Shown in pieces: positions 1 to 64,000 of a DNA stretch of 64,000 nucleotides. Origin of the DNA: Arcobacter sp. CECT 8986. Its GTDB lineage: Bacteria; Campylobacterota; Campylobacteria; Campylobacterales; Arcobacteraceae. The first letter of the stretch is position 1. Each line of letters starts with the position of its first letter. The notes beneath the pieces are model-generated. The model did not search any database, was not told the origin of the DNA, and worked only from the letters and a program-made list of their open reading frames with translations. A program made the translations under genes and the position numbers. The stretch lies in assembly GCF_004116725.1 (NCBI RefSeq), contig NZ_PDKG01000005.1, positions 124,001 through 188,000 of the forward strand, in the 5' to 3' direction.

Positions 1-186
1 TTACATGTAAGAAGTAGAAGATTTTGGTACTACTTTAAAGGTGTTGAAGATTTAGAATCTGCTTCTCAAATGCACATAAGATTAATAGATGCAATTTTAG
101 AATCAAATGAACAAGAAGCTTGTGATGTTTCAGATATGATAATAAATAAATTAGTTGATGTGGTTAAAACACATATTAATTTATAA
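1..186 (+). CDS. GntR-family transcriptional regulator, C-terminal fragment (FCD domain)
   Basis: The window opens inside this gene; only the last 61 codons and the stop are present. The visible segment begins LHVRSRRFWYYF and continues through a region resembling the last helices of an FCD ligand-binding domain (IRLIDAILESNEQEA, then a helix ending VVKTHINL). FCD domains belong to FadR-type GntR regulators that bind small carboxylates. The winged-helix DNA-binding half lies outside the window, so the family call is an inference from a short tail. The stop codon abuts the stop of the convergent GlxA-like gene with no gap. Confidence 0.5.
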   Translation, partial: LHVRSRRFWYYFKGVEDLESASQMHIRLIDAILESNEQEACDVSDMIINKLVDVVKTHINL

Positions 187-1125
187 CTATTTTATAAATT
201 GTTGAAATCTTTTTCTATAATCAATTGGGTTTATTGATGTTTTACTTTTGAAAAGTTTTCGAAAGCTATTTTCATCAAAATATCCCACTTCAAATGTAAC
301 TTCTGAAAAACTTTTATTTGTACAAATTAATAACTCTTTTGCTTTTTCAACTCTTAAATTTTGCAAATATTGTATTGCTGAGGTATTTAACGCTTTTTTA
401 AATCTTCTATTAAATGTTCTTTGTGTTAGATTTACTTTTTGGGCCAAATCCTCAATTGATATTTGTTTATGCAAGTTCTCTTTCATCCATAAAACTACCT
501 CTTTTATTTGCTTATCATCATATAAAAATATAGTTGAAAATGATTTATAAGATTGTTGTGATTCTCTTTTTCTATCAATAAGCATTAAGTTTGCAATTTG
601 TGTTGAGGTTCTATTACTATGAAATTTTTCAATTATATACAAACATAAATCTAAATATGCGTTTACTCCACCAGCTGTTATTATATCTTTTTCATCTATT
701 AATATTTTATTTATTTGTAAATTTACATTTGGAAACTCCTTTTTAAATAACTCTTCATAAGCCCAATGTGTTGTGGCTTTTTTATTATCTAAAAGTTTTG
801 TTTTTGCTAATATAAAACTTCCAAGACAAGCAGAAGTCAAAATTGCACCATTGTGATGTTGGAGAAGTAACCAATCAATTATTTGTTTATCTATATTAAG
901 TTCTTGGTTTCTTGAAAAGGGTGGAATAATTACAACGTCATATTTATCTTTTTGTGAAAAATCTTTACAATCAAAATATCTATTGGATTTCATTCCTACA
1001 AATTGAGTTGTTATAATTTTCTCATCTTTTGATTTGCATATTTTGTTGTTTAATTCAAATATCTCTTCTATTCCATATGCTGTTGATTTTAATACTTCTT
1101 CTAATATCAAAATAGCTATTTTCAT
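187..1125 (-). CDS. GlxA-type transcriptional regulator (DJ-1/PfpI domain plus AraC helix-turn-helix)
   Basis: A cytoplasmic regulator of 312 residues. Residues 1-175 form a DJ-1/PfpI-like amidotransferase fold with the nucleophile-elbow cysteine C100 in TSACLGSF. Residues about 215-310 are an AraC/XylS double helix-turn-helix (ISIEDLAQKVNLTQRTFNRRFK, then the second HTH with FDENSFRKLFK). GlxA-like proteins usually sense small metabolites through the degenerate PfpI domain. I chose the ATG at 1125 because AGGA lies six to seven bases upstream; a TTG one codon earlier is too close to it. The divergent neighbour, a metallo-hydrolase, is the obvious candidate target. Ligand unknown. Confidence 0.85.
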   Translation of the reverse strand: MKIAILILEEVLKSTAYGIEEIFELNNKICKSKDEKIITTQFVGMKSNRYFDCKDFSQKDKYDVVIIPPFSRNQELNIDKQIIDWLLLQHHNGAILTSACLGSFILAKTKLLDNKKATTHWAYEELFKKEFPNVNLQINKILIDEKDIITAGGVNAYLDLCLYIIEKFHSNRTSTQIANLMLIDRKRESQQSYKSFSTIFLYDDKQIKEVVLWMKENLHKQISIEDLAQKVNLTQRTFNRRFKKALNTSAIQYLQNLRVEKAKELLICTNKSFSEVTFEVGYFDENSFRKLFKSKTSINPIDYRKRFQQFIK

Positions 1126-1217
1126 CAATTGTCCTAAATAACATTTTTTATGTCTAATTTGCCTATTTTAAATTATAGCATACTATGAAATAATTAGATA
1201 AAAAATTAGGAGAACTT

Positions 1218-1988
1218 ATGAAATATACACAAATAAGAAATGCAACTTCAATAATAGAGTTTGCAAATAAAAAGTTTTTAATTGACCCACTTTTTGCACC
1301 TAAAGGCAAATATGATGGTTTTGAAGGTACTTTAAATAGTCATTTAAAATGGCCTTTAGTTGAACTTCCTTTTAGTATTGAGAAAATACTTGAAGTTGAT
1401 GCTATAATAATTACACACTTACATAAAGACCATTTTGATGAAGTTGCATGTGAAAAGATACCAAAAGATATGTGTATTTTTTGTCAAAATAATGAAGATA
1501 AAAAAGTTTTAGAAAATTATGGATTTGAAAATATAACTGTTTTATGTGAAGATACAAAATATTGTGATATAAAATTATCAATAACTAAAGCTCAACATGG
1601 AACAGACTATGCAATAAAAAATTTAAAATCAAGACTGGGTGAAGTTTGTGGAGTTGTTTTTCAACATAAAAGTGAAAAAACTCTATATTTAGCTGGTGAT
1701 ACAATATGGAATGATTTTGTAGATGAAGCAATAAATAAGTACAAACCGCAAATATTAATATTAAGTGTTGGTGATGCAATAAATCTTAAATATGGTTCAA
1801 TTATTATGGGTAAAAATGATTTAATTATTGCTCAAAAAAAGATAAAAGATGTGAAGATTATTGCAAATCATTTAGAAGCTGTAAATCATACTAGTGTAAC
1901 AAGAAAACAGTTACAAGAGTTTATTTTAGAAAATAACATACAAAACTATGTTTTAGTTCCAAAAGATGGAGAGTGTTTAAGAGTTTAA
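1218..1988 (+). CDS. Metallo-beta-lactamase-fold hydrolase (UlaG-like)
   Basis: A 256-residue soluble enzyme of the metallo-beta-lactamase superfamily. The metal-binding motif HxHxDH is present as H67-L-H69-K-D71-H72, followed by AQHGTD near residue 128, the LAGDTIWN aspartate loop and a late histidine in ANHLEAVNH. The N-terminus (RNATSIIEFANKKFLIDP) is typical of the UlaG/YtkL-like branch that hydrolyses lactones or unknown substrates. AGGAG precedes the ATG. It is divergent from a GlxA-like regulator with about 90 bases between, suggesting that regulator controls it. Substrate not predictable. Confidence 0.8.
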   Translation: MKYTQIRNATSIIEFANKKFLIDPLFAPKGKYDGFEGTLNSHLKWPLVELPFSIEKILEVDAIIITHLHKDHFDEVACEKIPKDMCIFCQNNEDKKVLENYGFENITVLCEDTKYCDIKLSITKAQHGTDYAIKNLKSRLGEVCGVVFQHKSEKTLYLAGDTIWNDFVDEAINKYKPQILILSVGDAINLKYGSIIMGKNDLIIAQKKIKDVKIIANHLEAVNHTSVTRKQLQEFILENNIQNYVLVPKDGECLRV

Positions 1989-2102
1989 TTTTTATATCTT
2001 ATTAATATTTCGTTATATATTATTTACTTTCCATTAAAAAAAACTAGCTAAAATTTGACTTGACAAAAGTATAATTAATCAAATATTATCCATATTTTAG
2101 AT

Positions 2103-2121
2103 AATATTAATAATAATTATC
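2103..2121 (+). promoter_or_regulatory. Possible Fur box before the RND efflux operon
   Basis: This 19-mer matches the classical Fur consensus GATAATGATAATCATTATC at 15 of 19 positions by my alignment, and lies about 15 bases before the pump start. A TATAAT at 2070-2075 could be the -10. The surrounding DNA is so AT-rich that chance matches are common, so this is a weak call. Confidence 0.3.
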
Positions 2122-2136
2122 AAATTTAGGAAATGA

Positions 2137-5100
2137 ATGTATAAAATTATAGAGTATTTTTTGAAAAACTCAAGATTAAACCATACCTTATTGGTTTTTA
2201 TTCTTGTAATGGGAATTTTTTCTTACTATAAAATTCCAAAAGAGATGTTCCCTTCAGTTGCTTTAGATAGTGTAAGAGTTACAGGTGGATATACAGGAGC
2301 AAGTGCAGAGAGTTTAGATAACTTTGCTGTAACAGAGATAGAAAATGGTATTGATAGTATTTCAGGTATTGATAAAGTAACTTCAACTATCACAAATGGT
2401 AGTTTTTCAATCAATGTAGAGTTACAAGAAGGTACAAATAAAATAAAAATGTTAAGTGATGTAAAAGATGCTGTAAGTAGAGCAAGAAAGTATCTTCCAA
2501 ATGATATGACAGAACCTTCTGTATCAAGTGTTGATTTGCAAATGTCACTTTTAAATATTTCGCTTTATTCTTCTAAATACTCAAAAAAAGAGTTACTTCA
2601 GTTAAGTGATGATATCAAAACAAAAGTTTTACAAATTCCAAGTATTAGTGAAGTTAGCATATATGGTGATAGTGATTTACAAATTGATTTTTATTTAGAC
2701 CATAAAAAAATAAATATGTATGGATTGGAGCCATCTTCTGTTATTAGTGCTATTAGAAACTTATCTTATATCTATCCTGTTGGTCAAATTGAACAAACTG
2801 GAAATCATATATATTTAACAGCAAATAATAATAAATTTGACAAGCAGTTATGGCTAAATACAGTTATAAAAGTTGGAGATAAAAGAGTATATTTAAAAGA
2901 TATTGCAACTATTACTATTGATTATCCAACTGATGAAACAATCTCAAGATTAAATGCAAAAGAGACTATATCTTTAAGAATTTATAAAGATAATGAAGGT
3001 GATTCAATTGCTGCTTCAAAACTTGTAAAAAAGAAATTAAAAGAGTTTGAGGAAAATCACAAAGATTTATCAATAAATATCTCAAGAGATAGTTCAAAAC
3101 CTGTAAATGATAGAATAAAAACAATTATTGCAAACATCATATTAGGACTTATTTTAGTTGGTCTTACGATGCATTTATTGATTAGTCCAAGGCTATCTTT
3201 GGTTATTATTATGGGAATTCCTTTCTCATTTGTATTAGGTCTTTTAGTTATAGAACAAGCTGGATATAGTCTAAATATGATATCTTTGATGGCTATGTTA
3301 ATATCCCTTGGTATTGTCGTCGATGATGCAATTGTTGTAAGTGAAAATATACAACGTTATCTCGATGAAGGCTATGGCATAAATGATGCAGTTTTAAAAG
3401 GTACAAAAGAGATGTTAGCTCCTGTATTAATTGCTGCATTTACTACTATTTTTGCATTTTTACCAATGCTTTTAATAAGTGGAGAATTAGGAATGTTGAT
3501 GAAGCTAATACCAATAGTTTTATCAGTTTTAATTTTCTCATCTTTAATAGAGTCTTTTATCTTTTTACCTTTACATGCAAAGCATATATTAAAAAGAAAA
3601 GAGAAGATGTTAGATTGGACGAAAGTATATAATTTTTATGAAGGAATATTACATAAAGTTATTCACTATAAAAAAACATTTTTAATTTTGTTTTTTATAA
3701 CTATTCCTATTTTATCTTTTATTTTAATAAAAGCTAGTAGATTTCAAATGATGCCAGATATGGATACAAATAGATTAACTTTTTCTGTTAAACTTGATGA
3801 GTCAAAATCTTTGGAGCAGACAAATGAAATTTCAAAAAGATATGAAAATCTGCTTTTAGAACATAAAAAAGAGCTATTTATCAAAAATGTTGATGCAACA
3901 GTTGGTCAATACTCAAATATTGCAAGTGGAAGAGAACAAATAGAAAATGGATTTACTCTTGCTATTGAATTAGAAGATTTTAAAGATGATAACTTTTTAC
4001 AAAAATATATAAATCCAGTTTTAAGTCTAAGTTTTGATTTTACGCAAAAAGAAAAGATTAGAACAATCGGTTCAAATGAGGCTATGAAAAAAATCAGAGC
4101 TTTAATAAATCCTTTAAATAAAGAGGAAAAAGTTGTTGATTTTAATATGGTAAAAAGAAGAATTGGAGTTGTAAATACAGATATTGAGATAAATTTAAAT
4201 CATGAAGATAAAATGGTTTTATTAAAAAATATCAAAAAACTAAAAACTGCACTTGAGAAAATAAATGGAGTAAGAGATGTAACTGATAATACTCAGTTAG
4301 GAGAAGAGCAGTATAAATTTACAATAAATAATTATGGTTTAAATCTTGGATTAACAGATAGTGATGTTTCAACACAATTAGCAAACTATTTTATGGAAAA
4401 AGACCAATCCGATACATTTGATGCAGATGGTGTGATTGATATAGTAACCCAATCAAAATACAAAGATAGTTTAGATGATTTAAAACACTTTTTAATTGAT
4501 ATAGATGATAAGAAAGTTGAACTTCAAGAGGTAGTTAATTTTAAAATAGAGAGAAGTTTTGAAAAAATAGAGAAAGAAAATGGTCAAATACAGAAAAAAG
4601 TATATGCAAATGTAAACAAAGAAGTAACAAGTGCAAATGAAGTATTAGCACAAGTTGAGCCTTTGATAAAACAGATGCAAAATGAGGGATTAAAAGTATC
4701 TTATGGTGGAGAAAAAGAAAAAAGTGCACAAATGGCTAGAGATATGTTAAAGTCATTTATGGTTGGATTATTTTTAATTTTCTTAACATTATTGATAAAT
4801 TTCCCATCATTTAAAAATGCATTTATTATTCTTTCTGTAATTCCTTTTACTGTTGTTGGTGCAATAGTAGGGCACTTTATAATGGGAATAAACATAAACT
4901 CCCAATCTTTAATTGGTATGATGGGACTTGCTGGAGTTGTTATTAATGATGGAATTATTATGTTAGACTTTTTACATAATACAAAAGATAGAGATGAGTT
5001 CTTTAAAAGAGCAAAACAAAGAGTTAGACCTATTTTAATTACATCAATTACAACTATTTTAGGACTTGCAACATTGATATTCTTCCCAACAGGTGAAGCT

Positions 5101-5214
5101 GTTATGTTACAACCAATTGCTGTTTCTTTAGGTTTTGGTATAGCTTGGGGAACTATTTTAAATTTAATTTATGTACCAGCACTTTATGCAACACTATTTA
5201 AAATAAGGGATTAA
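2137..5214 (+). CDS. RND-family efflux pump, inner-membrane subunit
   Basis: A 1025-residue resistance-nodulation-division transporter, the usual length for the family. It has a TM helix near residues 15-32 (HTLLVFILVMGIFSYYKIP), the porter segment FPSVALDSVRVTGGYTGASAES, a first TM bundle at about 330-480 containing the SLGIVVDDAIVVSENI helix with the proton-relay acidic pair, a second porter region, and a second TM bundle at about 870-1020 with GVVINDGIIMLDF. The sequence suits a drug, metabolite or lipid exporter rather than CusA. ATG follows TTAGG. It is first in an operon with a short adaptor (two bases downstream, TTG start) and a TolC-like protein. Substrate unknown. Confidence 0.9.
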   Translation: MYKIIEYFLKNSRLNHTLLVFILVMGIFSYYKIPKEMFPSVALDSVRVTGGYTGASAESLDNFAVTEIENGIDSISGIDKVTSTITNGSFSINVELQEGTNKIKMLSDVKDAVSRARKYLPNDMTEPSVSSVDLQMSLLNISLYSSKYSKKELLQLSDDIKTKVLQIPSISEVSIYGDSDLQIDFYLDHKKINMYGLEPSSVISAIRNLSYIYPVGQIEQTGNHIYLTANNNKFDKQLWLNTVIKVGDKRVYLKDIATITIDYPTDETISRLNAKETISLRIYKDNEGDSIAASKLVKKKLKEFEENHKDLSINISRDSSKPVNDRIKTIIANIILGLILVGLTMHLLISPRLSLVIIMGIPFSFVLGLLVIEQAGYSLNMISLMAMLISLGIVVDDAIVVSENIQRYLDEGYGINDAVLKGTKEMLAPVLIAAFTTIFAFLPMLLISGELGMLMKLIPIVLSVLIFSSLIESFIFLPLHAKHILKRKEKMLDWTKVYNFYEGILHKVIHYKKTFLILFFITIPILSFILIKASRFQMMPDMDTNRLTFSVKLDESKSLEQTNEISKRYENLLLEHKKELFIKNVDATVGQYSNIASGREQIENGFTLAIELEDFKDDNFLQKYINPVLSLSFDFTQKEKIRTIGSNEAMKKIRALINPLNKEEKVVDFNMVKRRIGVVNTDIEINLNHEDKMVLLKNIKKLKTALEKINGVRDVTDNTQLGEEQYKFTINNYGLNLGLTDSDVSTQLANYFMEKDQSDTFDADGVIDIVTQSKYKDSLDDLKHFLIDIDDKKVELQEVVNFKIERSFEKIEKENGQIQKKVYANVNKEVTSANEVLAQVEPLIKQMQNEGLKVSYGGEKEKSAQMARDMLKSFMVGLFLIFLTLLINFPSFKNAFIILSVIPFTVVGAIVGHFIMGININSQSLIGMMGLAGVVINDGIIMLDFLHNTKDRDEFFKRAKQRVRPILITSITTILGLATLIFFPTGEAVMLQPIAVSLGFGIAWGTILNLIYVPALYATLFKIRD

Positions 5215-5216
5215 AA

Positions 5217-5921
5217 TTGAAAAAAAGTATTATATTTTTATTAACACCATTTGTGCTTTTTGCACAAGTTTATATGGCAAAAATTGAGCCTTATGATGAG
5301 TTTACTATATATTCTCAAGCTTCAGGACAAATTGTAAAACTAGATAAAAGTGATGAGACAAAAACTGTATCAAAAGTATTGATTAAACAAGATGATTTGT
5401 TAGAAAGACAAAAGCTAAAACTTTATAAAACTCAATTAGAAGATAATAAAACAAAACTAAAACTAATGAAAGAAAACTATGCAAAGTTTTTACAAATTAG
5501 AGGTAAAAGTAAAGTTGATAAAGATGAAAAATATTATGAAATTTTAGATTTACAAATAAGTATAAACTCACTTGAAATGTCTATAAAAGAGCTTGAAGAT
5601 ACTATTAGAAAAAAAACAATAAGAGTTAAAAATCTATATATCAAAGAGTTCTTAGTAAATAAAGGTGATTATGTTTCAACAGGAACACAACTAGCAACTG
5701 CTTATGATACAACAAAATCAAAACTTATAGTTTATGTAAGTGAGGATGATTATAAAAATATAAAAAGTAAAAAAGTACTAATCAATAATCAACAATCAAT
5801 TGCATATGTTGAAAAAATAGATAAAACACTTGATGAAAAATATGTATCAGCACATAAAGTTACAATAGTTATAAATAATCCTAATTTCGGAAAAGTTCTT
5901 AGTGTGGAGTTTGTTAAATGA
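5217..5921 (+). CDS. Short HlyD-like periplasmic adaptor of the RND efflux system
   Basis: A 234-residue secreted protein with a signal peptide (KKSIIFLLTPFVLFAQ) and a lipoyl/barrel-sandwich hybrid split around a coiled-coil hairpin at about residues 60-140 (LKLYKTQLEDNKTKLKLMKENY and later ISINSLEMSIKELEDTI). The strand IKEFLVNKGDYVSTGTQLATAYD is the second lipoyl half. Typical RND adaptors have 350-400 residues; this one stops soon after the beta-barrel begins and seems to lack the membrane-proximal domain. The TTG start has AAGGGA six bases upstream. Its end overlaps the next gene by ATGA, so the three genes are translationally coupled. Confidence 0.75.
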   Translation: MKKSIIFLLTPFVLFAQVYMAKIEPYDEFTIYSQASGQIVKLDKSDETKTVSKVLIKQDDLLERQKLKLYKTQLEDNKTKLKLMKENYAKFLQIRGKSKVDKDEKYYEILDLQISINSLEMSIKELEDTIRKKTIRVKNLYIKEFLVNKGDYVSTGTQLATAYDTTKSKLIVYVSEDDYKNIKSKKVLINNQQSIAYVEKIDKTLDEKYVSAHKVTIVINNPNFGKVLSVEFVK

Positions 5922-7069
5922 GAAAACTAATAGCTTTAGTTTTAGTTTCAACTTTTGTTTTTGCTCAAGATAAAGATGTATTATCAAACACAAAAAAGCA
6001 GATAATAGATTTAAAAGATAAGCAAATTAAACAAAAAGAGAAGACAAATAAGTATGATTGGATTACAGATATTACGATAAATGGTTCAGTAAATAAAGAT
6101 AATGATGATATAAAATCAAAAGATTACTCAATCTCTTTATCTCAAGACATATTTAGATTTGGGGGAATTTCTTCTCAAATGCAATATGCAAAAGAGTTAA
6201 GAAAACTTGAACAACTTGATTTGAAAAGAGATACAAGAAGTGATTTAAATAGTTTGTACTCTTCTTTGATTGATATAAAAATAGATGAGATTCAATTAAA
6301 ACAAAATGTTTTAAATTTGGAAAATAGCCAAATAGATGTGGAACACAAAAAGTCTGAATATGATAATGGTGAAGTTGGTATTACAGATTTAAATGATGCA
6401 ATTATGACTAGAAATAATCTTAGTGATTCACAAAAACAAATTGAACTATCAAAACTTGAAAATGTAAAAAATATAAAGTTATATACAAATAGTAGTTATG
6501 ACAAAATAACAATTCCTGATGTAAAAATGATAAGCAAAAAGTTCTTTTTAGAAAAGTCAACTTCTGTTAATTATGCAAAAGTAAATACAAAAGTAAATAA
6601 AGAGTTATATAATATAAAAAAGAGTGATTATCTACCAAAATTGAGTGTTGATGCACGTTATGGATATTCAAAAACTGATATTATAGAAGGTGATGATTCT
6701 TATAATTATGGACTTAGTATTTCTATGCCATTAAGTTATACGTCAAATAATGATATTGAACAAAAAAGATTAGATTATTTGATTAGTAAACAAGAGTTAA
6801 ATGATGAAATAGTAAGTGCAGAAGTTACATATGAAAAAGCAATTTTAAATATTAAAAATTATGAAGATAGAATAAAACTAGCACAACAAGATATCAAGTT
6901 ATATTCACAACTACTACAAGTAAATCAAGATGAATATAATGCTGGTTATAAAACTATTGATGATGTTACAACTATTAAAAACTCGATGAAAATAAGACAG
7001 CTAGATATAAAAACATATAAATTAAATATAAAAAAGCAAATACTTAGTTTATATTTTGCAATAAATTAG
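5918..7069 (+). CDS. TolC-family outer-membrane efflux protein
   Basis: A 383-residue exported protein (signal peptide RKLIALVLVSTFVFAQ) with alternating long helices and short beta segments as in outer-membrane factors: SISLSQDIFRFGGISSQMQYAKELRK and, in the second repeat, YGLSISMPLSYTSNNDIEQKRLDY. It is somewhat shorter than E. coli TolC. The start overlaps the adaptor stop (ATGA), so it is the third gene of the RND operon and should supply the outer-membrane channel for that pump. Confidence 0.8.
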   Translation: MRKLIALVLVSTFVFAQDKDVLSNTKKQIIDLKDKQIKQKEKTNKYDWITDITINGSVNKDNDDIKSKDYSISLSQDIFRFGGISSQMQYAKELRKLEQLDLKRDTRSDLNSLYSSLIDIKIDEIQLKQNVLNLENSQIDVEHKKSEYDNGEVGITDLNDAIMTRNNLSDSQKQIELSKLENVKNIKLYTNSSYDKITIPDVKMISKKFFLEKSTSVNYAKVNTKVNKELYNIKKSDYLPKLSVDARYGYSKTDIIEGDDSYNYGLSISMPLSYTSNNDIEQKRLDYLISKQELNDEIVSAEVTYEKAILNIKNYEDRIKLAQQDIKLYSQLLQVNQDEYNAGYKTIDDVTTIKNSMKIRQLDIKTYKLNIKKQILSLYFAIN

Positions 7070-7103
7070 ATTTAGATACAATGTCAATCAAATAAGGAGT
7101 ATT

Positions 7104-8213
7104 ATGGCTGGATTATTAGGCTATTTATCAATGTTATCAGATGATATTAGTTCAATTGCAACTAAAACAATGGTAACAGCATCTAAAACATTTGCCACGT
7201 CTTTTGATGATATTGGTTTACTTTTTGATGACATTGCAACATATACAAAACTTGCAACTGTAAAATCAACAGGATTAGTAATTGATGACTTAGCAGCAAT
7301 TGCAAGTTTTACAAATGAGACAACTTCTGATATTTTAAAAAAAGAGTTAAGTAACGCAAATGATGTAAATGAGTTAAAAGAAAATATAAAAAAACTCTCA
7401 AAACAACAGCAAGATGAAGTTAAAAAAGATTTAGAAAATATTAGACAAACTGCTATAAAAGAAGCAAAAAGAAAAGCTGCAAAAAGAGAACTTCCTATTG
7501 TTTATAAAATTGCTATTGGAAGTTTGAAAAATAAGATTATAATTATTCCTATTGTATTGATTTTGAGTTTTTTCTTACCTTGGATGATTTCACCTATTTT
7601 AGTTCTTGGTGGAGCTTATTTAGCATTTGAAGGTGTTGAGTCAATCTTGGAAAAATTAGGCAAAACAAATCACCATAAAGAAAATAGTAGTGAAGATAGT
7701 TTAAGTTCTGCAAAATTAGAAGATAAAAAAGTAAAAGGTGCTATAAAAACAGATTTTATTTTATCTTTTGAAATTATTGTAATTACTCTTAGTTTAGTAG
7801 AAAATAGTGAGTTTATCACAAAATTAGCTGTTCTTTTAGCAATAGGATTTATCGCAACTGTTTTTGTATATGGTGTTGTAGGTATTATTATAAAATTAGA
7901 TGATATTGGATTTTACTTACAAGAAAAAAGTAGCAAAGTTTTACAAAAAATAGGTGATGCTTTTGTAGCTTCAATGCCAAAAATTATTAAAACTATATCA
8001 ATTGTGGGAACAGTTGCAATGCTTGCCGTTGGTGGAGGAATTATAGCTCATCAATTACATTTATTAAACTTTTTACATGAAATAGAAAAGATTAAATACT
8101 TAGGTATTATTACTATATTTTTAAGTGAGATAGTTTTAGGTTTAGTTGTTGGATATTTTATTGTAAAAATTGAGCCAATATTTGTTAGCTTATTTAAAAA
8201 AAATAAGTCTTAA
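7104..8213 (+). CDS. DUF808/YedI-like inner-membrane protein
   Basis: 369 residues. The N-terminus (MAGLLGYLSMLSDDISSIATKT, then SFDDIGLLFDDIATYTKLATVKSTGLVIDD, here given in two parts) carries the DDI/DDL repeats typical of the DUF808 (YedI) family of inner-membrane proteins of unknown function. Several hydrophobic helices follow at about 145-180, 215-265, 295-320 and 330-360, with a charged loop (TNHHKENSSEDSLSS) between. AAGGAG precedes ATG. It sits 34 bases after the RND operon on the same strand and could be read through from it. No function is claimed beyond the family. Confidence 0.75.
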   Translation: MAGLLGYLSMLSDDISSIATKTMVTASKTFATSFDDIGLLFDDIATYTKLATVKSTGLVIDDLAAIASFTNETTSDILKKELSNANDVNELKENIKKLSKQQQDEVKKDLENIRQTAIKEAKRKAAKRELPIVYKIAIGSLKNKIIIIPIVLILSFFLPWMISPILVLGGAYLAFEGVESILEKLGKTNHHKENSSEDSLSSAKLEDKKVKGAIKTDFILSFEIIVITLSLVENSEFITKLAVLLAIGFIATVFVYGVVGIIIKLDDIGFYLQEKSSKVLQKIGDAFVASMPKIIKTISIVGTVAMLAVGGGIIAHQLHLLNFLHEIEKIKYLGIITIFLSEIVLGLVVGYFIVKIEPIFVSLFKKNKS

Positions 8214-8279
8214 TCATATCAGCAAGAATATATAACATCAAAAGAGTAAATATTATTTTATTGTAGTTCATAAAATATA

Positions 8280-8825
8280 TTATACCATTTGATTGTTATA
8301 TCTAATTTGATGTAATTTTTTCTCCATATGAACTGTTTGTAATTTATCTTTTTCATCAAGTGTTATTTCAAAGCCCATCTTACTCCAAAAATTAAAACCA
8401 CCTGGTAAAAAATAGTGAGTATGTAAATACATCTTCTCATAACCGTTTTTTTCAGCAAAAGTAGAAGCTAGATTTAAAAGTCTTGATGCGACACCACATC
8501 TTCTATATTTCTCATCGACATAGCATCTGCCTATTTCTGCGATGTTTTTTTGATTGTATCTATTTTTTAAACTTGAAATTCTATTATCATATTTTGAGAT
8601 ACTAATTGCTGCTATTATTTGTCTTTTTTCATTGTAAGAAACAAAAAAAGCATTCGTATCTTTCTGATTTATTAGTACTCCCATCTTTTCATAAAGATTT
8701 TTATATTGTGAGTTTGATATACGTTGTTTATAGTGCTTCATATATTCATTTATAATAAAATCTTTTGTTGGTTTTTCTAAGTGTTTATAAACATACGAAA
8801 AGTTTATACTATTTATTCTTCTCAC
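8280..8825 (-). CDS. GNAT-family N-acetyltransferase
   Basis: A 181-residue acetyltransferase. The acetyl-CoA pyrophosphate-binding motif is seen in IGRCYVDEKYRRCGVASRLLN, followed by the alpha-helix of motif A and a motif B region (KNGYEKMYLHTHYFLPGGFNFWSKMGF) typical of the fold. I place the start at GTG 8825 because AAAGGA lies six bases upstream; an earlier TTG at 8852 would overlap the preceding nikE gene and add a lysine-rich stretch without an SD. It is last in the nik cluster and probably co-transcribed. Substrate unknown; a link to nickel or histidine handling is speculation. Confidence 0.7.
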   Translation of the reverse strand: MRRINSINFSYVYKHLEKPTKDFIINEYMKHYKQRISNSQYKNLYEKMGVLINQKDTNAFFVSYNEKRQIIAAISISKYDNRISSLKNRYNQKNIAEIGRCYVDEKYRRCGVASRLLNLASTFAEKNGYEKMYLHTHYFLPGGFNFWSKMGFEITLDEKDKLQTVHMEKKLHQIRYNNQMV

Positions 8826-8838
8826 TTTTTTCCTTTTT

Positions 8839-9525
8839 TTAAAGTAATACAATAGAGTTTAATAACTCTTTTGTATAAGGGTGTTTTGCTTCTTTTAATT
8901 GTGTTGATTTTATTGATTCAACAACCTGACCTTTATATAAAACTTTGATATTTTCACATAAAGCAGTTGCTACTTCTAAATCGTGTGTAATTAAAAAATA
9001 TCTTAAGTTCTTTTTTTCTTTTAACTCTTCTAAAAGTTGAATAATTTTTACTTTTGTTGAAATATCTAAAGCACTTAATGCCTCATCAAGTATTAAAAAA
9101 GAAGGATTTGATAATATAGCTCTTAATATACAAACCCTTTGAATTTGTCCTCCACTTAGTTCGTGTGCAAACTTTTCTAAAATATCATTGTCAAGGTCTA
9201 ATTTTTTTAAATATTGTTCTAATTTATCAAAAGATATTTTTTTTGAACTATTCCAAAATGGCTCATCAAGAATTTGTTTTATTGTAAATATTGGATTTAC
9301 TGAACTTCTATAATCTTGAAAAACAACAGATACTTTTTCCTCATCTAATACAATTTTGCCTTTTGTTGGTTTTTCAAGATTTAATATTAGTTTTGAAAGT
9401 GTACTTTTCCCACTTCCACTCTCTCCTACAATTGCAAGACTTTCACTACTGTTCAACTCTATATTTATATTTTTTAAAACATTAATTTTATTATATGTTT
9501 TTGTAAGATTTTCTATTTTAAGCAT
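8839..9525 (-). CDS. nikE: Nickel/peptide ABC transporter ATP-binding protein (NikE-like)
   Basis: A 228-residue ATPase of the Opp/Dpp/Nik class. Walker A is GESGSGKST near residue 35, the Q-loop is VFQDYRSSVNP, the signature is LSGGQIQR, Walker B is FLILDEALSALD, and the H-loop is FLITHDLEV. It is second of two ATPases and overlaps the upstream one by 13 bases. Opp-type importers need a heterodimer of two such subunits at the membrane, here serving the NikB/NikC-like permeases. Nickel specificity is inferred from the binding protein at the head of the operon. Confidence 0.85.
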   Translation of the reverse strand: MLKIENLTKTYNKINVLKNINIELNSSESLAIVGESGSGKSTLSKLILNLEKPTKGKIVLDEEKVSVVFQDYRSSVNPIFTIKQILDEPFWNSSKKISFDKLEQYLKKLDLDNDILEKFAHELSGGQIQRVCILRAILSNPSFLILDEALSALDISTKVKIIQLLEELKEKKNLRYFLITHDLEVATALCENIKVLYKGQVVESIKSTQLKEAKHPYTKELLNSIVLL

Positions 9526-10253
9526 TTTAAAAACCTTTTTGAAAACTCTTTTTGTGTTGAATTTAAATATTTTGCATAAGTGCTATTATCTTCTACAATC
9601 TCACCATTCTTAAAATAAATTGTTTTATTTGAAATATATGAAATAATAGCTAAATCATGTGATACAAAAATGATTGTTTTATCTTTTATATTTTTAAATA
9701 TCTCAACTATTTGTTTTTGATTTATTGTATCTAGTGCTGATGTTGGCTCATCTGCTATTATTATGTTTGTATCTTGCAGTAATGCAATAGCAATCATAAC
9801 TCTTTGAAGTTGTCCTCCACTTAGTTCATTTGGATAACTTTTTAGAACTTTTTCGCTATTTTCTAATCCTACTTTTTTTAGAAAATATTTACATTTTTCT
9901 AGTTTTTGTTTTTTATTTGATTTCTCTTTTATACTTTCAAACATATGCTCTTTTATTGTAAACATTAAATCAAAAGCACCCATTGCTTCTTGTAAAACTA
10001 CACTAAAATTCTCTCTTATTTGTTTTTCATTTTTTATAATCTCTTTGCCATTTAGTTTGATACTTCCTTTAAGTTTTAAGTTTGAACCTAAAAGATTTAG
10101 TATTGCTTTACAAGTAAGGGATTTTCCACTTCCACTTTCCCCTGCAATTGTCAAGATTTCATTTTTATTTACATCAAAAGAGATATCTTTTAGTAATACT
10201 TTTTTTGAGGAACTATCTTTTATTTGTAGATTTTTTATTTGTAAATAATTCAT
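9513..10253 (-). CDS. nikD: Nickel/peptide ABC transporter ATP-binding protein (NikD-like)
   Basis: A 246-residue ABC ATPase with Walker A GESGSGKSLT, signature LSGGQLQRV, Walker B IIADEPTSALD and H-loop IIFVSHDLAI. The start codon overlaps the nikC stop as ATGA, so it is translationally coupled to the permease. Together with the following ATPase it should power import of the substrate delivered by the NikA-like lipoprotein. Ordinary length for the family. Confidence 0.85.
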   Translation of the reverse strand: MNYLQIKNLQIKDSSSKKVLLKDISFDVNKNEILTIAGESGSGKSLTCKAILNLLGSNLKLKGSIKLNGKEIIKNEKQIRENFSVVLQEAMGAFDLMFTIKEHMFESIKEKSNKKQKLEKCKYFLKKVGLENSEKVLKSYPNELSGGQLQRVMIAIALLQDTNIIIADEPTSALDTINQKQIVEIFKNIKDKTIIFVSHDLAIISYISNKTIYFKNGEIVEDNSTYAKYLNSTQKEFSKRFLKCLK

Positions 10254-11098
10254 ACCTCATCCTTTACTTTTAAATGATAAGTAGGGTCAAGTGCATCTCT
10301 TATACAATCTCCTAAAAAGTTAAAAGAAGCAACTACAATTAGTATCATTATTCCAGCAGGCAACATCATATATGGATTTATACTCATTAACTCTTTTGCT
10401 TCATTTAACATAATTCCCCATTCACAAGTTGGTGCTTGAACACCCAAGCCAAGAAAAGATAAAGCTGATATACTTAGTATAATAGTTCCTACATTTAAAG
10501 TTGCAAGCATAGCAACATCACTTAATATTAAAGGAATTAGGTGTTTTCTTAAAATCATTGTTTTAGGTATATTTAAAACCTTTGAATAGTAAATAAAATT
10601 TGTATTCATATGAGTTATACAAAATGTATATATCATTCTTGTGTACCAAGCAACTTTTGAAACAATTGCTGCAATAATAATATTTTCAATTCCTGTACCA
10701 ATTAAACCAACAATTGCCAACATCATTAATTCACTAGGAAAAGATAATAAAATATCACAAGCTCTTAATATTATGTTTTTTAAACTATTTGAAAATATAG
10801 CAATTACTGCAAAAAATACTCCAACTAATACAGTTATAAACATTGCAAAAAGTGCATAAAAGACAGTTGTTCTAATTCCATAAATTAGTCTTGAAGCTAT
10901 ACATCTTCCAAGATGGTCTGTACCTAAAGGGTATTGTAAACTAAAAGATAAAAGTTTATTTTCTAAGTTTACTTCATATGGATTATTTGGTGAGATTATA
11001 GGTGCAAATATTCCAGCTACAATGATTGTAAATATAATTATAATACTAAGAAGTGCTACTTTATCTTTAAGTAGTTTTTTTAAAAATAGTCTATTCAT
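10250..11098 (-). CDS. nikC: Nickel/peptide ABC transporter permease (NikC-like)
   Basis: A 282-residue inner-membrane permease of the DppC/NikC class: an N-terminal TM helix (VALLSIIIIFTIIVAGIFAPI), the NPYEVNLENKLL... PLGTDHLGRC segment characteristic of DppC-type subunits, and five further TM helices. The EAA-type coupling loop is in the region following the third helix (YYSKVLNIPKTMILRKHLIP). Overlaps both neighbours by four bases (ATGA), as in nik/dpp operons. Confidence 0.85.
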   Translation of the reverse strand: MNRLFLKKLLKDKVALLSIIIIFTIIVAGIFAPIISPNNPYEVNLENKLLSFSLQYPLGTDHLGRCIASRLIYGIRTTVFYALFAMFITVLVGVFFAVIAIFSNSLKNIILRACDILLSFPSELMMLAIVGLIGTGIENIIIAAIVSKVAWYTRMIYTFCITHMNTNFIYYSKVLNIPKTMILRKHLIPLILSDVAMLATLNVGTIILSISALSFLGLGVQAPTCEWGIMLNEAKELMSINPYMMLPAGIMILIVVASFNFLGDCIRDALDPTYHLKVKDEV

Positions 11099-12024
11099 CT
11101 AAACTGCTTTACTCTTGGGTCATATTTTTGAACCCAAATATCTGCTATTAGATTAAAGATTATAAATAGTATTGCCATAAATAAAACATATGATTGAATA
11201 ATAGGATAATCTCTTACAAATATTGCATGAACACACACTCTTCCAAGTCCTGGAAGTGCAAAGATATTCTCAATTATTACTGTTCCTGCTAATAGTCTTG
11301 GAATAGACATATTTAAAGCAACAATAAAAGGAGTTATAGCATTTCTTACTTGATGTTTTATAAGTGCATATTTACTTATACCTCTTGCTTTTGCATACAT
11401 CATAAATAAAGAGTTTTTTGTTTGTATTATGGAGTTTCTTATAATTCTTACAAATGTAGAAATATATGTTATTGCTAAAGTTACTGAAGGTAAAACTAAA
11501 CTACTAAAACCACTAAATCCATTTGATGGAAAGATATTATAATAGTATGCAAAAGAGTAAATTAATAGTAAAGCAAGCCAAAAACTAGGAATTGCAGTTG
11601 TTGTAAAAATAAGAGCTCTTACAATCTTATCAAAAAGAGTGTTTTCATATAAAGCACACAAAACACCAATAATAAAACCAAAAACTATTATTAGAAAAAT
11701 AGAGAATAAACTTAAGTATAAAGTGATAGGAAAAGCTTCTAATAACTCATCAATTACTGGCTTTTTATTTTCATAACTTATTCCAAAATCACCTTTTATT
11801 AAGTTATTTAGCCAAGAGAAGTATTGATTTATCAAAGGCTTATCTAATCCTAACTCTTTTCTTGTAAGTTCAATTGCTTCTTTTGTAACTGTAATATTGT
11901 TTACTCTTAGTGATACTTCTGCTGGATCACTTTGATTTATATTTACAAGTGTAAAACATATAACAGTTACACCTAAAAGTAAAGGAATAATTAAAAGTAC
12001 TTTTTTTAATAAAAATTTACTCAT
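11095..12024 (-). CDS. nikB: Nickel/peptide ABC transporter permease (NikB-like)
   Basis: A 309-residue inner-membrane permease of the DppB/NikB class. It begins with a TM helix (LLKKVLLIIPLLLGVTVICF), then a periplasmic stretch with ELGLDKPLINQYFSWLNNLIKGDFG, typical of DppB subunits, and five further helices with the coupling loop MYAKARGISKYALIKHQVRNA. The start overlaps the nikA stop as ATGA. It should form the translocation pore with the NikC-like subunit. Confidence 0.87.
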   Translation of the reverse strand: MSKFLLKKVLLIIPLLLGVTVICFTLVNINQSDPAEVSLRVNNITVTKEAIELTRKELGLDKPLINQYFSWLNNLIKGDFGISYENKKPVIDELLEAFPITLYLSLFSIFLIIVFGFIIGVLCALYENTLFDKIVRALIFTTTAIPSFWLALLLIYSFAYYYNIFPSNGFSGFSSLVLPSVTLAITYISTFVRIIRNSIIQTKNSLFMMYAKARGISKYALIKHQVRNAITPFIVALNMSIPRLLAGTVIIENIFALPGLGRVCVHAIFVRDYPIIQSYVLFMAILFIIFNLIADIWVQKYDPRVKQFR

Positions 12025-13607
12025 TTGCTCTTTTCAAAATACATTTTTTCAAATGGAATTTCATATTGAGAAAGATTGAATCCAACATCTTTTAACTTTG
12101 GATTGAATACAACTTTTGTTCTTGAATAACTAATAGGAATATATACATCTTCTTTATGAATATAAGAGAATATATCTTTATATAGTTTTGCTCTTTTTAA
12201 ATCATCTGTTTGTATTAAAATATCTTCTATTGTTTTATCTAACCATGCTTTTCTTTCTAACCCTAACTGTGCTTGATAATCTCCATGTGCAGGAATTCTC
12301 CATGATGAAATAAATGATTGTGGGTCATAAGGAACACCCCAAGAAAGTGAGTATTGTAAATCAAAATCTCCACTTTTTTGTCTATCTAAAAATGTCTGTT
12401 TCTCTTCACCTATTATTTGAAGTTTTATTCCAATATCTTTTAAGTTACTTTGAATATATTCGCTTATTGTTTTTTCTTGTGCATTATTTGCATTATAGTA
12501 TAGTTTTAAAACTAATTGTTTTCCATCTTTTTCTCTTATATTTGTACTTTTATTTAAAAGCCAACCATCATTATCTAAAATCTTTTTTGACATAGATATA
12601 TCAAAAGTTTTAACTGGTAAATCTATATTACAATAAGGAGTTGTTTTTGAAAATAGTGTATTTGCAACTGTTTCTTTATTATTTAATATACCTTTTATAA
12701 TAGCTTGTTTGTTTATTGCATGTTCTAGTGCTTTTCTTACTTCTAAATCTTTTGTTATTTCTCTTTTTGTATTTATTAAAATTGCTCTTGAAGCAATGGG
12801 ATTGCTAAGTTCTGTTTTTACTTTATTACTCTTTTCAAGCATTGTAAAAGCATCTAAATTTATCATATCTCCATCAGAACCAAATATTAAATCAATCTCA
12901 CCTTTTTGTAAAGATAGTAAAATAGATTGATGATTTGGAATAACTCTCCATTTGATTTTTTCAATTTTAGCTTTATTTTTCCAGTAGTTTTCATTTTTTA
13001 CAAATAGTGCATAATCATTTTTTTTATGCTCTTTTAAAATCCAAGCTCCCGTTCCTACATAACATTTCACACCATCTTTTGTTTTATCATTTTTAAAGCA
13101 GTTTGTTGAAATAAATCTAAATGGTCTTGTCATTGCTAATTCTGTTAAAGTAGGGTAATAAGCATTTTTAAGATTTAACTCAAATGTAAACTTATCTATT
13201 ACTTTTGTACTTTTTATTTGATTTACTAATTCAAGCCAAGCGTGTCTTGCTTTGTTTTCTAATATTGCATCAAAATTCTTTTTTACAATATTTGCATCAA
13301 AAACTAAACCATCAGAAAACTTTACATCTTCTCTTAATTTAAATATATATGTTTTTCCATCATTTGTAATCTTCCAGCTTTTTGCAAGATTTGGTTTTAT
13401 TCCATCATTTGTATTTATAACTAAAGATTCAAATACCATATTTTGTGCTGCCATTTCACCAGAATAAAGGTGTGGATTTATATCTCTTATATCTTTTGTA
13501 CTTGCATATATAAGTTCATCTTTTTTAATACTATTTTCTTTAGATTGACAAGCACTAAAAAAAACTAATATTAAACAAAAAGTTAATATTTTAGTTATTG
13601 ATTTCAT
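12021..13607 (-). CDS. nikA: Nickel ABC transporter substrate-binding lipoprotein (NikA/NikZ-like)
   Basis: A 528-residue lipoprotein (lipobox FFSAC, C20) of the family 5 solute-binding proteins. Compared from memory with E. coli NikA it keeps long matching blocks such as RHAWLEL (122-127 region) and RPFRFI (R161, matching the E. coli Arg137 position), W423 and Y427 in SWGVPYDP, and H441 in RIPAHGDYQAQ, the equivalents of W398, Y402 and H416 that hold the Ni-histidine complex. This supports nickel rather than peptide import. First gene of a five-gene operon with ATGA overlaps, behind a 21-bp dyad. Nickel would supply enzymes such as hydrogenase or urease, not seen here. Confidence 0.9.
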   Translation of the reverse strand: MKSITKILTFCLILVFFSACQSKENSIKKDELIYASTKDIRDINPHLYSGEMAAQNMVFESLVINTNDGIKPNLAKSWKITNDGKTYIFKLREDVKFSDGLVFDANIVKKNFDAILENKARHAWLELVNQIKSTKVIDKFTFELNLKNAYYPTLTELAMTRPFRFISTNCFKNDKTKDGVKCYVGTGAWILKEHKKNDYALFVKNENYWKNKAKIEKIKWRVIPNHQSILLSLQKGEIDLIFGSDGDMINLDAFTMLEKSNKVKTELSNPIASRAILINTKREITKDLEVRKALEHAINKQAIIKGILNNKETVANTLFSKTTPYCNIDLPVKTFDISMSKKILDNDGWLLNKSTNIREKDGKQLVLKLYYNANNAQEKTISEYIQSNLKDIGIKLQIIGEEKQTFLDRQKSGDFDLQYSLSWGVPYDPQSFISSWRIPAHGDYQAQLGLERKAWLDKTIEDILIQTDDLKRAKLYKDIFSYIHKEDVYIPISYSRTKVVFNPKLKDVGFNLSQYEIPFEKMYFEKSK

Positions 13608-13631
13608 AGGTTCTCTTTTTAAATTTTTGAA

Positions 13632-13679
13632 ATTATATTAATTTTTAATTACACTGGTATAAGATATTTTATATCTTAT
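13632..13679 (-). promoter_or_regulatory. nik operon promoter region with 21-bp dyad operator
   Basis: Reading toward nikA, a perfect inverted repeat ATAAGATAT, three bases, ATATCTTAT lies at 13659-13679, about 50 bases before the nikA ATG. A TATAAT (complement at 13632-13637) lies downstream of it, so the dyad would cover the -35 region. The position fits a metal-responsive repressor such as NikR, but the arms are not the E. coli GTATGA site. Regulator unassigned. Confidence 0.5.
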
Positions 13680-13839
13680 GTATTTTTAGGACAATTTTAA
13701 TTTAATGACAGAATATGTAACTATTTCAGTCAAAAAAGATTTTTTTACTTAAACTTTACAAAAAATATACAATTAATATTTCATTCTAATAATTATTTTG
13801 ATAACATCAACTGATTATCGTTTTGAAGGGGTATTTTTT

Positions 13840-16227
13840 TTGTTTAGAAATCAGCTTTTCGTTAAAATCTTACTTATTTTTACTCTACCTGCATTAGGAA
13901 TTTTATATTTTAGTTCGTTACTTGTATATGAAAAAATTGATACTTTAAGTGATATTTCTAATATTCAAAAAAATGTAAAATATATAACAAATGTAGAAAA
14001 ACTAATTGATTCAATAGATAAAGAAAGAGCATACTCTACGATATCATATATAAATAATGATTTTAAAAATAAGATGATAGAACAAAGAAAAATTACAAAC
14101 AGTGTCTATCAAAAATACTTAGATGATATAAAAGATAATAGTTCACTTTTAACATCTTTTCATATTCAAGAAAAATTTCACAAATTTGCTTTTTTTAGAG
14201 AACAAATAGATAATAAAAAAGTTACACCTTTTAAAATAGTTGATACTTATTCAGCTTTAAGTGAGAGTCTGCTTCAAAGTTTACATAGAGTTCAACCTAT
14301 AAAATATGCATTGAAATTTAATTCAAAATTTAATCATATAGTAAATTTATTAAATGCTAAAGAGCAAGTAAATTTAGAAAAACTTCTAGTTACGATATTT
14401 ATTTTTGATAATAATATATCAAAGCAAAGATACAAAGAGCTAATTCATATATATACGAAAGAAGATGTTTATACAAAACAGTATTTATCTAAACTAAGTG
14501 TTCAAGACTTAGAAGTTTATAATAAAATAGTTAGTCTATCTTTACATAAAAAAATACAAACTATTAGAAATAATTTAGAAGAACTAATTATTTCAAAAAA
14601 ACTAACATATAAAGCTTGGTGGGATATCTCAAATCAAAAAATTGAGCAGTTACAAAAACTTTATAGTTATCTAAGTAAAGATGCAAAAGAGTTAGCAAAG
14701 CAAAAACAAGACTCTGCAATAACTTCACAAATTATAAGTCTTACTTTTCTTCTTGTTTGTTTTGTAACTTTAATAAGTCTTTTATTTGTTTTAAAAGCAG
14801 TAGTATTCAATCAACAAAAAAACTTTAATAAACTAAGTAAACAACAATCAATATATAAAGTATTGAGTAAATTAAATAAAGTAATTTTAAAAATAAAAAG
14901 TAGAAAAAAACTATTTCAAAAACTTTTAAAAATTATAACAAAAGACTCAAATATTTGTTTGGGAATGATATATACAGTAAAACAGTCTCAAATGAAATTA
15001 ATCTTTACAAATGGAAATTTGAAAGATGAGGTTACTTTAGATACTCAAAATGACGCTTTGATAAAAAAAGCCATTTTAAGTAAGAAAAATATTATAAGAA
15101 ATACAGAACTTCTACAATCTTGTAATATTAAAGATGAAGATATTAAAAAACATAGTATTAAATCTATGGGAATTTTCCCTATTTATAAATTTAATAAAGT
15201 TGTATCAATAGTTGTTTTATATTCAAAAAAAGAGAACTTCTTTGATAATGAAGTAATTATTTTATTTAATAAAGTATTACTAGATATAGAGTATGCTTTA
15301 GAAAAAATCGAATATGAAAAAAATAAAGCAAAACAAGAACAACAACTAACAATTGCAGCTTATGCTTTTGAATCAAATGAGCCTATGATTATTACAAATA
15401 GTCAAGCAAGAGTAATAAATGTAAATCAAGCTTTTTGTAATGTTATGGGATATAAAAGAGAAGATATCGTAGGTCAAAATCCAAGTATTTTTAAATCAGA
15501 TGAACACTCACCTGAGTTTTATGAAGTTATGTGGAACTCAATAATTCAAAATGGAACTTGGTCTGGAGAGATTTATAATAAAAAGAAAAATAACGAGTTA
15601 GTTCCATTAAAAGCTACAATAACAGCAATAAAAGATAAAGATGGAAGTGTAAAACACTACTTATCTCAATACAATGATATAAGTGAACAAAAATTAAAAC
15701 AACAATATTTAGAGTATCAAGCAACACATGATAACTTAACAACATTGCCTAATAGATTGCTATTGTTAGATAGAATAGAACATACATTAAGTAAAGTTGA
15801 GAGATATAAAACATATGCTGGTATTATTTTTATTGACCTTGATAATTTTAAAGCGATAAATGATACTATGGGACATGAAACTGGAGATATCTTACTTAAA
15901 AAAGTTGCAAAAAAACTTCAAGAAACAGTTAGAAATGAAGATACAATTTCAAGAATTGGTGGTGATGAGTTTATTGTCTTGGCTGATACTTTGGGACTAG
16001 ATAAAGCAAGTGCAAAAAATAATGTACAAATTTTAGCTTCAAAAATAAAAGGTGCATTAAATGATATAAAAACTATCAATGGTCATGAAAATATCTCTAC
16101 ACCAAGTATTGGAATAACTCTATTTAATGATAATACTTTTAGTGTAAAAGAGCTTATAAAACAAGCTGATACTGCTATGTATATGGCAAAAAGAGCTGGT
16201 AAAAATACTATCTCATTCTTCGAATAA
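13840..16227 (+). CDS. Membrane-bound diguanylate cyclase: NIT-like sensor, GAF, PAS, GGDEF
   Basis: 795 residues from the preferred TTG at 13840, which has GAAGGGG eight bases upstream and starts FRNQLFVKILLIFTLPALGILY, an N-terminal TM helix; a TTG at 13798 is open but has no SD. A long extracytoplasmic helical region (about 30-280; LIDSIDKERAYSTISYI) resembles nitrate/nitrite-sensing NIT domains. A second TM helix near 300, a GAF-like domain (about 345-480), a PAS domain (about 500-615; NQAFCNVMGYKREDIVGQNP) and a GGDEF domain (about 630-795; intact RIGGDEF) follow. No EAL domain. Expected to make cyclic di-GMP in response to a signal. Confidence 0.82.
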   Translation: MFRNQLFVKILLIFTLPALGILYFSSLLVYEKIDTLSDISNIQKNVKYITNVEKLIDSIDKERAYSTISYINNDFKNKMIEQRKITNSVYQKYLDDIKDNSSLLTSFHIQEKFHKFAFFREQIDNKKVTPFKIVDTYSALSESLLQSLHRVQPIKYALKFNSKFNHIVNLLNAKEQVNLEKLLVTIFIFDNNISKQRYKELIHIYTKEDVYTKQYLSKLSVQDLEVYNKIVSLSLHKKIQTIRNNLEELIISKKLTYKAWWDISNQKIEQLQKLYSYLSKDAKELAKQKQDSAITSQIISLTFLLVCFVTLISLLFVLKAVVFNQQKNFNKLSKQQSIYKVLSKLNKVILKIKSRKKLFQKLLKIITKDSNICLGMIYTVKQSQMKLIFTNGNLKDEVTLDTQNDALIKKAILSKKNIIRNTELLQSCNIKDEDIKKHSIKSMGIFPIYKFNKVVSIVVLYSKKENFFDNEVIILFNKVLLDIEYALEKIEYEKNKAKQEQQLTIAAYAFESNEPMIITNSQARVINVNQAFCNVMGYKREDIVGQNPSIFKSDEHSPEFYEVMWNSIIQNGTWSGEIYNKKKNNELVPLKATITAIKDKDGSVKHYLSQYNDISEQKLKQQYLEYQATHDNLTTLPNRLLLLDRIEHTLSKVERYKTYAGIIFIDLDNFKAINDTMGHETGDILLKKVAKKLQETVRNEDTISRIGGDEFIVLADTLGLDKASAKNNVQILASKIKGALNDIKTINGHENISTPSIGITLFNDNTFSVKELIKQADTAMYMAKRAGKNTISFFE

Positions 16228-16396
16228 TAATAAAATATAGTCAAATCTAAATAAATTTTTAACATAAACTGTATAAAAACTACTAATTATAATTAAACTG
16301 TAACAACAATAAAAAAACGTCACGTTCAGTTCCTTTTGAAGAGTTAAAATGGCAAATATAATTTTTTAACAACAGTTAAATTAAAGGAAAGAGACA

Positions 16397-18514
16397 ATGG
16401 GGAAATTAGGCATAAAGACAAAACTATTGATTTTGATATTTATCAGTGTTGGTATATCTTTTGCAATCTTGGGCTATAAAAATGCTACAAACTCTTATAA
16501 CTCAAAGTTTACATTAGTAAAAAACAAAGAATCAAATACAGCAATTAATATATCTGAGTATTTAGATATATATTTTAAATCAAAAATTGTAGTTGTAAAT
16601 TCAATTGCAAATGATTTAGTTAATGAAGAAATGAGTATTCATAATAAAAAGATATTTAATCTTTTAGATTTAGGAAATAGAGCAGGGGAGTTTGGTCTAT
16701 TTTTTATAGGTTTTACAGAAAATGGGAATGAAGTTAAATCCGGTGGAAAAACTTTAACATGGGAAAAAGATAATTTTGATGCAAGAAAAAGACCTTGGTT
16801 TAAAAAAGCTGTTGAAAAAAGAGATATAGGTGTTACAAAACCATATTGGGGAAAAACACTAAATACTTATGTAATTACACTTTTTAAACCTATTATTAAA
16901 GATGGTGAATTAATAGCTGTATTAGGTGCTGATATTCCTCTTGATTTATTAATCAAAAAAGTATCAAATGCAGATGTAATTGAAGGTGGTTATGCTTATG
17001 TTGTTGACCATGATGGAGAGATATTAATTCATAAAAATAAAAAATTAATAGGTAAAACTTCAAAATTTAAAAATAATATTGCTAAAAAAGATAGAGGATA
17101 TGTTGTTGAAAAAGAAAATGATATGGAACAACATATATTCTTTAGTAAAATTAAAACTTTAAATTGGGATATTGTAATAAAAGTAGATGAGCATAGTATT
17201 TTTGATGAACTTGATAAGGAACTTAGAAATACTATTATTTTATTTATTATTTTATTAGCAATTATTTTATCTATTTTATTTGTCTTCTTAAATAGAGCCT
17301 TAGCTCCATTAGATAGATTTGAAAATGGTCTTGAATCATTTTTTATGTATTTAAAAGGTGATAAAGACAATGTTGAAAAACTAAATATTCAAACAAATGA
17401 TGAATTTGGAAAAATGGGTAAAGTAGTAGATGAACAAATGATGTTAGTAGAATCATCACTTAAAGAAGAGAGAGCTTTAATTGAAGATGTTAAAAGAGTT
17501 GTTCACTATATTAAAGAGGGTGACTTATCACACAATGTATCAAAAAACTGTTCTAATAAATCATTAAATGAGTTAAAAGATATTTTAAATGATATGATTT
17601 GTGCAGTTAGAGGAAATGTAAATGCTGATTTAGTTGAAATAAGAGATGTTCTTGAAAAATACTCAAAATTTGACTTTACTCATGAAATTACAAATCCAAC
17701 AGGTGAAATTGCTAAAAAAATCAATGAGTTATGTGACATTATTACTGTTATGTTACAAACAAATAAAAAGAATGGTGAGTTATTAAATGATAATTCAAAT
17801 ATTTTACTAGACAATGTTAAAAAATTAAATAGAGCGGCAAATGATACAGCAGTATCATTAGAAGAGAGTGCATCTGCATTAGAAGAAGTTACAAATACTG
17901 TAATTGCTAATACACAAGATATTCAAACTATGGCTACATACTCAAATGAGTTAGGTGTAGCAATTAATGAAGGTGAAAAACTTGCAAGTGAAACAGTAGT
18001 TGCAATGGATGATATTAATGAAGAGACTAAACTAATTGAAGAAGCAATTACAGTGATTGACCAAATTGCATTCCAAACAAATATCCTTTCACTTAATGCA
18101 GCAGTTGAAGCAGCAACAGCTGGTGAAGCAGGAAAAGGATTTGCAGTAGTTGCACAAGAAGTAAGAAACTTAGCTTCAAGAAGTGCAGAAGCTGCAAAAG
18201 AGATTAAAGAGCTTGTAGAAAAAGCAACTTTAAAAACTCAAAATGGAAAAGTTATAGCTGATAATATGATTGATGGATACAAAAAATTAAGTACGAATGT
18301 TGATAAAACAACAACTTTAATTGATAGTATTTCAACTGCTTCTAAAGAGCAAAGAACTAGCATAGAGCAAGTAAATGAGATGATTACAAAAATAGATCAT
18401 CAAACACAACAAAATGCTTCAATTGCTACTGATACTCAAAATGTAGCAATAGGAACATCAAATATAGCTCAAGAGATTTTAAAATCAGCAAGTGATAAAA
18501 AGTTTAACGAGTAA
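16397..18514 (+). CDS. Methyl-accepting chemotaxis protein with dCache sensor domain
   Basis: A 705-residue chemoreceptor: TM1 ([19 protein letters not shown]), a periplasmic double-Cache domain at about 35-270 ([20 protein letters not shown] and [21 protein letters not shown]), TM2 near 278-300, a HAMP-like stretch, and the cytoplasmic hairpin with the highly conserved tip around [16 protein letters not shown]. No CheR/CheB tethering pentapeptide at the C-terminus. It is convergent with a paralogue of nearly equal size; 99 bases of the tip are identical between the two. AAAGGAAAG precedes the ATG. dCache domains commonly bind amino or carboxylic acids; ligand unknown. Confidence 0.9.
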
Positions 18515-18521
18515 TAAAAAA

Positions 18522-18545
18522 GGGGAAAAGATATCTCTTCTCCCC
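18522..18545. terminator. Shared hairpin terminator between convergent chemoreceptors
   Basis: GGGGAAAAGA and TCTTCTCCCC form a 10-bp stem with one mismatch around a TATC loop. It is preceded by an A-run and followed by a pyrimidine-rich stretch, so it can stop transcription from both sides. Confidence 0.75.
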
Positions 18546-18588
18546 TTCTTCTTTTAAGTAATCTAAATAAAATCTAAAAAATTATAAT

Positions 18589-20712
18589 CTATTCTCTAAA
18601 TTTCTTTTGATTAACAGTGTGAAGAATTTGTTGTGCAACTTTTGAAGTATTTACAGCAATATCATGTGTTTGTGTTGCAACTGATGCATTACTTTGTGTT
18701 TGTTGGTCAAGTCTAGTAATTACATCATTAATTTGTTCAATACTTGTTCTTTGCTCTTTTGATGCTGTTGCAATGTCATTAATCGCTTCAGTAGTTTTTG
18801 CTATATTTTCATTTAATTTCATATAACCTTTTATCATACTATCTGCAATTTGTTTACCATTGTCTGTTTTAAGTGTTGCGCTCTCAACTAACTCTTTTAT
18901 CTCTTTTGCAGCTTCTGCACTTCTACTTGCAAGATTTCTTACTTCTGCTGCAACTACTGCAAATCCTTTTCCTGCTTCACCAGCTGTTGCTGCTTCAACT
19001 GCTGCATTAAGTGAAAGGATATTTGTTTGGAATGCAATTTGGTCAATAACTGTAATTGCTTCTGCAATTGCTTGTGTTTGCTCATTTATCTCATCCATAG
19101 ATTTAACTGTTGAGTTTGCTAAATTATTACCTTCTGAAATAGATTCTCTTAACTCTTCTGAGTGACTTGACATATCTGAGATTCTATTTGTGTTATTGAT
19201 AATTGTACTTGTAATCTCTTCAACTGCAGCTGCTGTTTCTTCTAAAGAAACTGCTGTTTCATTTGAAGCTTTATTTAATTTATCAACATTATGTAAAAGT
19301 ATTTTTGAATTATCATCTAATTCAACACCATTGATTTTATTCTCTTTTAGCATTTCTGTGATAATTGAACATAAATTATTTAATCCTCTTGATACTTTTC
19401 CATCAGGATTATTAATCATATTTGTAAAGTCAAGATGTGAATACTCTTCTAATACAGTTAAAATAGGATTAATATCACTATTTACATTTGCATTGATATT
19501 TGTAATCATTTGATTTAAAATATCTTTTAAATCATTTAATGCTTTATTTGAAGTGTTTGCTTTTACTAAAATATCAAGTTTTCCATTGTTAATATGGTTT
19601 ACAACAGATTTAACTTCTTCAATTAAAGCTCTATCTTCATCTAAGCCTTTTGAAATTTGTTTAATCTCTGCATTTATAACTCTTCCCATATTTCCAAATT
19701 CGTCATTTGTTTTTATGTTTAGTTCTTTTGCAACACTCTCTTCACCTTTTAAATATTTAAAGAAAAATTCAAGACCATCTTCAACATCTTTTAAAGGAGC
19801 TAATAATTTTGTCATAGCATAAAATAAAATTAGAAGAATAACTATAAGCAACGTAGTATATAAAAGTGCATCTTTTATAATATTTACAATAATTTCATCA
19901 ATAATCTCTTCTTTGTCAAGTTGAACTAGTACATTCCAATTTGCTACTGGAACTTTGCTATATGAAGCAAGTACATCTTTATCTTGGTAAGTAGCTTCAC
20001 CAAATCCATTTTCTTGACCTTTTATTGATTTATATACATTACTTTGTTTGTTTAGAAGTTTTTTATCATTGTGAATAAGTATTTTTCCATTTTCATCAAG
20101 TAAATATGCAAAACCAGTTTTTTTGAATTTTACATTTAAAATTGTATCAACAATAGTATCAATAAATATATCTGAACTTACTACTCCTACAAGTTTTCCT
20201 TCTCTCATAAGTGGGTAAAATACAGAAACAACAAGTTTTTTAGTAGTAAAATCAACATATGGTGGAGTAACTCCTCCTGTTTTCATCTCTACTGCTTGAG
20301 TATACCAATCTCTTTTTCTAGAATCATAAGTAGTTGTTTGAGGTGTTCTTTTTGTACCATCAGACATTAAAAAATTACCATTTGCTTCATATCCAACATA
20401 TACTGCAACAAAGTTTCCAGATTTAGAACCAAGTCTTAGTTTATTTTCAATATCTTTATTATCGATAGTTAATTCATCAATATTTTGTGGAAGTTCATCT
20501 GCAACAGCTTTTAATATTGTTATTTTTGATTGTAAATAACCCTCAATATATTTAGAACTTTGTTTTGATAAATCTATCTCTTTTTGTTTTAAACTATCAA
20601 AGTGAATATTGTATTCAGTTTTTAAACTATTTACACCTAAGATGGCAAACGAGATTGTAATTGATATTAGTAATAAAATCAAAATCTTAGATTTTATGCT
20701 ACCCTTTTTCAT
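18589..20712 (-). CDS. Methyl-accepting chemotaxis protein with dCache sensor domain (paralogue)
   Basis: 707 residues with the same plan as the neighbouring receptor: TM1 (KSKILILLLISITISFAILG), a dCache domain (SRKRDWYTQAVEMKTGGVTPPYVD; VVSVFYPLMREGKLVGVVSSDIF, given as two separate blocks), TM2 near 278-300, then a signalling hairpin whose tip matches the paralogue. Sensor domains differ far more than the tips, so the pair probably detects different ligands through one signalling array. AAGGAG precedes ATG. Convergent arrangement suggests an old duplication with inversion. Confidence 0.9.
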   Translation of the reverse strand: MKKGSIKSKILILLLISITISFAILGVNSLKTEYNIHFDSLKQKEIDLSKQSSKYIEGYLQSKITILKAVADELPQNIDELTIDNKDIENKLRLGSKSGNFVAVYVGYEANGNFLMSDGTKRTPQTTTYDSRKRDWYTQAVEMKTGGVTPPYVDFTTKKLVVSVFYPLMREGKLVGVVSSDIFIDTIVDTILNVKFKKTGFAYLLDENGKILIHNDKKLLNKQSNVYKSIKGQENGFGEATYQDKDVLASYSKVPVANWNVLVQLDKEEIIDEIIVNIIKDALLYTTLLIVILLILFYAMTKLLAPLKDVEDGLEFFFKYLKGEESVAKELNIKTNDEFGNMGRVINAEIKQISKGLDEDRALIEEVKSVVNHINNGKLDILVKANTSNKALNDLKDILNQMITNINANVNSDINPILTVLEEYSHLDFTNMINNPDGKVSRGLNNLCSIITEMLKENKINGVELDDNSKILLHNVDKLNKASNETAVSLEETAAAVEEITSTIINNTNRISDMSSHSEELRESISEGNNLANSTVKSMDEINEQTQAIAEAITVIDQIAFQTNILSLNAAVEAATAGEAGKGFAVVAAEVRNLASRSAEAAKEIKELVESATLKTDNGKQIADSMIKGYMKLNENIAKTTEAINDIATASKEQRTSIEQINDVITRLDQQTQSNASVATQTHDIAVNTSKVAQQILHTVNQKKFRE

Positions 20713-20802
20713 AACACTCCTTACTTTTATTATTATTTAATAAATATATCATATTTTGGTAGCATTTTTTATATAATTTTGATAATTATGAGAAAATTAA
20801 GC

Positions 20803-20837
20803 AAAAAAAAAGGTCAAAGTTTAAAACTTTGACCTTT
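20803..20837 (-). terminator. Rho-independent terminator of atpE
   Basis: AAAGGTCAAAGTTT and its exact complement form a 14-bp palindrome centred on 20823. On the minus strand it is followed by a run of nine T, a textbook intrinsic terminator 36 bases after the atpE stop. Confidence 0.9.
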
Positions 20838-20872
20838 TATAGACGTTATTATAAAATCTGTAGTTTTATAAA

Positions 20873-21187
20873 TTATCCTAAGAATGGGTTTGCATATAAT
20901 GCGATCATCGCAATAACTAATGCATAAATAACTTGAGCTTCGATCATCGCTAATGCAATGAACATAGTAGTCATTAATTTTCCACCTAATCCTGGGTTTC
21001 TAGCAGTACCAGCGATTGTTGCAGCAGCAGTGTTACCCATACCAATAGCACCACCTAATGCAGCAAGACCAAGACCAATACCTGCAGCAACTACAGAGTA
21101 AGCTTTTAAAGTTTCGTTTGCAACTGAACCATCAGCAGCGAAAGCAGCACCAGCAATAGCTAGCATTAAAAGAACGATTTTTTTCAT
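20873..21187 (-). CDS. atpE: F0F1 ATP synthase subunit c
   Basis: 104 residues: an apparent signal peptide (KKIVLLMLAIAGAAFA) and then two TM helices joined by the polar loop ARNPG (62-66). The proton- or sodium-carrying carboxylate is E83 in MIEAQVIYAL; I do not see the extra sodium-ligand pattern clearly enough to decide the ion. An N-terminal leader and a location apart from other atp genes are usual for Campylobacterota. The gene is single, with its own promoter, a long structured leader and a strong terminator, which suits the high copy number needed for the c-ring. AAGGA precedes ATG. Confidence 0.95.
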   Translation of the reverse strand: MKKIVLLMLAIAGAAFAADGSVANETLKAYSVVAAGIGLGLAALGGAIGMGNTAAATIAGTARNPGLGGKLMTTMFIALAMIEAQVIYALVIAMIALYANPFLG

Positions 21188-21317
21188 TCTATATTCCTTA
21201 TTATATATTTTTTACAAAGTCCGTTCGGCTTACGTAAATTCAAATAAAATTTGAACCCATAGACACATAAATGCGACCTATGTCCCTACTTATCACTTCG
21301 TATTGGCTCGAATTATA
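21188..21317 (-). promoter_or_regulatory. atpE promoter and structured 5' leader
   Basis: On the minus strand a TATAAT (complement at 21312-21317) would start transcription near 21305, giving a leader of about 118 bases. The leader is clearly richer in G and C than its surroundings. It holds TTCAAAT-TTT-ATTTGAA (perfect hairpin), an arm pair CATAG...CTATG around an 14-base loop, and AAGCCG-AA-CGGACTT, a hairpin with one bulge, before the SD. These could set atpE translation or mRNA stability. The remaining part of this gap (21318-21513) is AT-rich and holds only the presumed promoter of the next gene. Confidence 0.5.
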
Positions 21318-21513
21318 CATCATTATATTTTAAAACTTTATTAGATGTGTAAGAAAAATTTAAATTTTTACTTTTAGTAACAATTACTACATTTTTTTAT
21401 ACTAAAATATAAAACTTTTAAACAAAATTATATGTAGTAATAAATTTGATTTACTAATTTAGTTTTTGTTTTAATTGATGTATAATCAAACGACAAAAAA
21501 TTAAAGGACTAAT

Positions 21514-23082
21514 ATGAAAAAAGTTTTTCTGTTTTTTCTTGCTTCAATCCTTATATTTCTAGGATTAGTTTATGGACTTTTATTTACTCCAACTGGAAAC
21601 TCTGTTGTAGCTTCATATATTCAAAATAGTGTAAATGAAAAACTAACACAAGCAAATTTTGAAGTTGAAGAGTTCTCTTTAACAACTAGCAAGATTAAGT
21701 TTATAGCAAATATTGACTCAAATTCAAAAGTTAATATTTCAGGTGATTTAGCGCTTTTAGATAAAAGTGTAGATTTAAATTATGAAGTAAATATAAAAGA
21801 TTTGTCAAAGTTACAAAAATTTACTAATCAAAAATTAAATGGAAGCTTTTTTACAAAAGGTAGTGTAAAAGGTGACCAAAAGCTTGTAGATATAAAAGGT
21901 ATTACTGATGTTTTTGGAAGTGATACAAATTATGATGCAAAACTTGTAAATTTTAAACCAACACAAGTAAACTTATTAGTAAACAAAGCAAAAATTGAAA
22001 AACTTCTTTATACTTTAGACCAACCAATTTATGCACAAGGTTTATTAAACGTAAATGCTAAAATCAAAAATGCTAATTTAGATACATTAGATGGAATTAT
22101 TGCAACTGTTATCACAGATGGTAAAGTAAACAATAAAATAGTAAATACTGCATTTAATCAAAAACTAAAATCATTGATTAATTTTAAAGGTGATATTGTT
22201 ACAAATCTTGAACCAAATAAAGCAATATCTAAAATTGATTTTTTTACTACACCTGCAAATGTTTTTGTAAAAGAAGCAACAGTTGATTTAAAAACTATGA
22301 AAATAAATAGTGATTATTTAGTAAGTATTGCAGATTTATCTAAACTTTATGACTTTACTCAAACAAAAATGAGAGGAGCAATAAATTTAGATGGTAATAT
22401 TGAAAAAACTGCAAAAGATTTAAAAGTTGATGGAAAATCAAATCTATTAGCTGGAAATCTTAATTTCAATTTAGTAAATGATGATTTAAAAGCAAATATC
22501 AAAGGTATTGATTTAAGAAAATTAACTCATATGATGTATTATCCAGATTTCTTTACTTCTAAAGCAAATGCTGATGTAACTTTCAATACAAAATCACAAA
22601 AAGGTAATATTGATGCAAAATTATTAAATGGTCAGTTCTTAGCAAATGAGTTCTCAACTTTAATTAATACATTTGCAAAATTTGATATTACAAAAGAGGT
22701 TTATGAAGAGATTGACTTAAAATCAAATATTGATAAAAAAGTTATAAACTCAGTTATTAATATGAAAAGTAAACTTACACAAATTGATGTACCAAAAAGT
22801 AAAATTGATTTAAACAAATCAACAATAGATGCACAAATCCAAACTAAACTTAAAGGTATTGAGTTTAATACAGTTGTTTCAGGAGACTTAAATAGTCCAA
22901 AAGTTTCTGTAGATACAACACAACTTTTGAAACTAAAAATAAAAAAAGAGGGACAAAAGTTTATAGATAAAAATAAAGATAAACTAAAAGAAAAACTAAG
23001 AGAAAAACTAGGAGCCGAAGCTGGTGGTCAAACAGCTGATGATATTATAAATGGCTTCAAAGCTTTTTTTGGAAATAACTAA
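21514..23082 (+). CDS. AsmA-like envelope protein
   Basis: 522 residues anchored by one N-terminal TM helix (KVFLFFLASILIFLGLVYGLLF) with the rest in the periplasm. The body is built of repeating amphipathic beta strands (for example VNISGDLALLDKSVDLNYEV and ANADVTFNTKSQKGNIDAKL), and the C-terminus ends in a charged helix (KLKEKLREKLG) and a glycine-rich tail, as in AsmA-type beta-groove proteins thought to move phospholipids between membranes. Shorter than E. coli AsmA or TamB. AAAGGA precedes ATG and a clear terminator follows; it looks monocistronic. Family assignment by pattern, so moderate confidence. Confidence 0.6.
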   Translation: MKKVFLFFLASILIFLGLVYGLLFTPTGNSVVASYIQNSVNEKLTQANFEVEEFSLTTSKIKFIANIDSNSKVNISGDLALLDKSVDLNYEVNIKDLSKLQKFTNQKLNGSFFTKGSVKGDQKLVDIKGITDVFGSDTNYDAKLVNFKPTQVNLLVNKAKIEKLLYTLDQPIYAQGLLNVNAKIKNANLDTLDGIIATVITDGKVNNKIVNTAFNQKLKSLINFKGDIVTNLEPNKAISKIDFFTTPANVFVKEATVDLKTMKINSDYLVSIADLSKLYDFTQTKMRGAINLDGNIEKTAKDLKVDGKSNLLAGNLNFNLVNDDLKANIKGIDLRKLTHMMYYPDFFTSKANADVTFNTKSQKGNIDAKLLNGQFLANEFSTLINTFAKFDITKEVYEEIDLKSNIDKKVINSVINMKSKLTQIDVPKSKIDLNKSTIDAQIQTKLKGIEFNTVVSGDLNSPKVSVDTTQLLKLKIKKEGQKFIDKNKDKLKEKLREKLGAEAGGQTADDIINGFKAFFGNN

Positions 23083-23086
23083 AAAT

Positions 23087-23112
23087 AAAACAGAGTTTTT
23101 ACTCTGTTTTTC
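23087..23112 (+). terminator. Rho-independent terminator after the AsmA-like gene
   Basis: AAAACAGAGT, loop TTTT, ACTCTGTTTT, followed by more T: a perfect 10-bp stem immediately after the stop codon. Confidence 0.9.
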
Positions 23113-23134
23113 TACAAAATAACAAAAATTTAAT

Positions 23135-23153
23135 CATTTTGATAATCATTGTC
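23135..23153 (+). promoter_or_regulatory. Fur box before the imelysin operon
   Basis: This 19-mer agrees with the Fur consensus GATAATGATAATCATTATC at 15 of 19 positions, including an unbroken GATAATCATT core. It lies about 80 bases upstream of the first gene of an operon whose products are of iron-regulated type, which makes the match more credible than the AT-rich background alone would allow. Confidence 0.6.
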
Positions 23154-23235
23154 ATTTTTAAGTAACATTTAAACTATCTTTCGATTTAATTTCATATTGA
23201 TAATAAATATTAAAATTAAAACAAAGGAAACTTAA

Positions 23236-24597
23236 ATGGCATTTTCAAAATCGAAAATATTTGTTGTATCACTTTCGTTTGCTGCTGCAATGGCATTAAC
23301 TGGATGCGCTACTTCAAACCATAGTACAGAAACTAAAATTCAAAAAGAGATAACTGCTCATAGTTTACTTTCAACATATGCAAATATCGCATTAGCAAAT
23401 TATAAAGATGCATTAAAAGATGCAAAAACTTTAGATAAAGCAATTGAAAGATTTGCAAAAAATCCTACTCAAATCAATTTAGAAGATGCAAAAGCTGCTT
23501 GGTTACAATCAAGAGAGACTTATGGACAAACTGAAATCTTTAGATTATCAAATGGTCCAATTGATGCAGAAGAGGGTTGGGTTGCTAATGCATATGGTGC
23601 ATTAGAAGGACAAATCAATGCTTGGCCTTTAGATGAAAATATGATTGATTATACTATTGATGCAAATGGTAAAAGAACATCAGGGAATATTATAGATACA
23701 AAAGGTAAATTTAACCCTGGTGGAGAAGAGAGTACAACTGTTGATGTAAATAATATTACAGTTGATTCATTAACTGCTTTAAATGAAAACGGTGGAGAAG
23801 CAAATGTTTCTACTGGTTATCATGCAGTTGAGTTCTTATTATGGGGACAAGACCAAGATTATTCAAACTTTGTAAAAGATTCTGTAACTCATGGGCCATT
23901 AACAGCTGGTCAAAGACCATTAAGTGATTTTACTTCAGATAAAAATGCTCAAAGAAGATTAGATTATTTAAAAGCAGCAAGCAAAAAAATAGTTGATGAT
24001 TTAACTGTTGTTACAAGTGCTTGGGAAAAAGACTTAAATGGAAACACAGGTTTATATAGAGCTGCTTTCTTAGGTAAATTAACTGGTGCAAATGCATCAA
24101 AAAATCTATCTTCAAAAGATGCTTTAAGACAAGTTTTTGCAGGTATGGGTGTATTTGCTAAATCAGAATTAGCAAATGAAAGAATTGCAGTTGCAGTTTT
24201 AACACCAAGTGAAGAAGATGAGCACTCTTGCTTCTCTGATAATACTCATAGAGATATTTATACAAACTATCTTGGATTTAAAAATGTTTTATTTGGAACA
24301 TACAATGGAAGAAGTTATGGTAAGGCTATGATTGATACTGTTGATGCAAAAACAAAACAAAAAATACTTGATTTAATGACTTCAATAGAAGAAAAAATTG
24401 CAAGTATAAATAAAATTGCTGAGACATCAAGACACTTTGATTATCAAATTCATCCAAATGATCCTCAAGCAAAAGTTATCGTAAAACTAAAAAATCAACT
24501 AAGAAAATTAGGTGATGAAATGGTAAATGTTTCTAAAGCAAATGGAATAGACTTATCAACAAATGATGTTACAGATCCAGAAGAAACAAAAATTTAA
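23236..24597 (+). CDS. Imelysin-family lipoprotein (IrpA-like, iron-regulated)
   Basis: 453 residues with a lipobox (LTGC, C24), so anchored in a membrane facing the periplasm or surface. The imelysin motif GxHxxE is present as G194-Y-H196-A-V-E199, and the region from about 40 to 430 follows the two-bundle helical imelysin fold (paired helices such as DAKAAWLQSRETYGQTEIFR). The family is iron-regulated and linked to iron uptake, with no proven peptidase activity. First gene of an operon with a Fur-box match and AAAGGA before ATG. The next gene overlaps its end by 35 bases. Confidence 0.88.
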   Translation: MAFSKSKIFVVSLSFAAAMALTGCATSNHSTETKIQKEITAHSLLSTYANIALANYKDALKDAKTLDKAIERFAKNPTQINLEDAKAAWLQSRETYGQTEIFRLSNGPIDAEEGWVANAYGALEGQINAWPLDENMIDYTIDANGKRTSGNIIDTKGKFNPGGEESTTVDVNNITVDSLTALNENGGEANVSTGYHAVEFLLWGQDQDYSNFVKDSVTHGPLTAGQRPLSDFTSDKNAQRRLDYLKAASKKIVDDLTVVTSAWEKDLNGNTGLYRAAFLGKLTGANASKNLSSKDALRQVFAGMGVFAKSELANERIAVAVLTPSEEDEHSCFSDNTHRDIYTNYLGFKNVLFGTYNGRSYGKAMIDTVDAKTKQKILDLMTSIEEKIASINKIAETSRHFDYQIHPNDPQAKVIVKLKNQLRKLGDEMVNVSKANGIDLSTNDVTDPEETKI

Positions 24598-25963
24598 TTT
24601 TTCTATAAAAAAACTTCTACTACTTAAAAGTCTTGTAGCAATTTTCGCTACAGGGCTTTTTGCCGTTAATAATAGTGGAGATGTTTTTACTGAAAAATTA
24701 TCTAAAAAAAGTATATTTCAACCAATAAAAGGTTTGAATAATAAGCAGTATGATGAGTATATTCTAGGAAGAAGTTTTTTTAGAATTCCTTGGGTTGAAA
24801 CACCAAGTGCTACAACTGCTAGAGATGGATTAGGGCCATTATATAATGCAAATACATGTATTTCCTGTCACCCTGCAAACGGAAGAGGGACACTTTATAC
24901 AAATAACGACAAGCTATCAAGAGCACTAGTTGTTAGATTATCTATAAGAAATGATAATTCAAAAGAACACAAAAAAATATTTGAGAAAACTGGTTTTATT
25001 CCAGAGCCTGTTTATGGAGCACAACTTTCTATAAATGGAGTGCATGGAGTAAAGTTTGAAGGTAGACCAAATATAAAATATGAAGAACAAAAAGTTACAT
25101 TTCCAGATAAAGAAGTAGTTACATTATTGAAGCCAAAGTATATTTTAGAAGATTTGAATTATGGAAAACTTCACAAAGATGCAATAGTTTCATATAGATT
25201 AGCTCCTACATTAATGGGAATGGGATTAATAGAATTAATATCAAACGAACAGATTTTAAAAAATGAAGATATTGATGATAAAAATGGTGATGGAATATCA
25301 GGTAAAGCAAACTGGGTTTACTCTTCTTTAACTAATAAAATAGAACTTGGAAGATATACATGGAAAGCAAGTGCGGCAACTGTTGTTGAACAAATAGCAA
25401 ATGCAATGCACAATGATATGGGACTTACAACACCTTTACATAAAGTTGAGAACTGCACAAAGTTTCAAAAAGCATGTAATGAAGCACCAAAAGATTTAAA
25501 GTATGAGTTTGATGTGCCACAACATAGACTAAACTCTATTGAGTTTTATTTAGCAAACTCAAAAGTTTATAGACCAAAAGAAGATAAAGAGTTTAAAAAA
25601 GGTTTAGAACTATTTACTCAAGTTGGTTGTGCAAGTTGCCATACAACTAGTTTTGATACAAAAATTGGAAAGGTTAGACCATATTCTGATTTTTTACTTC
25701 ATGATATGGGTAAAGATTTAGCTGATAATAGAGTTGAGTTTAAAGCATCGGGAAGTGAGTTTAGAACTGCTCCTTTATGGGGATTGGCTTTGCATAAAAA
25801 GATAAATAAAAAAGAGCCAAGATTACTTCATGATGGAAGAGCAAGAAATTTTCAAGAAGCTATACTTTGGCATGGTGGTGAGGCTTTAAGTGCCAAAAAA
25901 ACTTATATGAGTTTACCAAAAAGCAAAAGAGAAGAATTAATTAAATTTTTAGGAAAGTTATAA
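24563..25963 (+). CDS. Periplasmic di-haem oxidoreductase (DHOR/thiol-oxidoreductase-like cytochrome)
   Basis: 466 residues with two c-type haem sites, CISCH at 99-103 and CASCH at 356-360, and the surrounding blocks TARDGLGPLYNANTC and SEFRTAPLWGLALHKKINKKEPRLLHDGRA seen in di-haem oxidoreductases found beside imelysin genes. A hydrophobic signal segment (IKKLLLLKSLVAIFATGLFA) exports it. The start is uncertain: ATG at 24563 lies inside the previous gene without an SD, while the signal peptide would naturally begin at codon 15, which is ATA (24605). The stop overlaps the next ATG by one base. Probably shuttles electrons for ferric/ferrous conversion during iron uptake; this role is inferred from context. 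Confidence 0.8.
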   Translation: MMLQIQKKQKFNFSIKKLLLLKSLVAIFATGLFAVNNSGDVFTEKLSKKSIFQPIKGLNNKQYDEYILGRSFFRIPWVETPSATTARDGLGPLYNANTCISCHPANGRGTLYTNNDKLSRALVVRLSIRNDNSKEHKKIFEKTGFIPEPVYGAQLSINGVHGVKFEGRPNIKYEEQKVTFPDKEVVTLLKPKYILEDLNYGKLHKDAIVSYRLAPTLMGMGLIELISNEQILKNEDIDDKNGDGISGKANWVYSSLTNKIELGRYTWKASAATVVEQIANAMHNDMGLTTPLHKVENCTKFQKACNEAPKDLKYEFDVPQHRLNSIEFYLANSKVYRPKEDKEFKKGLELFTQVGCASCHTTSFDTKIGKVRPYSDFLLHDMGKDLADNRVEFKASGSEFRTAPLWGLALHKKINKKEPRLLHDGRARNFQEAILWHGGEALSAKKTYMSLPKSKREELIKFLGKL

Positions 25964-26910
25964 TGAAAAAAATAGTTATATTATTTATGTTTTTAGTTTC
26001 ATTTGGTTTTTCAAATACATTTACACAAGTTGTAAGAAATGTATCTTTACCAAATGTAAATAAAGCAATACAAGATTTAGAAAGTTTACAAAAATCATAT
26101 AGTAAAGATGATTTTAAAAAGTTTGTTTACTCTTGGAAAAAAGTACAAGCTTTATATTTAGCAGGTACAATTAATAGTGATTATATTGATAATCCAAGAT
26201 ATATTGATATCTTTCATGAAGGGCATGAAGATATTGTAACACAATTAGATAGAGCTATAAAATCAACTGATGATGCACAAATCACACTATTTAAAAACTC
26301 TACAAAAAGTATAAACGCTGTTGAGTATTTACTTTATAAAGATGATAAAAAGTTAACAAAAAGAGAAAAAGACTTATTAAATGTAATGTTTAGTGCAATT
26401 TTATCTCACTTAAAAGAGGTTCAAGAAGTTTATGCTGATTATGCAAAAAACAATAAAGAGACAGTTGATGAAGAGACAGGAAATGCTGCAATTATAAATA
26501 CATTAATTGATTCTACTTATAAACTAAAAGAGTGGAGAGTTGGTGAACCTGCTGGATTGACTATAAAATATAAAGATAAACCAGATAACAAAAGAGGTGA
26601 ATACTATTTATCTCAACAAAGTTTTACTGCAATAAAAGCTATTTTAGATGCACATGATGATGTTATTGGAGATAAAAAATATAAAAACTTCGCAACTATG
26701 GCTGTGTATAGTGGTGCTAAAGCTCAAGTAATTCAAGTAAGAAAAGCACTAGAAAAAGTAAAACAAGAGTTAGCAAAACTAAAAACTGATGATTTTTCTA
26801 ATGCACAAGATTTATATCAATCAATGGTAGATTTTCACAATGCATACTATTTATCACTAATTGAGCAACTTTCAGTTACTGCAAAAATTTTAGAAGCAGA
26901 TGGTGACTAA
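25963..26910 (+). CDS. Second imelysin-family periplasmic protein
   Basis: 315 residues with a signal peptide (KKIVILFMFLVSFGFSN). The helical core matches the imelysin fold, but the GxHxxE motif is degenerate: NAVEYLLY keeps the glutamate where the histidine-containing part is replaced by SIN. Paired long and short imelysins flanking a di-haem oxidoreductase are a recurrent arrangement in iron-responsive loci of Gram-negative bacteria. Coupled to the previous gene (TAATG). Likely an iron-binding or uptake accessory protein, exact role unknown. Confidence 0.75.
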   Translation: MKKIVILFMFLVSFGFSNTFTQVVRNVSLPNVNKAIQDLESLQKSYSKDDFKKFVYSWKKVQALYLAGTINSDYIDNPRYIDIFHEGHEDIVTQLDRAIKSTDDAQITLFKNSTKSINAVEYLLYKDDKKLTKREKDLLNVMFSAILSHLKEVQEVYADYAKNNKETVDEETGNAAIINTLIDSTYKLKEWRVGEPAGLTIKYKDKPDNKRGEYYLSQQSFTAIKAILDAHDDVIGDKKYKNFATMAVYSGAKAQVIQVRKALEKVKQELAKLKTDDFSNAQDLYQSMVDFHNAYYLSLIEQLSVTAKILEADGD

Positions 26911-26912
26911 TC

Positions 26913-27815
26913 TTGGACTTTGTACTTGAATATCTTACCAATCCAAATAAAAGAGTATTTTGGGGATTTTTATTAAGTTCCTTTGTAATTGCACTAATTT
27001 GTGTATATGTAAAAAAAGATAAATCTCAAAGAATACTTTTTTCTTCAAAACTTTGGTGGCATCCAAGTGCAAGACTTGATTATATATATTTTGTATTTTC
27101 ATATTTTATAAAGATTTTTATGATTTATCCTGTTGTTGTAAGTGCAAAAACTATTGCTTTGGGAGTAAATAGTTTTATGATACAAGAGTTTGGATTTTAT
27201 AGATTGACTTCTTTATCTTATGGAACTGTAATGATTTTATACACGGTATGTCTATTTCTTGCAAGTGATTTTACAAGATATTGGACACATAGGTTTTTAC
27301 ATACTATTCCATTTTTATGGCACTTTCATAAAGTACATCATAGTGCAAAAGTTTTAAATCCTTTGACTTTTTATAGAGTTCATCCAGTTGAAAATATTCT
27401 TTTTGGATTTAGATACTCTTTAAGTATTGGACTTGTAACGGGAGTGTTTTTATACTATTTTGGTGCGATGTTAAGTCTTTTTGATATTTTTGGTGTGAAT
27501 ATATTTATTTTTGTATTTTCACTAATTGGAACAAACCTAAGACACTCTCATGTGAAATTTACTTATTTCTCTTTTTTAGAAAAATGGCTAATTTCACCTT
27601 ATATGCATCAGATTCATCATAGTACAAAACATTTTGATAGAAATTATGGAGGATATTTAGCTATTTGGGATAGATTATTTAACTCATTGACTTTGTCAAA
27701 AGAGGTAAAAACTATGAAATTTGGATTAAGAAGGGAGCAAATGAAAGATTATGACAATATCTTTAAACTTTTTTTTACTCCTTTTTTTACTTTATTAAAA
27801 AGGAAACAAAGATGA
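26913..27815 (+). CDS. Sterol desaturase/fatty acid hydroxylase superfamily membrane protein
   Basis: 300 residues with about five TM helices and the full set of di-iron histidine clusters on the cytoplasmic side: H126-R-F-L-H130, H137-F-H-K-V-H-H143, H211-S-H213 and H232-Q-I-H-H236. Such enzymes use O2 and a di-iron centre to hydroxylate or desaturate lipids. The start is TTG two bases after the preceding stop, with GGTGA about eight bases upstream. The end overlaps the next gene (ATGA). A lipid-modifying iron enzyme inside an iron-uptake operon is unexpected; it could modify membrane lipid or act on a metallophore, neither of which can be told from sequence. Confidence 0.85.
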   Translation: MDFVLEYLTNPNKRVFWGFLLSSFVIALICVYVKKDKSQRILFSSKLWWHPSARLDYIYFVFSYFIKIFMIYPVVVSAKTIALGVNSFMIQEFGFYRLTSLSYGTVMILYTVCLFLASDFTRYWTHRFLHTIPFLWHFHKVHHSAKVLNPLTFYRVHPVENILFGFRYSLSIGLVTGVFLYYFGAMLSLFDIFGVNIFIFVFSLIGTNLRHSHVKFTYFSFLEKWLISPYMHQIHHSTKHFDRNYGGYLAIWDRLFNSLTLSKEVKTMKFGLRREQMKDYDNIFKLFFTPFFTLLKRKQR

Positions 27816-28969
27816 ATACATATTTGAAAATTTTAGGATTTTCATTTGCTGCTATGCTTATTACAGGATGTAATAGTGCATCAATAAGTAAAGAGCAGTT
27901 AGCAAAAATACAACTTGAAAAAGAGAAACTAGGGCAAGTTTTATTTTTTGATAAAAACTTATCTAAAAATAGATCTCAAAGTTGTTCTACATGTCATAAT
28001 CCACAAAGTGGATTTACTGATAATAGAGATAATGGCGTAGAAAAAATGGCTTCATTAGGTGATAATGGAACATCAATTGGTGATAGAGAAGCACCAACTG
28101 CAACTTATGCAAAATTCTCTCCAAAATTTCATTATGATGCTAAGAAAAAAGAGTATATTGGTGGACAGTTTTGGGATGGTAGAGAAGCTACTTTAGCAGG
28201 ACAAGCAGGTGGACCACCACTAAATCCAGCAGAAATGGGAATGCCAAGTAAAAAAGCAGTTGTTGATAGATTAAAAGAAAATGATTTTTATGTAAAACAG
28301 TTCAAAAAAATCTATGGTGAAGATATATTTAAATCAGATGAAAAAGCATACACTGCTATGACTAAAGTTATTGAAGCATTTGAGATGACAAAAGAGTTTG
28401 CTCCTTTTGATTCTAAATATGATAGATACTTAAAAGGTGAGTATGATTTAACTCCTCTTGAAGATTTAGGAAAATCAATATTCTTCTCAAATAACAACAA
28501 CTCTTGTGCAAATTGTCACGTATTAAGAGGTGAAGATAAAGAGCATGAAACTTTTAGTAACTATGAATATCACAATATTGGAACACCAATAAATCATAAA
28601 CTAAGAGCAAAAAATGGTGTAACAACTATTGATAATGGACTTTTAAATAATCCAGCAGTAACTGATGAAAATCAAAAAGGTAAATATAAAGTTCCAACTT
28701 TAAGAAACGTAGCTGTAACTGCACCTTATATGCACAATGGTGTATTTAAAGACTTAAGAACAGTAATAGAATTCTATGACAAATATAATAATCAAGATAG
28801 AAAAATAGACCCAGAAACAAACAAACCTTGGGATGAGCCAGAAGTAAAAGAGACTATCTCTTTAGAAAAACTAAAAGCAAATAAACTATCAGATAGAAAA
28901 GTAGATGCACTAATTGCATTTCTTAAACTACTTACAGATAAAAGATACGAACACCTACTAGAAAAATAA
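27812..28969 (+). CDS. Di-haem cytochrome c peroxidase-family lipoprotein (MauG/CCP-like)
   Basis: 385 residues with lipobox LITGC (C20) and two haem c motifs, CSTCH (58-62) and CANCH (232-236), in the arrangement of bacterial di-haem peroxidases. FWDGREATLAGQAGGPPLNPAEMGM and VPTLRNVAVTAPYMHNG are family blocks, the second containing the usual distal-side methionine. It should reduce peroxide or carry out MauG-type oxidation in the periplasm. Last gene of the imelysin operon, followed by a strong terminator. Peroxidase activity near iron import could limit Fenton chemistry; inference only. Confidence 0.85.
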   Translation: MNTYLKILGFSFAAMLITGCNSASISKEQLAKIQLEKEKLGQVLFFDKNLSKNRSQSCSTCHNPQSGFTDNRDNGVEKMASLGDNGTSIGDREAPTATYAKFSPKFHYDAKKKEYIGGQFWDGREATLAGQAGGPPLNPAEMGMPSKKAVVDRLKENDFYVKQFKKIYGEDIFKSDEKAYTAMTKVIEAFEMTKEFAPFDSKYDRYLKGEYDLTPLEDLGKSIFFSNNNNSCANCHVLRGEDKEHETFSNYEYHNIGTPINHKLRAKNGVTTIDNGLLNNPAVTDENQKGKYKVPTLRNVAVTAPYMHNGVFKDLRTVIEFYDKYNNQDRKIDPETNKPWDEPEVKETISLEKLKANKLSDRKVDALIAFLKLLTDKRYEHLLEK

Positions 28970-28976
28970 TTTAAAT

Positions 28977-29002
28977 AAAAGCTTCGAGTTTTCGAAGCTT
29001 TT
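28977..29002 (+). terminator. Rho-independent terminator of the imelysin operon
   Basis: AAAAGCTTCGA, loop GTTT, TCGAAGCTTTT: an 11-bp perfect stem directly after the peroxidase stop, with A and T flanks that let it work both ways. Confidence 0.92.
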
Positions 29003-29098
29003 ACTTTATTTTATAAATAACAATAATTTTTAAGAGTTTTAAAACCATTTGGCTTATATACTATTTATATAAATTGCATAAATTATTGGGAGACTATT

Positions 29099-29806
29099 AT
29101 GAGCAAAAAAAGAGTATTAATCACAGGTGGAAATAAAGGTATTGGACTTGCTGTTTCAAGAGCTATGTTAGAGCTTGGGCATGAGATTGTTATTGTTGCT
29201 AGGGAGTTTAAAACTTGTCCATTAATTGGAGTAAAAGATGTAACTGCAATAGAGTGTGACTTATCAAAACTTGAAGATTTACCAGCTTTAGCAAAAGAGG
29301 TTGGGGATATTGATATTTTGATTAATAATGCAGGATATATGCAACCAAAATATAGTTATGATAACTATCCAGTAGAAAGAAGAGATAATATCATGAATGT
29401 AGATTTGTATGCTCCTGTTGAACTTATGAATATTTTTTCTGAACATATGAAAAAACAAAAATATGGAAGAATAGTAAACACAGCTTCAATCGCAGGACAA
29501 ATTGGACATCCTGATGTTTGGTATGGTATAGCAAAAGCTGGACTTATAAATGCTACTAAAATATATGGAAAATTATTAGGTTCACATGGTATTACAGTAA
29601 ATTGTGTAGCACCAAGTCCTGTTGAAACTGATATGCAAAAAGATAACTCAGAAGAGAGAAAAAAAGAGTTCAAAAAAACAGTTGCAACTGGAAGATTTGC
29701 AGAGCCAGAAGAGATAGCAAAAGCTATTGTATGGTTAGCAACTGATTGTCCAGAGTATATAAATGGAATTTGTATAGATATAAATAACTGCTCTTATCCA
29801 AGATAA
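29099..29806 (+). CDS. Short-chain dehydrogenase/reductase
   Basis: 235 residues, classical SDR size. The nucleotide-binding motif TGGNKGIG lies near residues 8-15, NNAGYMQ at about 80, and the catalytic set is Ser in VNTASIAGQIG plus YGIAKAG (YxxxK). The sequence resembles FabG-like 3-oxoacyl or sugar-alcohol dehydrogenases, but no substrate can be assigned. GGGAGA precedes ATG. It stands alone between two terminators. Confidence 0.88.
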   Translation: MSKKRVLITGGNKGIGLAVSRAMLELGHEIVIVAREFKTCPLIGVKDVTAIECDLSKLEDLPALAKEVGDIDILINNAGYMQPKYSYDNYPVERRDNIMNVDLYAPVELMNIFSEHMKKQKYGRIVNTASIAGQIGHPDVWYGIAKAGLINATKIYGKLLGSHGITVNCVAPSPVETDMQKDNSEERKKEFKKTVATGRFAEPEEIAKAIVWLATDCPEYINGICIDINNCSYPR

Positions 29807-29818
29807 AAAGATGAATTT

Positions 29819-29850
29819 GAACTTAGGTTTTTAACCTGAGTTCTTTCTTT
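29819..29850 (+). terminator. Rho-independent terminator after the SDR gene
   Basis: GAACTTAGGTT and AACCTGAGTTC pair over 11 positions with one U-G wobble around a three-base loop, followed by TTTCTTT. Confidence 0.85.
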
Positions 29851-29923
29851 ATAATCAATTTTATTATAACTTTATTATATTTATTTTATAATGTACCTTA
29901 GTTTATAAATGCAGGATTTTACT

Positions 29924-31255
29924 ATGGTGTATAAAGTTATATTCTTTTTGCTTTTTTGTATTAGTAATGTTTTTGCACAAGAAAATAAACAGGTAGTAAA
30001 TCTAAAGCAACTTTATAAAAACTCCTTAAAAAACAATCACAATATAACTATTTTAAACAATAATTTACTTGTTGATAAGATGCTAAATTTTCAAATAGAT
30101 GAAGATAAATCAAAGTGCTTGATAGGTTTTTATTGTCAAAGTAATTATAATTCATTTATTGTTTTAGAGCAGTTTGCAAAGAAAAATTATGATGAAGATA
30201 AAACAAAACAAAATAAAATAATATTAAAAGAACTTCAAGAACAAAAAGAGCATAAATTAAATGATGCAATGCTATTTCAAATATCACTATTATATTTTGA
30301 AGTATTGAAGCTAAAAAAAGATGAAGCACTACTAAATGAAAGAATATCTTTAGTAAAAGAGAGTTTAGAACTTTTTAACAAAAGAAAAAAAATTGGTTTA
30401 AAAGAAGAAGATGACTTAAAAAGTTGGAAAACTGAACTTGAAAATACAAAGAGTGATTTAAAAAGAGTAATAGCTTTGAAAAAGAAAAGAAAAGAGCAGT
30501 TATCTTATCTTTCAAATATTAACTTAGATGATAAAATACTACAAGATTATCATATGCAAAGTAGTGAGTTTACTATTTTAAATGAAACAGTTGCTTTTTA
30601 TTTAAATAATAACGAAAAAATCAAAAATATGACATCAAAAATATCAAATTATATTACGTCAAATGACATAGATATAAAAGCACTAAGTTTTTTGATAGAA
30701 ACAAAAAGAAATAGTTTAGAGCAAACAAAAAAATATAAAGAAGAACTACAAGAAAGAAGCAAAGAAAATATCAAACAAGGACAAAACTTAAGTACAGAGC
30801 ATAAACCTTGGGATAGTAAAAAGTTCGATAAAATAGTTGAAGAAAAGCTTCCTTTATATATAAATGCAAAAGTTACTAAAAAAGAGGTGCAAGATAAAGC
30901 ACTTTTACAAAACTTAACTTACACACTATCAAATAAAAAAATCAAAATTAGAAAAAATGTAAATGAAGTACTAAAAAAAGTGGTATCTTCATACAAAACT
31001 ATAAATAACACACTAATCTCAAGTAATACTACAAGAAAAAACTTTATTGTGATTAAGAAGTTATATGATAAAGCAAAAATTGATATGAAAACTATGCTTG
31101 ATTCTCAAAATAGTATGCTAATTTCTAAAAAAAATGAAAATAACTCACAGTATGATTATCTTGAAAATATAATGATGCTTTTTTATAATACAAATAAAAT
31201 AAGAGCAGTTTTTGATAAAGAAGAGAAAAGGGTGTTAGAAACAGAGATTTTTTAG
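29924..31255 (+). CDS. Orphan TolC-like coiled-coil exported protein
   Basis: 443 residues from ATG 29924, chosen over ATG 29909 because AGGA stands seven bases before it. A signal peptide (VYKVIFFLLFCISNVFAQ) is followed by a long, almost entirely helical body with heptad-like stretches (EVLKLKKDEALLNERISLVKE) and two halves separated by a lysine-rich linker near residue 290, as in outer-membrane factor proteins. It lacks obvious beta-barrel strands, and has a cysteine pair (KCLIGFYC) near residue 60. No pump or adaptor gene is adjacent. Assignment to the TolC superfamily is tentative. Confidence 0.5.
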   Translation: MVYKVIFFLLFCISNVFAQENKQVVNLKQLYKNSLKNNHNITILNNNLLVDKMLNFQIDEDKSKCLIGFYCQSNYNSFIVLEQFAKKNYDEDKTKQNKIILKELQEQKEHKLNDAMLFQISLLYFEVLKLKKDEALLNERISLVKESLELFNKRKKIGLKEEDDLKSWKTELENTKSDLKRVIALKKKRKEQLSYLSNINLDDKILQDYHMQSSEFTILNETVAFYLNNNEKIKNMTSKISNYITSNDIDIKALSFLIETKRNSLEQTKKYKEELQERSKENIKQGQNLSTEHKPWDSKKFDKIVEEKLPLYINAKVTKKEVQDKALLQNLTYTLSNKKIKIRKNVNEVLKKVVSSYKTINNTLISSNTTRKNFIVIKKLYDKAKIDMKTMLDSQNSMLISKKNENNSQYDYLENIMMLFYNTNKIRAVFDKEEKRVLETEIF

Positions 31256-31270
31256 TTTCTCTGTTTTTTT
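31239..31270. terminator. Bidirectional terminator between TolC-like and EamA genes
   Basis: AAACAGAGA and TCTCTGTTT form a 9-bp stem with a T-rich loop and a following T-run. It overlaps the ends of both convergent genes, whose stop codons themselves overlap by four bases. Confidence 0.75.
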
Positions 31271-32148
31271 ATAATCTTTATATTATTTAGTATTTTTACT
31301 GCAAATAGAGTCATAATTGTTCCTATAATAATAGATGAACTAATGTGCTCTTTTAAAAATATTGCACTTAATGAAATAGCAAAAAATGGAACTAAAAATA
31401 TAAAAGTACTAACTTCATTTGCACCTAATTTTTCTATTCCTACAAAATATATAGTTGTTGCAAAAGTTGTAGAGATAACAGATACAATAAATAGATTTAT
31501 CCAAAAAATAGAATCAAAACTACTATAATTTATACTTGAAAAATCTACAAAAAATATACTTGTGATAATAGTCATAATAACATACATGTAAAATGAAAAT
31601 ACCATAGGTGAAGTTTTTGTACTTCTTGCACTAACTATTGTCACAAGTGCCCAAAGAACAGAACCACAAAGAAAGTATAAGTTATGTATTGTAAATATTT
31701 GCTCTATATTAAAAGTCCAAACATGAAGTATAGTCAAAACTCCAAATCCACCCAAAATAAGTGCAAATACATCTTTTCTTTGAATTTTCTTTTTATAAAA
31801 AATAGCCATCAATAAAAAAGTATTTATTGGAATAAGTGTAGTTACAAGTGCTCCACCTAAACTTGCAGTTCCATATTTTGTACCTAAAAAGTAGCATTTC
31901 ATATATGCAATCATAAGTATAGAAGCTACTATACAAAGTAATAGACTTCTTTTATTTATATAAAAATAGTTTTTTGAGTATATTAAAACTGGCGCTAAAG
32001 TAATAATAGTAAAGAAGTTTCTAAATACTATCATTTCATATTCATTTATGTATGAACTCAATACTTTTGCATTTACCCATGACGCTCCCCAGCTTGCCAT
32101 AGCAAATATCATAAGTACATAAAAAATGTTTTTGTTTGCTTGTGTCAT
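31252..32148 (-). CDS. EamA-family (DMT) transporter
   Basis: 298 residues with ten predicted TM helices in two EamA repeats. The first starts FYVLMIFAMASWGASWVNAKVL and the second is around LYFLCGSVLWALVTIVSARS; the C-terminus is lysine-rich. DMT carriers export amino acids or other metabolites, and the substrate cannot be assigned. It is upstream-adjacent to the Zur-like gene on the same strand but with a 70-base gap, so co-transcription is uncertain. Confidence 0.85.
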   Translation of the reverse strand: MTQANKNIFYVLMIFAMASWGASWVNAKVLSSYINEYEMIVFRNFFTIITLAPVLIYSKNYFYINKRSLLLCIVASILMIAYMKCYFLGTKYGTASLGGALVTTLIPINTFLLMAIFYKKKIQRKDVFALILGGFGVLTILHVWTFNIEQIFTIHNLYFLCGSVLWALVTIVSARSTKTSPMVFSFYMYVIMTIITSIFFVDFSSINYSSFDSIFWINLFIVSVISTTFATTIYFVGIEKLGANEVSTFIFLVPFFAISLSAIFLKEHISSSIIIGTIMTLFAVKILNNIKIIKKQRN

Positions 32149-32220
32149 CTTTTTTTTCTTCTTTTATTTTAAAGTAGATTTATTTATAGATTTGATAGTT
32201 AAGTTAAGTATAGAATATTA

Positions 32221-32589
32221 CTAGTTTTTTAAACAGTTAGGACAAATCCCTTTTATAATGATATTATCAATTCTATGTTTTGGTAGATTGAAATCAATAT
32301 TTTCAGGAATACACTCTATATTTGAGCATTTGCAACAAATAAAGTGAGCATGTGGATTATTCTGGATTTCGTAATATCTTTTCTTATCATTCGATTCAAA
32401 GCTATTTATAATATTTTCATCTTCAAATTTTGTGATATTTCTATAAAACGTAGCTTTATCCATAGATAGACTACTTTTTATATCATCATAACATAAAGGT
32501 TTGTTTGAGTCTATTAGTATTTCTAATATGGCTTTTCTAGCAGTTGTGAGTTTAAAGTTTTTATTATCTATTAGTTTTTCTACATTCAT
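32221..32589 (-). CDS. zur: Fur-family regulator, Zur-like
   Basis: 122 residues: winged-helix part (about 1-75; LTTARKAILEILIDSNKPLCYDDIK, DKATFYRNITKFEDENII given separately) and a dimerisation part with the structural zinc cysteines C85/C88 and C116/C119 and the metal-sensing HAH at 80-82. Shorter than iron Fur proteins. It is divergent from znuA, and two matching palindromes lie between the starts, so it most probably represses znuA, the ZevAB-like gene and itself in zinc-replete cells. Distinction of Zur from Fur or PerR is from context. No clear SD precedes its ATG. Confidence 0.75.
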   Translation of the reverse strand: MNVEKLIDNKNFKLTTARKAILEILIDSNKPLCYDDIKSSLSMDKATFYRNITKFEDENIINSFESNDKKRYYEIQNNPHAHFICCKCSNIECIPENIDFNLPKHRIDNIIIKGICPNCLKN

Positions 32590-32633
32590 AGATGTGATTA
32601 TATCTATTTTTTATTAAAATATAATTATATTAA

Positions 32634-32648
32634 TGCAACTAAGTTGCG
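32634..32648. promoter_or_regulatory. Zur-type operator 1
   Basis: TGCAAC-TAA-GTTGCG, an inverted repeat with one imperfect outer base. It covers the -35 side of the znuA promoter and lies just upstream of AT-rich candidate -10 boxes facing zur, so it could control both directions. Confidence 0.65.
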
Positions 32649-32660
32649 TTAAAGTTTTAA

Positions 32661-32694
32661 TATAATAAAATTCTGCAAATGCAACCATGTTGCA
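32661..32694 (+). promoter_or_regulatory. znuA -10 box and Zur-type operator 2
   Basis: A TATAAT at 32661-32666 is followed at 32680-32694 by TGCAAC-CAT-GTTGCA, a perfect inverted repeat of the same design as operator 1, centred 46 bases from it. Operator 2 covers the expected transcript start and ends just before the AAAGGAG ribosome site, an ideal repressor position. Confidence 0.7.
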
Positions 32695-32708
32695 AAAGGA
32701 GAAAATAA

Positions 32709-33641
32709 ATGAAAAAATTTTTAATGCTTTTTTTAGCATTTAGTATAGTAGCATTAGCAAAAGAAGTAACTGTAAGTATTGTTCCACAAAAATATTTTGT
32801 AGAAAAAATTGCAAAAGATAAAATATCTGTAAATGTTATGGTAAGACCAGGATTTGAGCCAGCAACTTATGAGCCAAAAGCTTCTCAGATGAGAAAACTT
32901 GCATCTTCATCTGCTTACTTTTCAATTGGTGTGCCATTTGAAAAAGTATGGTTAGAAAAGTTTAAAAATGCAAATAAAAACCTTTTGATTGTTGATACTT
33001 CAAAATCAATAGAAAAAATAGCAATGGTTGCACATCATCATGAAGGTGAACATCAACATCACGAAGATGAAGAACACGAAGCACATGAACACCATGACCA
33101 TGATGAACATGCACATCATGAGGAAGAAGAACATCATGAGCATGAACATGGAAGTTTAGACCCACATATTTGGCTTGATCCTTTACTTGTTAAAATTCAA
33201 GCAAAAACTATTTATGAAACATTGGTAAAAATAGATTCACAAAATAAAGAGTTTTATAAAACAAATTATGAAGAGTTTATTAAAGAGATTGATTCTTTAT
33301 ATATTGAGATTAAAAATATTTTAAAACCAGTAAAAGGTAAAACTTTTATGGTATTTCATCCAGCTTGGGGATATTTTGCAAAAAGATTTGATTTAAAACA
33401 AATGCCAATTGAAATAGAAGGAAAAGAGCCAAAACCTAGTCAATTAGCAAATCTAATCGAAGAGGCAAAAGAGCATAATATTAAAGTTGTATTTGTTGCA
33501 CCTGAATTTTCTCAAAAAAGTGCGAAAGTTATTGCAAAAAGTATAGATGGCGTAGCTGTTGCTATGAGTCCACTAAAAGCAAATTGGTCACAAAACCTAA
33601 TTGAAACTGCAAAACAAATAGTAAGTTCTTATAATAAATGA
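32709..33641 (+). CDS. znuA: Zinc ABC-type substrate-binding protein (ZnuA family) with long His-rich loop
   Basis: 310 residues, exported (signal peptide KKFLMLFLAFSIVALAK). The cluster A-I metal-binding fold is recognisable from PGFEPATYEPKASQ (48-60), DPHIWLDP with H153, and FHPAWGYFA near residue 218. Residues 109-147 are a loop with 18 histidines among acidic residues, as in zinc-type members. The first family ligand, normally His in a PHxYxP motif, is alanine here (PATYEP). AAGGAG precedes ATG. No znuB or znuC follows; instead the next gene, overlapping by ATGA, is a DUF1007-NicO fusion. Confidence 0.85.
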   Translation: MKKFLMLFLAFSIVALAKEVTVSIVPQKYFVEKIAKDKISVNVMVRPGFEPATYEPKASQMRKLASSSAYFSIGVPFEKVWLEKFKNANKNLLIVDTSKSIEKIAMVAHHHEGEHQHHEDEEHEAHEHHDHDEHAHHEEEEHHEHEHGSLDPHIWLDPLLVKIQAKTIYETLVKIDSQNKEFYKTNYEEFIKEIDSLYIEIKNILKPVKGKTFMVFHPAWGYFAKRFDLKQMPIEIEGKEPKPSQLANLIEEAKEHNIKVVFVAPEFSQKSAKVIAKSIDGVAVAMSPLKANWSQNLIETAKQIVSSYNK

Positions 33642-35086
33642 CAATAAGATTTTTACTCTTTTTTATTTTACTAAAAAGCATGGCCTTTGGCTGTGCTTTG
33701 TGTGCTATTTATTCGCCTGAAACAAAGGTTGCAATAGATGTTCGTTCTACTGATACAAAAATCAATTCTATTGATATAAAATGGGTAATTACAAAGCAAT
33801 TTACTGACCAATTAAAACAAGTATATGATACAAATCTAGATAATAAAATAGATGATAATGAACTAAAATTTGTAGAAAAAGCACTAATTGATTATGCAAA
33901 ATATAAAAACTATATGACTCATATATCATATGGTGAAGTAATAGACAAAGAAAAATCAGATAAATTTGAAGTAACAAAACATAAAGTTAAAATCATAAAT
34001 GGAATATTGCATTTTTTCTATACTATAAAAGTAGATTATGATATAAAAAATGATTATAGTTTATATATACATTTAAATGATGATGAAAACTATTTTGTAT
34101 TATTACTAGAAAAAAACTATTTAACTTTTAAAAATAAAGCAAAAGTATCTAAAGTTACAGATAATCAAAGTGTAATATTTTTGATACAAAATGCACATAT
34201 TCCAATGCAACAAATAAAAAAAGATGAAGAACCAAAAAAAATAGAAAAAAAAGAAGAGATAACTACTACTTCAGAAACTAAAAAAGAACAAAATAAGCCA
34301 ACACTTTTAAATAAATTTGTAAATAAAGTAAAAAAATATCTATTAGAAGTGCAAAAAGGAAATAATCTTGCATTATTAACACTTATTTTTGTTTCATTTA
34401 TATATGGAATTATTCATGCATTAGGCCCAGGTCATGGAAAAACTTTAGCATTTTCATATTTTACTACAAATAAAAGTAGTTATAAAAAAGCATTTATTAT
34501 TTCACTATCTTCTGCTTTTGTACATATTATTGGAGCTTTGATTTTAGTATCTATTTCAGTATTTATTCTTGAAACTGTTTTAAATAACTTTGTAAAAGAT
34601 AGTGTAAAAATATTGACTCAAATATCTGCTGTTATGATAATGCTTTTAGCTTTTTATATTCTTTTACAAAAACTAAACAATAAAGGTTGTGGTTGTAGTT
34701 CATGCTCTCCTAAAAAAGACTCAATATCTTGGTCAAATATAAATAGCACAACTTTAAAACCAAACTCAAATATTAATTTTAAAAATATAAAGAAAAAAAG
34801 AAGTGATTTATATTTTGTATTAACAGCTGGACTTATACCTTGTCCAGGAACTGTTATACTATTTATTTATGCTTTTATTTTAAAAACTTATTTTGCAGTA
34901 TTATTAGCTTCAATTGCTATTAGTTTTGGAATGGGAATAGTAATATTTGCAAGCTCTTTTTTAGGAGTTAGTTTACATAAAATAAGCTCAAAATCACACA
35001 AATTTACAAATATTTTAGAAATTATTTCTCCTATAATTATGTTTGTTTTAGGATTATTACTTCTTTTTAGCTCAAATAATTTATAA
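33638..35086 (+). CDS. DUF1007-NicO fusion, ZevAB-like zinc transporter
   Basis: 482 residues. Signal segment 1-19, then a periplasmic DUF1007 domain (about 20-190) containing a 12-residue EF-hand-like loop DTNLDNKIDDNE at about 64-75, a lysine/glutamate linker (195-230), and a NicO/RcnA-type membrane domain (about 245-480) with the hallmark H260-ALGPGHGK-268 and a cysteine loop GCGCSSC near 350 between helices. In Haemophilus influenzae the separate ZevA (DUF1007) and ZevB (NicO) proteins are reported to support zinc uptake. Here both parts are one protein, coupled to znuA and placed under the Zur-type operators. Transport direction is inferred from that control. Confidence 0.8.
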   Translation: MTIRFLLFFILLKSMAFGCALCAIYSPETKVAIDVRSTDTKINSIDIKWVITKQFTDQLKQVYDTNLDNKIDDNELKFVEKALIDYAKYKNYMTHISYGEVIDKEKSDKFEVTKHKVKIINGILHFFYTIKVDYDIKNDYSLYIHLNDDENYFVLLLEKNYLTFKNKAKVSKVTDNQSVIFLIQNAHIPMQQIKKDEEPKKIEKKEEITTTSETKKEQNKPTLLNKFVNKVKKYLLEVQKGNNLALLTLIFVSFIYGIIHALGPGHGKTLAFSYFTTNKSSYKKAFIISLSSAFVHIIGALILVSISVFILETVLNNFVKDSVKILTQISAVMIMLLAFYILLQKLNNKGCGCSSCSPKKDSISWSNINSTTLKPNSNINFKNIKKKRSDLYFVLTAGLIPCPGTVILFIYAFILKTYFAVLLASIAISFGMGIVIFASSFLGVSLHKISSKSHKFTNILEIISPIIMFVLGLLLLFSSNNL

Positions 35087-35113
35087 GATTAGAATAAACC
35101 TTTCTAATCTTAT
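35083..35113 (+). terminator. Terminator of the znuA operon
   Basis: ATAAGATTAGAA and TTCTAATCTTAT form a perfect 12-bp stem around a seven-base loop, followed by TTGATTT. The stop codon of the fusion gene lies inside the left arm. Confidence 0.85.
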
Positions 35114-35185
35114 TTGATTTAAATAAGTAAGTATAGATTAATTCAATTTAATTATAATATTATAAAAATTAGATAATGAGAAATA

Positions 35186-36061
35186 ATGTTCAAAAACTTA
35201 CCCTTAATAGCATTCTGGCTAGTAGGGATAATCTGGGGTTCAAATTTTATATATATGAAGTGGGCAAGTGAATATCTTAGCGCTTCTCAGGTTGTTTTTA
35301 TTAGAGTGCTATTTGGATTTATACCCGTTCTTTTTTATGCTTTATATTTAAAAGTTATAAAACTAGAACACTTTAAATATGCTATACATTTTTTTATTAT
35401 GTCTTTACTTGGAACAACAGTATATTACTATTTCTTTGTAAAAGCAGCGGCACTTTTATTATCCGGAGTAAACGGAGCATTAAGTGGTTCTATTCCACTT
35501 TTTACTTTTATCTTATCAATTATATTTATAAATGAAGAACGAGCAACATTTCGTAGATTTTTAGGTATAATTGTGGGATTGTTTGGAGTCGTTTTAATAG
35601 CTAAACCATTTGATGCAAATTTGTTACAAACAAACATAAATGGAGTTATTTATATAGTGACAGGTTCATTGATTTTGGGTATGTCTTTTGTGTATGCAAA
35701 AAAATTTTTAAGTGGATTGAAAATACATTTTGCAGCACTTACAACTTACCAGTTGGGTTTCGCACTGTTAGTTTTAGTAATATTTACAGACTTTACAAAT
35801 ATTACTAATATCTTAAATGATACGCATGTATTTCTTGGAGCTGTATTTGGTCTTGGATTATTAGGAACAGGATTGGCTTTTATTTTATACTATTATTTAG
35901 TGGAGAAATTAGGAGCTGTAAATGCCTCAACTGCTACATATATTCCTCCTGTTGTAGCACTTATTATCGGATATTTTTTTATCGGTGAAAATATCACTCT
36001 TGTGGATGTTTTAGCAACTATGCTTATATTCTCAGGTGTATTTTTAATAAACAAAAAATAA
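35186..36061 (+). CDS. EamA-family (DMT) transporter
   Basis: 291 residues, ten TM helices in two EamA halves (FWLVGIIWGSNFIYMKWASEYL; second half around IVTGSLILGMSFVYAKKFL). Loop and helix pattern FALLLLGTGLAFILYYYLVEKLGAVNAS-like (residues about 228-255) is typical of RhaT/YdcZ-type DMT carriers. Weak AGATAATGAG region before ATG. It is 16 bases upstream of the MATE gene, so the two exporters may share a transcript. Substrate unknown. Confidence 0.85.
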   Translation: MFKNLPLIAFWLVGIIWGSNFIYMKWASEYLSASQVVFIRVLFGFIPVLFYALYLKVIKLEHFKYAIHFFIMSLLGTTVYYYFFVKAAALLLSGVNGALSGSIPLFTFILSIIFINEERATFRRFLGIIVGLFGVVLIAKPFDANLLQTNINGVIYIVTGSLILGMSFVYAKKFLSGLKIHFAALTTYQLGFALLVLVIFTDFTNITNILNDTHVFLGAVFGLGLLGTGLAFILYYYLVEKLGAVNASTATYIPPVVALIIGYFFIGENITLVDVLATMLIFSGVFLINKK

Positions 36062-36077
36062 TTATAAAAAGAGAACA

Positions 36078-37388
36078 ATGTTAACTTCAAAACCTTTAAT
36101 GGTATTTTTTAAATATGCTATTCCTTCAATATTTGGACTATTAGCAATATCATCTGCTTCTATTATTGATGGATATTTTGTAGGAAATTATATAGGTCCC
36201 ACAGCACTTGCTAGTTTAAATATGAGTTATCCTATTATTACTATTATTATAGGATTTGCTTTTATGTTTGCAGCTGGAACAAGTGTAATTTGTGCTAAAT
36301 TAATTGGTGAAAAGAATATAAAAGAATCAAATAATATCTTTACAAAAGCAATTATTTTTATTGTAATCTCTTCAATTTTAATAGTATCAATATTATCACT
36401 CAATCTTGATAATATTTTTTCACTATTTCATGCTGAAAGTAGTTTAAAGGAGCTTACGATTGAGTACTTATCGATACTTTTATATTTTCTACCAATTGTA
36501 ATGGTGGCAATAGTTTTAGACTATTTTGTAAGAGTTGATGAAAGACCAAACTTAGCATTTTTTGCTTTGTTTTTTAGTTCTATATTAAATGTAATTTTGG
36601 ATTATTATTTAATAGCAATAAAAGGTTATGGAATTGATGCAGCAGCTTATGCAACAGGAATTTCTCAATCTTGTATTTTTATTATATTACTAATATATTT
36701 TCTAACTAGTAAATCAAACTTTAGTTTTATTATGCCATATGGTGGTGTAGGTATTATTTTCAAAGCTATAAAAAATGGTTCATCTGAGTTTGTAAATGAA
36801 GCTTCAAATGGAATAATGGTAATTATGTTTAATTTTGTAATGCTTAAAACTTTTGGAACATTTGGTGTTACTGCTTTTACTGTTATTGGATATTTTATTA
36901 TGGCAAGTTTAGTTGTAAACTATGCAGTTGCAGATTCGATGCAACCAGTAATTAGTAAAAATTATGGAGCTTTAAATTTTAAAAGAATAGATAAGATTTT
37001 AAAAATAGCAGCAACTTTTCTGATACTTTATGGAATTGTTTTAGTTTTTATTATTTTAAGTCATCCAAATATGTTAATTGAGCTATTTTTGGAAGGTGAT
37101 AATAGAAAAGCTATTGAAAAATTAACTTTAGAGTTTGTACTTTATGTTTGGCCTGCATTTTTATTTTCAGGATTTAGTGTATTAATAACATCATATTTTA
37201 CTGCACTTCATAGACCACTAAATTCTATAATAATTGCACTTTCAAGAAGTTTGATTTTTCCTATTTCTTTGATAATTATATTACCAAAATTCTTAGGTGA
37301 TATTGGAATTTTTATGACTCTTTCACTTAGTGAGTTTATAACTTTTTTAATAGCAGTTTATTTATATACAAAAAGTAAAAAGTCTTAG
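36078..37388 (+). CDS. MATE-family efflux transporter
   Basis: 436 residues with twelve TM helices and the MATE two-lobe plan: IPSIFGLLAISSASIIDGYFVGNYIG at the start, and the equivalent NEASNGIMVIMFNFVMLK segment of the second lobe near residue 240. MATE proteins expel cationic drugs or other organic compounds with a proton or sodium gradient. AAAGAGAA precedes ATG. Its end overlaps the convergent PLP-enzyme gene by four bases. Confidence 0.88.
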   Translation: MLTSKPLMVFFKYAIPSIFGLLAISSASIIDGYFVGNYIGPTALASLNMSYPIITIIIGFAFMFAAGTSVICAKLIGEKNIKESNNIFTKAIIFIVISSILIVSILSLNLDNIFSLFHAESSLKELTIEYLSILLYFLPIVMVAIVLDYFVRVDERPNLAFFALFFSSILNVILDYYLIAIKGYGIDAAAYATGISQSCIFIILLIYFLTSKSNFSFIMPYGGVGIIFKAIKNGSSEFVNEASNGIMVIMFNFVMLKTFGTFGVTAFTVIGYFIMASLVVNYAVADSMQPVISKNYGALNFKRIDKILKIAATFLILYGIVLVFIILSHPNMLIELFLEGDNRKAIEKLTLEFVLYVWPAFLFSGFSVLITSYFTALHRPLNSIIIALSRSLIFPISLIIILPKFLGDIGIFMTLSLSEFITFLIAVYLYTKSKKS

Positions 37389-38890
37389 TAAATAAGACTT
37401 TCTACTCTTTTAAATTCATCTATAATATCATCAATATTTTCACATCCAACTGAGATTCTTAATAAATCAATTGGTAGGTTCATTTTCTTTAAAAAATCTT
37501 GACCTTTTTTTGTGATGATATAATCATAGTGTGCAAGATAAATATATGGCATCAAAAGTGTAAATTCTGTTCCTAAACTTGGTCCTTTTGCAAAATTCAA
37601 GTTATCATATATTTTTCTAAAATCTTTTTTAAATGTTACAGAGATTAGTCCTGAATATGAGTTATCATCAATCATAGCTATTTCATAGTTTTTTTTATTT
37701 TCTTCATTACAACAGTAATAAATTCTATCTATAAATGAGCTTTGTTTAAAATACTTTATAAGTTTTTTTGTATTTGCACTTATTGTTTTTACTCTTTTTT
37801 CATAACCTTTTATTTCATAAGCTAATCTTTGAATATCTTTTATATATACCATATCAAGATGTTTGAAAAATTCACCTTGCATATGTGATATTTTATAGTT
37901 TTCATTTAAAATAACTGCACCCATTAATACATCTGCATTTCCACATGCAAATTTAGTAAGTGATTCTACTAGTATATCTGCATATGGTTTTAGATTTAGA
38001 TTATATGGTGTTGCTAAAGTTGCATCAATAACAAGTGGAATATTATATTTATCGCAAAGTTCTCTTAATCTTTTTACATCAACACTTTGAATTAGTGGGT
38101 TTGTAGGAATTTCAGTAATTATTCCAGATACATTTAATCCATTTTCTTCTAAAAACTCTTCAACTACATCAAGATTTGAAATATCAAGAAACTTTTTTGT
38201 TCTATCATAATGATGTTCAACTATATTCATAGTATCAAGGTATAACCATCCAAGTTGAACTAAAATAGTTCTATTACTTTTTTCTTGAATTTTTTTTAAA
38301 CCTCTTACAACAGAGTATATTGCATTCATACCTGATGGAGCAAGTCCTATGTTTTCTATTGGTTGATTGTATGCTTTTGCAAGAGTATTTTTTAGTGTAA
38401 ATGTTGCAGTTTTTCCATCTTCTAATTCTTCTTTGTGAATTGTATCGATTATTTTTACTTTATATAAATAATCTTGTGCAAATCTTGAAGATAAATTGCA
38501 ACCAACATGTTGAATAAAAGTAAGAACTTTTTGAAGTTGTGTTGTTCCTTTTAGTACTAAAATTACACCAAAAGGTTCATCAATATCTATTTTATTATAG
38601 ATAAAATATTTATCACTTACAATTTTTACAGCCTCTTGTGAACTTAAAAGTACAACTTCATAATTGTCACAAACACTATATTTTTCTTTGATATATTTTG
38701 CAAGAATTTTTAAATAAGGATGCAAAATAAATCTAGGATAAGCACTTTTTATTTTTTCTAGTATTTCAGGAGTATGCTCTTCATAATCTATAACATCTTG
38801 AAGTGTTGGCATACTCACAGAAACTGCATGAATATTTTTTATAGGTAGTGTTTCCCCACAAGCAATGTGCTTAAATACTTCTTTTTTCAT
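37385..38890 (-). CDS. Cys/Met metabolism PLP enzyme, fungal-type cystathionine gamma-synthase-like
   Basis: 501 residues, about 120 longer than ordinary MetB/MetC. The extra N-terminal part contains HAVSVSMPTLQDVIDYEE and YPRFILHPYLKILA, which resemble the start of fungal cystathionine gamma-synthases. The PLP core follows from about residue 180, with D289 in LVIDATLA and the Schiff-base lysine K313 in ESLTKFACGNADVLMG. It probably joins an activated homoserine to cysteine, or acts in trans-sulfuration. Seven bases separate it from the upstream MetB/MetC-like gene, making a two-gene sulfur amino acid operon. Confidence 0.75.
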   Translation of the reverse strand: MKKEVFKHIACGETLPIKNIHAVSVSMPTLQDVIDYEEHTPEILEKIKSAYPRFILHPYLKILAKYIKEKYSVCDNYEVVLLSSQEAVKIVSDKYFIYNKIDIDEPFGVILVLKGTTQLQKVLTFIQHVGCNLSSRFAQDYLYKVKIIDTIHKEELEDGKTATFTLKNTLAKAYNQPIENIGLAPSGMNAIYSVVRGLKKIQEKSNRTILVQLGWLYLDTMNIVEHHYDRTKKFLDISNLDVVEEFLEENGLNVSGIITEIPTNPLIQSVDVKRLRELCDKYNIPLVIDATLATPYNLNLKPYADILVESLTKFACGNADVLMGAVILNENYKISHMQGEFFKHLDMVYIKDIQRLAYEIKGYEKRVKTISANTKKLIKYFKQSSFIDRIYYCCNEENKKNYEIAMIDDNSYSGLISVTFKKDFRKIYDNLNFAKGPSLGTEFTLLMPYIYLAHYDYIITKKGQDFLKKMNLPIDLLRISVGCENIDDIIDEFKRVESLIY

Positions 38891-38897
38891 CTACTTT

Positions 38898-40049
38898 TTA
38901 CTTTACTGATTGTTCTATATCTTCTATTAAATCTTCAACATTTTCTAAACCAATAGAAAATCTTACTGTACTATCACTTATTCCAATAGCAGCTAATTCC
39001 TCTTTTGAAAAACTTGCATGTGATATTTTTGCAGGAATTTCTACTCTTGAATCTGGACTACCAAAAGAGCATTTCTCTCCAAAAATTTTAGTATTTTCAA
39101 TAAACTTTTCTGCTAATTCTTGAGTTGTGAAATCTGCACAAAATACACCTGGAATATATTTCATTTGTTTATTTGCTAACTCATATTGAGGGTGCGATTT
39201 TAAAGCAGGGTGAGTTACTTTTTTTATATAGTCTTGTTTTTCTAAAAATTGTGCAATTTTTAGTGAACTCTCTTGGTGCTCTTTCATTCTAACTTTTAGT
39301 GTTGGAATACCAAGTGATATTAAATATACATCCATTGGATTTTGGCTTCTACCATGTGCGTTTGCATAATAGTGAATTTGTTGGCTTAATTCTTCAGTTT
39401 TTGCAACAATTGCACCTGCAACTACTGCTCCATGACCTGAAATATATTTTGTAGTAGAAAATAGACTAAAATCAGCTCCTAAATCTAAAGGTCTTTGACT
39501 TATAAACGTAGCAAGTGAATTATCAACTGCAAAAAGTGAATTATATTTATGTGCTAAAGTTGCAACTTTTTCTAAATCAATTATTTTAAGACCTGGATTT
39601 GTTGGACTTTCACATAATACTAAATCAATTGGATTAGTTTTTAAAATTTCTTCTAATTTATCAAACTCTAAAAAGTTTGCAAAGTGAACTGTAATATTAT
39701 ATTTTTCTTTAAATACTTTTAATAATCTAAAAGTTCCACCATAGCAATCAGCTTCTACAACAATATGAGAATTTGCTTTTAGAACTGTTTCAAAAAGAAG
39801 TGCAACAGATGCAATTCCTGTATGTGTACAAACACATCCTGCGCCATTTTCAACTTCAGTGAAAAGATTTTCTAACATCTCTCTTGTTGGATTATCACTT
39901 CTTGTGTAATCATAAATTTTATCACCATTTTGTTTTTTTAAATCAAATGTTCCTGTGTTATAAATTGGAAAATGTGAAGCTCCAGCTACATCTTCAAACG
40001 GAGCAAATTTTGCAATATGACTTAATGTTGTTTCAATATTTTTATACAT
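38898..40049 (-). CDS. Cystathionine gamma-synthase/beta-lyase family PLP enzyme
   Basis: 383 residues, the usual size for Cys/Met metabolism enzymes. The substrate/PLP residues are visible: YDYTRSDNPTR at 46-56, SPTNPGLKIID, D176 in FAVDNSLAT and the PLP lysine K201 in STTKYISGHG. MetB, MetC and O-acylhomoserine sulfhydrylases share these features, so the reaction is not decided. First gene of a pair with the fungal-type homologue; together they could run cysteine-homocysteine interconversion. GGGGAATAA region precedes ATG. Confidence 0.82.
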   Translation of the reverse strand: MYKNIETTLSHIAKFAPFEDVAGASHFPIYNTGTFDLKKQNGDKIYDYTRSDNPTREMLENLFTEVENGAGCVCTHTGIASVALLFETVLKANSHIVVEADCYGGTFRLLKVFKEKYNITVHFANFLEFDKLEEILKTNPIDLVLCESPTNPGLKIIDLEKVATLAHKYNSLFAVDNSLATFISQRPLDLGADFSLFSTTKYISGHGAVVAGAIVAKTEELSQQIHYYANAHGRSQNPMDVYLISLGIPTLKVRMKEHQESSLKIAQFLEKQDYIKKVTHPALKSHPQYELANKQMKYIPGVFCADFTTQELAEKFIENTKIFGEKCSFGSPDSRVEIPAKISHASFSKEELAAIGISDSTVRFSIGLENVEDLIEDIEQSVK

Positions 40050-40122
40050 TTATTCCCCATAATTTCTAGTAATATATAATATTTTACTATAAAAAAGATT
40101 ATATAAAGTTATAGATATAAAA

Positions 40123-41778
40123 TTATATATTTTTTTCGAAATTTGTTACTATTTGTTTTTCTCTATATATTAAAAATGGGTCTTCATAATATCTATCTTG
40201 GCTTGTGTTTGAACCTTGTTTTATTATAAGGGCTTTTATGTCAGTTCTATTTATATTAAAATCTTCATAAATAAAACCTGCTTTTGCAAAACCTGCTTTT
40301 ATAATAGAGTTATTTTGTGAGCAAATGATAATAGCATCTTTATTTAATACGGCTTTTAATAGTATAAAAAAATCGTAAGTTAAAAGAGAAGGGTTTAGAT
40401 TTGGTAAGAAAGCATCTAAAAAGACTATGTCATATTTTTTTTCTAGTTTTGTAATAGTAAATCTTGCATCACCTAATAATAATTGTAAAGAGTTATTAGC
40501 ATCTTCATATTTTAATGTTTCAAATATAGAATCTAAAATCTTTTTTTCATCACTATTACTATTTAGATTTGATGAGTGTTTTATTATGACTCTATTTTTA
40601 TCAAGTGCTGTTATATTTACTTTTTTTTCTTTTGGCAGTTTTATTATAGCAAGTGAGTTATAACCCATACCAAAACCAATATCAAGAATATTCAAATCAT
40701 TTTTTTGTAGTTTTTCTTCTAGTTTTGATTTTTTTATAAAAAGTTCATTTGCTTGAGTATAAGCACCACTTTTAGGATGATAAAAATCTTTATATGTTTT
40801 ATCCCAAATAGTTACACTATTATCTTCTAATGTAAAGCTATTTTGTTTTTTTAACTTTAAAGTTTGTTTATCTAATAAATCACCTTGAGAGTAACCTTGA
40901 TAATTCATCGTTTCATTTATATATTCTACAAATTGTCCTTTTTGCATATGCCAAATAGGTGCTATTAAATGAGTGGATGAAGTATCTGTTGAAGTTCTTA
41001 TTATTGGAATTTCTTTTGGTATATTTCTAATCAAGAAGATAAGTTCATCTGCATATTCATATTCGTTATATACTTTAAAAGCTCTAGTTTTAAACTGTTT
41101 ATATAATTGAGTGTTTTTTATTATATGTAAGTTATGTATTTTTATTCCATCAACTTTTTGCTTTACAATATTTTGTACTGTATTTAGCCAATCTTCTCTT
41201 GTTTCATTTTCAAACCCTACAATAATATGAGCAAATACTTTTAAGTTATATTTTTTTATCTTTTTTATAGCTTCAATACTACATTTTGAGTCATGACCTC
41301 TATTTATACTTTTTAAAGTTGAATCATTTAAAGTTTGAATACCTAAATCTATATAAACATCTATTTGTTCATTTAACTCTTGTAGATACTCTAATGTTTT
41401 TGTATTTAAACAATCAGGTCTTGTACCTATACTAATGGCTTTAAATTTATATAAATTTAGTAGTTTTGAATATATTTGTTTTTGATTTATTACTGAAGTA
41501 AATGTACCTGTGTAAGCTTGAATATAAAGCATAAATTCATTTGCATTATATCTATTTTTTGAAAATGATATTGCATTTTTTATTTGTTCTTCTACATCTT
41601 TTGCATCTAAAAGTTGTGCTGCTCTTGCTCCATTTTCAGGACAAAAAGTACAACCACCAATTCCATCTTTTGTTCTATTTGGACAACCTAAATCTAAATC
41701 AATTGGTATAGTGTGAAGTGCAGTATTGTAGATATTTTTCATATAAGCTTTAAAAGTAAAGTAAGGCGCTTCTTGCAT
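40123..41778 (-). CDS. Radical SAM protein (TIGR01212, YtqA/MnmL-like) fused to MnmC-type methyltransferase
   Basis: 551 residues. Residues 1-305 are a radical SAM domain of the YhcC/YtqA group with [4Fe-4S] cysteines C32, C43 and C46 (LGCPNR, GGCTFCPENG) and the block IGTRPDCL. Residues about 315-525 match the methyltransferase half of MnmC (DUF752): YHPKSGAYTQANELFI, the SAM motif LDIGFGMGYNSL at 365-376 and VFLDAFLPNLNPSLLT. YtqA/MnmL acts in B. subtilis in conversion of cmnm5U toward mnm5U at the tRNA wobble base, next to methylase MnmM. The fusion therefore could carry out both late steps of mnm5(s2)U synthesis. Monocistronic. Confidence 0.75.
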   Translation of the reverse strand: MQEAPYFTFKAYMKNIYNTALHTIPIDLDLGCPNRTKDGIGGCTFCPENGARAAQLLDAKDVEEQIKNAISFSKNRYNANEFMLYIQAYTGTFTSVINQKQIYSKLLNLYKFKAISIGTRPDCLNTKTLEYLQELNEQIDVYIDLGIQTLNDSTLKSINRGHDSKCSIEAIKKIKKYNLKVFAHIIVGFENETREDWLNTVQNIVKQKVDGIKIHNLHIIKNTQLYKQFKTRAFKVYNEYEYADELIFLIRNIPKEIPIIRTSTDTSSTHLIAPIWHMQKGQFVEYINETMNYQGYSQGDLLDKQTLKLKKQNSFTLEDNSVTIWDKTYKDFYHPKSGAYTQANELFIKKSKLEEKLQKNDLNILDIGFGMGYNSLAIIKLPKEKKVNITALDKNRVIIKHSSNLNSNSDEKKILDSIFETLKYEDANNSLQLLLGDARFTITKLEKKYDIVFLDAFLPNLNPSLLTYDFFILLKAVLNKDAIIICSQNNSIIKAGFAKAGFIYEDFNINRTDIKALIIKQGSNTSQDRYYEDPFLIYREKQIVTNFEKNI

Positions 41779-41910
41779 GTAATAAATCCTTTGTGCAATT
41801 ATATTTATATTTTCATTAAAATTTATTTTTTGTTTAAAAAATCAATATAATAGAAAGAGTATAGGAGAAAAACTATCTTATTTTGTTAGTTTAAAATAAA
41901 AAGAGATTTT

Positions 41911-43371
41911 ATGAAATTAGATGAATTAGAATTTCAAACAAAATATTTAGATAGTGTTGATAAAAAATTCTACCAACTATTAGATGCAACTGCCCTTGAT
42001 GATGCTTTTTTAATATCTTACAATAAAATGCTTTGTGATGAAATAGAACTTGATTACAAAGAGTGTGAAACAAAAGATTTTGTTGAATTTGTAAATGGTA
42101 AAAAAGTATTAAAAGGTTCAATTCCTTATTCTATGGTTTATGCAGGACATCAATTTGGACATTTTGTTCCACAATTAGGTGATGGACGAGCAATTAACTT
42201 AGGAAGTATTAATTCATGGCACTTACAAACAAAAGGCTCAGGTCTTACAAACTATTCAAGACAAGGTGATGGAAGAGCTGTTTTACGTTCAAGTATTAGA
42301 GAGTATATAATAAGTGAAGCAATGTATGCTTTAAATATACCAACAACAAGAGCTTTAGCTATTATTGGCTCAAATCATAATGTTTATAGAGGTCCTTTTG
42401 AAGTAGAGAAGGGTGCTATTGTTTTAAGAGCAAGTAGTTCTTGGATAAGAATAGGAACTTTTGAATTTTTTGCAAGAAGTAAAGAAGCTAAAAAAAATAT
42501 AAGACAACTTGCAGATTTTGTGATTAGTGAAAATTATAAACATTTACAAAATGATGAGAATAAGTATGAAAAGTTTTTTTATGAATTAGTTGATAAAACT
42601 GCACTTCTTATAGCAAAATGGCAAGTTTATGGATTTATGCATGGAGTTATGAATACAGACAATATGAGTGTAGATGGTTTGAGTATTGATTATGGGCCAT
42701 TTAGTTTTATGGATTATTTTGATAAGCATTGTATCTGTAATAATACAGACATAGAAGGAAGATACTCTTATAATAATCAACCATATATTGCAAAATGGAA
42801 TCTAATTGTTTTAGCTGATTCTTTGAGCTTTATTGCAGATTTTGAAAAATTAAAAGCATATTTAGAGACTTTTTTCTCTTTTCATGAAGAGGCATATTTA
42901 GAACTTATGAATCAAAGATTAGGACTTGATATTCATTTAAGTGGAGATAGAAATCTTGATTTAATAATTAGATTATTAAAAGCATTGGAAGATTCAAAAA
43001 TTGATTATAATCTTTTCTTTTATCTGTTATCAAAGATTGAAAATCCTGATGATTACTCTTCTATTTTAGATAACTGTATCTATCCTGAATATATGAAAAA
43101 TTGGATAGAAGATTATAAAAGAGTTTTACTTTTAGACCCTAGAACTCAAAATCAAAGATGTGAAGAAATGAGCAGAGTAAATCCAAAATATATAATAAAA
43201 AATTATATGTTACAAGAAGCAATAGAAGATGCACAAAATGGTGATTTTAAATTGGTAAATGATTTATTAAATATTGCTCAACATCCTTTTGATGAGCACA
43301 AAGAGTTTGAAAGATACTCTAAAGCAACACCTTTAGAGTATGCAAATATTCAGTTATCTTGTTCTTCTTAA
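41911..43371 (+). CDS. selO: Protein adenylyltransferase SelO (YdiU family)
   Basis: 486 residues, usual SelO length. Hallmark blocks: YAGHQFGHFVPQLGDGRAI, LQTKGSGLTNYSRQGDGRAVLRSSIREY (given as two), and HGVMNTDNMSVDGLSIDYGPFSFMDYF with the pseudokinase-type Mg-binding residues. SelO transfers AMP to protein hydroxyls and is linked to redox defence. The C-terminus ends LSCSS, keeping the cysteine that stands in place of selenocysteine in animal forms. Start ATG after AAAAAGAGATTTT, a weak SD. Confidence 0.9.
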   Translation: MKLDELEFQTKYLDSVDKKFYQLLDATALDDAFLISYNKMLCDEIELDYKECETKDFVEFVNGKKVLKGSIPYSMVYAGHQFGHFVPQLGDGRAINLGSINSWHLQTKGSGLTNYSRQGDGRAVLRSSIREYIISEAMYALNIPTTRALAIIGSNHNVYRGPFEVEKGAIVLRASSSWIRIGTFEFFARSKEAKKNIRQLADFVISENYKHLQNDENKYEKFFYELVDKTALLIAKWQVYGFMHGVMNTDNMSVDGLSIDYGPFSFMDYFDKHCICNNTDIEGRYSYNNQPYIAKWNLIVLADSLSFIADFEKLKAYLETFFSFHEEAYLELMNQRLGLDIHLSGDRNLDLIIRLLKALEDSKIDYNLFFYLLSKIENPDDYSSILDNCIYPEYMKNWIEDYKRVLLLDPRTQNQRCEEMSRVNPKYIIKNYMLQEAIEDAQNGDFKLVNDLLNIAQHPFDEHKEFERYSKATPLEYANIQLSCSS

Positions 43372-43375
43372 ATGA

Positions 43376-43400
43376 AAAGTAAAAGTCTAACTTTTACTTT
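43376..43400. terminator. Bidirectional terminator between selO and doxX-like gene
   Basis: AAAGTAAAAGT, loop CTA, ACTTTTACTTT: a perfect 11-bp stem that overlaps the last codons of the doxX-like gene. Confidence 0.7.
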
Positions 43401-43789
43401 CCATCTACAGAAATTTTTCCAGCACCTAATAAAATAACTGCGATATATCCAAATATATATAAATATATAGTTTCTAAAAGTGGTGCACCTACTTGTGATA
43501 ATTTAAGCATATCAGCTGGATGTGCAAGAAAAATAGCAACAATCATATTAATTATAATAACTAAAGCGCAAAGTCGTGTTTTATATCCAATAATTATTAA
43601 AATTGGTGCTAGAACTTCACCTATATAAGCTCCATAAGCTAAAAAAGAAGGCATATTATTTTTTATTAATAATCCTTCAACAAAACTTACTCCATATTTA
43701 ATTTTTGCATATCCATGAAAAAGCATTAATACAGCAAGTGTTAATCTTAAAAGTAGTTTCCCTAAATCTTCTGATGTAGTAGTATTCAT
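43394..43789 (-). CDS. DoxX-family membrane protein
   Basis: 131 residues with four TM helices. The first helix holds LGKLLLRLTLAVLMLFHGYAKI and later YIGEVLAPILIIIGYKTRLCAL, both typical of the DoxX/YphA group, small integral membrane proteins sometimes tied to thiosulfate or quinone-linked redox chemistry. The function in most bacteria is unknown. AGGGATG is close to the start; AGGT lies further upstream. A 17-bp palindrome stands about 60 bases before the gene. Confidence 0.8.
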   Translation of the reverse strand: MNTTTSEDLGKLLLRLTLAVLMLFHGYAKIKYGVSFVEGLLIKNNMPSFLAYGAYIGEVLAPILIIIGYKTRLCALVIIINMIVAIFLAHPADMLKLSQVGAPLLETIYLYIFGYIAVILLGAGKISVDGK

Positions 43790-43846
43790 CCCTAATACCT
43801 TTATAAATTATAATAGCATTTATTATGCACTAGTTGAACTTAAAAG

Positions 43847-43863
43847 TTAATAATGATTATTAA
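43847..43863. promoter_or_regulatory. 17-bp palindrome upstream of the doxX-like gene
   Basis: TTAATAAT-G-ATTATTAA is perfectly symmetrical. It partly resembles a Fur-type core (AATAATGAT). The region between the two divergent genes here (43790-44030) is otherwise AT-rich with promoter-like TATAAT/TTATATT boxes on both strands and no gene. Confidence 0.3.
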
Positions 43864-44030
43864 AAAAACTTAAAAAATAATAATTATACAGAATATATCT
43901 TGATTTTTTTATCTTTATATGTTATATTGTACGTACTTTCTTTTACAACTTACTTGTTTTCTTCGGTTTCTTTTTTTATGTCGTTTATCAAAATAAACAA
44001 TAATTATATTAATAAAATAAAGGAGAAATT

Positions 44031-44198
44031 ATGTCAATAACACATATAAAAAAACAAAAAAAAGTTGAAGTATTCTTAAGACTTCTAGAAGAAAAAGAAA
44101 ATTTAGCAGATGCTTGTTCTAAAGCAGGATTAGATGTTAAATCATTTTTAATTGAAAACAAAGATAAGTTACTTTCATCTTCAAGAAAGTCAAGATAG
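44031..44198 (+). CDS. Small basic protein of 55 residues, possible helix-turn-helix
   Basis: A short gene with a near-ideal ribosome site (AAGGAG, six bases, ATG). The product begins MSITHIKKQKKVEVFLRLL and continues with ENLADACSKAGLDVKSFLIENKDKLL, which has the spacing of a small helix-turn-helix (alanine and glycine at turn positions), and ends in a basic SSRKSR tail. I do not recognise the family. A stem-loop follows it. It could be a small DNA-binding protein. Confidence 0.6.
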   Translation: MSITHIKKQKKVEVFLRLLEEKENLADACSKAGLDVKSFLIENKDKLLSSSRKSR

Positions 44199-44208
44199 TA
44201 CTTCCACA

Positions 44209-44229
44209 TTTCAACCCCTAAGGTTGAAA
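44209..44229 (+). terminator. Stem-loop after the 55-aa gene
   Basis: TTTCAACC, loop CCTAA, GGTTGAAA: a perfect 8-bp stem ten bases after the stop. No T-run follows on the plus strand, so it may act as an mRNA-stabilising or attenuating hairpin rather than as an intrinsic terminator. Confidence 0.45.
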
Positions 44230-44242
44230 GATTCAATAAAGA

Positions 44243-44395
44243 TTAATCAAAATATTTGAAATCTTTATCCTCACTACCATCTTTCTTACGATTTTTAAAT
44301 TTCCACATAGTTTTTGTAAACTCAAATGTTTTAAAACATAAAGTAATAGCAATAATAAAAACTATTGCTATTGATATTGCGTATAAAAGTTCCAT
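44243..44395 (-). CDS. Small membrane protein of 50 residues
   Basis: AAGGAG stands before the ATG at 44395. The peptide has one TM helix (LLYAISIAIVFIIAITLCF) and a charged cytoplasmic tail (KFKNRKKDGSEDKDFKYFD). It lies 32 bases after the 97-residue membrane protein on the same strand, so the two are probably co-transcribed. Family not recognised. Confidence 0.55.
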   Translation of the reverse strand: MELLYAISIAIVFIIAITLCFKTFEFTKTMWKFKNRKKDGSEDKDFKYFD

Positions 44396-44427
44396 TAAGA
44401 CTCCTTTTTATTGAGTTGTCTATTTGA

Positions 44428-44721
44428 TTACTTTTTATTTTTTGAACTCTCATATTGAAGAAAGTTCTGATTTTTTGAACCACCTGATGATTTTTCACTT
44501 GTACCATCATTGTTATCTCCAAGTCCAAATCTAAATGGTTTTTCCCATTGTAATGGTCTTGGCATATGTTCATTTACAGGTTTTGAAGAGTCACCAGATT
44601 GTGAAAATACTCCACTCATCAAACTCTTATCACTTTTAAATACCATAAATAAAAGTATTACAATAAGAAAAATAATAATTGTAATTAGCAGTGAAGTACC
44701 ACTTTGCTTAGTTTTTGCCAT
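44428..44721 (-). CDS. Small single-pass membrane protein of 97 residues
   Basis: Basic N-terminus, one TM helix at about 10-29 (SLLITIIIFLIVILLFMVF) and a polar, serine- and asparagine-rich tail with RPLQWEKPFRFGLGD in the middle. AGAGTT precedes ATG. The tail would face the periplasm or cytoplasm depending on orientation; basic N-terminus favours N-in. It follows sufT after 64 bases and may be the seventh member of the suf transcript or have its own promoter. Family not recognised. Confidence 0.6.
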   Translation of the reverse strand: MAKTKQSGTSLLITIIIFLIVILLFMVFKSDKSLMSGVFSQSGDSSKPVNEHMPRPLQWEKPFRFGLGDNNDGTSEKSSGGSKNQNFLQYESSKNKK

Positions 44722-44785
44722 AACTCTACTTTAAAATAATTTTGTAGTAAATTATCTCATAAATAAAATTAATTATATATTATAT

Positions 44786-45136
44786 TTAAATCATAGTTCC
44801 ATTCATCATCAAAAGATCTTTACCTTCTTCTGATATCATCTCTTTATCCCAAACAGGATCAAAAACTAAATTTACATTAGCTTCATCTACTAAATCAACA
44901 GCTTGTGTAACGTATTTTACTTGGTCTATTAGTGAATCTGCAACAGGACAAGCTGGACTTGTCAATGTCATAGTAATTGTAACAAATAAATATGGATCTT
45001 TTTGTTCAAAATCAATACCATAAACTAACCCTAAATCATAAATATTTACTGGTATTTCTGGGTCATATACTTGTTTTAAATTAAATATTATTTTATCTTC
45101 TGTCTCTTTTAATTGCTCTTTTGTAAAACTGCTCAT
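44786..45136 (-). CDS. sufT: SUF-associated MIP18/PaaD-like protein (SufT type)
   Basis: 116 residues of the DUF59/MIP18 family. Motif VYDPEIPVNIYDLGLVYGID is the family hallmark, with the conserved cysteine in TLTSPACPVADSL and FDPVWDKEMISEEGK near the end. SufT-type proteins assist maturation of Fe-S proteins, especially under high demand. AAGGAG precedes ATG, nine bases after the sufE stop, so it is part of the suf operon. Confidence 0.85.
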   Translation of the reverse strand: MSSFTKEQLKETEDKIIFNLKQVYDPEIPVNIYDLGLVYGIDFEQKDPYLFVTITMTLTSPACPVADSLIDQVKYVTQAVDLVDEANVNLVFDPVWDKEMISEEGKDLLMMNGTMI

Positions 45137-45145
45137 TAAAACTCC

Positions 45146-45553
45146 TTATGCAAAGGCTTTTGCATATTCATTAATTCTTTTAATCATACCTTGTACACCA
45201 CTTTGTCTATTTGGTGTAATTATCTCTTCAAGTTTTAGCTCATGAAGTACTTGTTTATCCATTTGTAAAATTTCATTTGGTGTTAAACCTGAATAAATTG
45301 TAAGTAGAATTTTTACTAATCCTTTTACAATAGCTGCATTTGAATCAGCTTTAAAAATTAGTTTATCATCTTCTTTTTCACAAACAAGCCAAACTTTTGA
45401 AGTACAGCCTTGTACTAAATTCTCATCTTTTTTGTGCTCTTCTTCAAGAGGCTCTAAACTTTTACCTAAATCTATTATATATTCATATTTTTGTAAATCA
45501 TCATCGAAAATTTCTAAATCGTCTTTAATCTCTTCAATTTTATTTTCAATCAT
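45146..45553 (-). CDS. sufE: Cysteine desulfuration protein SufE
   Basis: 135 residues. SufE accepts persulfide sulfur from SufS and passes it to the SufBCD scaffold. The acceptor cysteine is C50 in LVQGCTSKVWL, and the C-terminal part (GLTPNEILQMD, NRQSGVQGMIKRI) matches the family. Starts three bases after the sufS stop region in the order sufS-sufE. Confidence 0.92.
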   Translation of the reverse strand: MIENKIEEIKDDLEIFDDDLQKYEYIIDLGKSLEPLEEEHKKDENLVQGCTSKVWLVCEKEDDKLIFKADSNAAIVKGLVKILLTIYSGLTPNEILQMDKQVLHELKLEEIITPNRQSGVQGMIKRINEYAKAFA

Positions 45554-45556
45554 TTA

Positions 45557-46741
45557 TTAATCCTTTAGCATCATTATTGCTTTTTTTAATCCTTCAATAA
45601 ATTTATCAATATCATCTTTAGTATTATAAAAAGCAACACTAGCTCTAATTGTACCATCAATATTTAGTTTTTTCATAATTGGTTGTGCACAGTGATGTCC
45701 TGCTCTAACTGCAATATGCATTTTATCTAATAATATTCCAACATCTTCACAATTGATACTCTCAATATTGAAACTTTTACTTCCTATTGCATTTGATACA
45801 TTATTGTAAAGAATTATTCCTGGAATTTTTTCAAGTTCATTATGTAAATATTTATATAATTCATCTTCTATTTCAAAAACTTTTTCAATACCAATATTAT
45901 TTAAATAGTTTAATGCTTGAGAAAAACCAATTACTCCAGCAATATTTTGAGTTCCTGCTTCATATTTGTATGGTGAATCAAGCATAATACTTCTTTCGAA
46001 GTTTACGTCATTTATTGTTGCTCCACCTGTTTGATAAACTGGAAGCTCTTTTAATAACTCTTCTTTTACATATAATGCTCCAACACCAGTTGGTCCATAT
46101 GTTTTATGTCCAGACATTCCATAAAAATCAACATCTAAATCTTGTACATCAACTTTAAAATGGGCAACACTTTGTGCTGCATCAACCATAATGTAACTAT
46201 CATATTTATGAGTTAATTGAGCTATTTTTTTTATATCATGTCTTGTACCAAAAGCATTTGAAACGTGAGTTACACTTACAAGTGAATTTGGATTTGCTTT
46301 TAATAACTCTTCAAAGTGTTCATAATCAAACTCTAAATTATCTTTGATATTTACAACTTCTAATCCATCATGAAGTGTTCTTCCTTGCATATGCCAAGGA
46401 GTCACATTTGAGTGATGTTCAAGCGAAGAGATAATTACAGTTTTGAATTTTTTTGCAAATGTTGCAGCTATTAAATTCAAAGATTCTGTTATTCCTTTTG
46501 TAAAGATAATCTGCTTTGAGTCTTTTGCATTAATAAAATCTTTTAAAATATTTCTAGTATTTTCAAACTCTTTAGTAGCTCTATTTGCATCACCAAAATT
46601 ACTTCTATGAGTGTTTGCACAAAAATGAGTATAGTATTCAACTATTTTGTCTATTACTATACTTGGTTTTTGTGTTGTCGCTGCATTATCTAAATATACA
46701 GTATTTGTATTTTTAAAAAAAGGAAAATCTTCTTTATACAT
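45557..46741 (-). CDS. sufS: Cysteine desulfurase SufS
   Basis: 394 residues, group II cysteine desulfurase. PLP lysine K213 is in MSGHKTYGPTG, and the catalytic cysteine C351 is in RAGHHCAQP, the short-loop arrangement of SufS (as opposed to the NifS/IscS form also present in this window). It starts inside the end of sufD (8-base overlap). Supplies sulfur for Fe-S assembly with SufE. Confidence 0.95.
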   Translation of the reverse strand: MYKEDFPFFKNTNTVYLDNAATTQKPSIVIDKIVEYYTHFCANTHRSNFGDANRATKEFENTRNILKDFINAKDSKQIIFTKGITESLNLIAATFAKKFKTVIISSLEHHSNVTPWHMQGRTLHDGLEVVNIKDNLEFDYEHFEELLKANPNSLVSVTHVSNAFGTRHDIKKIAQLTHKYDSYIMVDAAQSVAHFKVDVQDLDVDFYGMSGHKTYGPTGVGALYVKEELLKELPVYQTGGATINDVNFERSIMLDSPYKYEAGTQNIAGVIGFSQALNYLNNIGIEKVFEIEDELYKYLHNELEKIPGIILYNNVSNAIGSKSFNIESINCEDVGILLDKMHIAVRAGHHCAQPIMKKLNIDGTIRASVAFYNTKDDIDKFIEGLKKAIMMLKD

Positions 46742-47861
46742 GATTTAATCTCTTTAAATTTTTTATATATCTTCTAATTGCTTTTAACTCTATTTTTTTA
46801 ATTACTTTTAACTCAATAGAATCAATAATCATCTCTTTAGCTTTATCTTTGCTAATTCCTCTTGAACATAAATAGTATAATTGGTCTTCATCTAATGCTC
46901 CACAACTTGCACCATGTGCTGCTTCTAGTTCATCAATAAAGATTTCTAATCTTGGATTTGCATTTATTCTTGCATCATCACTTAATAAAATAGTTTGACT
47001 ATTTTGAAAAGCTTTTGAATATAAAGCACTATTTTGAACTTTTGATGCCACATCAAATAAAGCGTGTGCTTCATCATCTAATAAATGTTTGATTTTTACA
47101 TCACTTATGCTACTTTTTGCAATATGTTCAACAAACATTATATTTGCACTTTTTTGTTTTTTACTATTTTTTATAATTCCATCAAAGTTAAAGTTTGCAT
47201 TTTCATATTCAAGTTTACTATCAAAAATATTTACTGCAAGATTTGCTTTGTACTCTAAATTTACTAAGTTTAAAGTAGCATTATCTTCAACTTGAGTTTT
47301 ATAATTTACTATAATTTGTGCATCACTTAAAGTCTGTACTTTTGCAATATTTGCTTTTACGTTTTGTTTTACTACATATTTTCTATTTGCACTTATAAAA
47401 TAGTCTTTATTCTCTTCATTGTGAAATGTTTCTAAGATATCACAATCTACATTTGCTTCAATATTTAATGAACTTGTAAAAAATTTATTATCACCTTCAA
47501 AGATATTTATAATATTTAGAGGTTTTTCAAGCTCATTTTTTATAGTAAGTGTTGTAACTTCTTTTTCTAAATAGCTATTTAAAGAGTATAATTTATTTGA
47601 ACTACTATCTTCAAAGCTATTATGTGAAATTTCAATACTTTTATCAATTTCATCTTCTAATACAATTTTGTTGTTCACAAAAAAGATATTTATAAAATGT
47701 TCATCTTTTAAATAGTTATATTTATTTAAATCTACTTTTTCTTCTTTTTGAAAATGAAACTCTTTTTCAAAATAAGGATAAATATTGAAGCTTCTAAACT
47801 CTTCAACTTTTTTAGTTGGTAAAATACTTATATCTAAGTTTTTTATATCAATTACCTTCAT
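46734..47861 (-). CDS. sufD: Fe-S assembly scaffold subunit SufD
   Basis: 375 residues of the SufB/SufD beta-helix family. The C-terminal block RLEIFIDELEAAHGASCGALDEDQLYYLCSRGI (residues about 308-340, described here in part: AAHGASCGALDEDQLYYL) is diagnostic, including the conserved HGASCG. Stop of sufC and start of sufD share a base. Works in the SufBC2D complex. Confidence 0.92.
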   Translation of the reverse strand: MKVIDIKNLDISILPTKKVEEFRSFNIYPYFEKEFHFQKEEKVDLNKYNYLKDEHFINIFFVNNKIVLEDEIDKSIEISHNSFEDSSSNKLYSLNSYLEKEVTTLTIKNELEKPLNIINIFEGDNKFFTSSLNIEANVDCDILETFHNEENKDYFISANRKYVVKQNVKANIAKVQTLSDAQIIVNYKTQVEDNATLNLVNLEYKANLAVNIFDSKLEYENANFNFDGIIKNSKKQKSANIMFVEHIAKSSISDVKIKHLLDDEAHALFDVASKVQNSALYSKAFQNSQTILLSDDARINANPRLEIFIDELEAAHGASCGALDEDQLYYLCSRGISKDKAKEMIIDSIELKVIKKIELKAIRRYIKNLKRLNHV

Positions 47862-48604
47862 TATCCTTCTCCTAATCCCTCAAAACCTTTTTCTTGAAGC
47901 TCTAATGCAAGTGAATAATCACCAGATTTTGAAATTTTTCCATCTTTTAAAATATGTACATAATCAGGTTTAATTAACTCTAATAATCTATCATAGTGAG
48001 TAATCATAAGAACAGAACGTTTACCATCAAGTAAAGAGTTAACTGCTTTTGCTACAAGTTTAATTGCATCAATATCTAATCCTGAATCAATTTCATCTAA
48101 TAAAATTAAATCTGGTTTCAATAGAAGCATTTGAAGCATTTCATTTTTCTTTTTTTCTCCACCACTAAAACCTTCATTTACATTTCTTTTGATGATTTCA
48201 TCATTTATATTATATTCTTTAATGATAGATTTTACTTCTTTTAGAAAATGTGCAGAATTTACTTCCTCTTCATTTTTATATGCTCTTTTTTCATTTACTG
48301 CTGTTTTAAGAAAGTACATATTATTTACTCCCTCAACTTCAACAGGATTTTGAAAACTCATAAAAATACCTTCATTTGCACGTTCACTTGCATCAAGTTC
48401 TAATAAGTCTTTACCTTTAAAATCAATTTTTCCACTGCTTACTTCACAGTCATAATGATCACTTAGTGCTTTTACTAATGTTGATTTTCCTACACCATTA
48501 GTCCCCATAAGAACGTGAACTTCACCCTCTTTAATCTCTAAATTAAAATCTTTTAATATATGTTTATTTGCAATACTTACATTTAAATTTTCTATTTTTA
48601 ACAT
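47861..48604 (-). CDS. sufC: Fe-S assembly ATPase SufC
   Basis: 247 residues, soluble ABC ATPase: Walker A GTNGVGKST near residue 35, signature FSGGEKKKNE, Walker B LILLDEIDSGLD and H-loop MITHYDRLL. The FSGGEKKKNE form with its lysines and the DSGLD are specific to SufC. It drives conformational change of the SufB-SufD scaffold. Confidence 0.95.
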   Translation of the reverse strand: MLKIENLNVSIANKHILKDFNLEIKEGEVHVLMGTNGVGKSTLVKALSDHYDCEVSSGKIDFKGKDLLELDASERANEGIFMSFQNPVEVEGVNNMYFLKTAVNEKRAYKNEEEVNSAHFLKEVKSIIKEYNINDEIIKRNVNEGFSGGEKKKNEMLQMLLLKPDLILLDEIDSGLDIDAIKLVAKAVNSLLDGKRSVLMITHYDRLLELIKPDYVHILKDGKISKSGDYSLALELQEKGFEGLGEG

Positions 48605-48620
48605 CTATTTCTTTCCTTTC

Positions 48621-50054
48621 TTAACCAACACTACCTTCTAAAGATATATCAAGAAGCGCTTTTGCTTCAACAACGAATTCCATTGGTAATTCTTCTAAAA
48701 CATCTTTACAAAAACCATTTACTATTAGTGAAACTGCATCCTCTTCTTTTATACCTCTTTGTCTTATATAAAAAAGTTGGTCATCAGATATTTTTGATGT
48801 AGTTGCTTCATGCTCAATTTTTGCAGTTGAGTTTCTTATCTCTTGATAAGGATAAGTGTGTGCTGCACTATTTGAACCAATTAGTAATGAATCACATGAT
48901 GATATATTTCTTGCATTTTTTGCACTTTTAGCAATTTTTACTAAACCTCTATAAGCATTTACACCATTTAATGCAGAAATACCTTTTGAAATAATAGTTG
49001 ATTTTGTATTTTCACCTATATGAATCATTTTTGTACCTGTATCTGCTTGTTGAGCTAATGAAGTAAGAGCAACAGAGTAAAACTCTCCACTACTATTATT
49101 CCCTTTTAAGATACATGATGGGTATTTCCATGTTACAAGTGAACCTGTTTCAACTTGTGTCCAAGAGATTTTTGAGTTATCACCTTTACAAATACCTCTT
49201 TTTGTAACAAAGTTTAAAATTCCACCTTTACCATCTTTATCTCCAGGATACCAGTTTTGAATAGTTGAGTATTTAATATGTGCATCTTTTAATGCAACCA
49301 ATTCAACAACTGCTGCGTGAAGTTGACTATCATCTCTAATTGGTGCAGAACAGCCTTCATTATAAGATACATAACTTCCTTCATCACAAATGATAAGTGT
49401 TCTTTCAAATTGTCCAGTATTTAAAGCATTGATTCTAAAATATGTTGATAATTCCATTGGACATCTTGTGTTTGGTGGAATATATACAAAACTTCCATCT
49501 GTAAATACAGCACTATTTAATGTCGCAAAATAGTTATCTGTATAAGGAACAACCGAAGCTAAATATTTTTTTAATAAGTCTGGATATTTGTTTGCTGCTT
49601 CTGAAATAGAACAAAATATTATTCCTAAATCTTCAAGCTCTTTTTGGAATGTAGTTTTAACTGATACTGAGTCAAAAACTGCATCAACTGCAACTCCTGC
49701 AAGTTTTTTTTGCTCTTCAAGTGGAATACCTAATTTTTCATATGTTTTTAAAATTTCAGGGTCAACTTCATCTAAAGAACCAATTGGTTTTTTTGGTGCA
49801 GAATAATAAGAAAAATCTTGATAATCTATTTTGTCATAATTTAAACCTGCCCAATCAGGCTCTTCCATTGTTAACCATTTTTTATAAGCTTTTAGTCTAA
49901 ATTCAAGTAGCCATTCTGGCTCTTCTTTTTTTGCTGATATTGCTTTTATTACATCTTCATTTAGACCTTTTGGAAATGTTTCACTATTTACAATAGTTTC
50001 AAATCCTAAGCTATAATCATTAGATATTACATTGTTTATTGTTTCATTTTTCAT
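48621..50054 (-). CDS. sufB: Fe-S assembly scaffold protein SufB
   Basis: 477 residues. Family blocks include [54 protein letters not shown] and the C-terminal [22 protein letters not shown] that holds the conserved glutamate/histidine. SufB receives sulfur and iron and builds the nascent cluster. First gene of sufBCDSE-sufT. ATG follows AGGAG with six bases between, at the edge of a 25-bp dyad that overlaps the probable transcript start. Confidence 0.95.
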
Positions 50055-50064
50055 CTAATCTCCT

Positions 50065-50089
50065 AAATAGGACATAAATTGTCTTATTT
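50065..50089 (-). promoter_or_regulatory. suf operator: 25-bp dyad
   Basis: AAATAGGACA, TAAAT, TGTCTTATTT on the plus strand: 10-base arms with one mismatch. It covers the expected start point of the suf transcript and ends a few bases before the SD. Read toward sufB it aligns at 20 of 25 positions with an element in front of nifS (51953-51977). Confidence 0.6.
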
Positions 50090-50094
50090 TTAAA

Positions 50095-50123
50095 ATTGTA
50101 ACATAAATTGTTTAAGTTGTAAA
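50095..50123 (-). promoter_or_regulatory. suf promoter with second operator-like site
   Basis: Toward sufB the order is TTTACA (50123-50118), 17 bases, TACAAT (50100-50095): both hexamers match consensus at five of six. Inside the spacer, 50101-50111 repeats the 11 bases ACATAAATTGT also found at the centre of the downstream dyad (50072-50082), 29 bases away. Confidence 0.6.
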
Positions 50124-50135
50124 GATAACAACAAC

Positions 50136-50924
50136 TTATTTGATACTTTTTTCTAATTTTTTTGTATAAAAAGAAATAGGATAGGTTAAAAGTAAATATC
50201 CTATTGCTAAAGGTATATAACTCTCCAATGTTGAATATGTATATGCATTTACTTCTTGTGCATTCATTGTAAACTCACTAATTGATATAATAGAAAGTAG
50301 TGATGAATCTTTTATTATTGATGCAAATTGTCCTGTCAATGCTGGTAACATTCTTTTAAATGCTTGAGGAAAAATTATATATCTATACATTTGATAATTT
50401 GACATTGCTAAACTTATACTTGTTTCATATTGTTCTATCTCTATTGATTGAATTGCTGCACGAATTATTTCACATACATATGCAGCTGAAAATATTGCCA
50501 ATATAAATACACCAACAATATATCTATTTTCAAATCCTAAATTGTTAGCAAAAACATAAAAAAATATAAGTATTTGTACAAGTAATGGAGTTCCTCTAAT
50601 TACTTCTACATAAAATCTTGCAAAAAATCTTAAAAATATTATTTTTGAACTTTGTGCATATGCAAAAAATAGCCCCAATATTAAACTTAAAATTAAAGCA
50701 AATATTGAAATTGCAATAGTCATAAAAAAACCATCAATAAATTTTTGTTTATACTCATATACACTTGTCCAATTAAATTCATACATAATATTTGAGAACA
50801 TAAAATAAAGTGTAATTGATACTAAAAAAATTAATAAAATGGCGTTAAAAGCATAAACTCTTTTTTTTATAGAGTTTTGCTTTTTATAAGAAAGTTCATT
50901 TATAAAATAATCTTTTATTTCGAT
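50136..50924 (-). CDS. Polar amino acid ABC transporter permease (GlnP/HisM family), ATC start
   Basis: About 262 residues if begun at ATC 50924. The core has GlnP-type TM helices and the EAA loop ETSISLAMSNYQMYRYIIFPQAFKRMLPAL (about residues 165-195), plus EVIRGTPLLVQI. The first ATG (50801) would give 221 residues and drop an open stretch of 41 codons containing a TM helix (AFNAILLIFLVSITLYF). That stretch begins ATC GAA ATA AAA, six bases after AGGAG and directly after an in-frame TAA, with no ATG, GTG or TTG. I therefore extend the gene to the ATC. Partner of the binding lipoprotein upstream; no ATPase gene is adjacent. Confidence 0.7.
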   Translation of the reverse strand: MEIKDYFINELSYKKQNSIKKRVYAFNAILLIFLVSITLYFMFSNIMYEFNWTSVYEYKQKFIDGFFMTIAISIFALILSLILGLFFAYAQSSKIIFLRFFARFYVEVIRGTPLLVQILIFFYVFANNLGFENRYIVGVFILAIFSAAYVCEIIRAAIQSIEIEQYETSISLAMSNYQMYRYIIFPQAFKRMLPALTGQFASIIKDSSLLSIISISEFTMNAQEVNAYTYSTLESYIPLAIGYLLLTYPISFYTKKLEKSIK

Positions 50925-50933
50925 TTTTTACTC

Positions 50934-51740
50934 CTAAAAGAAAAATGGTATATTTAATGAATCAAATGTTTTTTTAGCATCTTCTAAATATTTGTATGCA
51001 AAATCATCAAAAGTTCCATCATCTTTTGCTTTTTTTATAAACTCATCAACTTTTTCTTTTAAATCTTTGTCACCTTGTCTTAAAGCAACACCCCAATATT
51101 CAAAGTTTTTTTGAAATGGCTTTAATAGTGCAACAGTTGTATCTTTATGTTTTACACTATTTCTATATATAGTTAATTGGTCATATAAAAATCCATCAGC
51201 TTTACCTTGAACAACTTCAAGTACACAAGCACTCTCTTTATCAAATACTAAAATATTTGCATTTTTTAAATGCTCTTTTGCATATAAATGTCCAGTTGAA
51301 CCCTTTTTTACAGCAATAGTTTTATCTTTTTGATTTAAATCATTTATATCTTTAACATTTGAATTTTTGTTTGCTAAAATTGCAAGTGATGTTCTTGCAT
51401 AAGGTATTGAAAAATCAATAGATTTTTTTCTTTCATCTGTTATTGTCATAGATGAAATAATCATATCAACTTTTCCAGTTTTAAGTGATGGTATTAATCC
51501 ATCCCAAGCAATGTTTTCAATTTTTAATTCTTTATTCATTGAACGAGCTAACATTTTTGCAAAATCTACAGAAACTCCAGATGGATTTCCTTTTTTATCA
51601 CTCATTTCAAAAGGTGGATATGCTAGTTCCATTCCCACTGTTAAGGTATTTTTATTTTCAACTTTTTTTTCATCGTCTTGACAACCTGAAAAAACCAAAG
51701 TAAACGCTATTATAAATATGACATAGACCAATCTTTTCAT
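50934..51740 (-). CDS. Polar amino acid ABC transporter substrate-binding lipoprotein
   Basis: 268 residues, lipobox FSGC (C20 region). The family 3 binding fold is visible: VGMELAYPPFEMSDKKGNPSGVSVDFAKMLA at 35-65 (partly quoted), WDGLIPSLKTGKVDMIISSMTIT and KDLKEKVDEFIKKAKDDG at the end. Family 3 proteins bind glutamine, cystine, histidine or similar. It is divergent from nifS with about 300 bases between, and ten bases before the permease start. AAAAAGGA precedes ATG. Confidence 0.85.
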   Translation of the reverse strand: MKRLVYVIFIIAFTLVFSGCQDDEKKVENKNTLTVGMELAYPPFEMSDKKGNPSGVSVDFAKMLARSMNKELKIENIAWDGLIPSLKTGKVDMIISSMTITDERKKSIDFSIPYARTSLAILANKNSNVKDINDLNQKDKTIAVKKGSTGHLYAKEHLKNANILVFDKESACVLEVVQGKADGFLYDQLTIYRNSVKHKDTTVALLKPFQKNFEYWGVALRQGDKDLKEKVDEFIKKAKDDGTFDDFAYKYLEDAKKTFDSLNIPFFF

Positions 51741-51910
51741 TTTTTTATCCTTTGTTGTGTTTGTGTTTTTTGAATATTATAAACCTTAGGAATATATCTT
51801 ACTCTTTTATTAGTAAAATTAAAATTTGTCAAAGAGAATATAAAACATAGAAAAGGTAAAATATACTTTTATATTTAATAAAAATAATTTTTTTATAAAT
51901 TTTTAAACTG

Positions 51911-51977
51911 TTACAAATTGTAATTAAATGTGATAAAAATAGTAAATTTATTAATTAAGACAAATTTTATCCTCTTT
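51911..51977 (+). promoter_or_regulatory. nifS promoter region with suf-like operator
   Basis: At 51953-51977 lies a 25-base element (core AAGACAAATTTTATCCT) identical at 20 of 25 positions to the suf dyad read toward sufB. A perfect palindrome TTACAA-A-TTGTAA stands at 51911-51923. A possible -10 TAGAAT is at 51982-51987 with AAGACA of the element as a weak -35. The rest of the 296-base gap (51741-52036) is AT-rich with no gene. Confidence 0.5.
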
Positions 51978-52027
51978 GGAATAGAATATGCAAAAACTTT
52001 TTTAGTAGTAAGAAGATTAATGATTAG

Positions 52028-53236
<1,209 letters not shown>

Positions 53237-53258
53237 AAAAGATTTCAAAGGAAAATAG

Positions 53259-54239
53259 ATGGCAAAAAATGATTTAGTAAGTGGATCAATTTGGGATGAG
53301 TACTCAAATCAAGTTGTAAACAGAATGAATAATCCTCAACACCAAGGGGAAATTACAGAAGAGAGAGCAAAAGAGTTAAATGCAAAATTAATTATTGCAG
53401 ATTTTGGTGCAGAATCATGTGGTGATGCAGTAAGACTTTATTGGGCAGTTGATGAAGCAACTGATAAAATCTTAGAGTCAAAATTTAAATCTTTTGGATG
53501 TGGTACAGCTATTGCTTCAAGTGATGTTATGGCTGAACTTTGTATTGGAAAAACTGTTGATGAAGCAGTAAAAATTACAAATATTGATGTTGAAAAAGCA
53601 CTAAGAGATGAGCCAAATACTCCTGCTGTTCCTCCTCAAAAAATGCACTGTTCTGTAATGGCGTATGATGTAATTAAAAAAGCAGCATCTCAATACAAAG
53701 GTGTTGATATGGAATCTTTTGAAGAAGAAGAAATTGTATGTGAATGTGCAAGAGTATCTTTAGCAACTATTAAAGAAGTAATTAGAATTAATGATTTAAA
53801 AACTGTTGAAGAAATTACTGATTATACAAAAGCTGGTGCATTTTGTAAATCATGTATTAAACCAGGTGGACATGAAGATAAAGATATCTATTTAGTTGAT
53901 ATTTTAGCTGATACTAGAGCTTTAATGGAAGAAGATAGATTAAAAACTGCTGCTGATGCAAGTGCAAGTGGAGAACTTACATTTGATAAAATGACTTTAG
54001 TTCAAAGAATTAAAGCTCTTGATACTATCTTAGATGAAGATATTAGACCAATGCTTGTAATGGATGGTGGTAATATGGAAATCATTGATATTAAAGAGAA
54101 CTTACCTCATTATGATTTATATATTAGATACTTAGGTGCATGTTCAGGATGTGCGTCTGGAAGTACTGGTACACTTTACGCAATTGAGTCAATCTTACAA
54201 CAAAAAATTGATGAAAATATCAGAGTTTTACCAATTTAA
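53259..54239 (+). CDS. nifU: NifU-type Fe-S scaffold protein, full three-domain form
   Basis: 326 residues: an IscU-like domain (1-150) with scaffold cysteines C54, C81 and C131; a BFD-like [2Fe-2S] domain with C161, C163, C196 and C199; and a C-terminal Nfu domain with C295 and C298 (CSGC). It receives sulfur from NifS encoded 22 bases upstream and passes clusters to targets. AAAGGAAAA precedes ATG. A hairpin terminator follows, so nifSU is a two-gene operon. Confidence 0.95.
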   Translation: MAKNDLVSGSIWDEYSNQVVNRMNNPQHQGEITEERAKELNAKLIIADFGAESCGDAVRLYWAVDEATDKILESKFKSFGCGTAIASSDVMAELCIGKTVDEAVKITNIDVEKALRDEPNTPAVPPQKMHCSVMAYDVIKKAASQYKGVDMESFEEEEIVCECARVSLATIKEVIRINDLKTVEEITDYTKAGAFCKSCIKPGGHEDKDIYLVDILADTRALMEEDRLKTAADASASGELTFDKMTLVQRIKALDTILDEDIRPMLVMDGGNMEIIDIKENLPHYDLYIRYLGACSGCASGSTGTLYAIESILQQKIDENIRVLPI

Positions 54240-54250
54240 TAAACTTAAAA

Positions 54251-54276
54251 AATAAAAGAGATTTTTCTCTTTTATT
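54251..54276 (+). terminator. Rho-independent terminator of nifSU
   Basis: AATAAAAGAGA, loop TTTT, TCTCTTTTATT: an 11-bp perfect stem 12 bases after the nifU stop. Confidence 0.88.
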
Positions 54277-54288
54277 GATTATAATCAA
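54275..54288 (+). promoter_or_regulatory. Palindromic -10 region of the hemerythrin operon
   Basis: TTGATTATAATCAA is a perfect 14-bp palindrome containing TATAAT, about 55 bases before the hemerythrin start. A regulator bound here would block the promoter; the AT-rich setting makes a chance palindrome possible. Confidence 0.35.
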
Positions 54289-54341
54289 TAATTAACTACA
54301 AATTTTTATGTAAAATTATCAAAAAAGATAAGGATACATAA

Positions 54342-54788
54342 ATGAGTGAAACAATCAAATCATTCTTAACTGACGACCATAGATCTTGTGATAATCAATT
54401 TGCAGCTTTAGAAAATTTAGTTGCAATGCAAAATTGGCAAGATGCAACTAAAAACTTTTATAAATTTGAAAAAGAGTTAAAAATCCATTTTGATATGGAG
54501 GAGAAAGTGATGTTTCCAGCTTTTGAAAATAAAACTGGAATGAGTGCAGGTCCAACACAAGTTATGAGAATGGAACATGCACAAATGTTAAATGTTTTAT
54601 CTTCTATGAAAGAGGATATTGAAAATAAAGACAAAAGACATTTTCTTGGTTTAAGTGAAAGTTTGATGATGCTTTTGCAACAACATAATATGAAAGAAGA
54701 GCAGATGTTGTATGCTATGGCAGATGCACATTTACATGAAGAGAGTGCTTCTATTATAGAAAAAATGAGAGAATTAAAAAGAGATTAG
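54342..54788 (+). CDS. Hemerythrin-like (HHE) domain protein
   Basis: 148 residues, all helical. Candidate di-iron ligands are H13, H49, E53, H79, H115 and E119/E120, in the HHE order H...HxxxE...H...HxxxE. Such proteins bind O2, or protect against or repair after nitric oxide (compare YtfE/DnrN). The next gene, starting two bases after its stop, is a haem-copper oxidase-like membrane protein, so a role in O2 or NO handling is likely. AAGGA precedes ATG. Confidence 0.82.
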   Translation: MSETIKSFLTDDHRSCDNQFAALENLVAMQNWQDATKNFYKFEKELKIHFDMEEKVMFPAFENKTGMSAGPTQVMRMEHAQMLNVLSSMKEDIENKDKRHFLGLSESLMMLLQQHNMKEEQMLYAMADAHLHEESASIIEKMRELKRD

Positions 54789-54790
54789 AG

Positions 54791-56062
54791 ATGTTTAACC
54801 AAGGTTTATCATTAGATCAGGCACCACCAATTTCAGTGCCATTTAGATTTTTTTTAACAGCACCAATTTTTGCAATATTAATTGGTGTTATGTTTTTAGT
54901 TTATCCTTCTGAAGTTATTACAAATAGATACTCAAATGAGTCTATTGCAATGGCACATTTATTTACACTTGGTGTTTTATCAATGATAATTTTTGGTGCA
55001 ATGCAACAAATGATGCCAGTATTAGCAGGTGCAGTTATTAAAAGACCTAAACTATTTGCATCTATTGTTCATACTACTTTGACTATTGGAACTTTGTGTT
55101 TTGCAATTAATTTTATAAACTCCAATAAAATATTTTTACTAATAGCAATTATTTGTCTATCAATCTCTTTTTTTACATTTTTTGCAGTTGCTATTTATTT
55201 ACTATTTAACGTAAAATATCTAACATCAACGGTAAATGTGATGAGGCTTTTTGCTATTAGTGGATTATTGACTATTATTTGGGGTGTATATTTAGCTATT
55301 TCACATTTTACTGGAAATATTAATACTAATCATTTTAGTTTTGTAAATATTCACATAATACTTGGTATTTTTGGTTTTGCGAGTCTATTAATTATTGGTG
55401 TTTCTTTTCAAGTTATTCCTATGTTTTATGTAGCATTATCTTTTCCTAAAAAACTTCAAAATAGACTTCCTTTATCAATATTTATTCTAATTATATCTTA
55501 TATTGCTTTTGCATTTTTAGATTTAGATTTTTATATTTATAAAATACTATTTACTATGTTTTTTATAATATTTGCTTTTAATGCTTTGAACTCTTTAAAT
55601 AATAGAAAAAGAGTAGTTGAAGATGTAACTTTGTGGTTTTGGAAAGTTTCATTATATTCACTTGTAATTGCAATGTTAAATTGGTTATTTGTTCCTCAAG
55701 ACTCTTCTTATTTTCTTACAATATTATTTGCTTTTGGATTTTTGTATTCACTTCTTCAAGGAATGATATATAAGATTATTCCTTTTTTATGTTGGTTTCA
55801 TTTAAGTTCAAAAGGTCATTTTAATATACCTACAATTAGAGAAATTATAAACGAAGATTTAATAAAAATTCATTTTTATATATATTTATTATCTTTAGTT
55901 TTCTTTATTTTATTTGGTTTTTTTAATGAACTATTTTTACATATCGCTGCATGTTTATTTATCTTATCAAATATTTTATTTTTGATAAATTGTATAATTG
56001 GTATGAAAAAATATGCAACTATCTCAAAAGAGGACTCTTTTCAAACTTTTGTGCAATCATAG
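54791..56062 (+). CDS. Multi-helix membrane protein resembling NnrS or haem-copper oxidase subunit I
   Basis: 423 residues with about twelve TM helices. The start PPISVPFRFFLTAPIFAILIG, then MAHLFTLGVLSMIIFGAMQQMMPVLAG and FVNIHIILGIFGFASLLIIGVSFQVIPMF, follow a pattern seen in NnrS-like and oxidase-subunit-I-like proteins, with helix-borne histidines (MAHLF, NIHII, CWFHL) that could bind haem. I cannot assign a catalytic role. Coupled to the hemerythrin gene, consistent with defence against nitric oxide or oxygen. Codon use like its neighbours. Confidence 0.6.
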   Translation: MFNQGLSLDQAPPISVPFRFFLTAPIFAILIGVMFLVYPSEVITNRYSNESIAMAHLFTLGVLSMIIFGAMQQMMPVLAGAVIKRPKLFASIVHTTLTIGTLCFAINFINSNKIFLLIAIICLSISFFTFFAVAIYLLFNVKYLTSTVNVMRLFAISGLLTIIWGVYLAISHFTGNINTNHFSFVNIHIILGIFGFASLLIIGVSFQVIPMFYVALSFPKKLQNRLPLSIFILIISYIAFAFLDLDFYIYKILFTMFFIIFAFNALNSLNNRKRVVEDVTLWFWKVSLYSLVIAMLNWLFVPQDSSYFLTILFAFGFLYSLLQGMIYKIIPFLCWFHLSSKGHFNIPTIREIINEDLIKIHFYIYLLSLVFFILFGFFNELFLHIAACLFILSNILFLINCIIGMKKYATISKEDSFQTFVQS

Positions 56063-56102
56063 TTATGTTATAATAGGTCAAATTCTATAAAAGGAATATA
56101 TT

Positions 56103-56288
56103 ATGACTGCACAAGATAAAGAGTTAGAACAACTTCACGATACTATTGTTTCTGATGTAAATTCACTTGTTGAAAAATATATGGATATTGTTGGATGGGA
56201 TGTTCCTGAATACGATGAAGTAGAAGCGAAACAAAAAATACTTGCAATTATAAAAAAATCTATTAATAAAATTGAGGAAGATAATTAA
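56103..56288 (+). CDS. Small acidic protein of 61 residues upstream of argH
   Basis: The product is helical and acidic, with no Cys or TM helix ([24 protein letters not shown] in the middle). AAAGGAA precedes ATG. Its stop overlaps the argH start (TAATG), so the two are translationally coupled. I do not recognise a family; it may modulate argH expression or simply be a conserved small protein. Confidence 0.65.
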
Positions 56289-57679
56289 TGTCAAATGATA
56301 ATAATCAAATTTTAAAAAATACAAATGCTCAAATATTAGATGAATTCAATGCTTCAGTAATGTTTGATAAAGAGCTTTATGCACAAGATATTAAAGGTTC
56401 TATGGCACATAGTCAAATGCTTTTTGAACAAGGTATTTTATCAAAAGAGGATAAAGATGCTATTCATAATGGTCTTTTACAAGTAAAAGAAGAGATTGAA
56501 AGTGGTAAATTTGAGTTTAAAATTGAGCATGAAGATATTCATATGGCAGTTGAAAGTAGATTAACTGAAATTATTGGTGATGCAGGGAAAAGACTACATA
56601 CTGCAAGAAGTAGAAATGACCAAGTTGCTACTGATTTTAGATTATATGTACAAGAAAAAACATTAAGTATAAAAGAGCAGTTAAAAGATGTTGTAAATAC
56701 TTTTGTTTTGGTTGCAAAAAAACATACAGATACTTTAATTCCTGGTATGACTCATTTACAACATGCTCAACCTATTAATTTTGGTTATCATATGCTTGCA
56801 TATGCAAATATGTTTAAAAGAGATTTTGAAAGATTTGAAAGTTCATATGAAAGAAATAATGTCTCTCCTTTAGGAAGTGCTGCACTTGCAGGAACTCCAC
56901 ACAATATTAATAGAGAAAGTACTTGTAAACAATTAGGATTTACTTCTGCTTCAATTAATGCAATGGATAGTGTAAGTGATAGAGATTTTGCACTAGAAAT
57001 TTTATTTAATATAAGTACAGCAATGATGCACGTAAGTAGAATTGCTGAAGAGTTAGTAACTTGGTCATCTTATGAATTTCAATTTGTAAAAATGAGTGAT
57101 GAGTATGCTACAACTTCTTCAATTATGCCTCAAAAGAAAAACCCTGATGTTCCTGAGTTATTAAGAGGAAAAACAGGTAGAACATATGGAAACCTTATCT
57201 CACTTTTAACAGTAATGAAAGGATTACCACTTGCTTATAATAAAGATACACAAGAAGATAAAGAGGGTGTATTTGATTCTGTTAAAACAATAGAAATTTC
57301 ATTAAAGATATTAAATGAAGTAATTAAAACTATGCATGTAAATGTAGATAAAATGAGTGAAGCTTGTAAAGTTGGACATTTAAGTGCAACTGATTTAGCT
57401 GATTACTTAGTACAAAAACAAAATATGCCTTTTAGAACAGCTTATTATATTACAAAAGATGTAGTTGCTATGGCAAATAGTCTAAATAAAGATATTAGTG
57501 AACTTTCAATTGAAGAAATAAGAAATTCAAATGAACAAATAAAAGATATAAATGATGAAATAGTTATGTATCTTGATTTAAAAGCTTCAATGAGTGCTAG
57601 AAACTCTTTTGGTGGTACATCAACAAAACAGACTGAAAATCAAATAAAAATATTAAATAATTGGATAGAGAGTAAATAA
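56288..57679 (+). CDS. argH: Argininosuccinate lyase
   Basis: 463 residues, standard length. Splits argininosuccinate to arginine and fumarate, the last step of arginine synthesis. Visible blocks: [29 protein letters not shown]-like [15 protein letters not shown] with the catalytic histidine, and the fumarase/aspartase superfamily signature [19 protein letters not shown] near residue 280 with the catalytic serine. Other arg genes are not in the window. Terminator follows. Confidence 0.96.
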
Positions 57680-57691
57680 GTAAAGATAAGA

Positions 57692-57710
57692 AGATGAGGT
57701 TAACTCATCT
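57692..57710. terminator. Hairpin between convergent argH and cheV
   Basis: AGATGAG, loop GTTAA, CTCATCT, extended outward by AAAGAT and ATCTTT with a small internal loop. T-rich on the plus side. It lies between the two convergent stops. Confidence 0.7.
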
Positions 57711-57717
57711 ATCTTTC

Positions 57718-58626
57718 TTAACTTAAAAGGAATTTTTTAGTAGCATCGTAAAGTGCTTGTACATCAGTTTTCCCAATAAACCAATCTACACCGATACCCT
57801 TCATTTTATTTTTTACTGCGTCAGTTGTCATAGATGAGTTTACTACAACAGGAATATGACTATATTGACTATTTTCTTTTATAAAAGCTGCAACTTGGAA
57901 ACCATCAGCTTCTGGCATCTCAATATCAGTAATAATTAATCCAATATCATTTGGATCTAATTCTTGAAATCTTTTTAATAGTAATGCACCATTATTGTAA
58001 ATTTCAAAGCTTATATTTGCTTTTTTGAAGAATTTTCTTAAAATTTCTCTTGCAACACCTGAATCTTCAGCTGCAAGAACTAATTTACTTGATGTTATTG
58101 GAGCATCTACATATTTATTAATTGCATCTTCTCCATCATCAGTCCAACCAATATCTTTAAGAAGTTGTTCTGCATTAAATACTGTACAAAGTTCATCTTT
58201 TTCATGTACTTTTACGTATGTTGTATAAGTAATCTTTGAATTTGTCTCTTCTGTATGTCTTAAATCTTCAGTAGTTTTTTCAACGATATCAAGCATATCT
58301 TTAATTAAAAAACCTACTTTTTTGTGATTAAACTCACAGTAGATAATAAGTTTGTACTCTTCCATAGGTACTTTTTGTTGACCTAACCATGCATCTAGGT
58401 TAACTAATGTTACAGGTTCACCCCTAATTGTAGCAATTCCTGCAATAATAGTCGAATCACTAGGTGTATCATTAATAGTTACTTCATCTTTGATAACAAA
58501 TGCTTTAACTTTAGCAATGTTAATAGCGTAGATATTGTTATGATTTGTATAAAATACTGCTAACTGCTGAACATTTCTTCTATGACCTTGAGTCATTTGT
58601 TCAACGCTACTACTGATGTCACTCAT
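57718..58626 (-). CDS. cheV: Chemotaxis coupling protein CheV (CheW plus receiver)
   Basis: 302 residues. A CheW-like coupling domain at about 15-160 (FYTNHNNIYAINIAKVKAF; TIRGEPVTLVNLDAWLG) is joined to a response-regulator receiver at about 175-300 with the phospho-acceptor aspartate in LIITDIEMPEADGF and the switch lysine in FIGKTD. Campylobacterota use CheV proteins to tune receptor signalling; this suits the two chemoreceptors in the window. AAGGA precedes ATG. Confidence 0.93.
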   Translation of the reverse strand: MSDISSSVEQMTQGHRRNVQQLAVFYTNHNNIYAINIAKVKAFVIKDEVTINDTPSDSTIIAGIATIRGEPVTLVNLDAWLGQQKVPMEEYKLIIYCEFNHKKVGFLIKDMLDIVEKTTEDLRHTEETNSKITYTTYVKVHEKDELCTVFNAEQLLKDIGWTDDGEDAINKYVDAPITSSKLVLAAEDSGVAREILRKFFKKANISFEIYNNGALLLKRFQELDPNDIGLIITDIEMPEADGFQVAAFIKENSQYSHIPVVVNSSMTTDAVKNKMKGIGVDWFIGKTDVQALYDATKKFLLS

Positions 58627-58698
58627 AATATTCCTTTTTATGTGATTTTAAATTATATATACTTTTTTCTTATAATCAACTTGTTTCTTAAAGTTTTT

Positions 58699-59343
58699 TT
58701 AATACTTTTTAATCAACTTTTGAACAGTGATTGATGCCATCATTAAGCCAAATGAACCTGTAACACCTTCGAAACTTCCTTTTTCTATACATTTAGGCTC
58801 TTCAGATGAAAAAACTACTTTGAATTTTTTCTTAAAACCTTGAGCTTTTAATTCTGTTCTTATTTTTCTAATAAAAGGGTCGTTGTACGTGTCCCAAATT
58901 GATTTGTACTCTATTTTACTTGGATCAATTCTTTTTGCTCCACCACTTGTACTTATAACTTTTGTAAAGTATTTTTTTATTAGATGAACCTTTGGTGTTA
59001 CATCATCAATTGCATCTAAAATATAATCATATGATGAAAAGTCAAAATTATCAATCCACTCTTTAGTAATTTTAACATGAATTGGTGTCACTTTTGGATA
59101 TTTTTTTGCTAAAGCATCAACTTTTACTTCGCCAATGTTTCCTTCACTACCCATTTGTCTATTTAAATTTGACTCTTCATATGTATCAAAATCTACAATA
59201 GTTATATCTGTAATACCAGTTCTGTATAATGCGTCAAGTGCAAAACTACCTACTCCTCCTACTCCTAGAAGAATAATTTTTGCATTTTGAAATTTTTGGA
59301 AATTATCTTCACCAAAAAGTTTTTTTGTTCTGTCATATCTCAT
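58699..59343 (-). CDS. tcdA: tRNA threonylcarbamoyladenosine dehydratase (TcdA/CsdL, ThiF family)
   Basis: 214 residues of the E1-like ThiF fold: nucleotide motif LLGVGGVGSFALDAL near residue 30, DYILDAIDDVTPK and the SSEEPK and GSFGLMMASITVQKL segments of the YgdL/TcdA branch. The enzyme cyclises t6A37 to ct6A in ANN-decoding tRNAs, using ATP. Slightly shorter than E. coli TcdA, lacking part of the C-terminal extension. AGAGTAA precedes ATG. Divergent from greA. Confidence 0.85.
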   Translation of the reverse strand: MRYDRTKKLFGEDNFQKFQNAKIILLGVGGVGSFALDALYRTGITDITIVDFDTYEESNLNRQMGSEGNIGEVKVDALAKKYPKVTPIHVKITKEWIDNFDFSSYDYILDAIDDVTPKVHLIKKYFTKVISTSGGAKRIDPSKIEYKSIWDTYNDPFIRKIRTELKAQGFKKKFKVVFSSEEPKCIEKGSFEGVTGSFGLMMASITVQKLIKKY

Positions 59344-59403
59344 ATAATTTACTCTTTTAAAAATTTTAGATATTATATCATAAAATAATTTATGGAGTAG
59401 TTG

Positions 59404-59889
59404 ATGGAAAAAGAACCAATGACAATATCTGGTTATGAAAAAATTACAAATAATCTAGATTTTTTAAAAACTAAAGAACGACCAGAAACAGTAATTGCAT
59501 TAGATGAAGCAAGACAATTAGGTGATTTAAAAGAAAATGCCGAATATCATGCTGCAAAAGATAAATTAAAAATTATAGATTCTCAAATTGCAGAATTAGG
59601 AAATATTATTAGCAAAGCTGTTATTATTGACCCTTCAACTCTACCTCACGATAAAGTAAGCTTTGGATCAACTGTTGATTTAGTTGATGTTGATACAGAA
59701 CAAGAGTATACTTATACAATAGTTGGTGGAGTAGAATCTGATGCTGATAAAGGATTAATATCTTTTAATTCTCCTTTAGCAAAACAGTTAATGGGAAAAG
59801 AAGAGGGTGATGAAGTTCAAGCTTCACTTCCAGGTGGTTTATCTACATTTGAAGTTGTAGAGGTTTACTACAAAGAGATACAGTTATAA
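59404..59889 (+). CDS. greA: Transcription elongation factor GreA
   Basis: 161 residues: N-terminal antiparallel coiled coil with the acidic tip (EARQLGDLKENAEYHAAKDK; the DLKENAEY motif rescues backtracked RNA polymerase) and the C-terminal FKBP-like domain (ISFNSPLAKQLMGKEEGDEV). Start ATG 59404 is preferred over a TTG one codon earlier because GGAG lies six bases before it. Ten bases separate it from the next gene. Confidence 0.95.
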   Translation: MEKEPMTISGYEKITNNLDFLKTKERPETVIALDEARQLGDLKENAEYHAAKDKLKIIDSQIAELGNIISKAVIIDPSTLPHDKVSFGSTVDLVDVDTEQEYTYTIVGGVESDADKGLISFNSPLAKQLMGKEEGDEVQASLPGGLSTFEVVEVYYKEIQL

Positions 59890-59898
59890 AAGTAATAT

Positions 59899-60603
59899 AT
59901 GTTTTTTGAGCTAAAAGATAACTCGATTTTTGTAGCTGACTCTCACTACAATGAAAAAAACGAACAATTCTTAATCTTTTTAGAAAAATTAAAATCTAAA
60001 GAGATTAAGTGTGAACAACTAATTTTAATGGGAGATATGTTTGATTTTATATCTTCTGAGAGTAAATACTTTGTAAAAAGAAATCAAAAACTAATTGACA
60101 TTATTAATGAACTTTCAAATATTATACAAATTGTATACTTTGAAGGAAATCATGATTATAATATGCAACCTTTATTTGATAATGTTAAAGTAATAAAAAG
60201 AGAAAAACAACCACTTATTGTAGATTATAAAGATAAAAAAGTTGCAATATGTCATGGTGATATTTATACTCCAAAATCTTATGATTTATATTGTAAAGTT
60301 ATTAGAAATCACCCTTTATTAATATTTTTGAATATGTTAGATATTAAAAACTTTATATCTAAAAAAATTTATTATACATTAATTAAAAAAACTATTTGTT
60401 CTGATTTTAAAGGGTTTGAAGAATTAGCTTTAAAACGTAGTAAAAATTTTGATGCAGATATGATAGTTGAAGGGCATTTTCATCAAGGAAAAGAGTACAC
60501 TTTTGATAAGAAAAGATATATTAATATTCCCTCATTATGTTGTAGTCAAGAGTATTCAATACTAAAAGATGAGCAATTCATAAAAATAAAACTTAATAAA
60601 TAA
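59899..60603 (+). CDS. lpxH: LpxH-like UDP-2,3-diacylglucosamine pyrophosphatase
   Basis: 234 residues of the calcineurin-like metallophosphoesterase fold: D14-S-H16 (ADSHYN), G45-DMFD-49, G83-NHD-86, CHGD and the late GHFH, in the right order for two-metal binding. The likely role is cleavage of UDP-diacylglucosamine in lipid A synthesis; a generic phosphoesterase cannot be excluded because LpxH-specific residues are not clear to me. Follows greA by ten bases. AAGTAATAT is a weak SD. Confidence 0.75.
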   Translation: MFFELKDNSIFVADSHYNEKNEQFLIFLEKLKSKEIKCEQLILMGDMFDFISSESKYFVKRNQKLIDIINELSNIIQIVYFEGNHDYNMQPLFDNVKVIKREKQPLIVDYKDKKVAICHGDIYTPKSYDLYCKVIRNHPLLIFLNMLDIKNFISKKIYYTLIKKTICSDFKGFEELALKRSKNFDADMIVEGHFHQGKEYTFDKKRYINIPSLCCSQEYSILKDEQFIKIKLNK

Positions 60604-60665
60604 ATTTATTAAAATATAAAGCAAATATTGATATATAATCAAATAAATGTGAAAAAGGATAAGAA

Positions 60666-62639
60666 ATCGCAAAATTTGAAGTAGTAAGTGAGTATTCACC
60701 ATCTGGAGATCAACCTCAAGCAATTGAAGCGCTAAGTCAATCAATAGATGAAGGGAACAAATACCAAACACTTTTAGGTGTAACAGGAAGTGGTAAAACT
60801 TATACAATGGCTAAAGTTATTGAAAAAGTTCAAAAGCCAACTTTAATTATGACACATAATAAAACTCTTGCTGCGCAATTATATAGTGAATTTAAAGCAT
60901 TCTTTCCAAACAATCATGTTGAGTATTTTATATCATACTATGATTATTATCAACCAGAAGCCTATATTCCAAGAAGTGATTTATTTATAGAAAAAGATTC
61001 TTCTATAAATGAAGAATTAGAAAGATTAAGATTAAGTGCAACTGCTTCTCTTTTATCTTTTGATGATGTAATTGTAATTGCTTCTGTTTCTGCAAACTAT
61101 GGTTTAGGTAATCCAGAAGAGTATAAAGCAATGGTTCAAAGAATAGAAGTTGGCTTTGAATACTCTCAAAAAGAGTTTTTACTAAAATTAGTAGAGATGG
61201 GTTATAAAAGAAATGATAAATTCTTTGATAGGGCAGATTTTAGAGTAAATGGAGATGTAATTGATATTTTCCCTGCTTACTTTGAAGATGAATTTATAAG
61301 AGTTGAGTTTTTTGGTGATGAAGTTGAATCAATCACAAAACATGAGTACTTAACAAATACAAAAACTAAAAGTTTAGATGAGGTTATAATCTATTCTGTT
61401 AATCCTTTTGTTGTTTCAAATGATAAATTAGCAACAGCTGTTAAACAAATTGAAGATGAATTAAAAGAGAGATTAGAGTTTTTTAAACAAGAAGATAAAC
61501 AAGTTGAATACCAAAGACTTAAACAAAGAGTTGAATTTGATTTAGAGATGATTGAAAGTACAGGTATGTGTAAAGGTATTGAAAATTATGCACGACACTT
61601 AACTGGACAAAAACCTGGTGAAACACCATATTCACTTATGAACTATTTTGAACAAATGAAAGAAGAGTTTTTATTAATAGTTGATGAGTCACATGTATCT
61701 TTGCCTCAATTTAGAGGAATGTATGCAGCAGATAGAAGTAGAAAAGAAGTATTAGTTGAGTACGGATTTAGACTTCCAAGTGCACTTGATAATAGACCTT
61801 TAAAATTTGATGAATTTATAAAAAAAGCTCCACACTTTCTATTTGTAAGTGCAACTCCAAATGAACTTGAAATAGAAAAAAGTTCAGTGGTTGCAGAACA
61901 AATTATTAGACCAACAGGATTACTTGACCCTGTTATTGAAATAATGGATAGTGAGTATCAAGTAGAAAAACTTTATGATGAAATAAAAAAAGTAGTAGAG
62001 AAAAATCAAAGAGTTTTAGTAACAGTATTAACTAAAAAAATGGCAGAAGAGTTAACTTCATATTATTCTGATTTAGGAATAAAAGTAAAATATATGCACA
62101 GTGAAATAGATGCAATTGAAAGAAATCAAATAATTAGAGAGTTAAGACTTGGAGAGTTTGATGTTTTAGTTGGAATTAACTTACTAAGAGAGGGACTTGA
62201 TATTCCAGAAACTTCACTTGTTGCAATACTTGATGCTGATAAAGAAGGTTTTTTAAGAAGTAAAACTTCACTTATTCAAACAATGGGTAGGGGAGCAAGA
62301 AATGAAAATGGTAGAGTAATTTTATTTGCAAAAAGAATAACAGATTCAATGCAATTTGCAATTGATGAAACAAATAGAAGAAGAGAGATACAAAAAGAGT
62401 ATAATAAAGAGCATAATATTACTCCTAAATCTACAAAAAGAAAAATTGATGAAAACCTTAAACTTGAAGAGTATGATGATTTAGCATGGAAAAAACAAAA
62501 ATTAGAAAAAATGCCTGCAAGTGAAAGAAAAAAAATCTTAATAGAATTAAATAAAAAGATGACTAAAGCAGCAAAAGATTTAAATTTTGAAGAAGCTATT
62601 AGATTAAGAGATGAAATAGAAAAATTAAAAAAAGCCTAA
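60666..62639 (+). CDS. uvrB: Excinuclease ABC subunit B, initiated at ATC
   Basis: 657 residues from ATC 60666, the normal UvrB size. The first ATG (60807) cannot be the start: it would remove the Walker A motif GVTGSGKT (38-45) and the conserved beginning [21 protein letters not shown]. An in-frame TAA lies at 60660-60662, AAGGA stands six bases before ATC, and no ATG, GTG or TTG falls between. Other blocks: the beta-hairpin [36 protein letters not shown] and QTMGRGARN, plus the C-terminal UVR domain ([14 protein letters not shown]). UvrB loads on damaged DNA with UvrA and recruits UvrC. Confidence 0.95.
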
Positions 62640-62659
62640 TATTGTAAGAAGGAAAGAAG

Positions 62660-63307
62660 TTGCCTAAAAAAGCTACAAAAGAAGAGATTCAAATAATAAA
62701 AGAAGCATTCCAAGAAAAGTTTTCAAATGCTGTTACTGAATTAAATTATAAAAATGATTATGAGTTATTAATAGCTATTATTTTATCAGCACAATGTACA
62801 GATAAAAGAGTAAATATTATAACTCCTGCACTTTTTGAAAAGTATCCAAGTGTATTTGAATTAGCTGATGCAAAACTTGAAGATGTTAAAGAGTTATTAA
62901 AAAGTTGCTCTTTTTTTAATAACAAATCAAAAAATATCATAAAAATGGCTCAAAGTGTAATTGCAAACTATGATGGAAATATTCCACATAATCAAAAAGA
63001 GTTAATTAAACTAGCTGGTGTTGGAAACAAAACAGCAAATGTTTTTATGATTGAATTTGAGGGAGCAAATCTTATGGCTGTTGATACTCATGTATTTAGA
63101 GTTTCTCATAGATTAGGATTATCTTATGAAAAAACAGTTGAAAAAACTGAAGCTGAATTAGTAAAAAAACTAAAAGATGATTTACATATATTCCATCAAG
63201 CTATGGTTTTATTTGGTAGATATACATGTAAAGCTTTAAATCCTGAGTGTGAAAACTGTCTTTTCCCTCATGTTTGTAAAACAAAAAACTCATTTAAGCC
63301 AGGCTGA
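62660..63307 (+). CDS. nth: Endonuclease III
   Basis: 215 residues, base-excision repair glycosylase/AP lyase. The helix-hairpin-helix has the catalytic lysine in LAGVGNKTANVFMIEFE and the aspartate in VDTHVFRVSHRLG. The [4Fe-4S] loop is C-x6-C-x2-C-x5-C (CKALNPECENCLFPHVC). TTG start with AAGGAAAG seven bases upstream, 20 bases after uvrB, so two DNA repair genes are joined. Its cluster would be supplied by the suf or nif system in this window. Confidence 0.94.
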   Translation: MPKKATKEEIQIIKEAFQEKFSNAVTELNYKNDYELLIAIILSAQCTDKRVNIITPALFEKYPSVFELADAKLEDVKELLKSCSFFNNKSKNIIKMAQSVIANYDGNIPHNQKELIKLAGVGNKTANVFMIEFEGANLMAVDTHVFRVSHRLGLSYEKTVEKTEAELVKKLKDDLHIFHQAMVLFGRYTCKALNPECENCLFPHVCKTKNSFKPG

Positions 63308-63336
63308 TAAATTTTACAATTTATCGCTGCTTTTTT
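63306..63336 (+). terminator. Terminator after nth
   Basis: GATAAATT, loop TTAC, AATTTATC begins at the nth stop; GCTGC and a run of six T follow. It overlaps the last codons of the convergent 68-residue gene. Confidence 0.6.
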
Positions 63337-63527
63337 ATTCTTGCTTTAAACTCTTCTTTTGAAAGATATTTACTATTTGAAGAAGTAGTTTTAGGTGCTT
63401 TATCTTCTTGTTCTACTATTTTATCTTCAACTTTTAAACTCTTAATCAAACCCATTTTTAAATTTTTTAGAATTGTCAAAACTGTTGTTAAGTGTCTGTT
63501 CTCAACTTCAAATGAAACTTTAGCCAT
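63321..63527 (-). CDS. Conserved-looking small protein of 68 residues
   Basis: AGAGGTTT precedes the ATG. The first half (MAKVSFEVENRHLTTVLTIL) may be one beta strand and one helix, followed by a lysine-rich region and a tail ending FKARIKKQR. No TM helix or metal motif. Divergent from the TonB receptor gene. I do not recognise a family. Confidence 0.55.
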   Translation of the reverse strand: MAKVSFEVENRHLTTVLTILKNLKMGLIKSLKVEDKIVEQEDKAPKTTSSNSKYLSKEEFKARIKKQR

Positions 63528-63560
63528 GAAACCTCTTTTTATTTAAATTATATCAAAAAA

Positions 63561-63580
63561 TTAATTTAACTTTAAATTAA
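63561..63580. promoter_or_regulatory. AT-only palindrome between 68-aa gene and TonB receptor
   Basis: TTAATTTAA-CT-TTAAATTAA: two perfect 9-base arms, 43 bases before the receptor start. It may be an operator, but such A/T palindromes arise easily at this base composition. Confidence 0.3.
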
Positions 63581-63622
63581 CACATCAAAGTTACTATTTC
63601 AAAAACACAAAAAAGGCAAGGA

Positions 63623-64000
63623 ATGAAAAAAGAGTTAGTATTATCTTTTATTGTGGCATCAAGTTTAATAGCAAGTGATGAAATAGAACTTGATACTGTA
63701 ATGGTAACAGATACTTTAAAATCAAAAGTAGTAAATGATATAAGTAATGAAAATCTAAAATCTGCTGATTTAGCACAAGCATTAAGTGAAAATTCTGCTT
63801 CAATATCAATGGTAAGAAGAAGTGGAATTGCAAATGATATTATAGTAAGAGGACAGAAAAAAGATAATATAAATATCTTAATTGATGATGCTAAAATTTA
63901 TGGAGCATGTCCTAATCGAATGGATCCTCCAACTTCTCACATATTAGCAAATAATGTAGAAAGTGTAGAAGTAACAGAAGGTCCATATGATGTTGAAAAC
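63623..64000 (+). CDS. TonB-dependent copper receptor (OprC/NosA-like), 5' part
   Basis: The gene runs off the window; 126 codons are present. A signal peptide (KKELVLSFIVASSLIAS) is followed by the start of a plug domain: IANDIIVRGQKKDNINILIDDAKIYG, then ACPNRMDPPTSHILANNVESVEVTEGP (each given in part only: ACPNRMDPPTS). The CPNRM segment, C96 and M100, corresponds to the CxxxM that binds copper in OprC, and GxCPNRMDPPTS is a mark of that receptor group. Copper would be taken up for enzymes such as oxidases or N2O reductase; those are not in view. AAAAGG lies six bases before ATG. Confidence 0.8.
   Translation, partial: MKKELVLSFIVASSLIASDEIELDTVMVTDTLKSKVVNDISNENLKSADLAQALSENSASISMVRRSGIANDIIVRGQKKDNINILIDDAKIYGACPNRMDPPTSHILANNVESVEVTEGPYDVEN

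Follow-up and report, generated by a model that had tools for sequence, protein, structure and literature searches.

The promoters of the two iron-sulfur (Fe-S) cluster assembly systems of Arcobacter sp. CECT 8986, suf and nif, share a 25-bp near-symmetric site (AAWTAAGACAAWWWTTRTCCTAWTT, core GA[C/T]-N7-[G/A]TC) that is rare in the genome and almost confined to promoters. The site is conserved before operons for Fe-S assembly (suf, nifSU and mrp), for oxidative defence (sodB and tpx), for flavodoxin and for Fe-S enzymes (formate dehydrogenase and nuo). From the comparison of genomes we propose, with considerable confidence, that this element serves as operator for an IscR-like regulon common to the class, and that its most likely reader is a Rrf2 protein with three cysteines.

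Both elements lie in the window, that is, the whole stretch of 64,000 nucleotides that was analysed, to which the coordinates of Table 1 refer. Read toward their genes, the element before suf (50089-50065, AAATAAGACAATTTATGTCCTATTT) and the one before nifS (51953-51977, AATTAAGACAAATTTTATCCTCTTT) are identical at 20 of 25 positions, exactly as had been noted. Taken alone, such agreement between two upstream regions rich in AT is not very surprising, since 18 of 1000 dinucleotide shuffles of these two regions alone reached 20 of 25 or better, and the count of a loose pattern (two mismatches permitted) showed no excess in the window. The pair by itself being weak, the case was therefore judged on genomes. 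At suf the dyad starts 9 bp past the conserved -10 box TACAAT, and the position of this box and of the -35 box TTTACA places it over the transcript start, as proposed. The second copy of the operator centre that had been seen in the suf spacer is present at 50111-50101. However, all five congeners examined retain the main site and just one of them retains the copy, which is therefore probably due to chance; without conservation in the genus it was rejected as a functional site. The closest named SufB belongs to an Arcobacter MAG (81%), and among the 80 SufB matches listed there was one named Arcobacter record, the remainder coming from other phyla. Elsewhere in the window, a perfect palindrome with operator-like geometry (AAGATATTTTATATCTT, 13661-13677) was found between two divergent genes, 12021-13607 on the minus strand and the one starting at 13798 on the plus strand.

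Table 1 Promoter features and genes of the suf and nifS operons (positions in the window)
Feature	Position	Strand	Basis
suf operator, 25 bp	50065..50089	-	sequence; kept in 5/5 congeners; own-genome pattern match
suf operator, 17-bp core AAGACAATTTATGTCCT	50069-50085	-	
suf -10 box TACAAT (extended, TATGNTACAAT)	50095..50100	-	genus-conserved, suf promoter alignment
suf -35 box TTTACA, spacer of 17 bp to -10	50118..50123	-	sequence; genus-conserved
Second copy of operator centre, ACAATTTATGT, in suf spacer	50101..50111	-	present; kept in 1/5 congeners
nifS operator, 25 bp	51953..51977	+	sequence; own-genome and family pattern matches; de novo motif search
nifS operator, 17-bp core AAGACAAATTTTATCCT	51957-51973	+	
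nifS -10 box TAGAAT, starting exactly 25 bp past operator start	51982..51987	+	fixed-register analysis, 82 sites
sufB, first gene of suf operon	48621..50054	-	NCBIfam SufB equivalog above cut-off
sufC	47861..48604	-	NCBIfam TIGR01978 above cut-off
sufD-like	46734..47861	-	TIGR01981 best match, 186 bits, below cut-off of 222
sufS-type cysteine desulfurase	45557..46741	-	TIGR01979 best match, 452 bits, just below cut-off of 475
sufE-like	45146..45553	-	SufE model best match, below cut-off
nifS, epsilon-type cysteine desulfurase	52037..53236	+	TIGR03403 nifS_epsilon above cut-off
nifU-like scaffold, second gene after nifS	53259..54239	+	TIGR02000 NifU best match, 226 bits, below cut-off of 273

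Pattern searches over the own genome (2.65 Mb) retrieved the strict core AAGACA-N5-TRTCCT (AAGACANNNNNTRTCCT) without mismatch only five times, always in intergenic regions, preceding sufB, nifS, sodB (iron superoxide dismutase), flavodoxin and mrp (an ApbC-type Fe-S carrier). A relaxed pattern, AAGACW/TRTCYT (AAGACWNNNNNTRTCYT), gave 13 matches versus none for the reversed-pattern control and added intergenic sites before two formate dehydrogenase loci and nuoA, while five of its matches (L023 and L417-L420) fall within genes and look like background. Hence, the scan led to Fe-S and redox promoters and not to equal matches at random intergenic sites, which the original prediction had named as evidence against it.

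The same picture was found in the relatives. A search of 81 family genomes gave 190 matches to the strict pattern versus 12 for the reversed control, and 92 of the 105 family sites inspected were intergenic. The genes recurrently found downstream were mrp, nifS, sufB, sodB, tpx (thiol peroxidase), flavodoxin and an MCP-type chemoreceptor gene, with an AhpC-family peroxiredoxin, pyruvate:flavodoxin oxidoreductase, a globin and nuoA as single cases. Actually, the symmetry extends to positions that are not part of the pattern, with AA at -4/-3 mirrored by TT at +19/+20, T at -1 by A at +17 and A at +6 by T at +10, and in the named record Arcobacter sp. CPC16 two dyads precede sufB. Genera without the strict pattern carry AAGAC[A/T]-N5-TATCTT at nifS, and a Gibbs sampler run on 35 nifS promoters from the whole class, with the motif not supplied, returned AGACAAAATTTATCCTAATTA. 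A lack of conservation in relatives, the other outcome that would speak against a common operator, was thus seen neither in the family nor at the nifS promoters of the class.

At least five genomes have the same operator before a gene coding for a chemoreceptor with an MCP signalling domain (L157, L172, L178, L199 and L201, with the site at 1501 in each), suggesting that chemotaxis is tied to Fe-S or redox status. In genomes of family f10 (L289-L292) the motif immediately precedes, or coincides with, the start of a gene whose sequence looks Hcp (hybrid-cluster)-like, with an adjoining TTGATCACATAACATG stretch. In family f3 (L361 and L363-L366, several of them g29 genomes), AAGACT-N5-TATCTT was found upstream of a gene for a twin-arginine FAD-dependent oxidoreductase.

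The position of the site with respect to the promoter is also constrained. Over 82 site-gene pairs, hexamers resembling a -10 box were found 57 times at +24/+25 of the site start and no more than six times at any other position. At nifS, mrp, tpx and fldA the site starts 24-25 bp before a TATAAT-like -10 and spans about -37 to -20, and at these genes and the chemoreceptor gene, which shares this 24-25 bp distance to the box, its orientation is nearly always the same. The sites of sodB and nuoA have the opposite orientation and fall outside this fixed register, so that the effect there could differ. Both main placements, over the -35 and spacer or, at suf, over the transcript start, suit the occlusion of RNA polymerase.

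As originally noted, the window contains no Rrf2 gene; the two of this genome are found on other contigs. One of them (L037, at 143024-143422 of contig C4 of G000) codes for a protein with three cysteines (CSPSINSCPSDIANTC) and sits between rpsO and a DHH-type gene, outside any isc or suf operon, unlike iscR; the rpsO neighbour presumably matches the gene order of C. jejuni. Nearly all the genomes of the family have an orthologue of this protein, as do most of the remaining families in the class, and Cys91, Cys98 and Cys106 are invariant in 15 diverse orthologues. The protein passes the Rrf2 models (97.6 versus 30 bits for Pfam PF02082 and 107 versus 73 for TIGR00738) but fails the equivalog cut-offs of IscR (69.8 versus 207.6 and 45.8 versus 275 bits), RirA (52.6 versus 193) and NsrR (35.2 versus 182), and falls below those of CymR (32.7 versus 195) and of suf_reg TIGR02944 (60.6 versus 110.7). 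The second Rrf2 protein (L030:1492-1905) is CymR-like, lacks the three-cysteine motif and is encoded between a gene for an enzyme of cysteine/methionine metabolism and cysK. It was ruled out as the reader of the operator, since in six genomes (G011, G024, G028, G032, G033 and G043), all of them with the nifS operator, no Rrf2 other than the three-Cys protein scores above the family cut-off.

Site and protein also go together over the class. The strict nifS site was found in 24 of 35 genomes with a Rrf2 candidate (cysteines inspected in part of the class genomes) versus none of the nine without any Rrf2 (Fisher p 0.0002, phylogeny ignored). These nine represent two independent losses, one comprising the seven sampled genomes of family f2 and the other G029 and G050 in genus g8, whose relatives G040 and G012 retain both the Rrf2 gene and the dyad (exact in G040 and imperfect in G012). 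Genome-wide, the motif is at background level in 59 Rrf2-less genomes (11 versus 11 in the control) and reaches 73 versus 16 in the other Rrf2-bearing families; in 15 f2 genomes that have some Rrf2 gene the figures were 0 versus 9. The remaining 11 of the 35 Rrf2-bearing genomes have no strict site within 150 bp of nifS, although several have a near match or a site further upstream. Furthermore, the operator precedes the Rrf2 gene itself in six of 93 distinct upstream regions versus 0.28 in shuffles, in genera g2, g8, g13 and g20. None was found before the Rrf2 gene of the window genus, for which autoregulation was accordingly rejected. Comparative inference thereby gives good support to the conserved three-Cys Rrf2 protein as the putative reader, and favours the original proposal of one regulator of IscR-like Rrf2 type for both Fe-S assembly systems. 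In two genomes (L279 in g8 and L286 in g20), AAGATGTNNNACATCTT palindromes, a variant of the operator, are located 35-40 bp before the three-Cys Rrf2 gene.

The element had been described as having a layout like that of Rrf2/IscR control and a motif matching none that could be named. The layout holds, but the motif does have a known counterpart, since the type-1 site of E. coli IscR shows the same geometry as its GAC-N7-GTC core. The type-1 consensus is a 25-bp near-palindrome with this core (ATASYYGACTRWWWYAGTCRRSTAT; PMC6599224), and the operator found here has the same dyad and core geometry, also in Fe-S assembly promoters, whereas the outer letters of the half-sites differ, AAGAC/AGGAC with RTC[CT]T being unlike type-1. 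Actually, in one f8 genome the nifS site (GGACTAAATTAGTCTT) includes the exact type-1 core. The placement in the promoter is also that of the P. aeruginosa IscR site B, which occupies positions -42 to -18 in the iscR promoter (PMC6599224). IscR of E. coli and Pseudomonas likewise combines Fe-S assembly targets, a site between -35 and -10 and a Rrf2 protein with three cysteines. However, the cysteine spacing is CX6CX7C in the candidate and CX5CX5C in IscR, and the IscR ligand set Cys92/Cys98/Cys104 plus His107 is absent from the candidate, which has this other spacing and no histidine at the aligned place. In addition, alanine replaces IscR Glu43, which is among the residues reported critical for binding to type-2 DNA (PMC11475020).

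RirA and NsrR belong to the same Rrf2 fold family and also have three cysteines without the IscR histidine and control of Fe-S genes. NsrR-type operators are longer and spaced differently. The SUF regulator of Xanthomonas (suf_reg) is also a Rrf2 protein that regulates suf, and its gene is usually found together with the suf operon. The same three-Cys protein is present in the f3 genomes, and C. jejuni Cj0883c is a probable orthologue. Cj0883c has been named a Rrf2 family regulator (PMC11202532) and CJJ81176_0891, a putative Rrf2 family protein, is among the C. jejuni genes with fitness effects (PMC5438104), while no regulon or site for Cj0883c was described in the literature searched.

By analogy with IscR and from what is known of the family, a cluster-loaded dimer of the three-Cys protein would occupy the site and repress when the Fe-S supply is adequate. 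It would then cover the -35 and spacer at nifS, mrp, tpx and fldA and the transcript start at suf. Iron starvation or oxidants would strip the cluster, and both assembly systems would be released together. The repressed set, again following IscR (PMC4055776), might include both assembly systems, carriers, the peroxidase and flavodoxin. We infer both the binding of a cluster by the candidate and the sign of the regulation.

The sign could be different, with the same Rrf2 protein activating some or most of its targets (e.g. sodB) and the state of the cluster switching the sign, an alternative that we regard as unlikely. IscR provides the precedent, as it both represses and activates (PMC4055776), and the fixed register and orientation at nifS, mrp, tpx and fldA would fit an activator, as would the reversed site at sodB, whose centre, taking the TATAAT at +39 as the -10, would be located some 43 bp upstream. 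However, the sites at nifS and suf cover the core promoter or the transcript start, as expected for occlusion, and at P. aeruginosa iscR the IscR site B has the same placement as here (PMC6599224).

It is also conceivable that the operator is real and its reader belongs to another family, either of the Fur/PerR type or an atypical response regulator such as CosR/HP1043 or CemR/HP1021. The targets of the operator do overlap the general redox and energy functions of these regulators, those of the CemR/HP1021 type in Campylobacteria being known to act on genes for energy and oxidative stress (PMC11334517, PMC10593804), and in two fragmented MAGs with the nifS operator (G052 and G060) no three-Cys orthologue was found. 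We nevertheless consider this distinctly unlikely, given that the motif is lost in the genomes that lost Rrf2, that the dyad is built like an IscR site in its geometry and precedes the Rrf2 gene in several lineages, and that the HP1021 boxes GGTTGCA and GGTTTCT (PMC10593804) do not resemble it. Finally, the element might be a generic core-promoter feature of the -35 kind and the match between suf and nifS incidental, considering that the GACA of AAGACA also occurs in the -35 consensus and that AAGACA is located near -36 at nifS, mrp and tpx. With just 5-13 copies in the genome, a conserved downstream half, an intergenic bias and coherent functions of the genes that follow, and with a site that at suf follows the -10 and at sodB has the opposite orientation, this explanation is largely refuted and extremely improbable.

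Returning to the three-Cys Rrf2 protein as the reader, it appears likely that it is an ancestral master regulator of Fe-S metabolism in the Campylobacteria, distinct from IscR, RirA and NsrR, with a 25-bp AAGAC-N7-RTCYT operator. It would tie both Fe-S assembly systems to the defence against peroxide and superoxide, to flavodoxin exchange, to formate/NADH respiration and, in some lineages, to a chemoreceptor, and would have been lost together with its sites in one family.

The control of Fe-S assembly by Rrf2 proteins is already known; here it would be exerted by a protein that the tests applied distinguish from IscR. Neither the operator nor the regulon was found in the open-access papers searched, subscription literature being outside the scope. 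Campylobacter, Arcobacter and their relatives are microaerophiles that are very sensitive to oxygen owing to their Fe-S enzymes, and the way in which they adjust Fe-S assembly appears to be undescribed in the literature searched. Now that the operator, its regulon and a single candidate sensor have been named, the coordination of NIF and SUF with oxidative defence becomes testable. Provided that the putative Rrf2 gene of C. jejuni is the orthologue, these findings may also explain its fitness effect (PMC5438104).
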